The notes under the pieces are model-generated. The model had not been told where the DNA came from, ran no database searches, and worked only from the letters and a program-made list of their open reading frames with translations. Shown here in pieces: positions 1 to 52,992 of a stretch of DNA of 52,992 nt (position 1 is the first letter of the stretch; each line of letters opens with the position of its first letter). Both the position numbers and the translations under genes were made by a program. The stretch spans positions 1-52,992 of the forward strand of contig NZ_POTW01000041.1 in assembly GCF_003236295.1 (NCBI RefSeq). The letters run 5' to 3'. Source of the stretch: Jiangella anatolica. Lineage in GTDB: Bacteria > Actinomycetota > Actinomycetes > Jiangellales > Jiangellaceae.

Positions 1-106
1 ACCACAATCCCCCAGCACCCCACCGCGCTTGGACTTGAGGCGCGTCACCGCGCCCCCGACAATCGAAACAGCAGGGGCCGCCCACCACTGTCGCCAAGCG
101 GCGAAC

Positions 107-1399
107 TCACCGACTGAGCAACCCCACCAACGCCACGGCTTCAACACTGCGAACCCCCGGCCGCCGCACCCCGTCAGCCACCTCGCGGTCGGACGACACC
201 ACGACAACGGGCCGGCCCTGGGGCTCGGCCCGGACCAACCGCCGGATCAGCTCGTCCGCCGTCTGTCCCGTCGGGCTGAACCGCACCCGGATGCCCGTCC
301 CCGGCACGGGCGGCGGGACCGTCACATCCGCACCGTCGAAGACGAGCGTCACCTCGGCGCCCGTCCGGGCGGCCACCGCCGCCAGGCCTTGCGCGAGCCG
401 CGACCGTTGCGCGTCCAGCGGCATGGCCGGCCACGCAGTCTTCGTGACGTTGTAGCCGTCGACGATCAGGTGCACCCGGGGCAGCGACAGCAGCTCGTCC
501 AGATAGCCGGGTTCGTCAGCGGCCCTGGCCCGGCCGACGGCGCCGCCGTCGAGGGGTCCGCCCGGTACCGCGGCCTCGACGGTGTCCGCCGGCGCAAGGG
601 TGGACGCCGGCAGCGCGAGCTCGCGCCGGAGCCCGGCAGCCGCGTCGCCCAGGGTGTCGAGCAGCAGCGCCAGCCGCGCGGTGCCGAGCCCGCGCTCGGC
701 CCGGCCGGTACGCCGGGCCGCCTCCAGGGCCGCCTCGGCGTCGGCCAGGCGGGCCCGCAGGCGGCGCGCCTCGGTCTCGGCGCTGCGCAGCGCCGCCCGC
801 GTCTCCGCCAGCTCGCGGCCGGCCTGCTCCTGCTCGTCGTGCTCCTGCTGCCGCGCCTCGCTCAGCCGCTCCCGCGTTTCCTGCACCCGCCGCCGCAGCG
901 TGGTGTTCTCGTTCTTGAGCCGGTCGATCTCCGCGCGCATCGTCGTGCGCATCTCGCGGGTGGTGGCGCGCGCCGCGTCGAGCTGCTCGCGCAGCCGCTC
1001 GGCCGCCGCCGCCTCGCGCGTCAGCCGGGCAGCGTCGTCGCCCTCGCGGACGGTCGCGGCGGCGGTCTCGACCATCGCCTCCCAGCCGTCCGGCCTCAGG
1101 AGATAGGCGAGGACGGCGACGTCGACGGGGTCGGCGGCGGGCGGCGCCGTGCCGGCCTCCAGTGCCTGCGCGAGCGCCGGATCGGCAGCAGAAGCCGCGT
1201 CGAGCACGCGCCGACGAAAGCCCGGCTCGGTGTCCAGGGCCGCCGCGATCGCGGCGCCGCCGAGCCGGGCCCGCTTGGCCGCCGCGAACTTCGCGACCGG
1301 CCGCAGCACACCGGGCACGTCCGCCGCGGGCAGGGCGCCGAGCACGTCAGACCCGAGCGCGACCAGCCGCGCCCGTACCGCGTCGGGCAGTGTGCTCAC
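107..1399 (-). CDS. NYN (PIN-like) domain protein with long coiled coil
   Basis: 430 aa starting at GTG 1399, whose codon overlaps the stop of the upstream zinc-ribbon gene (GTGA), which decides the start. Residues about 125-232 are a heptad-rich charged coiled coil. Residues about 309-430 form an NYN/YacP-type nuclease domain that opens with VHLIVDGYNV and has later acidic positions in VFDGAD and SSDREVAD, as expected for a PIN-like metal site. The family is conserved in actinobacteria and predicted to be RNA-binding or RNA-cleaving; the substrate is unknown. The longer in-frame extension upstream of 1399 is Arg-rich and antisense-like, so I exclude it. The domain call is secure and the biochemical role is inferred. 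Confidence 0.85.
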   Translation of the reverse strand: MSTLPDAVRARLVALGSDVLGALPAADVPGVLRPVAKFAAAKRARLGGAAIAAALDTEPGFRRRVLDAASAADPALAQALEAGTAPPAADPVDVAVLAYLLRPDGWEAMVETAAATVREGDDAARLTREAAAAERLREQLDAARATTREMRTTMRAEIDRLKNENTTLRRRVQETRERLSEARQQEHDEQEQAGRELAETRAALRSAETEARRLRARLADAEAALEAARRTGRAERGLGTARLALLLDTLGDAAAGLRRELALPASTLAPADTVEAAVPGGPLDGGAVGRARAADEPGYLDELLSLPRVHLIVDGYNVTKTAWPAMPLDAQRSRLAQGLAAVAARTGAEVTLVFDGADVTVPPPVPGTGIRVRFSPTGQTADELIRRLVRAEPQGRPVVVVSSDREVADGVRRPGVRSVEAVALVGLLSR

Positions 1400-1632
1400 G
1401 CGGAGTCTGGCCGCGCGACCAGCTCCACCGTTCCCTCGCCGCCGCACCACCGGCAGACCACGCGCTCGACGGACTCGGCCAGGACGTCGGTCTCCTCGAC
1501 CTTCGGCTCGCCGGCGAGGTCGACGTGGACGTACTCGCGCACGCGGCTGGACCGCACGACGTCGAACCGGGTCAGGTTGCCGCACTGCGCGCAGCGCCAC
1601 CGAGTGGTCTCGGTCGGCTGGGGAACGGGCAT
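1396..1632 (-). CDS. Small zinc-ribbon-like protein
   Basis: 78 aa from ATG 1632, preceded by a GAGGAGC ribosome-binding site. Two CxxC pairs (C14/C17 and C60/C63) would bind one zinc. The spacer between them contains a YVHVDL strand and is otherwise acidic. The stop overlaps the GTG of the NYN gene, so the two are translationally coupled and probably act together. A TACGCT hexamer around 1675-1680 (read on the minus strand) is a possible -10. I recognise it as a conserved actinobacterial hypothetical rather than a named family; nucleic-acid binding is an inference from the ribbon. Confidence 0.75.
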   Translation of the reverse strand: MPVPQPTETTRWRCAQCGNLTRFDVVRSSRVREYVHVDLAGEPKVEETDVLAESVERVVCRWCGGEGTVELVARPDSA

Positions 1633-1769
1633 GGGCTGCTCCTCGACGTCGGTTCTCCGGACGTGTTCCCGCCCAGCGTAGGCCGTACCCCGGCGGGTCG
1701 CGCCCGGAGATTGTCAGTGCCGCTGCCTACTGTGCGATCAGGTGGCCGACGAACCGGAAGGGGTGGGCG

Positions 1770-3512
1770 ATGACGGCCGTGGCCATCCAGGGCACGCTCG
1801 ACGAGATCGGCATGCCGCTGGTCTCCACCACGTTCGTCGTCGTCGACCTGGAGACGACGGGCGGCGCGCCGGACGGCAACGAGATCACCGAGATCGGCGC
1901 GGTGAAGGTCCGCGGCGGCGAGGTCGTCGGCGAGTTCGACACGCTGGTGCGCCCGGCCTCGGCGATCCCGCCGTTCATCGCGGTGCTGACGGGCATCACC
2001 GACCACATGGTGGCCAGCGCGCCGCGCATCGGCTCGGTGCTGCCGGCGTTCCTGGAGTTCGCCCGAGGCAGCGTCATCGTCGCCCACAACGCGCCGTTCG
2101 ACGTCGGGTTCCTGCGGGCCGCGTGCGACCTGACCGGCCGGGCGTGGCCTGCGTTCCAGGTGCTCGACACCGCGCGGCTGGCCCGCCGGGTGCTCTCCCG
2201 CGACGAGGCCCGCGACTGCAAGCTGTCCACGCTGGCCCGGCTCTTCCGCGCCTCGACGACGCCCAACCACCGGGCGCTGGCCGACGCCCGGGCGACCGTC
2301 GACGTGCTGCACGGGCTGCTGGAGCGGCTCGGCAACGTCGGCGTGCACACCGTCGAGGAGCTGGCGCTCTGGCAGAGCAAGGTCACCGCGGCGCAGCGGC
2401 AGAAGCGGCACCTGTCCGAGCAGCTGCCGCACGCCCCCGGCGTCTACCTGTTCACTGCGCCCGACGGCGAGACGCTCTACGTCGGCAAGAGCAAGGACAT
2501 GCGCACCCGCGTGCGCACCTATTTCACCGCGTCGGAGACCCGGCCGCGGATGACCGAGATGGTCTCCATCGCCACCGGCGTCACCGGCATCCAGTGCGCC
2601 ACGCCGCTGGAGGCCGAGGTTCGCGAGCTGCGGCTGATCGCCGAGCGCAAGCCTCGGTACAACCGGCGCTCGCGCTTCCCCGAACGCGGCAGCTGGCTCA
2701 AGCTCACCGTCGAGGCGTTCCCGCGGCTCTCGCTGGTCCGGCAGGTCCGCGACGACGGCTCGGCCTACCTCGGCCCGTTCGGGTCCCGGCGCATCGCCGA
2801 GGCCGCGATGACGGCGATCCACGAGGCGGTCCCGATCCGCCAGTGCACGCAGCGGCTGTCCGCGTCGCCGTCGTCGGCGGCCTGCATCCTGGCCGACATG
2901 GGCCGCTGCGGCGCGCCGTGCACGGGCCGGGAGTCGGCGACGGAGTACGCGGTCCACGTCGACCAGGTGCGCGAGGCGTTCACCGGCGATCCGGGCCCGC
3001 TGGTGCGCCGGCTGCTGGAGCGCATCACGGTGCTGGCCGGCCAGGAACGCTACGAGGAGGCCGCGGTCCGGCGCGACCGGCTGGCGACGCTGGTCCGGTC
3101 GCTGGTGCGCTCGCAGCGGATGGCGTCGCTGGCGTCGGTGCCACAGCTGGTGGCGGCGCGACGCCGTGAGGTGGGTGGGTGGGAGCTGCACGTCGTCCGG
3201 TACGGCCGGCTGGCCGGCGCCGAGGTCACCCCGGCCGGCGTCGACCCGCGCCCGGCCGTCGAGGCGCTCGTCGCGACGGCCGAGACGGTGCGCCCGGCTC
3301 CGTCGCCGCTGCCCGCGGCGACCGCCGAGGAGACCGAGTGCGTGCTGCGCTGGCTGGAGACGCCAGGCACCCGGCTGGTCCGTGTCGACGGCGTCTGGAC
3401 GCTGCCGTGGCCCGGCGCGGCCGGCTACTCCGCCGTCGCCGACGCCCGCGACGACGACCAGCGCGCGGCCCGTCCGTTCGCCGACCGCCGTCCCCTGCGG
3501 CCGCTGCGCTGA
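1770..3512 (+). CDS. DEDDh 3'-5' exonuclease fused to UvrC-like GIY-YIG nuclease
   Basis: 580 aa from ATG 1770, with a purine-rich GGAAGGGG Shine-Dalgarno just upstream. The N-terminal part is a DnaQ/epsilon-like exonuclease: VVDLETTG (D26, E28), then HNAPFDVGFL, and an HRALADAR motif near residue 167 that marks the DEDDh type. A GIY-YIG domain begins about residue 217 (GVYLF, LYVGKSKDMRTRV) and resembles the N-terminal half of UvrC. A short UVR-like helical pair lies near residues 410-450. The C-terminal UvrC endonuclease and HhH regions are absent. This fusion is characteristic of actinobacteria (Mycobacterium Rv2191 type) and is presumed to act in DNA repair. It stands alone, transcribed away from the zinc-ribbon/NYN pair. 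Confidence 0.9.
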   Translation: MTAVAIQGTLDEIGMPLVSTTFVVVDLETTGGAPDGNEITEIGAVKVRGGEVVGEFDTLVRPASAIPPFIAVLTGITDHMVASAPRIGSVLPAFLEFARGSVIVAHNAPFDVGFLRAACDLTGRAWPAFQVLDTARLARRVLSRDEARDCKLSTLARLFRASTTPNHRALADARATVDVLHGLLERLGNVGVHTVEELALWQSKVTAAQRQKRHLSEQLPHAPGVYLFTAPDGETLYVGKSKDMRTRVRTYFTASETRPRMTEMVSIATGVTGIQCATPLEAEVRELRLIAERKPRYNRRSRFPERGSWLKLTVEAFPRLSLVRQVRDDGSAYLGPFGSRRIAEAAMTAIHEAVPIRQCTQRLSASPSSAACILADMGRCGAPCTGRESATEYAVHVDQVREAFTGDPGPLVRRLLERITVLAGQERYEEAAVRRDRLATLVRSLVRSQRMASLASVPQLVAARRREVGGWELHVVRYGRLAGAEVTPAGVDPRPAVEALVATAETVRPAPSPLPAATAEETECVLRWLETPGTRLVRVDGVWTLPWPGAAGYSAVADARDDDQRAARPFADRRPLRPLR

Positions 3513-3559
3513 GCCGGGTAATGTCGGCGCCGAACCGGTACACCCCGAGGAGACATCAC

Positions 3560-3841
3560 GTGATCACCGCCATCGTGTTCATCCAGGCCGACGTCGCGCG
3601 CATCCCCGAGGTCGCGGCGGAGATCGCCGCCCTCGACGGCGTCAGCGAGGTGTACTCCGTCACCGGCGAGATCGACCTCGTCGCGCTGGTCCGGGTCCGG
3701 ACCCACGAGGCGATCGCCGAGGTCGTCGCCGACCAGCTGAACAAGGTCGAGGGTGTGCTCAACACCGAGACGCACATCGCGTTCCGGACCTACTCCAAGC
3801 ACGACCTCGAGGCCGCCTTCGCCCTCGGCGCCGAGGACTGA
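3560..3841 (+). CDS. Lrp/AsnC ligand-binding (RAM) domain protein
   Basis: 93 aa from GTG 3560, with GAGGAG at 3547-3552 as Shine-Dalgarno; a TAATGT hexamer near 3518 could be the -10. The protein is a lone regulator-of-amino-acid-metabolism domain: the βαββαβ pattern includes VYSVTGEIDLVALVRV and ends with the typical TETHIAFRTYS. There is no helix-turn-helix, so it cannot bind DNA by itself. Such stand-alone domains bind amino acids or partner with full Lrp proteins. It converges on trpD with only 5 bp between the stops. The link to tryptophan is suggested by context only. Confidence 0.9.
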   Translation: MITAIVFIQADVARIPEVAAEIAALDGVSEVYSVTGEIDLVALVRVRTHEAIAEVVADQLNKVEGVLNTETHIAFRTYSKHDLEAAFALGAED

Positions 3842-3846
3842 CGCCG

Positions 3847-4884
3847 TCAGGCCGACGCGGCGGCGATCCAGCGGTCCAGCAGCCGCTCGGCCGCACCGGA
3901 GTCGACGGCGGCCGCGGCCTTCTCCAGCCCCGCCGCCAGCCGGTCGGTCAGCGGCGCGTCCAGCCCCTCGAACGCCGCCAGCCCGGCCGCCGCGTTGAGC
4001 AGCACCGCGTCGCGCACCGGGCCCTTCTCACCGCCGACGAACCGGCGGGCCACGCCGACGTTGTAGGCGACGTCACCGCCGCGCAGCGCCTCGGCCGGCA
4101 CCGGCTCGATGCCCAGCGACGCCGGGTCGAACCGCTCCTCGGTCACCTCGCCGTCGCGCACCACCCACACCCGCGACGTCGTCGTGGTGGTGAGCTCGTC
4201 GAGGCCGTCGTCGCCGCGGAAGACCAGGGCGGACGTCCCCCGTCCGGCCAGCACGCCGGCGATCAGCGCCGCCACCCGCGCGTCGGCCACCCCGACGGCC
4301 TGGGCGCTGGGCCGGGCCGGGTTGGCCATCGGGCCGAGCATGTTGAACGTCGTCTGGATGCCCAGCTCGCTGCGGGCCGTCGACGCGTGCCGCAGCGACG
4401 GGTGGAACGCCGGCGCGAAGCAGAACGTGATGCCGGCCTCGACGGCGATCTCCGCGACCCGCGCGGGCGGCAGGTCCAGCCGGATGCCGAGCCCTTCGAG
4501 CAGGTCGGCCGAGCCGCACAGCGACGACGCCGCGCGGTTGCCGTGCTTGACGACGCGCGCGCCTGCCCCGGCCGCGGCGATCGCGGCCATGGTGGAGATG
4601 TTGACGGTGTGCGCGCGGTCTCCGCCGGTGCCGACGATGTCCAGCGCGGGCCCGGGGTCGGGGAACGGCGTCGCGACCTCGTACATGGCCTGGACCAGGC
4701 CCTCGAGCTCGGTGACCGTCTCACCCTTGGCACGCAGCGCGACCGCGAAGCCGGCGATCTGCACCGGCGTCGCCTCGCCGCGCATGATCTCGCCCATCGC
4801 CCAGGCGGCCGCCTCGGTGGAGAGGTCCTCGCGGTGGACGAGCGCCGTCAGGACGGCGGGCCAGGTCTGCTGCGTCTCGCTCAT
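3847..4884 (-). CDS. trpD: Anthranilate phosphoribosyltransferase
   Basis: 345 aa from ATG 4884. The enzyme transfers phosphoribose from PRPP to anthranilate in tryptophan biosynthesis. The PRPP-binding signature [14 protein letters not shown] and the glycine-rich KHGNRAASS segment are intact, as is the [10 protein letters not shown] region, and the length is normal for the family. Its start codon overlaps the stop of the upstream receiver-like gene (ATGA), indicating translational coupling. No other trp genes are in the window, so it is an orphan trpD separated from the main pathway operon, as in other actinomycetes where it sits beside the qcr/cta genes. Confidence 0.97.
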
Positions 4885-5300
4885 GATGTGGCGGGGACGC
4901 CGGCGGAGCGGCGCCGCATGAGGTCGGCCACGGCATTCGCGACGGCGATGGGGTCCAGCGGGTGCGACACGACGGACTCCGCGCGCGACCAGGTCGCCAG
5001 CCACGCGTCCTGCGGCCGGCCGATCAGCACCAGCACCGGCGGAGCGTTGTAGATCTCCTCCTTGATGGTGCGGGCCAGGCCCATGCCGCCGGCCGGGACC
5101 GCCTCGCCGTCGAGGACGGCGACGTCGATGCCGCCGGCGTCGAGCGTCCGGATCGCGACGGCTGGGGTGGCGACCTCGACGAACTCGACCTTCGGCAGGT
5201 CCGCCGCCGGGCGCCGGCCGACGGCCAGCCGCACCTGCTCGCGCGTCGTGCGGTCGTCGCTGTAGACGAGGATCGTCATGGTCGGCTCGGTGCTGCTCAT
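4881..5300 (-). CDS. Atypical response-regulator receiver-like protein
   Basis: 139 aa from the codon at 5300, with a GAGGG Shine-Dalgarno about 8 nt upstream; an in-frame ATG at 5279 is an alternative start. The fold pattern is receiver-like: β1 MTILVYSDD, then [11 protein letters not shown] carrying the position of the phospho-accepting Asp, then VLVLIGRP. The conserved Lys of true receivers is replaced in the SHPLDP loop, and there is no output domain, so phosphorylation is doubtful. It is the first gene of a two-gene unit with trpD and is divergent from ctaE. Homologues sit at the same place in Streptomyces. The function is unknown. Confidence 0.8.
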
Positions 5301-5402
5301 CCTGCGGGCCCTCGCTGGAATCAGTCGTGGTGGCTGGCGGTCGGAACGATGGTACCGGTGCGCGCGTTGTCACCGGCGAGGGCGCTGCCGCGTCCGCATA
5401 GT

Positions 5403-5424
5403 GAGGTAAGGCTTGCTTTACCTC
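5403..5424. promoter_or_regulatory. Iron-box-like inverted repeat upstream of ctaE-qcrCAB
   Basis: Arms GAGGTAAGG (5403-5411) and CTTTACCTC (5416-5424) form a 9-bp inverted repeat with one mismatch and a CTTG centre. The half sites resemble IdeR/DmdR/DtxR boxes (AGGTWAGGCT). The centre is 4 nt rather than 1 nt, so it is not a canonical 19-bp box. It lies about 94 bp before ctaE and about 100 bp before the divergent receiver-like gene. Confidence 0.45.
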
Positions 5425-5504
5425 TGGCGCTGCGGCGAGTATCCACAGGGACACGCCGGGGCGTCTCACCCCGGGGTCCTGTCGTGCTCGCGAAGAGCGA
5501 CCGA

Positions 5505-5510
5505 CATAAT
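5505..5510 (+). promoter_or_regulatory. Predicted -10 box of ctaE (leaderless)
   Basis: CATAAT lies seven nucleotides before GTG 5518. In actinobacteria a TANNNT-like hexamer at this distance places the transcription start on the start codon itself. No clear -35 was seen. This element also decides the choice of GTG 5518 over ATG 5509. Confidence 0.5.
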
Positions 5511-5517
5511 GACGGGC

Positions 5518-6156
5518 GTGGCTTCTGCAACCGCCGTCGACGCTGCCCACACGCGGCAACCCGAGCGACCGAATCTCGTCGCCGTCGGGGTGATCGTGTG
5601 GCTGTCCAGTGAGCTGATGTTCTTCGCGGCCCTCTTCGCGATCTACTTCACGCTCCGGTCCAACGCCCCCGCCCTCTGGGACCAGCAGTCCGAGCTGCTC
5701 AACGTCCCATTCTCGCTGCTGAACACCACCGTTCTGGTGCTGTCGTCCGTCACCTGCCAGTTGGGCGTGCTGCGGGCCGAGCGGGGGCAGGTCGGCCGGC
5801 TGGGCAGCCTGCTGCAGGTCGGCAAGTGGGGCATGCGCGAGTGGTTCGTGCTGACGTTCCTCATGGGCGCGTTCTTCATCGGCGGCCAGGTGTTCGAGTA
5901 CGCCGAGCTGGCGATGCACGAGGGCCTGACGCTGTCCAGCGACCCGTACGGCTCGATCTTCTACCTCGCCACCGGGTTCCACGGCCTGCACGTCACGCTC
6001 GGCCTCATCGCGTTCCTGTTCCTCCTGGGCCGCACCTACATGACGCGCCGGTTCACCCACGAGCAGGCGACCAGCACGATCGTCGTGTCCTACTACTGGC
6101 ACTTCGTCGACGTCGTGTGGATCGCCCTGTTCCTCACCATCTACGTGGTCAAGTGA
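5518..6156 (+). CDS. ctaE: Cytochrome c oxidase subunit III
   Basis: 212 aa from GTG 5518; ATG 5509 is in frame and possible. This is subunit III of the aa3-type oxidase, an integral membrane protein with about five helices. It shows the family segments [49 protein letters not shown] and the terminal [15 protein letters not shown]. It is the first gene of ctaE-qcrC-qcrA-qcrB, an order typical of actinobacteria in which the bc1 and aa3 complexes form a supercomplex. qcrC follows 11 bp downstream with its own Shine-Dalgarno. Confidence 0.95.
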
Positions 6157-6167
6157 CGAGGAGAGAC

Positions 6168-7019
6168 GTGCCCAGATCGTTGCCCGGCCGATCCCGCGGC
6201 TCGTGGATCGGGCGGCTGCTGTCCAGCCGGCGACGGCACCCGCTCGCCGCCATCGCCGTTCTGGTCGCCGTGCTGTTCACCGCCGGCGGCGCGTACGCCG
6301 CGCTGGCGCCGTCGACCACGCAGAACGTCCAGGCCGCCTCGTCCACGCAGATCGAAGAGGGCCGGCAGCTGTTCGCGGTCGGCTGCTCGTCCTGCCACGG
6401 GCTCAACGGCGAGGGCCAGGTCCAGGAGGACGGCGAGGTCCTCGGCCCGTCGCTGATCGGCGTCGGCGCCGCCTCCGTCGACTTCCAGGTCGGCACCGGC
6501 CGGATGCCGCTGGCGGCCCCGTCGGCGCAGGCCGAGCGGAAGCCCCCCTCGTACAACCAGCGTCAGATCGACTCGCTGTCGGCGTTCGTCGCGTCGCTGG
6601 CGCCCGGGCCGGCCGAGCCGGACGAGGAGTGGCTGGACACCTCGCAGGGCAACGTCGCGCGCGGTGGCGAGCTGTTCCGCACCAACTGCTCGCAGTGCCA
6701 CAACACCACCGGCCAGGGCGGCGCGCTGACGATGGGCCAGTTCGCGCCGAACCTCACCGGCGTCGAGCCCAAGCACATCTACGAAGCCATGATCACCGGC
6801 CCGCAGGCGATGCCGGTGTTCAACGACAACACGGTCACCCCCGAGGACAAGCGCGACATCATCGCGTTCCTCGAGAGCGTGCAGAACGAGCCCGACCCGG
6901 GCGGTCTCGCCATCGGGCGGGCCGGCCCGGTCGCCGAGGGCCTCTGGGCGTGGCTGGTCGGTATCGGCCTGCTGATCGGCATGGCCACCTGGATCGTGAC
7001 GAGGTCGTCCAAGGCATGA
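6168..7019 (+). CDS. qcrC: Diheme cytochrome c subunit of the bcc complex
   Basis: 283 aa from GTG 6168 with GAGGAGAG just upstream. An N-terminal membrane segment (about residues 23-44) is followed by two class I cytochrome c domains with heme motifs CSSCH (C73, C76, H77) and CSQCH (C174, C177, H178). Late Met residues in TGPQAMPVF and GTGRMPLAA are likely axial ligands. A second membrane helix lies near the C-terminus ([19 protein letters not shown]), as in QcrC. The two hemes pass electrons from the Rieske protein directly to CtaC, replacing a soluble cytochrome c. The stop overlaps the ATG of qcrA. Confidence 0.96.
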
Positions 7020-8101
7020 GCACGCACAACGAGAACCCCAGCGGAGACGAGCACGCGATCGTCCCCCACGGTGACCACTCCCTGGCGCCGGCGGACCCGA
7101 TCGCCGACCCCGGGCTGCACCACGACGAGCCGCGTCTGACCGACGTCGAACCGAAGGCCGAGCGACGCGCCGAGCGCCAGGTGGCCGGCATGTTCGCGCT
7201 GGCCTCGCTGCTCACCGTCGCGTTCATCGTCTTCTACGTGGTCGTCGGGATCCATCCCGACGACCCGCACGACGGCGTGGACGTCGGCGACGTGCAGGTG
7301 TCGAACCTGACGCTCGGCCTGACCCTCGGCCTGGCGCTGTTCCTCGTCGGCGCCGGCGCCGTCCAGTGGGCCCGGTCGCTGATGACGTCGCCGGAGGTCG
7401 TGCACGAGCGCCACGAGCTGCGCAGCGACGACGAGACCCGCGCGGCCACGCTGAACGACTTCGAGACCGGCACCGAGGAGACCGGCTTCGGCCGGCGCAA
7501 GCTGATCCGCAACTCGCTGCTCGGCGCGCTGGCGCTGCTGCCGCTGCCCGCGGTGATCCTGCTGCGCGACCTCGGCCCGAACACCGGCGGGACGCCCGCG
7601 CAGCGCAAGGAGCACACGATCTGGGCCGAGGGCGTGCGCGTCCTCACCGACGTGACGTTCATGCCCATCCGCGCCGCCGACCTCGAGATCGGCCAGCTGG
7701 TCAACGCCATGCCGGCGACGTTCGAGGAGCTGCCCGAGCACGGCCCGGAGCGCATCAACGAGCGCGCCAAGTCGCCGGTCATGCTCGTCCGCATGCTGCC
7801 CGAGGACCTCCACATCGCCGAGGGCCGCGAGAACTGGGGCGTCGACGGCATCCTGGCCTACTCCAAGATCTGCACGCACGTCGGCTGCCCGATCAGCCTC
7901 TACGAGCAGACCACGCACCACATGCTCTGCCCGTGCCACCAGTCCACGTTCGACCTGTCGGACAACGGCAAGGTGATCTTCGGCCCGGCGGCGCGGAGCC
8001 TCCCGCAGCTGCCGATCGCCGTAGACTCGGAGGGCTACCTGGTCGCGCAGAGCGACTTCACCGAGCCCGTCGGGCCGAGCTACTGGGAGCGCACGCGATG
8101 A
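7016..8101 (+). CDS. qcrA: Rieske iron-sulfur subunit of the bcc complex
   Basis: 361 aa, start fixed by the ATGA overlap with qcrC. The N-terminus is hydrophilic and rich in His and Asp. Three hydrophobic helices follow (FALASLLTVAFIVFYVVVGI, LTLGLTLGLALFLVGAGAV, LLGALALLPLPAVILL), the three-helix anchor typical of actinobacterial QcrA. The C-terminal Rieske domain binds a [2Fe-2S] cluster through CTHVGC and CPCHQS. It oxidises menaquinol together with QcrB and passes electrons to QcrC. The stop overlaps the ATG of qcrB. Confidence 0.97.
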   Translation: MSTHNENPSGDEHAIVPHGDHSLAPADPIADPGLHHDEPRLTDVEPKAERRAERQVAGMFALASLLTVAFIVFYVVVGIHPDDPHDGVDVGDVQVSNLTLGLTLGLALFLVGAGAVQWARSLMTSPEVVHERHELRSDDETRAATLNDFETGTEETGFGRRKLIRNSLLGALALLPLPAVILLRDLGPNTGGTPAQRKEHTIWAEGVRVLTDVTFMPIRAADLEIGQLVNAMPATFEELPEHGPERINERAKSPVMLVRMLPEDLHIAEGRENWGVDGILAYSKICTHVGCPISLYEQTTHHMLCPCHQSTFDLSDNGKVIFGPAARSLPQLPIAVDSEGYLVAQSDFTEPVGPSYWERTR

Positions 8102-9741
8102 GCAGCATCGTGAACGGTGCCGGCAAGGTCGTCGACTTCGTCGACCAGCGGATCACCGCGTCGAACTGGCTGAAGCGCAACATCCGCAAGGTCTTCCCCG
8201 ACCACTGGTCGTTCCTGCTCGGGGAGATCGCGCTGTTCAGCTTCATCATGATCCTGCTGTCCGGCGTGTTCCTGACGCTCTGGTTCAAGCCGAGCATGGC
8301 GCACATCGCCTACGAGGGCGCCTACCTCCCGATGCGCGATGTCGGCATGTCCGAGGCGTACGCGACGACGCTGGAGCTGTCGTTCGAGGTACGCGGCGGC
8401 CTGCTGATGCGTCAGGTCCACCACTGGGGCGCGCTGATCTTCCTGGCCGCGATGTCGGCGCACATGCTGCGGGTGTTCTTCACCGGCGCGTTCCGCAAGC
8501 CGCGTGAGATCAACTGGCTCATCGGCGTGACCCTGCTGGTCCTGGGCGTGGCGGCCGGCTTCACCGGCTACTCGCTCCCCGACGACCTGCTGTCGGGCAC
8601 GGGCCTGCGGATCATCGAGGGCGGCATGCTCGCCATCCCGATCATCGGCACCTACGCATCGTCGTTCCTGTTCGGCGGCGAGTATCCGGGCGACGACATC
8701 ATCGCGCGGCTCTATCCCATGCACATCCTGCTGATCCCGGGCCTCATCCTGGCGCTGGTCACCGCGCACCTGATGATCCTCTGGTACCAGAAGCACACGC
8801 ACTGGGGCGGCCCGGGCAAGACCAATCACAACGTCGCCGGGGCGCCGTTCTACCCGATCTACGTCGCCAAGGCCGGCGGTTTCCAGTTCATCGTCATGGG
8901 CGTCATCGTCCTGCTGGCCGCGACGATCCAGATCAACCCCGTCTGGCTGTGGGGTCCCTACGATCCATCCGTCGTGTCGGCCGGCACCCAGCCCGACTGG
9001 TACGTCGGCTTCCTCGACGGCGCCCTGCGCGTCATGCCTGCGTGGGAGTTCTACGTCTTCGATCACCCGGTCTCGCTGAGCGTGCTGATCCCGGCGATCC
9101 TCCTGCCCGGCATCATCCTGACGCCGCTCGCGCTCTACCCGTGGCTGGAGCAGAAGGCGACCGGCGACACCCGGGAGCACCACCTGCTGGACCGGCCGCG
9201 GAACGTGCCGGTGCGCACCGGCATCGGTGTCGCGTTCATCGTCTTCTACGTCCTGCTGTGGATCGCCGGCGGCAACGACTTCTTCGCGACGATCCTGGAG
9301 ATCCCGGTCAACTGGATCACCTGGTTCATCCGCATCGGGATCTTCGTACTACCACCACTGGCGTTCATCGCGACGAAGCGGATCTGCCTGGGTCTGCAGC
9401 GGCGCGATCGCGACAAGGTCATGCACGGCCGCGAGACCGGCATCGTCATGGTCAGCCCGGACGGCGAGTTCTCCGAGCTGCACGCCCCGCTGACGCAGTC
9501 GCAGGCCTACGAGCTGACCTGGCACGAGCGGCAGCTGCCGTCCGACCCGGGCCCGGCCACCGACGCCAACGGCATCCCGAACCCGAACTACCGCAGCAAG
9601 CGGGTCCAGGCACGCCTCTCCCGCTTCTACTTCGGCGACGTCGTGCAGAAGCCGACGGTGGAGGAGCTCGAGGCCGCGCACCACAACGGCCACGGCTCCG
9701 ACTCCGCCCACCGCGACGAGCTGCCGAGCGGCCAGCAGTAG
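8098..9741 (+). CDS. qcrB: Cytochrome b subunit of the bcc complex
   Basis: 547 aa, ATG overlapping the qcrA stop. It is a long actinobacterial cytochrome b with eight or more membrane helices. Heme ligands are in RQVHHWGALIFLAAMSAHM and in YPMHILLIPGLILALVTAHL. The quinol-site PEWY motif appears as PDWYVGF, the form seen in this phylum. The C-terminal 120 residues are hydrophilic and cytoplasmic. QcrB is the target of anti-tubercular Q203-type inhibitors in relatives. It ends the operon and is followed by a strong hairpin. Confidence 0.97.
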   Translation: MSSIVNGAGKVVDFVDQRITASNWLKRNIRKVFPDHWSFLLGEIALFSFIMILLSGVFLTLWFKPSMAHIAYEGAYLPMRDVGMSEAYATTLELSFEVRGGLLMRQVHHWGALIFLAAMSAHMLRVFFTGAFRKPREINWLIGVTLLVLGVAAGFTGYSLPDDLLSGTGLRIIEGGMLAIPIIGTYASSFLFGGEYPGDDIIARLYPMHILLIPGLILALVTAHLMILWYQKHTHWGGPGKTNHNVAGAPFYPIYVAKAGGFQFIVMGVIVLLAATIQINPVWLWGPYDPSVVSAGTQPDWYVGFLDGALRVMPAWEFYVFDHPVSLSVLIPAILLPGIILTPLALYPWLEQKATGDTREHHLLDRPRNVPVRTGIGVAFIVFYVLLWIAGGNDFFATILEIPVNWITWFIRIGIFVLPPLAFIATKRICLGLQRRDRDKVMHGRETGIVMVSPDGEFSELHAPLTQSQAYELTWHERQLPSDPGPATDANGIPNPNYRSKRVQARLSRFYFGDVVQKPTVEELEAAHHNGHGSDSAHRDELPSGQQ

Positions 9742-9762
9742 CCGGAGTCAGCGCTTCACCGG

Positions 9763-9799
9763 TGCGCCCGGGCTCGTCCACACGGACGGCCCGGGCGCA
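9763..9799. terminator. Bidirectional terminator hairpin after qcrB
   Basis: A perfect 11-bp inverted repeat: TGCGCCCGGGC (9763-9773) and GCCCGGGCGCA (9789-9799) with a 15-nt loop. It lies between the convergent qcrB and the 556-aa gene, so it can serve both. No long T run follows, which is common in actinomycetes. Confidence 0.8.
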
Positions 9800-9814
9800 T
9801 TGCGTTGCACCCCG

Positions 9815-11485
9815 TCACACCGGCGGATCCTGGATGATCGCGGGAGCACTCGAGGAGAACGCGGCGGCGTGGTCGGCTCGGGTGCCGACGCTCGTCCGAG
9901 CCCGCAGCCACAGGCCCGACCAGCTGAGCTCGATGCCGTGGGTGGACCGGCGCACGCCGGCCGAGGACGGTGGCCGCCACCGTTCGTCGACGCGAGCGAG
10001 CTCGAACGTGCCTGCCACGAACGCCTGACCCACCGACGCGAGGTCGAGGTCCACCGGCCGGTCGGCGGCCAGCAGGACGATGTCGACGGCCACACGGTGG
10101 CCGTCGCGCCGGAGGCGTCCCCTTGGTTTCGTGTGGCCGAACGCGGCGTCCACCACGCCGATCGTGCACTCCACTCCCCCGGTGACCACGCTGACCGGCG
10201 CGTCGAGCCCGAACTCGTCGCCGTCGCCGGCCGTCCGCTCGCCCACCCGCACCACCGCGTCGGCGGCGCCGGCGAAGTCCAGCGAGACCACGAGCGACGT
10301 CGCCGCGACCGGCGCACCTCGGGCCAGCATGTCCAGATGCAGATGACGGTCGCCGCCGGGCGAGGCGAACCCGACGACCCACAGCGCGGCCTTGCCGTCC
10401 TGCACCGAGGAGAACGAACCCGAGGCGAAGTCGGCGCCATCCTTCAGCACCCTGAGCCGCACGCACCGCGCCGGCCGGCGCCAGGGCCGGTCGCCCGGCG
10501 CCACCCACTGGCCCAGCAGGTTGCGGCGCTGCAGCCAGGTGTCGGCCTGGTTGATCGTCCCCAGTGCCAGCACCGGGTCCAGCCACGTCGTTCCGACGAT
10601 CTCGCCCACGACAGCGGCGCCCCGCTGCTCGACGGCGGCGTGCGCGGTGTCGCCGCGGGCGAACAGCTCGCGACGCAGCGACCCGGCCGGGACGCTGGTG
10701 AAGCCGGCCACGTACCGGGCGGGCACGGACGGCTCGAGCACCGCCGGCCAGACCAGCTCGACGTCGGGGCGCGGCTCGAACGAGCCGAACGGCTCGGCGT
10801 CGTCCAGCGCGGTGCGCAGGAACGTCAGCAGCCACGGGTTGTCCGCGGTGTCGTCGCCGTAGGTGCGCGACATCGGCCCGGCCAGCTGGCCGGACGGCGC
10901 GTGCCAGCGGGCGGCCAGATGCCGCCAGGCGATGTCGCACAGCCGTTCGGCGGTCGCGCGGACCTCGTCGTCGTCGATGTACTGGCCGATCGCGGTGATG
11001 GCCTGCGTGGTGATGGTCCAGTAGGTCGGGCTGTTGTACTCCACGAGGCTGCCCGTGGCCTCGAGATTCGCGGCGAAGCGCCGCAGCCGGTCCCGCGCGT
11101 ACCCGGCGAGGTCCGCGTCACCCAGGAGCCGGCCGGCGGCCAGCGTCACGAACGTGCCCTTGGCCGCGATGTTGGTGTAGTCCATCGAGACGTCGCGCCG
11201 GGCGACCGACCGCGCCGCATGCCGCAGGGCGGCGCCCATGGCCTCGGCGACGGCCGGGTCCAGTGCGCTCCGGTGTCGCAGCAGGACCATGGCGAGCGTC
11301 CGGCCGTTGAAGTCGGCCTGGTTCCGGTCCGGCGGCCGCATGTCGGCGAGTGGCTCCTCGGCGTAGTAGCTCCACAGCCCGTACGTGTCCGAGCGCGGAT
11401 CGGTGTCCTGGTCCGCGACGCACCGCAGCAGGACCCTGCCGTGCGCCCGCCCGTGCCGTGCGCCCCGCGCCGTGCGCCCGCCCAT
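9815..11485 (-). CDS. Uncharacterised protein, predicted helical barrel plus β-rich C-terminus
   Basis: 556 aa if started at ATG 11485; the true start is uncertain because the 5' end lies inside a GC-rich 31-bp repeat array. Residues from about 35 onwards look like a helical-repeat (α/α) fold: QADFNGRTLAMVLLRHRSAL, DYTNIAAKGTFVTLAAGRLL, EYNSPTYWTITTQAI. The second half is β-rich with many WxxR/VxLRV strands, as in polysaccharide-lyase-like proteins. No signal peptide is seen. I recognise the pattern only as an actinobacterial hypothetical; a carbohydrate-active role is a weak guess. The first 16 residues (RTARGARHGRAHG-like) are probably repeat-derived rather than family sequence. Downstream of DUF4192 on the same strand. 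Confidence 0.7.
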   Translation of the reverse strand: MGGRTARGARHGRAHGRVLLRCVADQDTDPRSDTYGLWSYYAEEPLADMRPPDRNQADFNGRTLAMVLLRHRSALDPAVAEAMGAALRHAARSVARRDVSMDYTNIAAKGTFVTLAAGRLLGDADLAGYARDRLRRFAANLEATGSLVEYNSPTYWTITTQAITAIGQYIDDDEVRATAERLCDIAWRHLAARWHAPSGQLAGPMSRTYGDDTADNPWLLTFLRTALDDAEPFGSFEPRPDVELVWPAVLEPSVPARYVAGFTSVPAGSLRRELFARGDTAHAAVEQRGAAVVGEIVGTTWLDPVLALGTINQADTWLQRRNLLGQWVAPGDRPWRRPARCVRLRVLKDGADFASGSFSSVQDGKAALWVVGFASPGGDRHLHLDMLARGAPVAATSLVVSLDFAGAADAVVRVGERTAGDGDEFGLDAPVSVVTGGVECTIGVVDAAFGHTKPRGRLRRDGHRVAVDIVLLAADRPVDLDLASVGQAFVAGTFELARVDERWRPPSSAGVRRSTHGIELSWSGLWLRARTSVGTRADHAAAFSSSAPAIIQDPPV

Positions 11486-11601
11486 GCCGTGCGCCCGCCC
11501 GTCTGACCCGCGCCGTGCGCCCGCCCATGCCGTGCGCCTCGCGCCGTGGTTCCGCCCATGCCGTGCGCCCCGCGCCGCGGTTCCGCCCGTGCGCCCCGCG
11601 T
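11438..11601. repeat. 31-bp composite tandem repeat array
   Basis: A 17-nt element (GCCGTGCGCCCGCCCAT or -GT) alternates with a 14-nt element (GCCGTGCGCCCCGC). Together they make a 31-bp period: 17-nt elements start at 11438, 11469, 11512, 11543 and 11574, so one step is 43 instead of 31. It spans the start of the 556-aa gene and fills the gap to the DUF4192 stop at 11608. It is not protein-like in any frame. Confidence 0.85.
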
Positions 11602-11607
11602 GTTGAT

Positions 11608-12828
11608 CTAAGGCGTCCCAGCCGCGCTCACCTCCTTCCGTGCCCGGTCTGCCGCCGCGAGGGCCTGGCGGGTCATGGCGGTGATGTGCGCCGGACTCAC
11701 CTGGCCGTCGAGGCAGGCGCGCAGCAGGAGGCCCAGCGTGTGCCCGGGATCGGTGTCCAGAACCCGGTCCAGCGCGACGTTCGCCAGGGCGCCGTCGCCT
11801 TGCTGGTAGGCGATCCACGCCACGAGGCTGCAGATGCCCGCCGACCGCGCGTCAGGCGTACGCCGGGCCGCGGCGGTCAGCAGTTCCAGCCAGGCCACCG
11901 GATCAGCACCCTCGAGCGCGATGAACCGGTCGCGCAGCTGCAGGTCCGCCGCACCCAGGCTCACCCGGGCGACCTCGTCGTCGGTCAGCTCCAGCCGGCC
12001 GTCGGCGGACCGCGCCAGCAGCAGCCGCACGAGGGTCAGCGTCCGGCCGCGGACCGCATCGCCGCCGTCGGCCAGCATCTCGGCCGCCAGGTCGCGGTCG
12101 ACCCGTTCGAAGAGGCGGCGCAGCACCGCCGCGTCCTTGCCGACCGGCCCCCGCACGGCGCCCTCGAGCTCGAGCCGCGACGCCAGCGTCCGCCGTCCGT
12201 GCAGCGCCGCCCGTGTCGCCACCTCAGCCGCGGCACCGGCGTCGGAACCGGGCACCGGGACGCCGTCAGCGGGACAACAACCCGGGTGGTCGCAGTCGTA
12301 GGTCCACCATCGTCCGTGGTCGACGTACGCCGTCCCGGCGACTGCGATGTGGCGGCTGGCCAGCTCCCTGGCGATGTGCTCGATCATCGCCGCATACGGC
12401 AACTCGCCCCGGCGACCGCCGGACGCCGCCGGCACGCGTTCCTCACCCGGCGGCCCACCGTCGCCGGCCGGGGTGCCACCCGGGGCAGCCCGCGCTCCAC
12501 GTGGACCCGGACCCAGGCCTCCCGCGCCCGGTGGCGCTCCTCCCCCGCCCGCTGGCGCGCCGCCGCTGCCGTAACAGACGAGGATGACGCTGTCGGGCTG
12601 GCCCTGCTCGACGATCGTCGCCAGCTCCGCCGCGTAGCGCTGCTGGTCCTCCCGGGCGGCGGGCAGATCGAGCCGCAGCAGCGTGCCCGTGCGCTGCCGC
12701 TTCCGGTCGACGTGGATGACCACCATGCTGGCGTACGGATGGAAGCCGACGAGGTGCGGGATCGCCGCCAGGAGTTCGCCCGGGCCACCTGCGATCGCCG
12801 CGTGGCTGTGGTGTTCGCGTATCTTCAT
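11608..12828 (-). CDS. DUF4192 family protein
   Basis: 406 aa from ATG 12828. The N-terminal half has the DUF4192 pattern: FHPYASMVVIHVD, RLDLPAARE, SVILVCYG and later GRWWTYDCDHPGCCPADGVPV, where the Cys/His cluster is conserved in the family. The C-terminal half is helical and ends in the DGALANVALDRVLDTDPGHTLGLLL repeat-like helices typical of these proteins. About 50 residues of Gly/Pro-rich low complexity (after the VCYG strand) interrupt the conserved core and may be a local expansion. The family is restricted to actinobacteria and has no known activity. Divergent from the EamA gene across two DnaA boxes. Confidence 0.85.
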   Translation of the reverse strand: MKIREHHSHAAIAGGPGELLAAIPHLVGFHPYASMVVIHVDRKRQRTGTLLRLDLPAAREDQQRYAAELATIVEQGQPDSVILVCYGSGGAPAGGGGAPPGAGGLGPGPRGARAAPGGTPAGDGGPPGEERVPAASGGRRGELPYAAMIEHIARELASRHIAVAGTAYVDHGRWWTYDCDHPGCCPADGVPVPGSDAGAAAEVATRAALHGRRTLASRLELEGAVRGPVGKDAAVLRRLFERVDRDLAAEMLADGGDAVRGRTLTLVRLLLARSADGRLELTDDEVARVSLGAADLQLRDRFIALEGADPVAWLELLTAAARRTPDARSAGICSLVAWIAYQQGDGALANVALDRVLDTDPGHTLGLLLRACLDGQVSPAHITAMTRQALAAADRARKEVSAAGTP

Positions 12829-12880
12829 GACGGCGACATTCCCCCGCCCGGCCCTTCGGCTCAACCGCCGATCGCCGAAA

Positions 12881-12918
12881 TGTGGACAACTGCCGCTGCG
12901 AGAATTGCTTGTGGACAA
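12881..12918. promoter_or_regulatory. Pair of perfect DnaA boxes
   Basis: TGTGGACAA occurs at 12881-12889 and again at 12910-12918, both exact reverse complements of the DnaA box TTGTCCACA preferred in high-GC actinobacteria. The centres are 29 bp apart and the boxes share orientation. They sit in the short region between the divergent DUF4192 and EamA genes, 42 bp before the EamA start. Confidence 0.55.
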
Positions 12919-12959
12919 CCGCGTTCCGATGGGGCGCGCGAGGGTCGAGGAGGGCCGCT

Positions 12960-14006
12960 GTGTCCCGTCGAGGATGGATGCTCTTCGTCGCGCTGGGGAT
13001 CATCTGGGGAATCCCCTACATGCTCATCAAGGTCGCCGTCGAAGAGCTGACGCCGGCCTCGATCGTGCTGGGGCGGACGGCGATCGGTGCGGCGCTGCTG
13101 CTGCCGCTGGCGGCGCGGAAGGGCTATCTGCGACCGCTGCTGCCGCACTGGCGGCCGCTGCTGGCGTTCACGCTCGTCGAGGTCTGCATCCCGTGGTATC
13201 TGCTGGGGTACGCCGAGCAGGAGCTGTCCAGCTCGCTCACCGGCCTGCTCGTCGCCGCGGTCCCGCTGGTCGGCGCGGTGCTGGTGTGGCTGATGGGGAC
13301 CGAACGGCCGGGCGGGCGGCGGCTTGCCGGCCTGCTGGTCGGGTTCGCCGGCGTCGCGGCGCTGGTCGGCTTCGACGTGGAGGCGAGCAGCCCCACGCCG
13401 GTGCTCGCGGTCGCGGGTACGGCGGTCTGCTACGCCGTCGGCCCGATCATCCTGGCGCGGTGGCTGTCGCAGCTGCCGGGACTCGGCGTGATGGCGGCGT
13501 CGCTGACGGCGTCGGCGGTCCTGTACCTGCCCCTCGGCCTCGCGCAGTGGCCGGGCGAGGCGCTGTCCGGCGAGGTGTGGCTGAGCGTCACCGGCCTCGG
13601 CCTCGTGTGCACGGTGGCGGCGTTCCTGGTGTTCTTCGCGCTTGTCGCCGAGGTCGGGCCGAGCCGGGCGACCGTCATCACCTACGTCAACCCGGCGGTC
13701 GCGCTGCTGCTCGGTGTGGCGGTGCTGGACGAGCGGATCACCGTGTTCACCGGGCTCGGATTCGGTCTCATCCTCGTCGGCTCGGTGCTGGCGACCTCGA
13801 GGGACAAGGTGCCGGACGCGGTGCCGGCGATCGCGGCGGCCGGACAGGTCGCCGAGCCGGTGGAGGCGACCGATCGGGAGGCGGCCTCGGCGCCGGGACG
13901 GACGGTGGGATCGGCGAACGGATCGACGGCGGGCCGGGCGGCGCCGCACCGGGATGCGCTCGACGTCACGTGCGACGACATCGCCCGGCCCGTGCCGGAA
14001 CCCTGA
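12960..14006 (+). CDS. EamA/DMT-family transporter
   Basis: 348 aa from GTG 12960; GAGGAGG at 12947-12953 is six nucleotides upstream. Ten hydrophobic helices occupy residues 1-285 in the two-fold EamA repeat: the first half opens with LFVALGIIWGIPYMLIKVAV and the second includes ITYVNPAVALLLGVAVLDE, a hallmark of the second EamA domain. These proteins export amino acids or other metabolites using proton coupling; the substrate is unknown. The last 60 residues are a hydrophilic, Ala/Glu/Thr-rich cytoplasmic tail not usual for the family. Convergent with the 68-aa gene. Confidence 0.9.
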   Translation: MSRRGWMLFVALGIIWGIPYMLIKVAVEELTPASIVLGRTAIGAALLLPLAARKGYLRPLLPHWRPLLAFTLVEVCIPWYLLGYAEQELSSSLTGLLVAAVPLVGAVLVWLMGTERPGGRRLAGLLVGFAGVAALVGFDVEASSPTPVLAVAGTAVCYAVGPIILARWLSQLPGLGVMAASLTASAVLYLPLGLAQWPGEALSGEVWLSVTGLGLVCTVAAFLVFFALVAEVGPSRATVITYVNPAVALLLGVAVLDERITVFTGLGFGLILVGSVLATSRDKVPDAVPAIAAAGQVAEPVEATDREAASAPGRTVGSANGSTAGRAAPHRDALDVTCDDIARPVPEP

Positions 14007-14049
14007 GCCGCCGCCGACGCCCCAGGTGACGGCGGACCGCCGCGATGAC

Positions 14050-14102
14050 GGTGTGAGATCCCTGTCGCCCCCACGACAGCGCTGCCGCAGCGATCCCACA
14101 CC
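14050..14102. terminator. Nested terminator hairpin after the EamA gene
   Basis: The outer arms GGTGTGAGATC (14050-14060) and GATCCCACACC (14092-14102) pair with one mismatch. An inner hairpin, CTGTCG (14062-14067) with CGACAG (14074-14079), lies within them. The element is between two convergent genes and could terminate both. Confidence 0.6.
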
Positions 14103-14129
14103 GACGCCGGCCGAGTCGCCAGCGGTGGG

Positions 14130-14336
14130 TCAGCCGCGGTGCTCGCCGGCCGCGGCGAGGCGCGAGTCGTCGTCGCGGGTTCTCATGAGGAGGAGGCGTT
14201 CGTCGAGACAGCGGTCGATCGACTCGGTGGTCTGCAGGAGGTCCGCCGGGTCGTCGCAGTTGTCGCGGCGTTCGATCAGGGCACGCAGGGCGTCGTCCAC
14301 ACGGCGGAGCTTCGCCGTCAGAGGCTGGGTCAACAT
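14130..14336 (-). CDS. Small helical protein, unknown function
   Basis: 68 aa from ATG 14336. A near-perfect GGAGGAGG Shine-Dalgarno about 6 nt upstream is the best argument that it is real. The protein is predicted to be two amphipathic helices: TAKLRRVDDALRALIERRDN and DLLQTTESIDRCLDERLLLM. There is no signal peptide, membrane helix or metal motif. It lies between the EamA gene (convergent) and ctaF (same strand, 164 bp away beyond a terminator-like hairpin). I do not recognise the family. Confidence 0.7.
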   Translation of the reverse strand: MLTQPLTAKLRRVDDALRALIERRDNCDDPADLLQTTESIDRCLDERLLLMRTRDDDSRLAAAGEHRG

Positions 14337-14426
14337 CGCGGCCTCCTCCGAGGGTCAGGCGGCTGACATCAACAGACGTAACCCGTAGCGGGCGCGGCCA
14401 AACCTCACAACCGGAGAAACAGCAAC

Positions 14427-14462
14427 GGCTCCGGCGGGACGACGGACCGTCCCACTGGAGCC
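14427..14462 (-). terminator. Hairpin downstream of ctaCDF
   Basis: The outer stem is GGCTCC (14427-14432) with GGAGCC (14457-14462). The inner stem is GGGACG (14436-14441) with CGTCCC (14448-14453). It lies about 40 bp past the ctaF stop at 14500 and is a likely terminator for the ctaC-ctaD-ctaF operon. Confidence 0.6.
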
Positions 14463-14499
14463 GGAGCCGGGCCCGAAGCCGGAGCCCGAAGCAAGAGCC

Positions 14500-14892
14500 T
14501 CAGTGGGCGTACTCGCCCCGGTAGTACTCGAACACCCAGCCGATCGCGGCCATGGCAGCCAGCGCGACCCCGATGATGAAGATGAACCAGGCGAACACGA
14601 GCCCGATGAACACCACCGCGACAGCGCCCGCGGCGGCCAGCGGCCACCACGAGTGCGGGCTGTAGAAGCCGTACTCGCCGGCCAGCTCCTCGACCTCGCC
14701 GTCGCGGTCCTCGGGACGAGGTGCGATGCGCCGCGACAGCAACAGGAAGTAGAACGCCACCATCGCGCCGAGGCCGAACGTCAGCACCAGCGCCGTGGTG
14801 CCGGTCGGGTCCTCGGACATGAACCAGTAGACCGGGGTGACCACCGCGAAGAAGACCGTCACGATGGCGAAGATCAGGCCTTCGATCTTCAC
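14500..14892 (-). CDS. ctaF: Actinobacterial cytochrome c oxidase subunit IV
   Basis: 130 aa from GTG 14892, which overlaps the ctaD stop (GTGA). Four hydrophobic helices are visible in two pairs: [22 protein letters not shown] with [21 protein letters not shown], then the two C-terminal helices [20 protein letters not shown] and [18 protein letters not shown]. The loop motif [14 protein letters not shown] is diagnostic of CtaF, the small fourth subunit found only in actinobacteria and needed for aa3 oxidase assembly or stability. Last gene of ctaC-ctaD-ctaF. Confidence 0.95.
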
Positions 14893-16610
14893 TTGGTGTC
14901 CTCCTCGATGTCAGGCGGGCCGAGTGTCTGAGTGAGCGGCCCGGCATGCGCCGGCTTCTTCTGCGCGAGGCTTGCCACCTCGGGGTACTTGAGGTCGAAC
15001 GCCGGCCGCTCACTGCGCACCCGCGGCAGCGACGTGAAGTTGTGCCGCGGGGGCGGGCAGGACGTCGCCCACTCCAGCGAGTTGCCGAAGCCCCACGGGT
15101 CGTCGACCTCGACCTTGGGGGCCAGTCGCGTCTGCCAGACGTTCCACAGGAACGGCAGCGTGGACGCGGCGAGGACGAACGCGAACACCGACGAGAACTG
15201 GTTGAGGAACGTGAACCCGTCGGAGGCGTCGTAGTCGGAGTACCGACGGGGGAAGCCCTCGACGCCCAGCCAGTGCTGCACCATGAACGTGCCGTGGAAG
15301 CCGATGAACAGCAGCCAGAAATGCAGCTTGCCGAGGCTCTCGTTCAGCATGCGCCCGGTGAACTTCGGCCACCAGAAGTAGAAGCCGGAGAACATCGCGA
15401 ACACGACCGTGCCGAACACGACGTAGTGGAAGTGGGCGACGACGAAGTAGGAGTCGGAGACCTGGAAGTCCAGCGGCGGCGAGGCCAGGATGATGCCGGT
15501 CAGACCGCCGAACAGGAACGTCACGAGGAAGCCGATCGCGAACAGCATCGGTGTCTCGAACGTGATCGAGCCACGCCACATCGTGCCGATCCAGGCGAAG
15601 AACTTCAGACCCGTCGGGATCGCGATCAGCATGGTCATCGCCGCGAAGAACGGTAGGTTGACCGCCCCGGTGACGAACATGTGGTGTGCCCACACCGCGA
15701 CGGAAAGACCCGCGATGGACAGCGTCGCGAACACCAGCCCCTTGTAGCCGAACAGGGGTTTCCGGCTGAACACCGGTATCACTTCCGTGATGATGCCGAA
15801 GAACGGCAACGCGATGATGTACACCTCGGGATGGCCGAAGAACCAGAACAGGTGTTGCCAGAGGACGGCGCCACCCGCGGTTGGATCGTAGATGTGGGTG
15901 CCGAGGTTCCGGTCGGCGAACATCGCGAACAGCGCGGCCGCGAGCAGCGGGAACGCGATCAGCACGAGGATGCTGGTGATCAGGATGTTCCAGGTGAAGA
16001 TCGGCATCCGGAACATCGTGATGCCGGGCGCCCGCATGCAGACGGTCGTCGTGATGAAGTTGACGGCGCCGAAGATGGTGCCGAAACCGCTCATCGCCAG
16101 GCCGGCGACCCACAGGTCACCACCGACGTTCGGACTGTAGACGGTGTTGTGCAGCGGCGCGTAGGCGAACCAGCCGAAGTCGGCGGCGCCGCCCGGCGTG
16201 ATGAAGCCGGCGCAGACGATCAGCCCGCCGAACAGGAACAGGTAGAAGCTGAACATGTTCAGCCGCGGGAACGCGACGTCGGGCGCGCCGATCTGCAACG
16301 GCACGATGATGTTGCCGAAGCCGATGAACAGCGGTGTCGCGAACAGCAGCAGCATGATCGTGCCGTGCATGGTGAACAGCTGGTTGTACATCTCGTCGCT
16401 GACCACCTGGCGGCCGGGCGAGAACAGCTCGGCCCGGATGAACAGCGCCAGCACGCCGCCGAACAGGAAAAACCCGAACGACGCGATCAGGTACATGTAG
16501 CCGATGATCTTGTGATCGGTGGAGGTCATCCACCGGACGACCACGTTGCCCTTGCGCTTCGGCCGGGCGATGGCGCTGGCCGCCGCGGTGCGCTCCAGAT
16601 ATGTCGTCAC
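14889..16610 (-). CDS. ctaD: Cytochrome c oxidase subunit I
   Basis: 573 aa from GTG 16610, overlapping the ctaC stop (GTGA). Twelve-helix heme-copper oxidase core that reduces O2 to water. Key features are present: [10 protein letters not shown] with a heme a ligand, [17 protein letters not shown] holding the Cu-B His and its cross-linked Tyr, WAHHMFVTG with two more Cu-B His, and [14 protein letters not shown] with the heme a3 and heme a His. The length is normal for actinobacterial CtaD. It works with CtaC, CtaE and CtaF and receives electrons from QcrC. Confidence 0.98.
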
Positions 16611-17461
16611 TCGTGGCCACCCCCCGTGTTCTCCTCGTCGAGCACCTCGTCGTCGTAGGCGCCACGGATCGGCGGCTCGATGATCCCCTCCTGGCCGGCC
16701 TCGCGCAGGTCGGCGATGTGGTCCTGGTACTCCTGCTCGGAGACGACCTCGACGTCGAACAGCATGGACTGGTGGTAGGCGCCGCACAGCTCGGCGCAGC
16801 GGCCCACGTACGAGCCCTCGCGGTCCGGCGTCACCTGGAACGCGTTCGGGTGGCCCGGGATGACGTCCATCTTCATGTAGAACGCCGGGATCCAGAACGA
16901 GTGGATGACGTCGGGCGACTCGAGGTCGAAGCGGACGGTCTGGCCGATCGGCAGGTACAGCGTGGGCCGGTCGTTGATGGTGCCGATGTCGTGCACGTCC
17001 TCGTCCATGTAGTTGAACGTCCAGGACCACTGCTGGCCGATGACGTTGACGACGAGGTCGGGCTCGGCCGACGTGTCGGTGATCTGCTCCTGGTGGTCCG
17101 CGGTGAACCAGAACAGCGGGACCAGCACGAACAGCGGCGCGACCGTGTACAGGAACTCGATCGGGATGTTGAACCGGGTCTGCTTCGGCAGCTCGTCGTC
17201 GCGCCGGCGGTAGGCGATGACCGCCCAGATGATCAGGCCCCAGACCAGGACGCCGACGGCGAACGCGGCGATCCACGAGCCGATCCACAGGTTGCCGATC
17301 AGCGACGTCTCCTCCGTGGCCGGCTCGGGGAGCGCCAGCCGCGACCACTCGTCGCGCTGCTGTGCCGAGCAACCACCCAGCACGAACACCGTGCCGAGGA
17401 GGAGAACGGCGGCGGTCGTGACCCGGCGTCGCGCCGAGCGGACCCTGCCAGACTGACTCAC
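16607..17461 (-). CDS. ctaC: Cytochrome c oxidase subunit II (lipoprotein)
   Basis: 284 aa from GTG 17461, with GAGAAGGG upstream. A Sec lipoprotein signal ends at LGGC (Cys31), so the mature N-terminus is probably lipidated. Two membrane helices follow ([21 protein letters not shown] and [18 protein letters not shown]). The extracellular cupredoxin domain carries the binuclear Cu-A site CAELCGAYH (C222, C226, H230) and further ligands in VIHSFWIP. It takes electrons from QcrC. First gene of ctaC-ctaD-ctaF and divergent from the cysteine desulfurase gene. Confidence 0.97.
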
Positions 17462-17592
17462 GTGGCGCCCTTCTCTTTCGACCCGCTCGCCAGGGCGGGC
17501 GGATTGGCAACCGGCACCATGGCGAGAGCAAACTTCTCCTGTCGCGCCCAACCCTAGCGGTTGCCCTTCGGCAGGAATCCGGGAGGTACACG

Positions 17593-18753
17593 ATGAACAC
17601 CCGCGGCGTGTCGGCCTCCCCGCCGGGGTACTTCGACACGGCGTCGACGGAGCCGCTGCACCCCGCCGCCCGCGAGGTTCTGCTGGCCGCCGCCGACGAG
17701 GGCTGGGCCGATCCGGCGCGGCTCTACGGCGCGGCCCGGCGGGCCCGGATGCTGCTGGACAACGCCCGCGAGATCGTCGCCGCCGTCATCGGCGCCCGGC
17801 CGGACGAGGTGACGTTCACCGGCAGCGGCACCCAGGCGATCCAGCTCGGCATGCTGGGGACGGCTGCGGGCCGACGGCGTCAGGGTGACGGCCCGCGGGT
17901 GGTCGCCGTCTCCGCCGTCGAGCACTCCGCCGTCCTGCAGACCGCCGCCCACCTGGAACGACACGACGGAACAACGACGCGCGAGGTGGGCGTCGGGCCC
18001 GACGGCCGAGTGGATCCGGCGGCGTTCACCAAGGCGATCGACGACGACACCGTGCTGGCCTGCCTGCAGGCCGCCAACCACGAGGTCGGCACCGTCCAGC
18101 CGGTCGACGAGATCGAGACCGGCGACGTCCCGCTGCTGGTCGACGCCGCGCAGGCGGCCGGGCGGGCGCCGCTCCCCCGAAGCTGGTCGGTGCTGACGGC
18201 CAGCGCGCACAAGTGGGGCGGCCCCGCCGGCGTCGGCGTCCTCGCGGTGCGCAGGAACGTCCGCTGGCGCTCCCCGCTGCCCGACGACGAGCGCGGCGGC
18301 GGCCGGGCGCCGGGGTTCGAGAACGTGCCCGGCGCGCTGGCCGCGGCCGCGGCGCTGTCGGCGCGCTGGGAGGAGGCGGAGGCGGTCGCCGCCCGTCAGC
18401 GTGAGCTGGTCGACCACATCCGCGCCCGCGTCCCGGAGCTGCTCGACGACGTCGACGTCGTCGGCCACCCGACGCTGCGGCTGCCGCACCTGGTGACGTT
18501 CTCGTGCCTCTACGTCGACGGCGAGGCGCTGGTCACCGAGCTGGACCGGGCCGGGTTCGCGATCTCCAGCGGCTCGTCGTGCACGTCGAGCACGCTGCGT
18601 CCGAGCCACGTGCTGGCGGCGATGGGCGCACTGACGCACGGCAACGTCCGGGTCTCGTTGACCCGGGACGCCACCCGTGTGGACGTCGACCGCCTGCTCG
18701 CCGCGGTCGTCGACGTGGTCACCCGGCTGCGGGCCGGGCTGGAGGCGCTGTGA
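17593..18753 (+). CDS. Cysteine desulfurase-like aminotransferase class V
   Basis: 386 aa from ATG 17593, preceded by GGGAGGTA. PLP-dependent fold type I enzyme: [16 protein letters not shown] near the phosphate site, [12 protein letters not shown] with the PLP-pairing Asp, and [10 protein letters not shown] where K207 should form the Schiff base. C330 in [17 protein letters not shown] is the position of the sulfur-carrying cysteine of IscS/NifS enzymes, so persulfide formation is plausible. It overlaps the next gene, a TusA-like sulfur carrier, by GTGA; the pair probably forms a sulfur-relay. It is distinct from SufS and is found at this site in other actinomycetes. Confidence 0.9.
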
Positions 18754-18971
18754 GCGAAGGTGCGCTCGTGCTGGACTGCCGTGGTCAGCGCTGCCCGCTG
18801 CCGATCATCGAGCTGGCGAAGCGGATCGGCGACGTCGAGGTGGGCCAGACCGTGACGGTGCTGGCGGACGACCCGGCGGCGGCGTCGGACGTCCCGGCGT
18901 GGTGCCGCATGCGCGGCCACGAGTATCTGGGCGCCGACGGCGACGCCTACGCCGTCCGCCGGCTGCGCTGA
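18750..18971 (+). CDS. TusA-like sulfur carrier protein
   Basis: 73 aa from GTG 18750, which overlaps the desulfurase stop. SirA/TusA fold with the signature CPLP (C15), where the cysteine accepts persulfide sulfur. C10 in DCRGQRC is also conserved. Tight coupling to the desulfurase indicates that the two act as donor and acceptor. The final target (tRNA thiolation, molybdopterin or Fe-S assembly) is not shown by the sequence. A strong hairpin follows. Confidence 0.92.
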   Translation: MSEGALVLDCRGQRCPLPIIELAKRIGDVEVGQTVTVLADDPAAASDVPAWCRMRGHEYLGADGDAYAVRRLR

Positions 18972-18981
18972 GGCACGCGAA

Positions 18982-19010
18982 AGCCCCCGCCGACGTACCC
19001 GGCGGGGGCT
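18982..19010. terminator. Bidirectional terminator between the tusA-like gene and erpA
   Basis: Perfect 11-bp arms AGCCCCCGCCG (18982-18992) and CGGCGGGGGCT (19000-19010) enclose a 7-nt loop. It starts 10 bp after the tusA-like stop and 12 bp from the erpA stop on the other strand. Confidence 0.85.
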
Positions 19011-19022
19011 ATCGGGCGTCGA

Positions 19023-19370
19023 TCAGTGGAACGAGTCGCCGCAGGCGCAGGAGCCGCCCGCGTTCGGGTTGTCGATGGTGAAGCCCTGCTTCTCGATGGT
19101 GTCGACGAAGTCGATCGTCGCGCCGCCGAGGTAGGGGGCGCTCATCCGGTCGACGACGACGTTGACGCCGCCGAAGTCCTTCACAGCGTCTCCGTCGAGC
19201 GACCGCTCGTCGAAGAACAGCTGGTAGCGCAGCCCCGAACAGCCACCGGGCTGAACGGCGATGCGCAGCGCCAGGTCGTCGCGGCCCTCCTGGTCGAGCA
19301 GCGCCTTCACTTTCGAGGCCGCGCCATCCGTCAGCACGACACCGTCGGTGACCTGTTCCTGAACCGTCAT
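19023..19370 (-). CDS. erpA: Iron-sulfur cluster insertion protein ErpA (HesB family)
   Basis: 115 aa. A-type carrier that delivers Fe-S clusters to target enzymes. The three ligand cysteines are present: C44 in GGCSGLRY and C108/C110 in SCACG near the C-terminus. The length is that of ErpA/HesB. Likely clients in this window include NadA, LipA and QcrA. It converges with the desulfurase/tusA pair. The upstream region has AAC/TCA-rich sequence but no promoter that I can name. Confidence 0.93.
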   Translation of the reverse strand: MTVQEQVTDGVVLTDGAASKVKALLDQEGRDDLALRIAVQPGGCSGLRYQLFFDERSLDGDAVKDFGGVNVVVDRMSAPYLGGATIDFVDTIEKQGFTIDNPNAGGSCACGDSFH

Positions 19371-19437
19371 CTCGTTCTCCCGCTCCGAGTGGACTACGTC
19401 TCCACGCTACAACGTGACCCACCGGATTGACATTCCT

Positions 19438-20556
19438 TCACCGGCTCCAGGTCTTCGCCACCCGTTCGGCGACGGCGGCCAGGCTCTCCCGCGGCCGGCC
19501 GAACGACTCCTCGGCGCCCACCATGTCGACCATCGCGTACGCGGCCTCGATGCCGTTGGCCCGCAGCTCACGGTTGCCGACCTGCACGGCGCCGGCGAAC
19601 GCGACGCACGGGCGCAGCGCCGGCCCGGCCAGCCCGGCCAGTCCGGACACGACCTTGCCGCTCATCGACTGCCAGTCCAGCTTGCCCTCGCCGGTGATGA
19701 CGAGGTCGGCGCCGGCGACCAGGTCGGACAGCCCGACGGCGGCGGCGACGGTGTCGAAGCCGGGCTCGCGGACGGCGCCGAGCAGCAGCAACCCGTAGCC
19801 CAGCCCACCCGCCGCACCCGCACCGCGGTGGTCGGCGACGCGACGGTCGGCCAGCTCGGCGAACGTCGTCAGCGCACCGTCGGCCGCCAGCCGGTCGGCG
19901 TCGCTGACCAGGCCCTTCTGCGGACCGAACACGTTGGTCGCGCCACGCAGCCCGAGCAGCGGGTTGTCGACGTCGGACGCGGCGACCAGCTCGACGCCGG
20001 CCAGCCGTTTCCGCGCCGGCGCCAGGTCGAGCGCCGTCAGCGCGGCCAGCCCGTCCGGTCCGCCGCGCAACGCGTCGCCGGGTGTCGCCTCCGCGCCGAG
20101 CGCCGCGAGCAGTCCGGCGCCGCCGTCGTTCGTCCCGGACCCGCCCAGCCCGACGACGATCCGCCGGGCCCCGGCCTCGACGGCGTGCGCGATCAGCTCG
20201 CCGACGCCGTACGTGGACGCCCGCGCGGCCGTGCCGGTCGCGGGGAGCCGGCCGTCGCCCACCGGCAGCAGCGCCAGCCCGCAGGCCTGCGCCGACTCGA
20301 TGTACGCCGCGTCGCCGGCCAGCAGCAACGTCGCCGGGACCGGCTCGCCGAGCGGCCCGGCGACGGTCGCCGCGAGCAGCTCGCCGCCGAGGCTGGAGTG
20401 CAGGACGTCGACGAAGCCCGGCCCGCCGTCGGCCATCGGCACGGTGACGACCTCGTCGTCGGGCGCGCTGCGACGCCAGCCCTCGGCGATGGCGTCGGCG
20501 GCCTCGACCGCGGTGAGAGTGCCGGCGAACTTGTCCGGTGCCACCAGGATCCGCAT
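19438..20556 (-). CDS. Glycerate kinase (GlxK/GarK family)
   Basis: 372 aa from ATG 20556, chosen because homologues begin MRILVAPDKFAGTLTA; a longer start at 20577 adds seven residues. Phosphorylates D-glycerate. Family segments: VAPDKFAGTLTAVEAADAIA at the N-terminus, VTVPMADGGPGF, VGLGGSGTNDGGAGLLAALGA and VITGEGKLDWQSMSGK. The length fits. It is transcribed away from nagA; no other glyoxylate-pathway genes are adjacent. Confidence 0.93.
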   Translation of the reverse strand: MRILVAPDKFAGTLTAVEAADAIAEGWRRSAPDDEVVTVPMADGGPGFVDVLHSSLGGELLAATVAGPLGEPVPATLLLAGDAAYIESAQACGLALLPVGDGRLPATGTAARASTYGVGELIAHAVEAGARRIVVGLGGSGTNDGGAGLLAALGAEATPGDALRGGPDGLAALTALDLAPARKRLAGVELVAASDVDNPLLGLRGATNVFGPQKGLVSDADRLAADGALTTFAELADRRVADHRGAGAAGGLGYGLLLLGAVREPGFDTVAAAVGLSDLVAGADLVITGEGKLDWQSMSGKVVSGLAGLAGPALRPCVAFAGAVQVGNRELRANGIEAAYAMVDMVGAEESFGRPRESLAAVAERVAKTWSR

Positions 20557-20603
20557 GCCCCGAGTGTGCCGTATCACGGGATTCGGTCCGGATACCCGGG
20601 CCC

Positions 20604-20622
20604 CGGCCGGTTAGACCGGCCG
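20604..20622. promoter_or_regulatory. Inverted repeat, possible operator for nagA
   Basis: CGGCCGGT (20604-20611) and ACCGGCCG (20615-20622) flank TAG. The centre reads GGTTAGACC, one base shorter than the GGTCTAGACC core of the DasR site (dre). It is 10 bp before the putative -10 TATCTT (20633-20638) of the nagA transcript. Confidence 0.45.
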
Positions 20623-20650
20623 CCGCGTCGGGTATCTTCCGTGCAGCGAT

Positions 20651-20746
20651 ATGACCAGCGGCTACGACTCCCAGATCGCGCTGGTGCAGCCAGGGGCGGA
20701 CGACGACGGCGCTGCCTGGTTCACCGCGCCGCTTGGTGGTGCGTGA
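20651..20746 (+). CDS. Putative 31-aa small ORF coupled to nagA
   Basis: ATG 20651 to TGA 20744-20746, whose last base is the first base of the nagA ATG (TGATG). The peptide begins MTSGYDSQIALVQPGADDDG and ends WFTAPLGGA. Third positions are mostly G or C, as in real genes here, and the composition is acidic, unlike the Arg-rich shadows. A TATCTT hexamer (20633-20638) would start transcription a few bases before this ATG; no Shine-Dalgarno is visible. It may be a coupling leader for nagA or a small protein. Not supported by a known family. Confidence 0.45.
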   Translation: MTSGYDSQIALVQPGADDDGAAWFTAPLGGA

Positions 20747-21993
20747 TGACGGACGGGGCCGGCGCAGGCGACTATCCTCACCCGCACGGGCGGGTGTCCG
20801 GTCCCCCGATCCGCACGGCGCTGGTCGGCGGGACGCTGCTCTGGTCCGACGGCCGGCTCGCGCCCGGCACCGTGGTCTTCGGCGGCGGCGTCGTCCAGAC
20901 CGTCGCGGCCGGCGAGGTGCCGGCCGGCACCGGTCCCGCCGACGCCATCCGGGTCGACGTCGTGCACGACGTCACCGGCCGGATCGTCGCGCCGGGCTTC
21001 GTCGACACCCACGTCCACGGCGGCCTGGGCGCGAACTTCATGACCGCCGACGCCGACGCGGGCGCCCGCATCTCCGGGTGGCTGGCCGCCGGCGGCGTCA
21101 CGTCGTGCCTGGCCACGACCGTCAGCGCGGCGCCGGAGCGACTGGAGCGGACGCTGCAGGGGCTGGCCGGGCTGCGCGGCCGGCTGGCCGGCGGCCGGGG
21201 TGTCGAGCTGCTGGGCGTCCACGTCGAGGGGCCGTTCCTCAACCCGGCGCACCACGGCGTGCACTCCCCCGAGCACCTGCGAACGCCGTCGGCGCAGGCC
21301 GTCGACGCGCTGCTGGCGGCCGGCGACGGCGCGATCCGGGTGGTCACGCTCGCGCCGGAGCTGCCCGGCGGGATGGACGCGGTCGCCCGCTTCGCCGCCG
21401 CCGGCGTCCACCCGTCGCTCGGCCACTCCGCCGCCTCGTTCCAGCAGGCCAAGGCCGCGATCGGGCGCGGGCTGGACCGCGCGGCGCACCTGTTCGAGTA
21501 TCTGGCGCCGATGCACCATCGCGAGCCGGGCGCGGTGCCGGCACTGCTCACCGACCCGCGGGTGCGCTGCGAGCTGGTCGCCGACGGCGTCCACGTCGCG
21601 CCGGAGATGCTCCGGTTCGCCTTCGACGTCGCCGGCTGGGAGCGGATCCTGCTGGTCAGCAACGGGTGCGACACCTCCGGGCTGACGCCGGGGCGGCACC
21701 GGCGCTGGGACGGCGTCGAGGTCGAGGTCGGCGCGACCGAGTCACGGACCCTCGACGGCGCGCTGGCCGGCAGCGTCAGCCGGCTGGGCGAGGCGCTGCG
21801 GGTCCTCGTCGCGCAGGCGGGTGTCGCGGTCGCCGACGCGCTGCGGATGGCCGCCGCGGTGCCGGCCGCGTCGCTCGGGCTGACCGACCGGGGCCGGCTC
21901 ACGCCCGGCCGGGTCGCCGACATCGTCGTGCTCGACTCCGACCTGGGCGTTCGCCGCACCTACGTCCGCGGCGACGTCGTCTTCGACGGGTAG
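20746..21993 (+). CDS. nagA: N-acetylglucosamine-6-phosphate deacetylase
   Basis: 415 aa from ATG 20746; a GTG codon directly before it is the only close alternative. Amidohydrolase that removes acetate from GlcNAc-6-P during chitin or cell-wall amino sugar recycling. Metal motif APGFVDTHVHGGLGANFM, catalytic-region segments VEGPFLNPAHHGVH and LGHSAASFQQAKAAI, and substrate-binding HLFEYLAPMHHREPG are present. The first 25 residues are an extension before the usual start. nagB is not in the window. In Streptomyces nagA is controlled by DasR. Confidence 0.93.
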   Translation: MTDGAGAGDYPHPHGRVSGPPIRTALVGGTLLWSDGRLAPGTVVFGGGVVQTVAAGEVPAGTGPADAIRVDVVHDVTGRIVAPGFVDTHVHGGLGANFMTADADAGARISGWLAAGGVTSCLATTVSAAPERLERTLQGLAGLRGRLAGGRGVELLGVHVEGPFLNPAHHGVHSPEHLRTPSAQAVDALLAAGDGAIRVVTLAPELPGGMDAVARFAAAGVHPSLGHSAASFQQAKAAIGRGLDRAAHLFEYLAPMHHREPGAVPALLTDPRVRCELVADGVHVAPEMLRFAFDVAGWERILLVSNGCDTSGLTPGRHRRWDGVEVEVGATESRTLDGALAGSVSRLGEALRVLVAQAGVAVADALRMAAAVPAASLGLTDRGRLTPGRVADIVVLDSDLGVRRTYVRGDVVFDG

Positions 21994-22034
21994 ACGAGCT
22001 GGCGCCGCGGCGCCGGACCTGGTGATGTGGGGGC

Positions 22035-22838
22035 ATGCGGATCCGGCCGATGCGTCCCGAGGACGTCGAGGCGGCGCGGCCGCTGGCGGCGGCCGGCGAC
22101 GGCTGGGCCGAGCGGGCCGGGCACCTGCTGACGACCGACCCCGGCGGCTGCTGGGTGGCCGACGACGCCGGCGCGGTGGTCGGCGTCGCGATCGCGCTGC
22201 GCCGTGACCTGCTGTGGGTGCTGTCCAGCTTCGCCGTCCGCCCCGATCACCAGGACGGCGGCATCGGCGCGGCGCTGCTGGACGCCGCCGTCGGCTACGG
22301 CGCCGGCTGCCTGCGCGGCCTGCTGACGTCAGGGCCGGACCCGCAGGCGCTGCGGCTCTACCGGCGGGCCGGGTTCACACTGCACCCGACCATGCGGCTG
22401 AGCGGCGTGGTGGACCGGTCCGCGCTGCCCACGGTCGACGGGGTGCGCGGCGGCACCGCGGCCGACCTGGACCTCGTCGACTCGGTGGACCGCCGCGTGC
22501 GCGGGGCCACCCACCGGTCCGACCACGCGTTCGTCATGCGGCACAGCGCGCTGCTGGTCTGCGACCTGCTGACCGGCAGCGGGTACGCGTTCGCCACCGA
22601 GCGGGGCGTGCAGCGGCTGGCGGCGACGAACCGGGCGGTGGCGCAGCGGCTGCTGTGGGCGGCGCTGGCCCGGACGGCGCCCGGATCGTCCGCCGACGTG
22701 CGGAATCTCACATCGGACCAGGAGTGGGCCATCGACGTCGGTCTCGCCGCTGGTCTGCGCCTCGACCAGGACGGCTACCTGGCGTTACGGCAGCTGCGGC
22801 CGCCCGCGCCGTACGTTCCGTCCAGCGGATTCGGTTAA
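22035..22838 (+). CDS. GNAT-family acetyltransferase
   Basis: 267 aa from ATG 22035. The N-terminal half is a GNAT domain: IRPMRPEDVEAARPLA, then SSFAVRPDHQDGGIGAALLDAAVGYG, with the acetyl-CoA motif Q/RxxGxG present as QDGGIGAAL, and LYRRAGFTLHPTMRL. The C-terminal half, about 130 residues, looks like a degenerate second GNAT or a SCP2-like domain. The acceptor is unknown. It stands between nagA and nadA on the same strand with gaps of about 40 and 70 bp. Confidence 0.85.
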   Translation: MRIRPMRPEDVEAARPLAAAGDGWAERAGHLLTTDPGGCWVADDAGAVVGVAIALRRDLLWVLSSFAVRPDHQDGGIGAALLDAAVGYGAGCLRGLLTSGPDPQALRLYRRAGFTLHPTMRLSGVVDRSALPTVDGVRGGTAADLDLVDSVDRRVRGATHRSDHAFVMRHSALLVCDLLTGSGYAFATERGVQRLAATNRAVAQRLLWAALARTAPGSSADVRNLTSDQEWAIDVGLAAGLRLDQDGYLALRQLRPPAPYVPSSGFG

Positions 22839-22908
22839 CGGCGTGGGACGATTGTGAGTACGGCGCGTGTTGTCACCAGCGCCGAGCGCGAGAAAGGGCT
22901 GACCAGCC

Positions 22909-24093
22909 GTGACCGTGACCCAGACCCCGTCGAACCCCGTCCCGCTGCTGCTGCTCGGGCGCGGTGCCGACCCCGCTAGCGAGCGCGGCGTCGAGTGTCC
23001 CGGCGACCTGCCCGCCGCCAGCGACCCGGACCTGGTCGAGCGCGCCCGGCGCGCCCGCGCGGCGCTGGGCGACCGCGCGTTCGTCCTGGGGCACCACTAC
23101 CAGCGCGACGAGGTCATCCAGTTCGCCGACGTCACCGGCGATTCGTTCAAGCTGGCCCGTGACGCCGCCGCCCGTCCGGAGGCGGAGTTCATCGTCTTCT
23201 GCGGCGTGCACTTCATGGCCGAGTCGGCCGACATCCTGACCGGCGACCACCAGCAGGTCGTCCTGCCCGACCTCGCCGCCGGCTGCTCGATGGCCGACAT
23301 GGCCCGGCTGCTGCAGGTCGAGGACGCCTGGGCGCGGCTGGAGGAGGCCGGCGTCGCCGCCTCCACCGTCCCGATCACGTACATGAACTCGTCGGCCGAC
23401 ATCAAGGCGTTCTGCGGCCGCAACGGCGGCGCCGTCTGCACGTCCAGCAACGCCAAGCAGGCACTGGAGTGGGCGTTCGAGCACGGAGAGAAGGTGCTGT
23501 TCCTCCCCGACCAGCACCTGGGCCGCAACACCGCGGTCCTGCAGCTGGGCCTGTCGCTGGACGACTGCGTGGTGATCGACCCGCACAAGCCCGGCTTCGG
23601 CGTCACCGACGAGGAGCTGCGCGCGGCGACCATGCTGCTGTGGAAGGGGCACTGCTCGGTCCACGGCCGGTTCACCGCCGAGTCCGTCGCCGACGTCCGC
23701 GCCCGCATCCCCGGCGTCAACGTGCTCGTGCACCCGGAGTGCCAGCACGAGGTCGTCACCGGCGCCGACTACGTCGGGTCGACGGAGTACATCATCAAGG
23801 CCATCGCCGAGGCGCCGGCCGGCTCGGCCTGGGCCGTCGGCACCGAGCTCAACCTGGTGAAGCGGCTGGCCGCCGAGCACCCGGACAAGACCGTCGTGTT
23901 CCTGGAGAAGACGGTCTGCTTCTGCGCGACGATGAACCGGATCGACCTGCCGCACCTGGTGTGGACGCTGGAGAGCCTGGTCGAGGGCCGCGTCGTCAAC
24001 CGCATCGAGGTCGACGCCGACACCGCCCACTGGGCCCGGGTCGCGCTGGACCGCATGCTCGCGCTCCCCGGCAGCGGCGCCGTCAAGGACTGA
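22909..24093 (+). CDS. nadA: Quinolinate synthase
   Basis: 394 aa from GTG 22909, with GAGAAAGGG upstream. Condenses iminoaspartate with dihydroxyacetone phosphate in NAD synthesis using a [4Fe-4S] cluster. Likely cluster ligands are the cysteines in DLAAGCSMAD, HPECQHEV and KTVCFCATM. Other conserved parts are LGHHYQRDEV, ITYMNSSADIKAFC and FLPDQHLGRNTA. It is the long actinobacterial form with an N-terminal extension. nadB and nadC are not adjacent. A GTGA...TCACC-like spaced pair in the 70-bp leader (about 22855-22880) is suggestive but unassigned. Confidence 0.96.
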   Translation: MTVTQTPSNPVPLLLLGRGADPASERGVECPGDLPAASDPDLVERARRARAALGDRAFVLGHHYQRDEVIQFADVTGDSFKLARDAAARPEAEFIVFCGVHFMAESADILTGDHQQVVLPDLAAGCSMADMARLLQVEDAWARLEEAGVAASTVPITYMNSSADIKAFCGRNGGAVCTSSNAKQALEWAFEHGEKVLFLPDQHLGRNTAVLQLGLSLDDCVVIDPHKPGFGVTDEELRAATMLLWKGHCSVHGRFTAESVADVRARIPGVNVLVHPECQHEVVTGADYVGSTEYIIKAIAEAPAGSAWAVGTELNLVKRLAAEHPDKTVVFLEKTVCFCATMNRIDLPHLVWTLESLVEGRVVNRIEVDADTAHWARVALDRMLALPGSGAVKD

Positions 24094-24120
24094 CCGCTCC
24101 GCCGGCGATGAGTTCTCGCC

Positions 24121-24156
24121 GGGTCGCGGGTCGGTACTGGTGACTGCCCGCGACCC
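24121..24156 (+). terminator. Hairpin between nadA and the DUF899 gene
   Basis: Perfect 10-bp arms GGGTCGCGGG (24121-24130) and CCCGCGACCC (24147-24156) with a 16-nt loop. It begins 27 bp after the nadA stop and ends 12 bp before the DUF899 start, so it could terminate nadA or lie in the DUF899 leader. Confidence 0.55.
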
Positions 24157-24168
24157 ACGGAGGACACC

Positions 24169-24945
24169 ATGAGCACGCCCGCCGGCTCCGCCATCCGCCC
24201 CGGCCTCCCGCCCGTGGCCGACCTCGCCACCTGGCAGGCCGCCCGCGACGAGCTGCTGGTGCGGGAGAAGGCGCACACCCGCGAGGGTGACGCCATCGCC
24301 GCGGCCCGCCGCCGGCTGCCGATGGTGGAGTTCGACGGCGCCACCGAGGTCGTCGGGCCAGACGGCCCGGTGCCGTTCCTGGACCTGTTCCAGGGCCGCG
24401 ACGAGCTCGTCGTCTACAAGCACATGTGGTGGGACGGCGCGCCGCACCAGGGGCAGTGCGAGGGCTGCACCTACGCGGCCTGGAACCTGAAGGACGCGGT
24501 CTACCTCAACGCCCGCGGCGTCTCGTTCGCCATCCTCACCACGGGCCGGTGGGACGAGGTGGCCGCCTACGTCGAGTTCATGGGCTACACGCAGCCCTGG
24601 TACTCGGTGCGCGACGTCGCCGCGCCGGTCGGCGACTCGATGGGATCGTTCACGTGTTTCCTGCGCGACGGAGACCGCACGTTCCTCACCTACTCCACCA
24701 CCGATCGCGGCACCGAGACGGCGAACGGGACGTTCGGCCTGCTCGACCTCACGCCCTACGGCCGCGGCGAGGCGTGGGAGGACCAGCCCGCGGGCCGGCC
24801 CGAGGGACACCAGGCGTGCTGGTACTGGCGCACCGACGCCAGCGGCGCCGCCGGGTGGGGTCCGGACAGCCGGCCCGCGCCGCAGTGGACCCGGCCCGGC
24901 GCGACTCGCGAGCAGACCCTCGGGCGGAGCGGCCAGCACCACTGA
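24169..24945 (+). CDS. DUF899 thioredoxin-like protein
   Basis: 258 aa from ATG 24169 with GGAGG upstream. It matches the DUF899 family (AhpC/TSA-like thioredoxin fold): ARDELLVREKAHTREGDAIA, FLDLFQGRDELVVYKHMWW, QCEGCTYAAWN, FAILTTGRWDEVAAY and STTDRGTETANGTFGLLDLT. The CEGC pair sits at a possible redox-active position. The function of the family is unknown; it is common as a stand-alone stress-type gene. The gene is followed by a 414-bp convergent gap filled with palindromes. Confidence 0.88.
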   Translation: MSTPAGSAIRPGLPPVADLATWQAARDELLVREKAHTREGDAIAAARRRLPMVEFDGATEVVGPDGPVPFLDLFQGRDELVVYKHMWWDGAPHQGQCEGCTYAAWNLKDAVYLNARGVSFAILTTGRWDEVAAYVEFMGYTQPWYSVRDVAAPVGDSMGSFTCFLRDGDRTFLTYSTTDRGTETANGTFGLLDLTPYGRGEAWEDQPAGRPEGHQACWYWRTDASGAAGWGPDSRPAPQWTRPGATREQTLGRSGQHH

Positions 24946-24958
24946 GCCGGGCCTACCC

Positions 24959-25057
24959 CGCTGGGCTGATCACGTTGAGTTGGCCTGCGCCCGCTTCACG
25001 AGGCATGCATGCCTGGGGAAACGGGAGCACGCCTGCTCAACGTGATCATTCCCAGCG
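24959..25057. repeat. Long imperfect palindrome 1 (about 99 bp)
   Basis: The outer arms are 24959-24979 and 25036-25057, sharing the exact 13-mer TGATCACGTTGAG and its complement plus CGCTGGG. The centre is a perfect 14-bp palindrome AGGCATGCATGCCT (25001-25014). The intervening segments pair at about two thirds of positions. It resembles a folded REP or MITE-type element. No coding sequence is seen. Confidence 0.8.
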
Positions 25058-25080
25058 CTCCTGCTGTGGGCTCTGCTCTG

Positions 25081-25158
25081 CCGTGATCATCAACCGGTGG
25101 CGACGTCCCCGGAACACACAGACGACACCATGACGTCGCCCGCGGTTGATGATCACGG
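25081..25158. repeat. Long palindrome 2 (78 bp)
   Basis: CCGTGATCATCAACCG (25081-25096) pairs perfectly with 25143-25158. A second inner stem, GGCGACGTC (25099-25107) with GACGTCGCC (25132-25140), continues it. It shares the CGTGATCAT core with palindrome 1. Confidence 0.8.
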
Positions 25159-25173
25159 GAAGGAACCAGTCGA

Positions 25174-25250
25174 GCCCGCGAAACCGGCGGATGCACGCCA
25201 CAGCGACGGTTCCGGGCCGGCGCCGGTCTGCATCCGGCGGTTTCGCGGGC
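25174..25250. repeat. Long palindrome 3 (77 bp)
   Basis: A 22-bp arm (25174-25195, beginning GCCCGCGAAACCGG) pairs with 25229-25250 with one mismatch, around a 33-nt GC-rich loop that has further pairing. The rest of the gap to pspAB (25251-25359) is GC-rich with no gene that I can see. Confidence 0.8.
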
Positions 25251-25359
25251 ATCGGCGGTCGTCGCGGGTACCTGCGCCGGCCGCCCCGTCCGCCGGCCTT
25301 CATGTTCGCCGGTGAGCACTGCCACCCACGGAAGCAGCAGAAGAACCGATTCCCCAAGG

Positions 25360-25926
25360 TCAGACGCCGGGGGCGCCCCAGACGGGGAACCAGCGGGCGA
25401 CGTCGGGCTCGATCGGGAGGTCGCCGCCGACGAGGGCGCGCACCTGCAGCTCCAGTGCGTTGTCGCGATCCTGCCGGCGCGCGTCGACCGGGGCGAACGG
25501 GTAGAACGTGCCGCGCTTGTAGAGGTAGACCAGCGCCAGGCCGCGGCCGTCGTCGGAGCGCAGGCCGATGGTGGTGCACAGCAGCGACGGCCCGAACCCG
25601 GCCTCCTCGAGGGTGGAGTTGACCGCGTGCAGGTCGGTGCACAGCTCCGACATCTGCTCCGGCTGCCGCTTGACCACCAGCCAGGTATAGCCGAAGTCGT
25701 CGTTCACCTGCTCCGGCTCCGAGCCGCCGAGCAGCGTCGTCACGTCGGCCTTGAGCCGGGCGAACGGCGCGCCCTCGACCTGCCGGAAGCACACCGCGCC
25801 CACCCCGCTGGGGTGCATCTGCGCGGACGCCTCCAGCGTCAGCGCCGCCGTGGGCAGCGCGAACAGTGCGTCGAGATTCGGCTGGACCTGCTTGGAACGC
25901 CCGAAGATGGCGTCGAGGATCCCCAC
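25360..25926 (-). CDS. pspAB: PspA-associated protein PspAB
   Basis: 188 aa from GTG 25926, four bp after the htpX stop. It matches the actinobacterial PspAB family: GILDAIFGRSK at the N-terminus, FRQVEGAPFARLKADV, DDFGYTWLVVK and LVYLYKRGTFYPFAPVD. It is predicted to be soluble, without a signal peptide or membrane helix. It closes the pspA-pspAA-htpX-pspAB operon and presumably acts in membrane-stress response; the mechanism is unknown. Confidence 0.9.
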   Translation of the reverse strand: MGILDAIFGRSKQVQPNLDALFALPTAALTLEASAQMHPSGVGAVCFRQVEGAPFARLKADVTTLLGGSEPEQVNDDFGYTWLVVKRQPEQMSELCTDLHAVNSTLEEAGFGPSLLCTTIGLRSDDGRGLALVYLYKRGTFYPFAPVDARRQDRDNALELQVRALVGGDLPIEPDVARWFPVWGAPGV

Positions 25927-25930
25927 GAAG

Positions 25931-26830
25931 TCACTCCCGGCCCAGCTCGACGGAGATGCGGCTGAGCTGATCGAGCCGCTTCTCCAGCGGCGGGTGCGAG
26001 GCGAAGAGCGAGGCGATGTCGAGCTTGCCGGTCAGCGCCGGGACGAAGAAGAACGCGTTGTACGGCTCGGCCGCGCGCAGGTCCTTCTTGGGGATTCGAC
26101 CCATGTCGCCGGAGATCTTGGTCAGCGCGCTGGCCAGGGCCGACGGCTGGCCGGTGAGGATCGCGCCCGCACGGTCGGCGGCCAGCTCGCGGTAGCGCGA
26201 GAGCAGCCGGGTGAGCAGGAAGCTGACGCCGTAGACCACAGCCGCGACGACCGTGACGAGGAGCACCATGATCGCGGCGTTGTTGTTGTTATTGTTCCGG
26301 CTCAGCCCGGACCACAGCAGCATGCGGGTCATGAAGCCGGCCAGCACGCCGACCACCGAGGCGATCGTCATGACCAGCACGTCGCGGTGCGCCACGTGCG
26401 ACAGCTCGTGGGAGAGGACGGCCTCGACCTCGCGCTCGTCCAGCCGGCGCAGCAGGCCGGTGGTGACGGCGACGACGGCCCGCTCGGGGCTGCGGCCGGC
26501 GGCGAAGGCGTTGGGGATGTCGGTGTCGGAGATCGCGACCCGCGGCTTGGGCATGTCCGCCAGCGCGCACAGCCGGTCGATCATGGCGTGCAGCTCGGGC
26601 GCCTCCTGCGGCGAGACCTCACGGGCGCCCATGCCGGCCAGCGCCAGCTTGTCGGAGAAGTACCACTGGCCCCAGAACACGCCGAGGCCGATGATGACAC
26701 CCAGCCAGAGGCTGCTGGTGCCGTAGGAGATGGCGCCGATCAGCACCACGTAGAGCAGGGCAAGGACGACCATGGTCAGGCCCATCCGGGCCGAGAGTCC
26801 ACGGTCCGGGGCGAACCTCGAGCGCGCCAA
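25931..26830 (-). CDS. htpX: Zinc metalloprotease HtpX
   Basis: 299 aa from TTG 26830; the start is chosen for the ARSRFAPDRGLSARMG N-terminus seen in relatives, with AAAGGAAA upstream. M48 membrane protease with zinc motif HELSHVAH (H141, E142, H145). The N-terminal helices are LTMVVLALLYVVLIGAI and LWLGVIIGLGVFWGQWYF; two more helices surround an unusual Asn run (five or more N) near residues 185-190. It degrades damaged membrane proteins. Its place inside the psp operon links it to envelope stress. Confidence 0.93.
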   Translation of the reverse strand: MARSRFAPDRGLSARMGLTMVVLALLYVVLIGAISYGTSSLWLGVIIGLGVFWGQWYFSDKLALAGMGAREVSPQEAPELHAMIDRLCALADMPKPRVAISDTDIPNAFAAGRSPERAVVAVTTGLLRRLDEREVEAVLSHELSHVAHRDVLVMTIASVVGVLAGFMTRMLLWSGLSRNNNNNNAAIMVLLVTVVAAVVYGVSFLLTRLLSRYRELAADRAGAILTGQPSALASALTKISGDMGRIPKKDLRAAEPYNAFFFVPALTGKLDIASLFASHPPLEKRLDQLSRISVELGRE

Positions 26831-26962
26831 CGCTGTGTTTCCTTTCCTCCTGCGGCGGGGAGTACCTGCACCGCATTCACTAGGGAGAACGCGCCACGGG
26901 TGCCCGTTCGTTCCCCGCCGCCGCCGAGGCAGGTCCGTGCCGACCCACCTGGCGGCGCCGGG

Positions 26963-27256
26963 TCACTTGACCGGCGGCTCCGAGGGGACCAGGCCCTCGT
27001 CGGTGAGGAGCTCGCGCACCTCGTCGATGTGCGCCTCGTCGTACGGGAGCACCAGGTCGCTGTCGACCAGGACGTCGTCGGCGACCGCGGTGCCCGCCCG
27101 GCGGACCTCGTCGAGCAGCGCCTTCAATGCCGCGCGGAACGCGTCGTCGTCGCCGCTGTCGATGGCCTCGCCGAGCGCGTCGTCGAGCCGGTTGAGCTCG
27201 TCGAGATGGGTCTCGTCGACCTCGAACTGGCCCTCACCCATGATCCGGATGATCAC
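26963..27256 (-). CDS. pspAA: PspA-associated protein PspAA
   Basis: 97 aa from GTG 27256, overlapping the pspA stop (GTGA). Matches the PspAA family: IIRIMGEGQFEVDE, LDELNRLDDALGEAI, DDVLVDSDLVLPYDEAHIDEVRELL. It is acidic and soluble. Co-translation with pspA suggests that it modulates PspA. The 132-bp gap to htpX on the same strand has no gene; an AT-richer spot (TAGTGAAT on the minus strand) may hold a separate htpX promoter. Confidence 0.92.
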   Translation of the reverse strand: MIIRIMGEGQFEVDETHLDELNRLDDALGEAIDSGDDDAFRAALKALLDEVRRAGTAVADDVLVDSDLVLPYDEAHIDEVRELLTDEGLVPSEPPVK

Positions 27257-28047
27257 AGCTGGCCCTCCTCGCGCTGCCGCTGCGGCTCCGCCGCCTCGGC
27301 CGCCGGCGCCGCGCCGTTCCCCTCGAGCTGCTTCGGCGGCTCGGCGCCACCGGTCAGCTCGCCCTTCATGCGGGCCAGCTCGAGCTCGACGTCGCTGGTC
27401 GAGGCCAGCCGGTCCAGCTCGAGACTGATGTCGTCCTTCGACGTGCCGGTCGGGTCGTCGAGGGCGCCCGACGCCAGAAGCTCGTCGATGGCGCCCGCGC
27501 GCGCCTGCATGTTCGCGGTCTTGTCCTCGGCGCGCTGGACGGCCAGGCCGACGTCGCTCATCTCCTCGGAGATGCCGCTGAACGCCTCGCCGATGCGCGT
27601 CTGCGCCTCGGCCGCGGTGTAGCTGGCCTTGATCGTGTCCTTCTTGGTGCGGAAGGACTCGACCTTCGCCTGCAGCCGCTGGGCGGCGAGCGTCAGCTTC
27701 TCCTCCTCGCCCTGCAGCGACTGGTGCTGGGTCTCCAGGTCGGTGATCTGGTTCTGCAGACCGGACCGGCGGGTCAGCGCCTCGCGGGCGAGGTCCTCAC
27801 GGCCGAGCGACAGCGCCTTCTGCGCCTGCTCCTGCAGCTTGCCGGACTGCCCCTGCAGCTGCGTCATCTGCACCTCGATGCGCTTGCGGCTGGTGGCGAC
27901 GTCGGCCACGCCGCGGCGCACCTTCTGAAGCAGTTCGAGCTGCTTCTTGTACGAGTAATCGAGCGTCTCCCGGGGGTCCTCGGCGCGGTCGAGCGCCTTC
28001 TCGGCCTTCGCCCGGAAGATCATGGACATTCGCTGGAGGATCCCCAT
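27253..28047 (-). CDS. pspA: Phage shock protein A (PspA/IM30 family)
   Basis: 264 aa from ATG 28047; GAAAGGGA upstream. The protein is almost entirely helical, with long coiled coils from residue 25 to about 185, the ESCRT-III-like fold that coats and repairs the inner membrane. The N-terminus MGILQRMSMIFRAKAEKALD is the amphipathic membrane-binding helix, and EDPRETLDYSYKKQLELLQ follows. The last 60 residues are acidic and Ala/Glu-rich. First gene of the psp operon and divergent from the DUF3043 gene. Confidence 0.95.
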   Translation of the reverse strand: MGILQRMSMIFRAKAEKALDRAEDPRETLDYSYKKQLELLQKVRRGVADVATSRKRIEVQMTQLQGQSGKLQEQAQKALSLGREDLAREALTRRSGLQNQITDLETQHQSLQGEEEKLTLAAQRLQAKVESFRTKKDTIKASYTAAEAQTRIGEAFSGISEEMSDVGLAVQRAEDKTANMQARAGAIDELLASGALDDPTGTSKDDISLELDRLASTSDVELELARMKGELTGGAEPPKQLEGNGAAPAAEAAEPQRQREEGQL

Positions 28048-28156
28048 GAGGCCAGGTATCCCTTTCTCGAGCTGGTGAGCACTGCGACACACAGTGTTTC
28101 CACCCAACCCTACGGCGTACGGCGGCGGCGTGGCAGGGCCGGTGTGAATACTGTCC

Positions 28157-28162
28157 TACCCT
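28157..28162 (+). promoter_or_regulatory. Predicted -10 box of the DUF3043 gene (leaderless)
   Basis: TACCCT lies exactly seven nucleotides before GTG 28170, the arrangement of leaderless actinobacterial transcripts. Confidence 0.5.
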
Positions 28163-28169
28163 GGTAGAC

Positions 28170-28757
28170 GTGTTCCGTCGCCGAACTTCTCCCGAGCCCG
28201 CCGCCGCTCCCGTCGAAGCCGCCGCGGACGACGTCGCCCAGCCGGCCGGCAAGGGCCGCCCCACGCCGAAGCGTTCGGAGGCCGAGAAGGCCCGCAAGCA
28301 GCGGGTCCGGCCGGCGCTGAACCGCCGCGAGGCGATGCGCCGCGACCGCGAGCGGATGCGCGAAGAGCGGGCCAAGACGCGCCAGGCGATGAACACCGGC
28401 GACGAGAAGCACTACCTCGCCCGCGACCAGGGCGACGTGCGGCGGTTCGTCCGCAACTACGTCGACTCCCGGCGCACGGTGGCCGAGTTCTTCCTGCCGA
28501 TCATCCTGATCATCCTGCTGACCAGCCTGATCGGCGTCCCCGTCATCCAGTTCGCGTCGACGATCATCTGGGTCGGCGTCATGATCCTGCTCATCGTGGA
28601 CTTGACGATCCTCGGCATGCGGGTGAAGCGTGAGGTCCGCAAGCGCTTCCCCGACGACCCCGGGAAGGGACACGTGCTGTACGCCATCACCCGCGCCACC
28701 CAGTTGCGCCGGCTCCGTCTCCCCAAGCCTCAGGTCAAGCCCGGGGCGCTCGTGTGA
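28170..28757 (+). CDS. DUF3043 membrane protein
   Basis: 195 aa from GTG 28170. The first 90 residues are basic and hydrophilic (PTPKRSEAEKARKQRVRP, RREAMRRDRERMREERAK). DQGDVRRFVRNYVDSRRTVAEFFLP, the family signature, leads into two adjacent membrane helices (IILIILLTSLIGVPVIQF and IIWVGVMILLIVDLTIL), then a basic tail. DUF3043 is actinobacterial and of unknown function. The GNAT gene starts inside its stop (GTGA), so they are co-translated. Confidence 0.9.
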   Translation: MFRRRTSPEPAAAPVEAAADDVAQPAGKGRPTPKRSEAEKARKQRVRPALNRREAMRRDRERMREERAKTRQAMNTGDEKHYLARDQGDVRRFVRNYVDSRRTVAEFFLPIILIILLTSLIGVPVIQFASTIIWVGVMILLIVDLTILGMRVKREVRKRFPDDPGKGHVLYAITRATQLRRLRLPKPQVKPGALV

Positions 28758-29260
28758 GCACGGCGCCAACGGCCGACCGCGACGACACCGGCCTGTTCAT
28801 CCGCGCGCTGCGCTACTCCGACCCCGTCGTGCGGGCGCTGGAGAGCGAGCTGCAGCTGGAGTACGCCGAGCGCTACGGCGATCCCGATGAGGGTCCGATC
28901 CACCCCGAGCAGTTCACCCCGCCCGAGGGCCTGTTCCTCGTCGGGTTCGTCGGCAACGAGCCCGTGGCCACCGGCGGCTTCCGCCGGCATGACGACGGCG
29001 TCGCCGAGATCAAGCGCATGTACGTCGCACACGAGCACCGCGGCGGCGGCCACGCCCGCCGGCTGCTGGCCGAGCTGGAGGCGCAGGCGGTACGGGCCGG
29101 ATACACCCGGGTCGTGCTGGAGACCGGGCTGAAGCAGCCCGAGGCGATGGCGCTGTACCAGTCCAGCGGATACGTGCCGACCGAGCCGTACGGCTACTAC
29201 AGCCAGGAGGAGCTCAGCCGGTTCTTCACCAAGGACCTGGATCTGTCAGCCGGCGCGTGA
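28754..29260 (+). CDS. GNAT-family acetyltransferase
   Basis: 168 aa from GTG 28754. Complete GNAT fold: RALRYSDPVVRALESELQLE, GGFRRHDDGVAEIKRMYVAHEHRGGGHARRLL with acetyl-CoA pyrophosphate loop HRGGGHA, ARRLLAELEAQAVRAGYTRVVLETGL, and AMALYQSSGYVP. The acceptor is unknown. It is translationally coupled to the DUF3043 gene. Confidence 0.9.
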   Translation: MSTAPTADRDDTGLFIRALRYSDPVVRALESELQLEYAERYGDPDEGPIHPEQFTPPEGLFLVGFVGNEPVATGGFRRHDDGVAEIKRMYVAHEHRGGGHARRLLAELEAQAVRAGYTRVVLETGLKQPEAMALYQSSGYVPTEPYGYYSQEELSRFFTKDLDLSAGA

Positions 29261-29265
29261 GCCGA

Positions 29266-29271
29266 TAGATT
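29266..29271 (+). promoter_or_regulatory. Predicted -10 box of the aldo/keto reductase gene (leaderless)
   Basis: TAGATT is followed by exactly seven nucleotides and then ATG 29279. There is no Shine-Dalgarno. Confidence 0.55.
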
Positions 29272-29278
29272 CGCACGC

Positions 29279-30280
29279 ATGGAATTTCGCAGCCTCGGCC
29301 GGTCCGGCCTGAAGATCAGTGAGATCGCCTACGGCAACTGGATCACCCACGGCTCCCAGGTGCAGGACGACACCGCCATCGCGTGCGTGCGCGCCGCCCT
29401 CGACGCCGGCATCACGACGTTCGACACCGCCGACGTCTACGCCGGCGGTCGCGCCGAGGAGGTGCTCGGCCACGCACTGGCCGGCGTCCGGCGCGAGTCG
29501 CTGGAGATCTTCACCAAGGTCTTCTGGCCGGCCGGACACAACGGCCCGAACGACCGTGGCCTGTCCCGCAAGCACATCCACGAGGCGATCGACGCCTCGC
29601 TGCGCCGGCTCGGCGTCGACTACGTCGACCTCTACCAGGCGCACCGCTACGACGCCAGCACGCCGCTGGAGGAGACGATGGAGGCCTTCGCCGACGTCGT
29701 CCGCGCCGGCAAGGCCCTCTACATCGGCGTCTCGGAGTGGACGGCCGACCAGCTCCGCCAGGGCCACGCGCTGGCCCGCGAGCTGCGCATCCCGTTCGTC
29801 TCCAACCAGCCCGAGTACTCGATGCTGTGGCGAGTGATCGAGTCCGAGGTGGTCCCGGCCTCGGAGGACGTCGGCGTCTCGCAGGTCGTCTTCTCCCCCA
29901 TCGCCCAGGGTGTGCTCACGGGCAAGTACCAGCCGGGGCAGGCGCCGCCGTCGGGTTCGCGCGGCGCGATGACCAGCGGCGGCTCCGACATCGGCCAGCG
30001 GCTGCTGACCGACGACGTGCTCACGCGGGTGCAGAACCTGCGGCCGCTGGCCGATCAGGCCGGGCTGACGCTGGCCCAGCTGGCGGTCGCGTGGGTGCTG
30101 CAGAACGACAACGTCGCGGCCGCCATCGTCGGCGCGTCGCGGCCGGAGCAGGTGGTCGAGAACGTCGCCGCCGCCGGCGTCACGCTGGAGGCGGACCTGC
30201 TCAAGGCGATCGACGACGTGCTCGGCGACGTCGTCGTGCGCGACCCGGCCGAGACGGCCAAGCGCTCACCGAAGTACTGA
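29279..30280 (+). CDS. Aldo/keto reductase (K+-channel β-subunit type)
   Basis: 333 aa from ATG 29279. NADPH-dependent oxidoreductase with a TIM-barrel fold: MEFRSLGRSGLKISEIAYGNW at the N-terminus, tetrad residues in TFDTADVYAGG (Asp, Tyr), IFTKVFWPAG (Lys) and YQAHRYD (His), and the nucleotide site near AAIVGASRPEQVVENV. It is close to KCNAB-like AKRs by the GLSRKHIHEAIDASLRRLGVDYVDLYQAHR segment. The substrate is unknown. Downstream lie repeats for about 570 bp. Confidence 0.92.
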   Translation: MEFRSLGRSGLKISEIAYGNWITHGSQVQDDTAIACVRAALDAGITTFDTADVYAGGRAEEVLGHALAGVRRESLEIFTKVFWPAGHNGPNDRGLSRKHIHEAIDASLRRLGVDYVDLYQAHRYDASTPLEETMEAFADVVRAGKALYIGVSEWTADQLRQGHALARELRIPFVSNQPEYSMLWRVIESEVVPASEDVGVSQVVFSPIAQGVLTGKYQPGQAPPSGSRGAMTSGGSDIGQRLLTDDVLTRVQNLRPLADQAGLTLAQLAVAWVLQNDNVAAAIVGASRPEQVVENVAAAGVTLEADLLKAIDDVLGDVVVRDPAETAKRSPKY

Positions 30281-30350
30281 CGACGACGGGCGGCGGGACC
30301 GGACCACACCGGACCGGGTGGACCGGGCCTGCCGCCGCTCGTTGGGCCCT

Positions 30351-30492
30351 CGCCGGTCGTGCCGTCGCGCGCCGCCGGACTCGCGTCGCCGCACTCGCAT
30401 CGCCGCCGGACTCGCGTCGCCGCACTCGCATCGCCGCCGGACTCGCGTCGCCGCACTCGCATCGCCGCCGGTCGTGCCGTCGCGCGCCGCCG
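30351..30492. repeat. 31-bp tandem repeat (3 copies) flanked by 27-bp direct repeats
   Basis: Unit GCCGCCGGACTCGCGTCGCC + 11 nt (GCACTCGCATC) is repeated exactly at 30371-30401, 30402-30432 and 30433-30463, then a partial copy. Direct repeats 30351-30377 and 30466-30492 (starting CGCCGGTCGTGCCGTC) border it. It lies after the aldo/keto reductase; no convincing ORF. Confidence 0.9.
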
Positions 30493-30508
30493 CGCGTGGT
30501 AGGCATGT

Positions 30509-30546
30509 CCCGCCCCTCTAGGGAGGGTGCCCACCCTACGGGCGGG
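30509..30546. terminator. Nested hairpin between two repeat arrays
   Basis: CCCGCCC (30509-30515) pairs with GGGCGGG (30540-30546). An inner AGGGTG/CACCCT (30524-30529 and 30532-30537) adds a second stem. A possible terminator for the aldo/keto reductase transcript, 230 bp past its stop. Confidence 0.5.
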
Positions 30547-30569
30547 CACCGACAACGTCGGCGCGACCT

Positions 30570-30786
30570 GGCCCGGGGCCCGCTCGGCGCGACCCGACCC
30601 GGCCCGGGGCCCGCTCGACGCGACCCGACCCGGCCCGGGGCCCGCTCGGCGCGACCCGACCCGGCGCAGGACCCGCTCGACGCGACCCGACCCGGCGCAG
30701 GACCCGCTCGACGCGACCCGACCCGGCGCAGGACCCGCTCGACGCGACCCGACCCGGCGCGCGACCCGCTCGGCGCGACCCGACCC
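30570..30786. repeat. 31-bp tandem repeat, seven exact-length copies
   Basis: Units start at 30570, 30601, 30632, 30663, 30694, 30725 and 30756. They share CCCGCTCG(G/A)CGCGACCCGACCC. The first three begin GGCCCGGGG, the next three GGCGCAGGA and the last GGCGCGCGA. Total 217 bp, no gaps. The unit is not a multiple of three, so frames rotate and no protein is encoded. Confidence 0.92.
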
Positions 30787-30854
30787 GGGGAGCCAGCCGT
30801 GGCCGGTCCGGCCGCCCGCTCCCGACAAGGCACTGGCCGGCCGCCAGGCGCCGG

Positions 30855-31076
30855 TCAGTCCGGCGGGGCCAGGCTCATCGGGCCGTAGACCTCGCGGCCG
30901 TCCTCGACCAGCACGACCGAGTCGACGCCGGCTTCGACGAGGTCGCGCCAGTGCTCGCCCAGCCAGCTCTCGGCGTCGGACTGGGTCGGGAACCCGGCCT
31001 CCGGCCGCCCGGTACCGTCGTCGACGCCGGGCGCCGGGGCACCGTCCGGTGCCAGGAACCGCCACGTCCAGCTCAT
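30855..31076 (-). CDS. Conserved small protein, unknown function
   Basis: 73 aa from ATG 31076, with GGAGG seven nucleotides upstream; the longer start is not needed. It begins MSWTWRFLAPDG, then TGRPEAGFPTQSDAESWLGE and HWRDLVEAGVDSVVLVEDGR, ending in an acidic, proline-containing tail. This pattern (W-rich start, FxxQxDAESWLGE) is a widespread actinobacterial hypothetical. It is soluble with no metal motif. It borders the 31-bp arrays. Confidence 0.8.
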   Translation of the reverse strand: MSWTWRFLAPDGAPAPGVDDGTGRPEAGFPTQSDAESWLGEHWRDLVEAGVDSVVLVEDGREVYGPMSLAPPD

Positions 31077-31152
31077 CTCGCGCCTCCGCTCCACACCGGT
31101 CACTGCCCCGACAGTACGGCGCCGGCCCACCGCCCCCGCGTCCGGCCCACCG

Positions 31153-31168
31153 TGTAACTCACGTCACA
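31153..31168. promoter_or_regulatory. Crp-type palindrome
   Basis: TGTAA-CTCACG-TCACA matches the consensus TGTGA-N6-TCACA at 9 of 10 fixed positions. It lies 77 bp before the 73-aa gene and about 230 bp before the MFS start, in their divergent intergenic region. Confidence 0.45.
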
Positions 31169-31193
31169 TCAGATTTCTCCGCCGGAGCGCGTC

Positions 31194-31364
31194 ATGACCC
31201 GCCGCCTCCTCTGTCTTGACGGGTACAGGGGCGCGTCGTTGCCGCGCAGGGGACGGCAACGACGCGCCCTGGTTTCTACCCGCCGGTACCTTTCTGACGG
31301 GCACCGCGACCCGCCCCCGAGGCGCCTTGACAAGACACCCGTCATGCTGTTGCCTTCCGCGTAA
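31194..31364 (+). other. Leader region with short ORF and 16-bp hairpin (attenuator candidate)
   Basis: GGAG then ATG 31194 opens a 56-codon frame starting MTRRLLCLDGYRG and ending TAA 31362-31364. Inside it a perfect 16-bp stem (31229-31244 with 31254-31269; starts GGGCGCGTCG) with a 9-nt loop is followed by TGGTTTCT. It precedes the MFS gene by about 130 bp. The peptide is Arg-rich and may be chance; the hairpin is solid. Confidence 0.4.
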
Positions 31365-31397
31365 AGTTCAGTTCGCGGGGGGCGGGAGTTCATCGAC

Positions 31398-32657
31398 GTG
31401 GGTAGTTCAGCGCCCGCACGGCGCCAGCGTCTCCTCAACGACCCGGACATCTTCCGGTACGTGGCGGCGCGGATCGTCTCGTTGACCGGCTCGGCGGTGA
31501 CGTTCATCGCCATGCCGGTGCTGATCTACGGCATCACCGGGTCCGCGACGTGGACGTCGCTGGTGATCGTCGCCGAGGCGGTGCCCTACCTCGTGTTCGG
31601 CCTGTGGGCCGGCGCGCTCGCCGACCACGTCGACCGGCGCCGGATGATGGTCGGCGCCGACCTGCTGGCCGCGCTCTCGCTGGCCACCGTCCCGATCGCG
31701 TTCTGGTTCGACGCTCTCACCGCCGGGCACGTGCTGATCGCCGCCTTCGTCGTGCGGACCATCTACGTCTTCTTCGACGCCGCCAACCAGGGCGCGCTGC
31801 CCAGCCTCGTCGGCCGGGAACGGCTACCGGCGGCGAACGCGCTGGTCGCGGGCGGCAGCACGGTCGCCGAGACGGTCGTGCCGATGATCGCCGGCGCGCT
31901 CATCGTCGTCATCTCCCCCGCGTCGATCATCGCCATCGACGTGCTGACGTTCGTCGCGTCGGCGCTGCTGATCCGCGGCATCGTCCGGCCGCTCACCGGC
32001 GTCCGCGACCGCGACCGGGAGAGCACGCTGCGGCTGTCCGCCGTCGCCGAGGGCACCCGGTTCATCCTCCGGCACGAGATCATCCGCGTCATGATCGTCA
32101 TCGGCGTGCTGGTCGCGTTCAGCGCCGGCTCCCTAATGGCGATCCTCGTCGTCTGGGCCGACCGCACCCTCGGCGTCCAGGAGGGCGACTGGCGCCTGGG
32201 CATGCTGTTCGGCGCCTGGGGCATCGGCGCCGTCGTCGGCAGCATCCTCATGCCACGCCTGATGCACCGCTTCGGCGGCGCCCGGTCCGCGTTGATCGTG
32301 CTGCCGTTCGCCGCCGCCGCCGGGATCACCGTCGCGCTGGCCCAGAGCTGGCTGACCGGCGCGCTGGCGATCGCCGGCTGGTCCTTGATGTACCTGGTCA
32401 TCGCCACGATCTCGGTCACGCTGCGCCAGCAGGTCACCCCCGAGCCGCTGATGAGCCGCGTCATGACGGCCGGCCGCATGGCGACGTTCGGCGTCGGCTA
32501 CCCCCTCGGCGCCGTCGCCGCCGGCGCCCTGGCCGGGGCGCTGGACACCGACCGGGTGATCCTGATCTGCCAGCTCTCGCTCGTCGTCGCGGCGATCGTC
32601 GCTTGGTCGTCGCCGCGGTTGCGGTCCGCGCCGCGTCGGCTGGACGTCGCCGAGTAG
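31398..32657 (+). CDS. MFS exporter
   Basis: 419 aa from GTG 31398 with a weak GCGGGAG ribosome-binding site. Twelve hydrophobic helices in two halves. The loop-2 signature is WAGALADHVDRRRMMVGADLL. Helices 1-2 are RIVSLTGSAVTFIAMPVLIYG and LVIVAEAVPYLVFGLWAGAL. It belongs to the EntS/TetV-like branch of MFS (drug or siderophore export by proton antiport); the substrate is not shown. A 320-bp upstream region contains a Crp-like box, a strong hairpin and a TTGACA (31327-31332) that lacks a well-placed -10. Convergent with gcvT. Confidence 0.9.
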   Translation: MGSSAPARRQRLLNDPDIFRYVAARIVSLTGSAVTFIAMPVLIYGITGSATWTSLVIVAEAVPYLVFGLWAGALADHVDRRRMMVGADLLAALSLATVPIAFWFDALTAGHVLIAAFVVRTIYVFFDAANQGALPSLVGRERLPAANALVAGGSTVAETVVPMIAGALIVVISPASIIAIDVLTFVASALLIRGIVRPLTGVRDRDRESTLRLSAVAEGTRFILRHEIIRVMIVIGVLVAFSAGSLMAILVVWADRTLGVQEGDWRLGMLFGAWGIGAVVGSILMPRLMHRFGGARSALIVLPFAAAAGITVALAQSWLTGALAIAGWSLMYLVIATISVTLRQQVTPEPLMSRVMTAGRMATFGVGYPLGAVAAGALAGALDTDRVILICQLSLVVAAIVAWSSPRLRSAPRRLDVAE

Positions 32658-32680
32658 GCCCGCTGGGGCCCTCTTGGCGC

Positions 32681-33781
32681 TCAGCTCTCTTTCGTCGAGG
32701 GCTGGACGAACGGGGGTTTGACGACCTCGAACGCCTCGGAGCGGCCGCGGACGTCGACGTGGACCTCGGCGCCTTCGGCGACGTCCGGCGGGAGGAGGGC
32801 GAGGCCGATGCCCTGCTTCAGGGTCGGCGAGAACGTCCCCGACGTCACCATGCCGACCGGGGCGCCGCCGGCCGTGACCGTCATGCCCGGCCGCGGAATC
32901 CCGCGCCCCGACGCCTTCAGACCGACGAGCCGGCGGGCGGGGCCGGCGGCCTTCTCGGCCAGCAGGGCGTCGCGGCCCCAGAACGCCGGCTTCGACCAGC
33001 CGACCGCCCAGCCCGCCCGCGCCTGCACCGGCGAGATGTCCAGCGACAGGTCCTGGCCGTGCAGCGGGTATCCCATCTCGGTGCGCAGCGTGTCGCGGGC
33101 GCCCAGGCCGGCCGGCGCGATGCCGTACGGCTCGCCGGCCGCGAGCAGCGCGTCCCACACGGCGCCGGCGTCGGCCCAGGGCACCAGCAGCTCGTAGCCG
33201 CGCTCGCCGGTGTAGCCGGTGCGGCAGACGGTGAGCGGGACGCCGTCGTGCGTCGTCTCGGTGAAGGACATGTAGGGATGGTCGGTCGGCAGGCCGAGCG
33301 CCGTCAGCACCTCGTCGCTGTTGGGGCCCTGGACGGCGAGGACGGCGAAGTCGCGGTGCCGGTCGCGCACCTCGACGCCGTCCGGCGCGGCCGCGGCGAG
33401 CCGGCGCACCACCTCGGCGTTGTTGGCCGCGTTCGGCACCAGCAGCAGGTCGTCGTCGGCACGCAGGTAGACGATCAGGTCGTCGACCACTCCCCCGGAC
33501 TCGTCGCAGCACAGCGTGTACTGGGCCTGGCCGGGCGCGATCTTCTCCAGCGCGTTCGTCAGGCAGGAGTCGACGAACGCGCGCGCCCCCGGCCCGGTGA
33601 CCGACGCCTTGCCCAGGTGGCTGACGTCGAACAGGCCGACCCGCTCGCGCACCGCGGTGTGCTCGTCGACGATGCCGGAGTACTGCAGCGGCATCGACCA
33701 GCCGCCGAACTCGGCGAACTTGGCGCCCAGCGCCACGTGGCGGTCGTACAGCGAGGTCCTGGCGAGGTCATCCATGGTCAC
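32681..33781 (-). CDS. gcvT: Glycine cleavage system T protein (aminomethyltransferase)
   Basis: 366 aa from GTG 33781. GTG 33787 and ATG 33775 are in the same frame; 33781 is chosen because TAGGGT on the minus strand (33793-33788) lies six nucleotides before it. Transfers the methylene group from lipoyl-GcvH to tetrahydrofolate and releases ammonia. Family segments: [48 protein letters not shown] and [20 protein letters not shown], which hold the folate-binding site. No glycine riboswitch can be present because there is virtually no leader. gcvH and gcvP are not in the window. Confidence 0.95.
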
Positions 33782-33800
33782 GGCCACACCCTAACGGGAC

Positions 33801-34976
33801 TCACCAGCCGGTGTCGGCGGCGCCGACGGCGGCGCCGGTGGCCAGGAGGTCCGGTGGCAGGACGCGGCCGACGGCGAGCCCGGCGCCTTCGACGCACCGG
33901 CCGTCCGGCTCGTAGGTGAGCGCCGTGCTCACGCTGAGCACGACGCCACGCTGGAGGGCGACGGTGCGCGGCCGGCCGCTGCCGCCGCCGCTGTTGCCGC
34001 GGACGTCGACGATCAGCCGGTCGGACGCGCCCAGCTCGGCGAGTGCGGCGTCCAGGGCGTCCGGGTCGGACCAGGCACGGGTCCGCAGGTAGCCGGTGCC
34101 GGACGGCAGCCGCGACCAGCTCACCGGCGCCGCCTCGACGCCGTCGAGCCAGGCCAGGTCCCCGCCACTCCCGCGCCGGACGGTGACGTGGGCAGCGGTC
34201 GCGCCGGGCACGGTGAGCGCCCTGCGGCCGGCGAACCGCGCCAGGGTCCGCGCCTCGGCGCCGGTCGTGGCCAGCAGCCGCGCCGCGTCGACCGGTGCGC
34301 CACCGACGTCGACCAGGAGATCGCCGGGACGGCGCCGGCCGCCCAGCCGGCGCTCCACCGCGGCACGTGCGCGAGCCTGACGCCGTCGGCGCCGGCCAGC
34401 GCCGTGTACGGGAGCACCCGCCGTGGCCCCGCGGCCCGCACCGACGTGTGCGGGCCGCGCAGCTCCGCCACCCATCGCTGCAGGTCAGCGAGGTCCGCCG
34501 GCTCACGGTGGCGAGCAGAGATCGCCGGCCAGTCCAGGCCGCGCAGCGCGAACGCCGGATACGTCCATCCGATCTCGGCCGCCAGCCGGTCCGCGGCCTC
34601 GGCAGTCGTCGCGGCGGGGCGCGGCGTCAGCACGCCGGCCACGCCGGTGCGGACGGCCGTGCGCAGCAGGCTCAGCGCGGTCCCCGGGTCATCGCCCGCC
34701 GTCACCACGACGACGTCGCCGGCCAGCTCGACGGCGGGCCCGGCCGGCGCTCGGTCTGCCGGCGCCAGGCGGCCAGTTCCGGATGCGGCGCACCGGGCGG
34801 GTCGAGGAACAGCCGCGGCCCGCCGTCGGAGCCGGAGCGGCGCACCCGCACCCGCGCGCCCAGCTCGGCGGCGAACTCCGCCTGCTCGCGGACGACCAGT
34901 TCGGCCAGCTGCTCGTCCCCGCCGGGGGCAACACCAACCAGGCGAGCTCCGCGCCGGCGAAGGGCCGTGGGTCCAT
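33801..34976 (-). pseudogene. S41-like peptidase gene broken by frameshifts
   Basis: Homologous-looking protein runs through three frames. It opens at ATG 34976 with MDPRPFAGAELAWLVLPPAG. After a shift near 34918, at a G run of four, a second frame reads DEQLAELVVREQAEFAAELG. After a shift near 34740, a third frame reads AVELAGDVVVVTAGDD through AISARHREPADLADLQRWV. A shift near 34330-34380 returns to a frame with GDLLVDVGGAPVDAARLLAT and ends with the S41 active-site-like segment LIVDVRGNSGGGSG and stop 33801. Each piece has coding-like composition and the pieces join without gaps. It is either a recent pseudogene or contains indel errors. Divergent from the phosphoesterase by only 17 bp. 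Confidence 0.75.
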
Positions 34977-34993
34977 CGGCCTATTCTCGGGGC
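34977..34993. promoter_or_regulatory. 17-bp bidirectional promoter with overlapping -10 boxes
   Basis: TATTCT (34982-34987) is six nucleotides before ATG 34994 on the plus strand. Read on the minus strand, GAGAAT (34988-34983) is six nucleotides before ATG 34976. Both transcripts would be leaderless and their -35 regions would lie inside the opposite gene. Confidence 0.5.
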
Positions 34994-35755
34994 ATGGTCG
35001 CCTCGGTCGCCGTCCTGTCCGACGTGCACGGGGCGCTGCCCGCGCTCGACGCGGTGCTGGCCGAGCCGGACGTGCGCGCGGCCGAGCGGATCGTGCTGAC
35101 CGGCGACATCGCCGCCGGGCCCATGCCGGTCCAGACGCTGGACCGGCTCGTGTCGCTCGGCGAACGCGTGGTCTGGGTGCGCGGGAACGCCGACCGCGAG
35201 CTGGTCGCCGTCGCCCGAGGCGGGACGTCGGGCATCGACGTATCGGACTGGGCCGGGCGGCAGCTGCGGCCGGATCAGGTCGAGCTGCTGGCGAGCCTGC
35301 CGCACCCGGTCACGCTCGACGTCGACGGGTTCGGGCCGGTGCTCTTCTGCCACGGCACGCCGCGCGACGACGACGAGGTCGTGCTGGTGGACAGCTCGCT
35401 GACGCGCTGGGCCGAGGTGCTGTCCACCGTCCCGGCGGACGTCCGCACGATCGTGTGCGGGCACACGCACATGCCGTTCCTCCGCCTCGTCGACCGCCGG
35501 CTGGTCGTGAACCCGGGCAGCGTCGGCATGCCGTACGGGCAGGCCGGCCCGCACTGGGCGGTGCTGCGCGACGGCGCGGTGACGCTGCGGCGCACCGCCG
35601 CCGACCCGGACGCGCTGGCCGACGCCGTCGTCGCGGCCAGCGACTACCCCGGCGCTGGCGCCTGGGCGGACGAGTATGCGCGCACCGTCCACTCCGACGC
35701 CGAGGCGCTGACGGTGTTCGCGCCGCGGGACGGGCGAGCGCCGGGCCCGCCGTGA
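34994..35755 (+). CDS. Metallophosphoesterase (YfcE/MJ0936-like)
   Basis: 253 aa from ATG 34994. Calcineurin-like fold with the dimetal motifs in order: LSDVHG (D10, H12), TGDIAAG, VRGNADREL, CHGTPRDDDE and CGHTHMP, then NPGSVGMPYG. The last 60 residues form a helical tail (LADAVVAASDYPGAGAWADEY). Likely a phosphodiesterase on nucleotides or similar; the substrate is unknown. Overlaps no neighbour; pepA follows after 52 bp. Confidence 0.92.
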   Translation: MVASVAVLSDVHGALPALDAVLAEPDVRAAERIVLTGDIAAGPMPVQTLDRLVSLGERVVWVRGNADRELVAVARGGTSGIDVSDWAGRQLRPDQVELLASLPHPVTLDVDGFGPVLFCHGTPRDDDEVVLVDSSLTRWAEVLSTVPADVRTIVCGHTHMPFLRLVDRRLVVNPGSVGMPYGQAGPHWAVLRDGAVTLRRTAADPDALADAVVAASDYPGAGAWADEYARTVHSDAEALTVFAPRDGRAPGPP

Positions 35756-35807
35756 CCCGGCGGTAGCATCGGGCGGAATCGACTGAACGAGCGACGTCAG
35801 GAGAACC

Positions 35808-37307
35808 GTGACCAGCATCGCCCTGTCCTCTGCCGCCCCGAACGGCCTCAAGGTCGACGCCGTCGTCGTCGGGGTGGCCCCGGGCGACGACGACGTCGTC
35901 CTGCTGCCGGGCAGCGAATCCCTCGACAAGGCGCTCAAGGGCTCGCTGGCCAAGGTGCTCGGCCAGCTCGGCGCCACGGGGAAGGCCGACGAGGTCACGA
36001 AGCTGCCGGCGATGGGTGCGGCGAAGGCCGGGCTGCTGGTCGCCGTCGGGACGGGGCCGCTGGCCGAGGCCGGCACGCCTGCTCGACACGAGTCGCTGCG
36101 CCGGGCCGCCGGAGCCGCTGCCCGCGCGCTGGCCGGCCAGCCGTCGGCCGCCGTCGCGCTGCCGATCCTGGACGAGCAGGACGCGGCCGCCGTCGTCGAG
36201 GGCCTGCAGCTCGGCGCCTACACGTTCGACCAGTACAAGAGCGGCGACCCGACGACGCCGGTCGGTTCGGTGACGCTGATCGGTCCCGGTGTGAAGGCCA
36301 AGGGCGTCAAGGACGCCGTGGCCCGCGCCGAGACCGTCGCCGCCGCCGTCAACCGGGCCCGCGACTGGGTGAACATGCCGCCGCGCGACCTCACCCCCGC
36401 GACGTTCGCCGAGGCCGCGACGAAGCTGGCCAAGAGCGCCAAGCTCGACGTCGAGGTGCTGGACGAGAAGGCGCTGGCCAAGGGCGGCTACGGCGGCCTG
36501 ATCGGCGTGGGCCAGGGCTCGGCCAACCCGCCCCGGCTGGTCCGCGTCGCCTACCGTCCGTCGCGGGCGAAGAAGCACGTCGCGTTCGTCGGCAAGGGCA
36601 TCACGTTCGACTCCGGCGGCCTGTCGCTCAAGCCGGCCGACAGCATGCCGGAGATGAAGAGCGACATGAGCGGCGCCGCGGCCGTCGTCGCCGCCGTGCA
36701 CGCGATCGCCCAGCTCGGCACGAAGGTCGCCGTCACCGTCTACGCCGCGATGGCCGAGAACATGCCGTCGGGCAGCGCGCAGCGCCCGTCCGACGTCATC
36801 ACGATCTACGGCGGCAAGACCGTCGAGGTGCTCAACACCGACGCCGAGGGCCGGCTGGTGCTGGCCGACGGCATCGTGCGGGCCGGCGAGGACGAGCCCG
36901 ACCTCATCGTCGACGTCGCGACGCTGACCGGCGCCGCCATCGTCGCCCTGGGCAAGCGGGTCTCCGGCGTCATGGCCAACGACGAGGAACTGGGCGCGGC
37001 CGTGCAGGACGCCGCCGGGCGGACGGGCGAGGCGATGTGGCCGCTGCCGCTGCCGGTCGAGCTGCGCGAGAAGCTGGACTCCCCCGTCGCCGACATCGCC
37101 AACATCGGCGACCGCTGGGGCGGCGCGCTGCAGGCCGGGCTGTTCCTGCAGGAGTTCGTCGCCGACGGCATCGGCTGGGCGCACCTCGACATCGCCGGGC
37201 CGGCGTTCAGCGACAAGGCGTTCGGCTACACCCCGAAGGGCGGCACCGGCGCCGCCGTCCGCACGCTGGTCCAGCTCGTGGAGGATGTCGCCGACGGCCG
37301 CATCTGA
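35808..37307 (+). CDS. pepA: Leucyl aminopeptidase (M17)
   Basis: 499 aa from GTG 35808 with AGGAG upstream; a TAGCAT hexamer (35764-35769) is a plausible -10. Di-zinc exopeptidase that removes N-terminal residues. The C-terminal catalytic domain has VGKGITFDSGGLSLKP with metal ligands, KSDMSGAAAVV, and NTDAEGRLVLAD from residue 343, the M17 signature. The N-terminal domain (1-170) is Ala-rich and less conserved. Length normal. Convergent with a 107-aa gene. Confidence 0.95.
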   Translation: MTSIALSSAAPNGLKVDAVVVGVAPGDDDVVLLPGSESLDKALKGSLAKVLGQLGATGKADEVTKLPAMGAAKAGLLVAVGTGPLAEAGTPARHESLRRAAGAAARALAGQPSAAVALPILDEQDAAAVVEGLQLGAYTFDQYKSGDPTTPVGSVTLIGPGVKAKGVKDAVARAETVAAAVNRARDWVNMPPRDLTPATFAEAATKLAKSAKLDVEVLDEKALAKGGYGGLIGVGQGSANPPRLVRVAYRPSRAKKHVAFVGKGITFDSGGLSLKPADSMPEMKSDMSGAAAVVAAVHAIAQLGTKVAVTVYAAMAENMPSGSAQRPSDVITIYGGKTVEVLNTDAEGRLVLADGIVRAGEDEPDLIVDVATLTGAAIVALGKRVSGVMANDEELGAAVQDAAGRTGEAMWPLPLPVELREKLDSPVADIANIGDRWGGALQAGLFLQEFVADGIGWAHLDIAGPAFSDKAFGYTPKGGTGAAVRTLVQLVEDVADGRI

Positions 37308-37338
37308 CGGTCCGGCTCCGGGACGGCGGTCGCAGCGC

Positions 37339-37662
37339 TCAGGCGCCGCGGCCGCCGTTCTTGCGGTTCCAGTCGCGCATGCGCTGCGGATAGCCGACCA
37401 CCTGCGCGTCGTAGGCCGGGATGCCCAGCTTGCGGGCCAGCGCGTGCGCCGCGGCGGCGTCGCGGACCCGGCGCCGGGTCCACTCCCCGTCGTGGGCGAC
37501 GAAGACGACGGTGGTGGCGGTCATGGTCGTCGGCGGCTCGACGAACGCCTCGACGCCGCGGCGGGACCGGGCGAACTCCTCGAGGTGCTTGACGTCGGCG
37601 GAGTCGGCAGCGCGGTCCAAGCTGCCGTCGGCGCTCTTCCGCCGTCGCCGGAACAACCCCAT
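37339..37662 (-). CDS. Conserved small basic protein, unknown function
   Basis: 107 aa from ATG 37662, with GGAGG eight nucleotides upstream. Starts MGLFRRRRKSADGSLD, followed by HLEEFARSRRGVEAFVEPPT and TTVVFVAHDGEWTRRRV, then AAAHALARKLGIPAYDAQVVGYPQ and a basic, Asn-rich end. This is a conserved actinobacterial hypothetical, sometimes labelled oxidoreductase without evidence. It has no membrane helix. It converges on pepA and is divergent from lpdA. Confidence 0.8.
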   Translation of the reverse strand: MGLFRRRRKSADGSLDRAADSADVKHLEEFARSRRGVEAFVEPPTTMTATTVVFVAHDGEWTRRRVRDAAAAHALARKLGIPAYDAQVVGYPQRMRDWNRKNGGRGA

Positions 37663-37814
37663 CGTCGTGACCTCCGAGTCCGTTCTCGCCTGGTGGAAAC
37701 CTGACACTACCTGCTCACAGTGCAACGTCCCGGTCCGGTGAATGGTGTCGGAACAGCGAATGGAAGGATGCTGTTGGACGTCTCGAGACAACGACGACAT
37801 CGAGGAGCACCATC

Positions 37815-39197
37815 GTGGCCGACACCGCCGGTTTCGACGTCATCATCCTGGGCGGCGGGAGTGGCGGCTATGCCGCGGCGTTCCGCGCTGCCGAGCTGGG
37901 GATGAGCGTCGCGCTGATCGAGAAGGACAAGGTCGGCGGCACCTGCCTGCACTACGGCTGCATCCCGACCAAGGCGCTGCTGCACGCCGCCGAGGTCGCC
38001 GACCAGTCGCGCGAGAGCGAGCAGTTCGGCGTCAAGACCTCCTTCGAGGGCATCGACATGGCCGGCGTGAACTCCTACAAGGACGGCATCGTCGCCCGGC
38101 TGTACAAGGGCCTGCAGGGCCTGGTCAAGGCCAACAAGGTCACGCTGATCGAGGGCGAGGGCAAGCTCGTCGCGCCGAACGCCGTCGAGGTCGGCGGCAC
38201 CCGCTACGAGGGCCGCAACATCGTCCTGGCGACGGGGTCCCGGTCCCGCTCGCTGCCGGGCCTGGAGATCGACGGCACGCACGTGATCAGCAGCTACGAG
38301 GCGCTGACGCTGGACCGCGTGCCCGCGTCGGCGGTCGTGCTGGGCGGTGGCGTCATCGGCGTCGAGTTCGCCAGCGTGTGGCGCTCGTTCGGCGCCGACG
38401 TCACCATCGTCGAGGCGCTGCCCCGGCTGGTGCCGGCCGAGGACGAGGCGTCGTCGAAGGTGGTCGAGCGGACGTTCCGCAAGCGCGGCATCGGCTTCAA
38501 GACCGGCGTGCGGTTCGCCGGCGTCGAGAAGCGCGACGGCGGCGTCACCGTGTCGCTGGAGAACGGCGAGACCATCGACGCCGAGGTGCTGCTGGTCGCG
38601 GTCGGACGCGGCCCGGTCACCGAGGGCCTGGGCTACGAGGAGAACGGCGTCACGCTGGACCGCGGCTTCGTCACCACCGACGAGCGGCTGCGCACGTCGG
38701 TGCCGAACGTCTACGCCGTCGGCGACATCGTCCCCGGCCTGCAGCTGGCGCACCGCGGCTTCGCGCACGGCATCTTCGTCGCCGAGCAGATCGCCGGGCT
38801 CAACCCGGTCCCCGTCGAGGACGCCGGCATCCCCCGCGTCACCTACTGCGACCCCGAGGTCGCCTCCGTCGGGCTCACCGAGGCGCAGGCCAAGGAGCGG
38901 CTGGGCGAGGACAAGGTCGAGTCGCTGGAGTACAACCTGGCCGGCAACGGCAAGAGCCAGATCCTCAGGACGCAGGGCTTCGCCAAGCTCGTGCGCGAGA
39001 AGGACGGCCCGGTCATCGGCGTGCACCTGGTGGGCGCGCGGGTCGGCGAGCTGATCGCCGAGGCGCAGCTGATCTACAACTGGGAGGCGCTGCCCGACGA
39101 GGTGGCCCAGCTCATCCACCCGCACCCCACGCAGAGCGAGGCGCTGGGCGAGGCGCACCTGGCGCTGGCGGGCAAGCCGTTGCACGTCCACGGCTGA
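37815..39197 (+). CDS. lpdA: Dihydrolipoyl dehydrogenase (E3)
   Basis: 460 aa from GTG 37815, with GAGGAG upstream. FAD and NAD-dependent flavoprotein that reoxidises dihydrolipoyl groups. The FAD fold starts VIILGGGSGGYAAAFRAAEL. The redox disulfide is GGTCLHYGCIPTKALLH. The NAD-binding GGGVIGVEFASVW follows, and the active-site base HPHPTQSEALGEAH is at the C-terminus. Precedes sucB on the same strand and shares it as partner in the 2-oxoacid dehydrogenase complexes. Confidence 0.97.
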   Translation: MADTAGFDVIILGGGSGGYAAAFRAAELGMSVALIEKDKVGGTCLHYGCIPTKALLHAAEVADQSRESEQFGVKTSFEGIDMAGVNSYKDGIVARLYKGLQGLVKANKVTLIEGEGKLVAPNAVEVGGTRYEGRNIVLATGSRSRSLPGLEIDGTHVISSYEALTLDRVPASAVVLGGGVIGVEFASVWRSFGADVTIVEALPRLVPAEDEASSKVVERTFRKRGIGFKTGVRFAGVEKRDGGVTVSLENGETIDAEVLLVAVGRGPVTEGLGYEENGVTLDRGFVTTDERLRTSVPNVYAVGDIVPGLQLAHRGFAHGIFVAEQIAGLNPVPVEDAGIPRVTYCDPEVASVGLTEAQAKERLGEDKVESLEYNLAGNGKSQILRTQGFAKLVREKDGPVIGVHLVGARVGELIAEAQLIYNWEALPDEVAQLIHPHPTQSEALGEAHLALAGKPLHVHG

Positions 39198-39266
39198 CCT
39201 GCCGGGGCATAAGCTTGCCTCGGCCTTGTAGCGACGGACCGTACGTAGCACTCGAGAGGACAGACG

Positions 39267-41087
39267 ATGGCAACCTCCGTCACCTTGCCCGCACTCGGCG
39301 AGAGCGTCACCGAGGGCACAGTGACCCGCTGGCTCAAGCAGCCGGGTGACACGGTCGCCGTCGACGAGCCGCTCCTGGAGATCTCCACCGACAAGGTCGA
39401 CACCGAGATCCCGTCGCCGGTCGCCGGCACGCTGCTGGAGATCAAGGTCGCCGAGGACGAGACCGTCGAGGTCGGCGCCGAGCTGGCGATCGTCGGCGAG
39501 GCGGGCGAGTCCGCGGGCGACGGCGGCCAGGCGGCCCCGGCCGAGGAGGCTGCCGCCGACGAGGCTGCGCCGGCCGAGCCGGAGGCTCCGGCCGCGGAAG
39601 AGGCTCCGGCCGAGGAGCCGGCGCCCGCCGAGGAGCCCGCGCCGGCCGCCGAGGAGCCGGAGCCGGCGCCCGCGGCCGCGGCCGCGTCGAGCAACGGCGC
39701 GAGCGGTGAGAGCACCGAGGTCACGCTGCCCGCGCTGGGCGAGAGCGTCACCGAGGGCACGGTCACCCGCTGGCTCAAGCAGCCGGGTGACACGGTCGCC
39801 GTCGACGAGCCGCTGCTGGAGATCTCCACCGACAAGGTCGACACCGAGATCCCGTCGCCGGTCGCCGGCACGCTGCTGGAGATCAAGGTCGCCGAGGACG
39901 AGACCGTCGAGGTCGGCGCGGTGCTCGCGCTGGTCGGCGCCGAGGGCGCCGCGCCGGCGCAGCAGCAGGCGCCGGCCCAGGAGGCGCCCGCGCAGGAGGC
40001 CCCGGCCGCGACGCCGCCGGCGCCCGCCCCTGACCCCGTCCCGCAGGCGCCGCAGACCGCGGGTCCGCAGGCGACCGCCACCCAGGCCCCGCCGGCGCCC
40101 GCTCCGGCCCAGGCTCCGGCCGCCGCGCCGTCGGGCAACGGGACGCCGTACGTCACCCCGCTGGTCCGCAAGCTCGCCGCCGAGCACGGCGTCGACCTGA
40201 GCTCCGTCGAGGGCACCGGCATCGGCGGCCGGGTCCGCAAGCAGGACGTCCTCGCCGCCGCCGAGGCCGCGAAGGCCGCCGCCGCGCAGCCGGTCCCGTC
40301 GGCCCAGCCCGCTCCGGCCGCCGCCGCGAAGGCCGAGGCGCCCGAGTCGGCCGAGCCATCGCCGCTGCGGGGTACCACCGAGAAGCTGACCCGCATGCGC
40401 AAGGTCATCGCCAAGCGCGTGCACGAGTCGCTGCAGGAGACCGCCCAGCTCACCAGCGTCGTCGAGATCGACATCACGACGCTGGCACGCCTCCGCGACC
40501 GGGTGAAGGCCGACTTCGCCCAGCGCGAGGGCGTGAAGCTGTCGTTCCTGCCGTTCTTCGCCAAGGCCGCGGTCGAGGCGCTCAAGCAGCACCCGAAGAT
40601 CAACGCGTCGATCGACGTCGAGAAGGGCGAGGTCACCTACCACGACCGCGAGAACCTCGTCATCGCCGTCGACACCGAGGCCGGGCTGCTGGTGCCGGTG
40701 GTCAAGGACGCCGGCGACCTCAACATCGCCGGGCTGGCCCGCAAGATCGCCGAGGTGGCCGAGAAGGCGCGCACCGGCAAGCTGACGCCGGACGAGATCA
40801 CCGGCGGCACGTTCACGCTGACCAACACCGGCAGCCGGGGCGCGCTGTTCGACACGCCGATCTTCTTCCAGCCGCAGGTCGCGATCCTGGGCACCGGCGC
40901 GGTCGTCAAGCGGCCGATGGTCATCGACGACCCGAACCTGGGCGAGACCATCGCCGTGCGGCACATGGTGTACTTCGCGCTCAGCTACGACCACCGGCTG
41001 GTGGACGGCGCCGACGCGGCCCGGTTCCTCACCACGGTGAAGAAGCGGCTCGAGGGCGGGCGGTTCGAGGCCGACCTGGGTCTCTGA
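39267..41087 (+). CDS. sucB: Dihydrolipoamide acyltransferase (E2) with two lipoyl domains
   Basis: 606 aa from ATG 39267; GAGAGGA upstream. Two lipoyl domains (lysines about K43 and K190 in ISTDKVDTE) are joined by long Ala/Pro/Glu linkers. A peripheral subunit-binding domain begins near residue 293 ([20 protein letters not shown]). The catalytic acyltransferase domain runs from about 375 to the end with [12 protein letters not shown] (H576). In actinobacteria this E2 serves the pyruvate and possibly the 2-oxoglutarate complex, so dlaT is an alternative name. The two lipoyl domains are nearly identical at DNA level. It needs LipA/LipB. Confidence 0.95.
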
Positions 41088-41091
41088 CCCG

Positions 41092-41982
41092 GTGCTGGTC
41101 GCGGTCTCCGGCTCCAGCGGGTTCGTCGGCACAGCGCTGGTCGCCGGGCTGACGGCCGCCGGCCACGACGTCGTGCGGCTGGTCCGGCACCGGCCGGCCG
41201 CCGCGAACGAGGCGCAGTGGGACCCCGAGCAGGGCGTGGTCCCGCTCGCCCGCCTCGCCGGCGTCGAGGCCGTCGTGCACCTGGGCGGCGTCAGCGTCGG
41301 CGCGCACCGCTGGACCCGCAAGTTCAAGCGGCAGCTGCACCAGAGCCGGATCCGCTCGACGACGGTGCTCGCGTCCGCACTGACCGGGCTAGCCGCCCGG
41401 CCGCGCGTGTTCGTCTGCGCGTCGGCGATGGGCTACTACGGCCCCGACCGCGGCCGCGAGCTGCTGGACGAGGAGTCCGGCCCCGGCGACGGCTTCCTCG
41501 CCGGGCTGTGCCAGGACTGGGAACAGGCCGCCGCCCCCGCGAAGGCCGCCGACATCGCCGTCTGCCACACCCGCTTCGGCTTCGTGATCGGGCCGGACGG
41601 CGGCGCGCTGAAGCCGCTGCTGCCGCTGTTCCGGCTGGGGCTCGGCGGGCACTTCGGCAACGGTGAGCAGTTCTGGAGCGTCATCTCGCTGCACGACACG
41701 GTCCGGGCGCTGCGGTTCCTCATCGAGCAGCACGGCAGCGTCGGCCCCTACAACGTCACCTCGCCCGAACCGGTCTCCAACGGCGAGTTCAGCCGGGTGC
41801 TGGCCGCGGAGCTGCACCGGCCGCGGCTGCTGCCGGTGCCGGGGTTCGCGCTCCAGCTCGCCGTCGGGCAGGCGTCGGAGGAGCTGCTCGGCAGCCTGCG
41901 GATCGTGCCCGCCCGGCTGGCCGAGGCCGGCTTCGAGTTCGACCACCCGGACGCGCGGGCGATCATCCGGGCCGCTCTTTAG
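41092..41982 (+). CDS. TIGR01777-family SDR epimerase
   Basis: 296 aa from GTG 41092, four bp after the sucB stop, so it is probably co-transcribed. Rossmann start VAVSGSSGFVGTALVAGLTAAGH; family segments VVHLGGVSVGAHRWTRKFK, MGYYGPDRGRELLDEESG and WSVISLHDTVRALRFLIEQ. The C-terminal DUF1731-like part ends LLGSLRIVPARLAEAGFEFDHP. The same gene sits next to lipoate genes in many actinobacteria; the substrate is unknown. Its stop overlaps the stop of the convergent pseudokinase gene by the four bases TTAG. Confidence 0.92.
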   Translation: MLVAVSGSSGFVGTALVAGLTAAGHDVVRLVRHRPAAANEAQWDPEQGVVPLARLAGVEAVVHLGGVSVGAHRWTRKFKRQLHQSRIRSTTVLASALTGLAARPRVFVCASAMGYYGPDRGRELLDEESGPGDGFLAGLCQDWEQAAAPAKAADIAVCHTRFGFVIGPDGGALKPLLPLFRLGLGGHFGNGEQFWSVISLHDTVRALRFLIEQHGSVGPYNVTSPEPVSNGEFSRVLAAELHRPRLLPVPGFALQLAVGQASEELLGSLRIVPARLAEAGFEFDHPDARAIIRAAL

Positions 41983-43811
41983 CCGAACCGCCAGGAGCTG
42001 GTGCCGTCGGGGTTGGCGACGGCGACGAGGTCGGCCTGCCAGGTCTGCTCCTCGGTGCCCTCGATCTCCTGCTCGACCTCGCCGTCGTCGTTGACGAGCG
42101 TGTAGTCGGGGATCCGCTGGGTGATCGACACCGTCGCCCGGCCGCCCTCCTGAGACACCAGCTCGGCGTTGACCACCTCGAACGACAGGCCCTCGGTGTG
42201 CACACCGGCGTCGGCGTACTCCTGGAGCAGCTCGGCGTCGTCGTCGAGGATGGCGTTGGTCGGCGCGTGCACCTGGCACAGCAGCTCGGCGTCGCCCTCC
42301 TCGAACGCCTGGGCGCGCAGCGTGTAGAGCCGCTGCACCTCCTGGGTCCAGTCGGTGACGGTGGGCGGCGGCGCGGTGGGCGCCGGCTGCGGCCCGCCGC
42401 ACAGGTCGGGCGCGGACTCGGAGTCGCCGGGGCTGGCGCCGCTGCCGGGTCCCGCCGTCGGGGTGTCGTCGCCGAAGATCCGCCAGCCGACGATCGCCAC
42501 GCCCGCGACCACCAGCAAGGCCACCAGCGCGCTGACGATCCACATGCGGTCCTTGCGACGGGCGCCGCCGGGCTCGTCGTCGCCGGGCGGCGCGCCGCGG
42601 CCACGGCGCGACTCCTTGGCCGACGGCGTGCGCGGCGCGGCGGCGAGCACCTCACCCGGCGTGCGGCGCGACCGGCGCTCGTCGGGCAGCACCCCGTCGG
42701 GCACCGGCACGTTCACGCCGTCGTCGAGCCCGCGGCCGGGCGGCGGCTCGGCGGGCGACTCCTCGCCGCGGCCACGACGGCCCCGCCGCGGGGTGCGGAT
42801 CGGGCCGGTCGGTGCCGTCGGGCTCACGCCGGCCCCGCCGGGAACGGTGGCGCCGCCGGCCGCGGGCGCGGCCAGGCCGCCCACGGCGCCGGCCGCGGGT
42901 GCCGGCGGCGCGGTCTCGCGCGCGTCGCCTGCCTCGGCGCGACGGCGGGCCCGGCGGCCGGTGGACGTCGAGCGGCGCATGAACGCGGCCACGTCGTCCT
43001 CGGCGCCCATGACGGGTGCGTCGACGATCGGGCGCATCGTCCCGGTGGTCGCGTGGTTCTCCTCGAGGACCAGCTCGACGGGCGCCGGGTCGGCCACCGC
43101 GAAGAACACGTTGCCGATGCTGCTGACCGGCGGACGCCGGTTCGGCACCGGGTCCAGCGCGCTGGCCAGCAACGCCTGCGTGGCCGGCGGGACGGCGGGC
43201 AGCGCCAGCCGGGCCGACGGCAGGTACCCCGTCAGCGCCACGACGGCGGCCGTGACCAGCCCGTACACGTCGGCCGGCGGGCCGGGCGGCGATCCGGCCT
43301 GGACCTCCGGCGGCACCGGGCGGGCGCGCTGGCCGACCCGCAGCGGGACGCCGGCCTGGATCAGCCCGGCGCCGGCCACCATGGGCCGGCCGTCGAGGCT
43401 GAAGACGATGTCGTCGAGCGTGAGGTCGCCGTGCACGATGCCGCGGCGGTGCAGCTCGGTGAGCCCCTCCGCGACCGGCGCGCACGCGGTGACGACCTCG
43501 CCGGCCGGCAGCACGCCGCGGGCGCCGATGATCCCGGCCAGGCTGCCGCCCTCGGCCGCGCCCAGCACCACGACCGGCCCGCCCGGCCCATCGACGACGT
43601 CGTAGAACTCGATGACGTGCGGGTGGTCGATGCCGCGCAGCGCCTGCGCCGCCATGCGCAGCCGGTCGCGCACCTGCGGGCCGATCTGGCCGAGAAACCG
43701 CAGGGTGACTGACGCACCGGTCGCGTCCTCTCGCGCGAGGTACATGGCCGACGCGTCGGAGCCGAGCCGTCGGGTGATGGTGTAACCCGCGGGAGTCTCG
43801 AGACCCTGCAT
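41979..43811 (-). CDS. Membrane-anchored pseudokinase
   Basis: 610 aa from ATG 43811. Residues 10-270 have a Ser/Thr kinase-like fold (YTITRRLGSDASAMYLARE, GIDHPHVIEFYDVV, ADVYGLVTAAVVAL). Catalytic residues are missing: R38 replaces the β3 Lys (VTLRFL), HGD replaces HRD, the catalytic-loop Asn is D134, and DFG is absent (VAGAGL). It is predicted to be inactive and to act as a scaffold or regulator. Residues 290-420 are a disordered Pro/Gly/Arg linker. A single membrane helix spans about 423-445, and residues 446-610 form an extracellular domain of NTF2-like appearance. The frame stays open upstream into a 90-bp repeat, giving a possible Cys-rich extension which I do not favour. Confidence 0.85.
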   Translation of the reverse strand: MQGLETPAGYTITRRLGSDASAMYLAREDATGASVTLRFLGQIGPQVRDRLRMAAQALRGIDHPHVIEFYDVVDGPGGPVVVLGAAEGGSLAGIIGARGVLPAGEVVTACAPVAEGLTELHRRGIVHGDLTLDDIVFSLDGRPMVAGAGLIQAGVPLRVGQRARPVPPEVQAGSPPGPPADVYGLVTAAVVALTGYLPSARLALPAVPPATQALLASALDPVPNRRPPVSSIGNVFFAVADPAPVELVLEENHATTGTMRPIVDAPVMGAEDDVAAFMRRSTSTGRRARRRAEAGDARETAPPAPAAGAVGGLAAPAAGGATVPGGAGVSPTAPTGPIRTPRRGRRGRGEESPAEPPPGRGLDDGVNVPVPDGVLPDERRSRRTPGEVLAAAPRTPSAKESRRGRGAPPGDDEPGGARRKDRMWIVSALVALLVVAGVAIVGWRIFGDDTPTAGPGSGASPGDSESAPDLCGGPQPAPTAPPPTVTDWTQEVQRLYTLRAQAFEEGDAELLCQVHAPTNAILDDDAELLQEYADAGVHTEGLSFEVVNAELVSQEGGRATVSITQRIPDYTLVNDDGEVEQEIEGTEEQTWQADLVAVANPDGTSSWRFG

Positions 43812-43823
43812 CCGCTTATCGTT

Positions 43824-44169
43824 GCAAACCTTCCTCCCAGATGCCGCATCGGCCGTGTCACAACTCGCGTCGCACCTCAGGCCGTGGCCCCGGATCCGCG
43901 CCATTACACCCAGGCAAACCTTCCTCCCAGATGCCGCATCGGCCGTGTCACAACTCGCGTCGCACCTCAGGCCGTGGCCCCGGATCCGCGCCATTACACC
44001 CAGGCAAACCCTCCTCCCAGATGCCGCATCGGCCGTGTCACAACCTTGCGTCACACCTCAGGCCGCGGCCCCGGATCCGCGCCATTACACCCAGGCAAAC
44101 CTTCCTCCCAGATGCCGCATCGGCCGTGTCACAACCTTGCGTCACACCTCCGGTCGGCCGTGTCACAAG
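43824..44169. repeat. 90-bp tandem repeat array
   Basis: Copies start at 43824, 43914, 44004 and 44095, each beginning GCAAACC(T/C)TCCTCCCAG. The third is 91 bp, and the fourth is truncated and passes into a further TCGGCCGTGTCACAA at 44154. Each unit has the palindrome GATGCCGCATC (first copy 43840-43850) next to GGCCGTGTCACAA. It fills the 377-bp divergent gap between the pseudokinase and DedA genes. Confidence 0.92.
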
Positions 44170-44175
44170 GCTGGT

Positions 44176-44181
44176 TACGAT
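44176..44181 (+). promoter_or_regulatory. Predicted -10 box of the DedA-like gene (leaderless)
   Basis: TACGAT is seven nucleotides before ATG 44189. It lies 7 bp past the last repeat-derived sequence. Confidence 0.5.
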
Positions 44182-44188
44182 CAGGGAC

Positions 44189-44701
44189 ATGGACGGGGTC
44201 ACGCCGCTCGCAGCCCCCGACAGCCCGTTCGGCCTGCCGCTCTGGCTGGGCATCGCCGTCATGTTCGGCATCGTCGTCGCCCGAGCTCAGGCGACGTACT
44301 GGCTGGGCCGGGCCGCGGGGACGAGCATCGCGCGGTCGCGCTGGGGCGACCGGATCGGCCGCGAGCGGCTGGACCGCGCCGAGCGCTTCGTCGCCCACTA
44401 CGGCCCGGCCGCCGTCACGCTCTCCTTCCTCACCATCGGCGTGCAGACCGCCGTCAACGCCGTCGCCGGCGCCACCCGCATGCCGTTCGGCCGCTACCTG
44501 GCCGCGATGCTCGTCGGATCGGCGCTCTGGGCGGTCATCTGGACCGTCGGCGGGCTGGGCGTGCTGTGGGGCGCTGTGACGGTGGCCTCGGCGGCCCCGC
44601 TGGCGGCCGCGGCGGTGGTGGTCATGGCCGTCGCCGCCGGCGTGGCGGTCGTCGGCTACCGTCGGCGTCGCGCCGCGTTCCACGACCAGGAGGCCCGATG
44701 A
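44189..44701 (+). CDS. DedA/VTT-domain membrane protein
   Basis: 170 aa from ATG 44189. A short VTT-type protein: the first helix LPLWLGIAVMFGIVVARAQ, the conserved ATYWLGRAAG segment, AERFVAHYGPAAVTLSFLTIGVQTAVNAVAGATRMPFGRYL (the re-entrant-loop signature, G and R residues retained), and two C-terminal helices. These proteins are proposed to flip phospholipids or undecaprenyl phosphate. It overlaps the peptidase E gene by ATGA and is therefore co-translated. Confidence 0.85.
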   Translation: MDGVTPLAAPDSPFGLPLWLGIAVMFGIVVARAQATYWLGRAAGTSIARSRWGDRIGRERLDRAERFVAHYGPAAVTLSFLTIGVQTAVNAVAGATRMPFGRYLAAMLVGSALWAVIWTVGGLGVLWGAVTVASAAPLAAAAVVVMAVAAGVAVVGYRRRRAAFHDQEAR

Positions 44702-45417
44702 CCCGCACGCCGACGATCCTCGCCACCAGCGGCGGGTTCTCCTACGACGCGCGCGGCGTGCTCCGCCCGGCCGGGCTGGCGAAGCTCGCGCTGCGGCTGA
44801 CCGGCGCGGACCGGCCGAAGCTGTGCTTCGTCCCGACCGCCTCCGGCGACAGCGTGAGCTACGTCCAGCTCATCTACGCGGCGTTCGCGGGCTGGTCGGT
44901 CGACGTGTCGCACCTGAGCCTGTTTCCCATGCCGAACGTCGACGACCTGCGCAAGCACGTGCTGGCACAGGACGTGCTGTGGGTCGGCGGCGGCTCGGTC
45001 GCCGGTCTGCTGGCGATGTGGCGGCTGCACGGCCTCGACGACGTCATGCGCGAGGCGTGGGACGCCGGCGTCGTCCTTGCCGGCGTGTCGGCCGGATCGA
45101 TCTGCTGGCACACCGGCGGTCCGACCGACTCGTTCGGCCCGGAGCTGCGCGCCATCTCGAACGGGCTGGGGCTGCTGCCGTACGGCAACGGCGTGCACTA
45201 CGACTCCGAGGACCAGCGCCGCCCGCTGCTGCACCGGATGGTCGCCGACGGCACGCTGCCCGCCTCGTACGCCACCGACGACGGCGCCGGCCTGCTGTAC
45301 CGCGGCGCCGAGCCGCCCACCGTCCACGCCGAGCGCGACGGCGCCCAGGGCTATCTCGTCGAGGCGGCCGGCGGCGAGGCCAAGGAGACCGTCCTCGACG
45401 CCGAACCCGCTCCCTAA
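44698..45417 (+). CDS. Peptidase E-like protein (S51)
   Basis: 239 aa from ATG 44698; CAGGAGG precedes it. S51 fold related to class I amidotransferases: TILATSGGFSYDARG, KLCFVPTASGDS, VLWVGGGSVAGLLAMWRLHG, and nucleophile elbow GVSAGSICWHTGG with Ser near 134, then a likely His in YGNGVHYDSEDQRRP. Expected to act on dipeptides beginning with Asp or to be a related amidase. Its TAA stop overlaps the TAG of the convergent oxidoreductase gene. Confidence 0.9.
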   Translation: MTRTPTILATSGGFSYDARGVLRPAGLAKLALRLTGADRPKLCFVPTASGDSVSYVQLIYAAFAGWSVDVSHLSLFPMPNVDDLRKHVLAQDVLWVGGGSVAGLLAMWRLHGLDDVMREAWDAGVVLAGVSAGSICWHTGGPTDSFGPELRAISNGLGLLPYGNGVHYDSEDQRRPLLHRMVADGTLPASYATDDGAGLLYRGAEPPTVHAERDGAQGYLVEAAGGEAKETVLDAEPAP

Positions 45418-46427
45418 GGCAGCAGCCGCGCCAGCAGCTCGTACGAGCGCAGCCGCTCGGCGTGCGGCGTCACCGTCGTCACGACCATCAGCTCGTCGGC
45501 CGCGGTGCGCTCCAGCAGCGCCTCGAGCTCGCGGCGGACGGTGTCCGGGCCGCCGGTGATCTGGCCGCTGAGGAACGGCGCCAGCAGCTCCAGCTCGGCC
45601 GGGGCGAACTCGTGCGCCGCGGCCTCCTCCGGCGTCGGCAGCGGGCCCGGCTGCCCACGTCGCAGCCGCAGCATCGACAACTGCATCGGCCCGGCCAGCC
45701 ACCGCGCGCGCTCGTCGTCGCCGGCCAGCACGACGCTGACCGCGACCATCGCATACGGCGCCGGATGCGCGGCCGACGGCTGGTACCCGTCGCGGTAGAG
45801 CTTCAGGGCCGGGACGGTATTGGCCGAGCTGAAGTGGTGGGCGAACGAGAACGGCAGCCCCAGCGCGGCGGCCGCCCGGGCGCTGTAGTCGCTGGACCCG
45901 AGCAGCCAGACCGGCACGTCGGCGCCGCGGCCCGGCGTCGCGGTGATCGCGGCGTACGGGTGGTCGTCGGGCCACTCGCCGGACAGGAACGCCCGGACGT
46001 GGGCCAGGTGCTGCGGGAACTCCTCGACCAGCCGCGGGTCGCTGCTGCCGCGCAGCGCGTGCGCCGTCAGCCCGTCGGTGCCCGGCGCCCGGCCGATGCC
46101 GAGGTCGATCCGGCCCGGGTGCAGCGCCTCGAGCGTGCCGAACTGCTCGGCGACCACGAGCGGCATGTGGTTGGGCAGCATCACCCCGCCGGACCCGACC
46201 CGGATCGACGACGTCGCCGCGGCCACCGCCCCGATGAGGATCGGCGGCGACGAGCTGGCGATGCCCGGCATGTTGTGGTGCTCGGCCAGCCAGTAGCGGC
46301 GATAGCCCAGGTCGTCGGCGAGCCGGGCCAGCTCCAGCGTGTTCGCCAGCGCCGTCGAGGGCGTCGACCCCGTCACGACGGGGGCCAGGTCGAGTACGGA
46401 CAGCGGTACGCCGTTGAATGTCGCCAC
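45414..46427 (-). CDS. LLM-class flavin-dependent oxidoreductase
   Basis: 337 aa from GTG 46427; a TTG at 46439 is another in-frame choice. Luciferase-like TIM-barrel that uses FMN/F420: [83 protein letters not shown] and [27 protein letters not shown]. This is the MsnO8 or CE1758-like subfamily by motif order. The substrate is unknown. Tail-to-tail overlap with the peptidase E gene of four bases. Confidence 0.92.
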
Positions 46428-46486
46428 GACAGGTGCCAACCGCGCGGTTGCCGCAGGACTTCCCGGCGGGCGTAGGCTCGACGTTC

Positions 46487-47137
46487 GTGGGCGAGCTACG
46501 GATCATCCGGCATGACGGGTTCGTGCCGTATCAGGAGGCGTGGGACGAGCAGCGGCGGCTGCACGCCGCGCGGGTGGCCGGCGAGATCGAGGACACGGTC
46601 GTCCTGCTGGAACACGAGGCGGTCTACACCGCGGGCAAGCGCACCACGCCCGAGGAGCGGCCGCTGCTGGATGCCGGCGCGCCGGTCATCGACGTCGACC
46701 GCGGCGGCAAGATCACCTGGCACGGCCCCGGGCAGCTCACCGGCTACCCGATCCTGCAACTGCCGGAGCCGTACGACGTCATCGGCTACGTCCGCCGGGT
46801 CGAGCAGCTGATGCTCGACGTCTGCCACGACTTCGGCGTCCCCGCGGTCCGGGTCGACGGCCGCAGCGGCGTGTGGATCCAGCCCGGCGACGGCGGGCAG
46901 GACCGCAAGCTGGGCGCCGTCGGGCTGCGCGTCGCCCAGGGCGTCACCATGCACGGCTTCGCCCTGAACTGCGACAACGATCTCGGCTGGTACGACCGCA
47001 TCATCGCCTGCGGGATCAGCGACGCCGGCACGACGACGCTGTCCGCCGAGCTGGGTCGCCGGGTCACCGTCGCCGAGGCGCTGCCGTATGTCGAACGTCA
47101 CCTCGACGACCTGCTCGCCCTGCAGCCGCAGACGTAG
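46487..47137 (+). CDS. lipB: Octanoyltransferase LipB
   Basis: 216 aa from GTG 46487; TAGGCT (46473-46478) lies eight nucleotides upstream and there is no Shine-Dalgarno. Moves the octanoyl chain from acyl-carrier protein to apo-lipoyl domains. Motifs: [38 protein letters not shown] with the active-site Lys region, [32 protein letters not shown] and [14 protein letters not shown] holding the nucleophilic Cys. Directly upstream of lipA. Confidence 0.96.
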
Positions 47138-47146
47138 GGTGGAGGG

Positions 47147-48076
47147 GTGACTGTCGCGCCGGAGGGACGTCGGCTGCTGCGCCTCGAGGTGCGCAACGCC
47201 GAGACGCCGATCGAGAAGAAGCCTTCCTGGATCAAGACGAAGGCGACCATGGGCCCGGAGTACCGCGAGCTGCAGTCGCTGGTGAAACGCGAGGGCCTGC
47301 ACACGGTGTGCCAGGAGGCGGGCTGTCCCAACATCTTCGAGTGCTGGGAGGATCGCGAGGCGACGTTCCTCATCGGCGGCGACCACTGCACCCGGCGGTG
47401 CGACTTCTGCCTCATCGACACCGGCAAGCCCGAGGACCTCGACCGTGACGAGCCGCGCCGGGTCGCCGAGTCCGTCCAGGCGATGGGGCTGCGCTACGCC
47501 ACCGTCACCGGCGTCACCCGCGACGACCTGCCCGACGAGGGCGCCTGGCTCTACGCGCAGACCATCCGCGAGATCCACAAGTTCAACCCGAACACCGGCG
47601 TGGAGATCCTCACGCCGGACTTCTCCGGCAAGGCCGACCTGCTGCAGCAGGTGTTCGACGCCGCGCCGCAGGTGTTCGCGCACAACGTGGAGACCGTGCC
47701 GCGCATCTTCAAGCGCATCCGCCCGGCGTTCCGGTACGAGCGTTCCCTCGACGTGATCTCGCTGGCCCGCGCCGCCGGCATGATCACCAAGTCCAACCTC
47801 ATCCTGGGCATGGGCGAGACCCGCGAGGAGATCTCCCAGGCCCTGGCCGACCTGCACGGCGCCGGCTGCGACCTGATCACGATCACCCAGTACCTGCGCC
47901 CGTCGGTGCGCCACCACCCGATCGAGCGGTGGGTCAAGCCCGAGGAGTTCATCGAGCTGCAGGCCGAGGCCGAACAGCTCGGCTTCGCCGGCGTCATGTC
48001 CGGCCCGCTGGTGCGCTCGTCCTACCGCGCCGGGCGGCTGTACCGGCAGGCCATGGAGGCCCGCGCGGCGCATTGA
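47147..48076 (+). CDS. lipA: Lipoyl synthase LipA
   Basis: 309 aa from GTG 47147. Radical SAM enzyme that inserts two sulfurs into octanoyl chains. The radical cluster is CTRRCDFC (C81, C85, C88). The auxiliary cluster ligands are C55, C60 and C66 in [12 protein letters not shown], and the C-terminal [12 protein letters not shown] contributes the serine ligand. TAGGGT (47135-47140) is six nucleotides before the start; GGAGGGG also lies there but too close for normal initiation. Partners: LipB, SucB, GcvT's system. Confidence 0.97.
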
Positions 48077-48077
48077 C

Positions 48078-48100
48078 GGGGAAGAAGTAACCTTCTCCCC
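48078..48100. promoter_or_regulatory. Hairpin containing the -10 box of the DUF4191 gene
   Basis: GGGGAAGAAG (48078-48087) pairs with CTTCTCCCC (48092-48100) with one bulged base. The -10-like TAACCT (48088-48093) sits in the centre, seven nucleotides before ATG 48101. It begins two bases after the lipA stop, so it may be a terminator, an operator or both. Confidence 0.5.
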
Positions 48101-48802
48101 ATGGCACGCGACGACGACCAGGGAACGCCCGAGAAGACCGGGCGGATTGCGCAGATCCGGCAGACCTACAAGATGGCCCGCCGGTCCGACCGCTGGGTCG
48201 GCTGGATCACGCTCGGCATCATCCTGGGCGTCATCGCCCTGTCGGTCATCGTCGGCATCTTCGTCGGGCCGCTGTGGCTGTGGATCATCGTCGGCCTGCC
48301 GATCGCGCTGCTGGCCGCCGCCATCGTGTTCGGGCGGCGGGCCGAGCGGGCCGCGTACTCGCAGATCGAGGGCCAGCCGGGCGCCGCCGCGGCCGCGCTC
48401 GGCACGCTGCGCCGTGGCTGGGACACCACCCCGATGGTGGGCGCCAACCGCTACCAGGACGTCGTCCACCGCGCCGTCGGCCGGCCCGGCATCGTGCTGA
48501 TCGGCGAGGGCGCCGTCGCCGGCCGCGTCGCCCAGTTGCTCGCGAACGAGCGCAAGCGGCACGCCCGCGTCTCGCCCGAGACGCCGATCATCGAGGTCAT
48601 CGTCGGCCGCGAAGAGGGCCAGGTGTCGCTGCCCCGGCTGACCCGGCACCTCAACAAGCTGCCGAAGAACCTCCGGCCCGGCGAGGTGACGGAGCTGCGC
48701 GCGCGGCTGCGCGCGCTGGGCTCGACGCCGATCGGCATCCCGAAAGGTCCGCTGCCGAAGGGCGCCCGGATCCCGCGCGGGACGCAGCTGCCCGGACGCT
48801 GA
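48101..48802 (+). CDS. DUF4191 membrane protein
   Basis: 233 aa from ATG 48101. N-terminus KTGRIAQIRQTYKMARRSD is basic. Two adjacent helices (WITLGIILGVIALSVIVGIFV and LWLWIIVGLPIALLAAAIVF) follow, then AERAAYSQIEGQPGAAAAAL and a soluble α/β tail ending PIGIPKGPLPKGARIPRG. DUF4191 follows lipA throughout actinobacteria, but the role is unknown. Confidence 0.93.
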   Translation: MARDDDQGTPEKTGRIAQIRQTYKMARRSDRWVGWITLGIILGVIALSVIVGIFVGPLWLWIIVGLPIALLAAAIVFGRRAERAAYSQIEGQPGAAAAALGTLRRGWDTTPMVGANRYQDVVHRAVGRPGIVLIGEGAVAGRVAQLLANERKRHARVSPETPIIEVIVGREEGQVSLPRLTRHLNKLPKNLRPGEVTELRARLRALGSTPIGIPKGPLPKGARIPRGTQLPGR

Positions 48803-48839
48803 GTCCGAACCGGGTCGCGGCGCCGCGCGTCTCATCAGC

Positions 48840-50144
48840 ATGCGTCGACGATCGCGGACCGGCCTGCCCCTACGAGCGCTGCTCGCGGCCGCTGTCGTCG
48901 TCGCGGCCTCGGCGTGCGGCGGCGACGAACTGGACGTAGCCCGTTCGGAGGCTGCCCGCGAGGAGGCGACCGCCGCTGACGCCCAGGCCGCCGGCGGGGT
49001 CGTCCGCACCCTGGCCGCGAACCTGTACACACCCCTGGCCGGCGCCGACGACGGCAACCTCGTCTACTCGCCGACGAGCATCGTCGTCGCTCTGGGCATG
49101 CTGCGCGCGGGCGCGACCGTGGCGTCGGCCGACCAGCTCGACGCGCTCCTCGGCACGACCGGCCCGGACGAGCTCCACGAGGCGTTGAACTCGCTCGAGC
49201 AGGCCCTGGCCGCCCGCTCGGGCCAACGCGAGAACGCCGGCGGCGAGACCGCCGAGGTGGCGCTGTCGTCGGCCAACTCGCTCTGGGCGCAGGACGGCGC
49301 GCGGTGGGAGGAGCCGTTCCTGGACACGCTGGCGCGCTACTACGACGCCGGCGTGCGCCAGGTCGACTTCGCCGACCCCGAGGCCGCACGCGGCTCGATC
49401 AACGGCTGGGTGGCCGACAACACCGAGGACAAGATCGGCGAGCTGATCCCGCCCGACGCGCTCAGCGACGCCACGAAGCTGGTGCTCGTCAACGCGCTCT
49501 ATGCGAAGGCGCCGTGGGACACCGCATTCCACGACGCGGGTCAGCGCGACTTCACCACGGCCGGCGGGCAGGTGGTGCAGGCCCCGGCGATGAGGCTGGC
49601 GACGACGTTCCCCTACCAGGCCGGCGACGGGTGGCAGTCAGTGACCATCCCGTACGCCGGTCGCGAGCTGGCGATGACGCTGCTGGTGCCCGACGCCGGC
49701 GCGTTCGCGGCCGTCGAGGGCCGCCTCGACGGCGAGCTCCTCGGCACGGTGCTCGGCGCCACGCAGACCGCCCAGGTCGATCTCCAGCTGCCGATGTTCG
49801 ACCTGCGCACCGCGACGACCCTCTCCGAGACCTTGGCCGGCCTCGGAGTTACCGCGCCCTTCGACCCGCTGACCACCGACTTCGCCCCCATGAGCACGGA
49901 CCCCGATGTCGTTCCGCTGACCGTGAGCGAGATCCGGCACGAGGCCACCATCACCGTCGACGAGGAGGGCACCGAGGCGGCGGCCGCGACCTCCGTCGAG
50001 ATGGGGCCCGGGTCCGCGCCGGTCGATGGCCCGGTCGAGCTGACCGTCGACCGCCCCTTCGTCTTCGTGCTGCACGACGTCGAGACCGCCACCCCGCTGT
50101 TCGTCGGGCGGGTCACCGACCCCACGCTGCTCAGCGCGCGTTGA
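48840..50144 (+). CDS. Lipoprotein serpin (serine protease inhibitor)
   Basis: 434 aa from ATG 48840; no clear ribosome-binding site. A signal peptide with lipobox AASAC directs lipidation and surface display. The remainder is a serpin: NLVYSPTSIVVALGMLRAGA, NSLWAQDGARWEEPFLDTL, FADPEAARGSINGWVADNTEDKI, LVLVNALYAKAPWDTAF and the C-terminal DRPFVFVLHDVETATPLFVGRV. The reactive-loop hinge EEGTEAAAAT (E375-T384) has small residues at P12-P9, the mark of an inhibitory serpin. The scissile bond is probably in the EMGPGSAPVDG stretch. Overlaps the RDD gene tail to tail by 14 bp. Confidence 0.92.
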   Translation: MRRRSRTGLPLRALLAAAVVVAASACGGDELDVARSEAAREEATAADAQAAGGVVRTLAANLYTPLAGADDGNLVYSPTSIVVALGMLRAGATVASADQLDALLGTTGPDELHEALNSLEQALAARSGQRENAGGETAEVALSSANSLWAQDGARWEEPFLDTLARYYDAGVRQVDFADPEAARGSINGWVADNTEDKIGELIPPDALSDATKLVLVNALYAKAPWDTAFHDAGQRDFTTAGGQVVQAPAMRLATTFPYQAGDGWQSVTIPYAGRELAMTLLVPDAGAFAAVEGRLDGELLGTVLGATQTAQVDLQLPMFDLRTATTLSETLAGLGVTAPFDPLTTDFAPMSTDPDVVPLTVSEIRHEATITVDEEGTEAAAATSVEMGPGSAPVDGPVELTVDRPFVFVLHDVETATPLFVGRVTDPTLLSAR

Positions 50145-50535
50145 CGACGACGGTGTTCGACGCGAGGTCGTGCAGGCCGCGGCCCTCGCTGGTGAACACC
50201 AGCGGCGGGATGATCAGCGCGATCATCAGCGTCCGCACCGCCGCGATGACCGGGCCGAGCCGCCGTCCGCCCAGGTGGGCGACGCGCAGCCCGAGCATCA
50301 GCTGGCCCAGGCTGCCGCCGGCCAGCGTCGTCGACGCGACGACCAGCACGTACCAGCAGATCAGCGGCAGCCAGAACACGTCGCTCTGGGCGTCCCAGAT
50401 GCCGGAGTCGCCGCCGGTGACGATGAACGCGACGAGGTTGCCGGCCAGCCAGTCCAGCAGCAGCGCGAGGAACCGGCGCCCCCAGCCAGCCGCCGAGCCG
50501 GGTCCGTGGTCGGGCAGCTGGAGGTCGGAGCTCAC
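50131..50535 (-). CDS. RDD-family membrane protein
   Basis: 134 aa from GTG 50535. RDD domain with GWGRRFLALLLDWLAGNLVAF, where the expected Arg-Asp-Asp is degenerate (R...D in RFLALLLD), then helices in LICWYVLVVASTTLAGG and IAAVRTLMIALIIPPLVF, and GSLGQLMLGLRVAHLGG, the family loop. Members at this position next to glnA are conserved in actinomycetes. Function unknown; divergent from glnA. Confidence 0.9.
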   Translation of the reverse strand: MSSDLQLPDHGPGSAAGWGRRFLALLLDWLAGNLVAFIVTGGDSGIWDAQSDVFWLPLICWYVLVVASTTLAGGSLGQLMLGLRVAHLGGRRLGPVIAAVRTLMIALIIPPLVFTSEGRGLHDLASNTVVVNAR

Positions 50536-50591
50536 CCTGTGAGCCTAGGGGGTGGCCGGAGATCGGCTCCGCCCACCCTCTCACGTCGCAC

Positions 50592-50629
50592 GTAACACTG
50601 GTGAAACACTTGGGACACCGCCGGGAAAT
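50592..50629 (+). promoter_or_regulatory. GlnR box of glnA
   Basis: GTAAC-N6-GAAAC-N6-GACAC-N6-GAAAT at 50592-50596, 50603-50607, 50614-50618 and 50625-50629. All three spacers are exactly six bases. This matches the double GlnR site (GTNAC-n6-GAAAC twice) known at Streptomyces glnA, with two mismatches in the second half. TAATAC/TACGGT around 50660-50668 is the likely -10. Confidence 0.85.
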
Positions 50630-50727
50630 CCCGGGAATCTAGCGTCCAGGCCACGAGGGTAATACGGTCAACGCCGACCGTTCGTCGGATGCGGAGTGTG
50701 CGCCGCTCAGGCGCGAAGGAGATGCGG

Positions 50728-52152
50728 ATGTTCACCAACCCGGACGAACTGCTGAAGTTCGTCAAGGACGAGGGCGTCGAGTTCATCGACGTCCGCTTCT
50801 GCGACCTGCCAGGCGTCATGCAGCACTTCAACGTGCCGGCAACGGCGTTCGACGCCGACGCGATCGCCGAGGGCCTGATGTTCGACGGCTCCTCGATCCG
50901 CGGCTTCCAGGCGATCCACGAGTCCGACATGAAGCTGATCGCGGACCCCGCGACGGCGTTCGTCGACCCGTTCCGCAAGGCGAAGACCCTCGCGCTGAAC
51001 TTCTCCATCGTCGACCCGTTCACCGGTGAGCCGTACAGCCGCGACCCGCGCAACATCGCGACCAAGGCCGAGGCGTACCTCGCCTCCTCCGGCATCGCCG
51101 ACACCGTCTACTTCGGCCCCGAGGCGGAGTTCTACGTCTTCGACGACGTCCGCTTCGAGACCAAGCAGAACGAGGGCTACTACCACATCGACTCGATCGA
51201 GGGCGCCTGGAACACCGGCCGCGTCGAGGAGGGTGGCAACCGCGGCTACAAGACGCGGTACAAGGGTGGCTACTTCCCCGTCCCGCCGGTCGACCACTAC
51301 GCCGACCTGCGCGACACCATGGTCCAGGCGCTGACCGCCGTGGGCATCCCGGTCGAGCGGGCCCACCACGAGGTCGGCACCGCCGGGCAGGCCGAGATCA
51401 ACTACCGGTTCGACACGCTCAAGCACGCCGGCGACCGGCTGATGCTGTTCAAGTACATCATCAAGAACGTCGCCTGGGAGGCCGGCAAGACGGCCACCTT
51501 CATGCCGAAGCCACTGTTCGGCGACAACGGCTCGGGCATGCACTGCCACCAGTCGCTGTGGAAGAACGGCGACCCGCTGTTCTACGACGAGCTCGGCTAC
51601 GGCGGCCTGTCCGACACCGCCCGCTGGTACATCGGCGGCCTCATCAAGCACGCCGACTCCCTGCTGGCGTGGACGAACCCGACGGTGAACTCGTACCACC
51701 GCCTGGTGCCCGGCTTCGAGGCGCCGGTCAACCTGGTCTACTCGCAGCGCAACCGGTCGGCGGCCGTCCGCATCCCCGTCACCGGCACGTCGCCGAAGGC
51801 CAAGCGCATCGAGTTCCGCGTCCCGGACCCGTCCAGCAACCCGTACCTGGCCTTCTCCGCCATGCTCATGGCCGGCGTCGACGGCATCCGCAACAAGGTC
51901 GAGCCGCCGGAGCCGGTCGACAAGGACCTGTACGAGCTGCCGCCCGAGGAGCACGCCAACATCGCGACGGTCCCGTCGTCCCTCGGCGAGGCCCTCGACG
52001 CCCTCGAGACCGACCACGACTACCTGCTCGAAGGCGGTGTCTTCACCGACGACCTGGTCGAGACCTGGATCGACTGGAAGCGCACCAACGAGATCGACCC
52101 GATCCGGCTGCGCCCGCACCCGCACGAGTTCGAGCTGTACTTCGACATCTGA
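50728..52152 (+). CDS. glnA: Glutamine synthetase type I
   Basis: 474 aa from ATG 50728, with GAAGGAG (50715-50721) six nucleotides upstream; ATG 50722 is too close to it. Main ammonium-assimilation enzyme. Signatures: [50 protein letters not shown] (ATP site) and [30 protein letters not shown]402 in [11 protein letters not shown] is the adenylylation tyrosine, so GlnE control is expected. The GlnR box upstream adds transcriptional control by nitrogen. Confidence 0.98.
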
Positions 52153-52178
52153 TCCACAGGGCAACCCCCTGACGGGAG

Positions 52179-52212
52179 CCGCCGGCCGCCTGCCTCGAGG
52201 CGCGGCCGGCGG
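52179..52212 (+). terminator. Terminator of glnA
   Basis: CCGCCGGCCGC (52179-52189) and GCGGCCGGCGG (52202-52212) pair perfectly over 11 bp around a 12-nt loop, 27 bp after the glnA stop. The sequence GGTTCCATGTTT follows. Confidence 0.8.
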
Positions 52213-52332
52213 TTCCATGTTTCCGGGCCGCAGTCCGTACGTCCTTCGGCGGCGTTTGCTGATGCGAACGCCGCGCCGTAGGCTGCGGCCCGGAAACGGG
52301 CCCGTCAACGAGCGATACGAGAGGCAAGTGCG

Positions 52333-52884
52333 TTGTCGCATTCGAGGATCGGCGTCGTGCTGGCTATCGCTTTGGCGGTCGGTCTGTGCGGCTGTTCGGG
52401 TGACGACGAGCCCGCCGGTCTCGCGACCACCCCGCCACCGGCCACCACGGCCACGACAGCCACCACCACCCCGCCCAGCGCCGACGAGCAGGACGCCGCG
52501 GCGATCCGCGACGTCTACGCCGCCTACTGGGACGCGCTGATCGACTCGGAGAACGGCCCCGACCCCGATCCCGCGTTGTTCGACGGCATCGCCACCGGTG
52601 ACGTGGTGGAAGCGCAGCTGGCCCGGGTGACGAACATGATCGACGAGCAGCAGCGCCGCATCGGCGAGCCGGAGATCGGCGAGGTGCAGGTCAGCGTCGA
52701 CGGCGACGACGCCAGCGCCGAGGCCTGCGTCGACCAGCGGCCCTGGGGCGTCGTCGTGCAGGAGCAGACCCAGCCGCCGCTCGAGATCGTGACCGGGCCC
52801 ATCGGCGTCCGCCTGCAGCGCGAGGGCGACGGATGGCTGATCGTGGCGCGGATACCGGTGGCGGAGGCGACGATCTCGTGCTGA
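52333..52884 (+). CDS. Lipoprotein of unknown function
   Basis: 183 aa from TTG 52333; no better in-frame start is visible, and the start is tentative. The signal peptide VVLAIALAVGLCGC ends in a lipobox. A Thr/Pro-rich linker of about 30 residues follows, then an acidic α+β domain (IRDVYAAYWDALIDSENGPD, RITNM-type helix, WGVVVQEQTQPP strands, GVRLQREGDGWLIVARI) that looks NTF2-like. Two cysteines (in EACVDQ and the final Cys) may form a disulfide. Secreted and membrane-anchored; role unknown. Confidence 0.75.
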   Translation: MSHSRIGVVLAIALAVGLCGCSGDDEPAGLATTPPPATTATTATTTPPSADEQDAAAIRDVYAAYWDALIDSENGPDPDPALFDGIATGDVVEAQLARVTNMIDEQQRRIGEPEIGEVQVSVDGDDASAEACVDQRPWGVVVQEQTQPPLEIVTGPIGVRLQREGDGWLIVARIPVAEATISC

Positions 52885-52888
52885 CGCT

Positions 52889-52992
52889 CTAAGCTCGGCG
52901 CCGCGCGGCGGCGCGCTCGTGGATGGCGCGCATCCGCTCGTCGAACGGCGGGACCGGGCCGATGACCTCCAGGCCGGGCACGACGTCGGTGA
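52889..52992 (-). CDS. C-terminal end of an unidentified protein (cut by the window)
   Basis: The last 34 codons of a minus-strand gene, stop TAG at 52889. The readable end is TDVVPGLEVIGPVPPFDER then MRAIHERAAARRRA, helical and basic at the terminus. It converges on the lipoprotein gene with 4 bp between stops. Too short to identify; the start lies beyond the window. Confidence 0.5.
   Translation of the reverse strand, partial: TDVVPGLEVIGPVPPFDERMRAIHERAAARRRA

Follow-up and report, generated by a model that had tools for sequence, protein, structure and literature searches.

The locus considered here raises the question of why the region between two divergently read genes of Jiangella anatolica is filled with nearly four copies of a 90-bp sequence, and whether these copies act on the genes at either side. 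In the window, i.e., the whole 52,992-nucleotide stretch of contig NZ_POTW01000041.1 that was analyzed, Tandem Repeats Finder places a tandem array at positions 43824-44150 (period 90, 3.6 copies, 97% matches), in agreement with the approximately four-copy, 90-bp array between divergent genes that an earlier note had described. Its score of 598 is the highest of the 26 rows obtained for the window, the lag-90 match across the intergenic region is 0.613, compared with 0.391 for the best of 1000 base shuffles at lags 80-100, and the copies are arranged head to tail with high identity, as in a minisatellite or VNTR. They start at 43824, 43914, 44004 and 44095 (the last copy being partial), which gives spacings of 90, 90 and 91 bp. 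The array and its flanks comprise the following features:

41979-43811, minus strand: kinase-like gene (probable pseudokinase), 610 aa, ATG at 43809-43811; Pfam Pkinase, 4.9e-11
43818-43823, minus strand: AACGAT, putative -10 hexamer for the pseudokinase gene, separated by 6 nt from the ATG, single copy, abutting the array
43824-43913, minus strand: repeat unit 1, 90 bp, promoter-proximal, identical to unit 2
43824-43861, minus strand: 38-bp core GTGACACGGCCGATGCGGCATCTGGGAGGAAGGTTTGC (kinase strand), partly conserved upstream of orthologs
43914-44003, minus strand: repeat unit 2, 90 bp
44004-44094, minus strand: repeat unit 3, 91 bp, with one extra base
44095-44150, minus strand: repeat unit 4, partial, 56 bp, with a complete core
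43914-43951, 44004-44041 (one base different) and 44095-44132, minus strand: further 38-bp cores

44156-44168, minus strand: head of a fifth core, DedA-proximal, TTGTGACACGGCC (GGCCGTGTCACAA on the other strand)
44176-44181, plus strand: TACGAT, putative -10 hexamer for the DedA gene, separated by 7 nt from the ATG
44189-44701, plus strand: DedA/VTT-domain gene, 170 aa, ATG at 44189; Pfam VTT_dom, 9.3e-17

The recurrence of GGCCGTGTCACAA at the edge of the DedA promoter, pointed out in the earlier note, is real: its reverse complement TTGTGACACGGCC has five exact matches in the genome, four in the array and the fifth at 44156-44168. The palindrome GATGCCGCATC is found four times in the array and four times elsewhere in the genome (two matches for the reversed control); one of the four off-locus sites is flagged as coding, and the other three are unflagged but lie in long open frames. 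The supposition that the unit length is a multiple of three fails, since the third copy measures 91 bp and homologous units in relatives measure 89 bp (G010) and 97 and 143 bp (J. endophytica, G007). The 143-bp unit carries two extra nested 23-bp copies (GGTGGCGCCGATCCTGTGAGAGG) that account for its length in place of 97 bp. The units in the window (43824-44094) also carry GGAGGAAGG or GGAGGAGGG, which are Shine-Dalgarno-like on the kinase strand, and TGTAAT, a near-consensus -10; neither is present in the units of G010 and G007.

For the minus-strand gene pseudokinase appears to be a fair label: by eye, HGD replaces the usual HRD, and the DFG motif and VAIK lysine are missing. The gene on the plus strand is followed downstream by a peptidase S51 gene. 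For comparison we used the orthologous intergenic regions of 14 genomes, 12 from the genus Jiangella, including that of J. anatolica itself (G000), and two from the family. The kinase ortholog is present in all 12 genus genomes and stands beside the DedA gene in all 14. Its alignment with 13 close orthologs begins at residue 1, and its ATG is kept in 14/14 genomes; that of the DedA gene is kept in 13/14, with AAT at this position in G016.

Intergenic lengths are 377 bp in G000, 554 bp in J. aurantiaca (G006), 130 bp in J. rhizosphaerae (G002), 107 bp in G004, 485 bp in G010, 72 bp in J. muralis (G009), 128 bp in G008, 438 bp in G007, 129 bp in G001, 127 bp in J. ureilytica (G011), 71 bp in G003, 106 bp in J. 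asiatica (G005) and, beyond the named Jiangella species, 68 bp in Haloactinopolyspora alba (G018) and 70 bp in a MAG (G016), the last value being approximate because AAT replaces the start codon. The region thus spans 377-485 bp in the three array genomes (G000, G007 and G010), 68-130 bp in 10 of the 11 others and 554 bp in G006, and the long array is absent from 11/14 genomes. The J. muralis region represents a one-core layout in the order DedA ATG, TACGAT, core, AACGAT, kinase ATG, and G004 has two cores 35 bp apart. The long region of J. aurantiaca contains one core and no array; its filler includes, by eye, a long inverted repeat TTGATCATGGAGAAGGTC ... GACCTTCTCCATGATCAA. In G010, five copies lie within one contig of 7,485,957 bases, and arrays at this locus are therefore not just an effect of draft assembly. 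With one genome per species, all copy-number variation described here is variation between species.

Both start codons are preceded by a -10-like hexamer. Six nucleotides before the pseudokinase ATG, 13/14 genomes have AACGAT and J. asiatica has CACCAT; 6-7 nt before the DedA ATG, 13/14 have TACGAT and G016 has TACGCT. A TANNNT motif roughly 12 bp ahead of the start codon has been described as a mark of bacterial leaderless genes that is frequent in Actinobacteria (PMC3160421), and Mycobacterium tuberculosis promoters have been described as having TANNNT without a -35 consensus (PMC3898074). From this literature and the closeness of the hexamers to the ATGs we infer that both genes may be leaderless, a reading that suits the DedA gene, where TACGAT fits TANNNT in 13/14 genomes, better than the pseudokinase gene, where AACGAT lacks the first T in 13/14. 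A consensus scan of 43760-44240 detected no sigma-70-type promoter, and a scan of the array region detected no terminator.

In an ungapped alignment of the stretch preceding the kinase ATG, anchored at that ATG, CGGCCGATG and GGTTTG, both part of the repeated unit, are invariant upstream of the kinase orthologs in 12/12 genus genomes. The heptamer GTGACAC is found in this kinase-proximal stretch in 10/12 genus genomes and in neither of the two family outgroups; being absent in 4/14, it is not required everywhere. The palindrome that the earlier note expected to be conserved upstream of orthologs is so only in part: its GATG is invariant in 12/12, but only 4/12 (G000, G008, G009 and G010) have intact 5-bp arms in the copy nearest the kinase gene.

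In the three array genomes the unit consists of a 38-bp core ending in GGTTTGC and a spacer of approximately 50-60 bp. The end of the core is the point at which the promoter copy continues into AACGAT, and this hexamer is replaced in all nine complete internal copies, both hexamers being single; consequently, the array multiplies upstream sequence and not whole promoters. The proposal of a multiplied operator or promoter segment fits in that the repeated 38 bp abut the hexamer and contain the invariant motifs, but not in the sense of a multiplied complete promoter. In comparisons between array genomes, 21-22 of the first 22 core positions are identical, and the spacers are homologous, with 40/52, 42/61 and 43/61 aligned columns in agreement. 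By eye only, the tail of the unit resembles the sequence that immediately precedes the core in one-core species (GCAAGCTGTGACAC in J. rhizosphaerae and J. aurantiaca), and the unit therefore seems to be derived from the native region. Six local alignments gave no support to the idea that the spacer descends from an ancient copy of the core that has since diverged (p 0.09-0.64).

At this one locus, then, the sequence immediately preceding the pseudokinase -10-like hexamer has been amplified in tandem, to a copy number that differs between species. Exact 15-bp cores number five in G010, four in G000, three in G007, two in G004, one in each of six genomes and none in G003 and G005, where the core has diverged; all 20 in the 12 genomes sit at the array locus. 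The cores show concerted evolution within each of the three array genomes: of the six core sites that vary, five are uniform among the cores of any one genome but not from genome to genome, and this extends to the copy that abuts the hexamer. Core identity is 0.993 within and 0.896 between genomes, a contrast reached by 1 in 20000 label permutations, for four cores of G000, five of G010 and three of G007, with the DedA-side partial cores of G000 and G007 left out. Within-array variation is missing from the first 22 bp of the core, which is not significant (P = 0.06). In a gene tree of one locus, G010 (five cores) groups with G004 (two) and J. muralis (one) with support 95 (internal order 60), from which it follows that copy number turns over quickly; six nodes of this tree have support of 59-81, too little to fix the number of expansions and contractions. 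The homologous spacers of G000, G007 and G010 suggest an older array in their ancestor; exchange between species could also account for them.

Exact cores are confined to this locus. Used as a DNA query, the whole region matches one place in its own genome of 7,005,973 bases, and the G010 array, searched against 12 genomes, matches only the array locus among the matches listed, with at least 11 matches in 10 genomes and no more than 40 initial candidates scored in each genome. Copies at several loci, as with MIRUs, were thus not found in either the own-genome or the 12-genome search. The earlier note had proposed a genome search for its motifs; our 23-mer, 13-mer and 15-mer searches gave no support for an operator shared with other loci. 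Within J. anatolica, the 23-mer at up to three mismatches has all four of its sites in the array (reversed control 0), and the 13-mer at up to one mismatch has five exact sites, all at the locus, and two off-locus sites, both in frames flagged coding (reversed control 10). Across 12 genomes, the 15-mer has no exact off-locus match; at one mismatch it has 31 off-locus sites, compared with three for the reversed control, an excess that is only partly explained: of the 21 sites read, 16 lie in coding-flagged frames and five in unflagged long open frames, by a crude test. Sharing with other loci is not needed for a one-target regulator; a regulator, if there is one, would have a single target here or more degenerate sites elsewhere.

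As the best available explanation, we lean somewhat toward the idea that this locus-specific, variable array multiplies an upstream promoter element or operator. The 38-bp core would contain this element, or else be bound by a regulator that controls the pseudokinase gene and perhaps also DedA. Unequal exchange or slippage would multiply this site, with the -10 elements staying single; more copies would add binding sites and move the genes farther apart, and this would loosen any coupling of the two promoters and tune expression. Operator binding, and any effect of the array on expression, are inferred. Several observations speak against this reading: no regulator or regulon was seen (the 15-mer, 0 exact off-locus matches in 12 genomes), a consensus sigma-70 promoter is missing and the pseudokinase hexamer is AACGAT rather than TANNNT, GTGACAC is absent from 4/14 genomes and a long array from 11/14, and the internal cores may be conserved in sequence only via homogenization with the promoter copy.

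The last point leads to the strongest alternative, which fits the sequence data nearly as well, namely a neutral minisatellite that arises by slippage or unequal exchange in a tolerant region, in which the promoter-proximal copy is constrained, conversion spreads its core through the array, and copy number has no effect on expression. The range of zero to five exact cores among 12 genomes, with five, two and one in the clade of G010, G004 and G009, is as expected from such turnover, slippage seems to be still going on, to judge from the pair of nested 23-bp duplications within a G007 unit, and no regulon was found. Against it stand the placement of the array exactly against the hexamer, the single state of both hexamers and the multiplication of a conserved core, each of which is, however, compatible with neutrality too. 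We consider a neutral origin a serious possibility, short of probable.

Two further explanations are very improbable. The landing of a dispersed MIRU-, REP- or MITE-like repeat at the locus would accord with the unit size and intergenic place, which resemble those of the senX3-regX3 MIRU array (PMC4213456), but is rejected on the single-locus results: one locus in the own genome, with the G010 query, among the matches listed, and the 20 exact 15-mers likewise found only here. A structured RNA or DNA element (leader, attenuator or cruciform) could be read into the short palindrome GATGCCGCATC; however, a search of 43700-44300 against Rfam gave no hit with E up to 1 and one unit folds no better than its shuffles (z 1.07 and 0.67, DNA parameters), on which grounds an Rfam family and a DNA hairpin are rejected, and the array would be in neither mRNA if both genes are leaderless. 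Least credible is a coding repeat that extends the pseudokinase or DedA protein at the N-terminus: in J. anatolica, long frames run through the array on either strand, as the earlier note stated, and the DedA frame is stop-free across the intergenic region in 13/14 genomes (the kinase frame in 3/14), so that stops alone do not exclude a DedA extension, but units of 89, 91, 97 and 143 bp shift the frame and undo the hint drawn from divisibility by three, stops interrupt the kinase frame upstream of the ATG, at a distance of 15 nt in G003, G005, G016 and G018 and of 60-249 nt in seven other genomes, and the ATGs are kept in 14/14 (kinase) and 13/14 (DedA), and this reading is rejected on the unit lengths and kinase-frame stops.

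MIRUs are dispersed at many loci, and senX3 and regX3 lie in one operon. The present array, in contrast, occupies one locus between divergent genes, and its unit abuts a promoter hexamer. Promoter VNTRs and minisatellites are tandem copies of regulatory segments whose number varies between relatives, and the array shares these properties; it differs in that the variation seen is between species only and in that an effect on expression is here a prediction. A literature search found nothing that links Jiangella with a tandem repeat, or Streptomyces with intergenic repeat copy number. With the senX3-regX3 MIRU array of M. tuberculosis the present array has in common tandem units in an actinobacterial intergenic region; the units there are of 77 or 53 bp, differ between H37Rv and CDC1551, and are reported to drive senX3-independent regX3 expression (PMC4213456). 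The units also resemble MtrA-type direct-repeat operators in having paired GTGAC-like half sites. These start 12-13 bp apart by eye, however, compared with 11 bp in the MtrA consensus (PMC5650626), which is why an MtrA operator is rejected; in addition, no such pair was seen ahead of the one core of J. muralis.

Returning to the promoter or operator reading, a bolder version appears doubtful to us, namely that the upstream element of the promoter forms the edge of a self-homogenizing satellite, so that changes in the array can reach the working promoter copy, and that the strength of two divergent leaderless promoters, and how far they are coupled, depend on the length of the array. If copies change expression, the locus would provide a natural operator dosage series, with 0-5 exact cores in 12 species at one locus, and a clear bacterial case of a promoter that evolves in concert with a repeat array; if they have no effect, arrays can grow up to a -10 element without consequence. 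The locus is a neat, though probably modest, example of repeats expanding within regulatory DNA.

The window holds a second repeat place with a different unit, consisting of 31-bp tandem arrays at 30564-30788 (7.3 copies, 94%) and 30356-30471 (3.8 copies, 93%), both in GC-rich DNA that looks intergenic by eye. Imperfect GC-rich repeats of approximately 31 and 74 bp, with GCCGTGCGCCC words, occur at 11431-11600.
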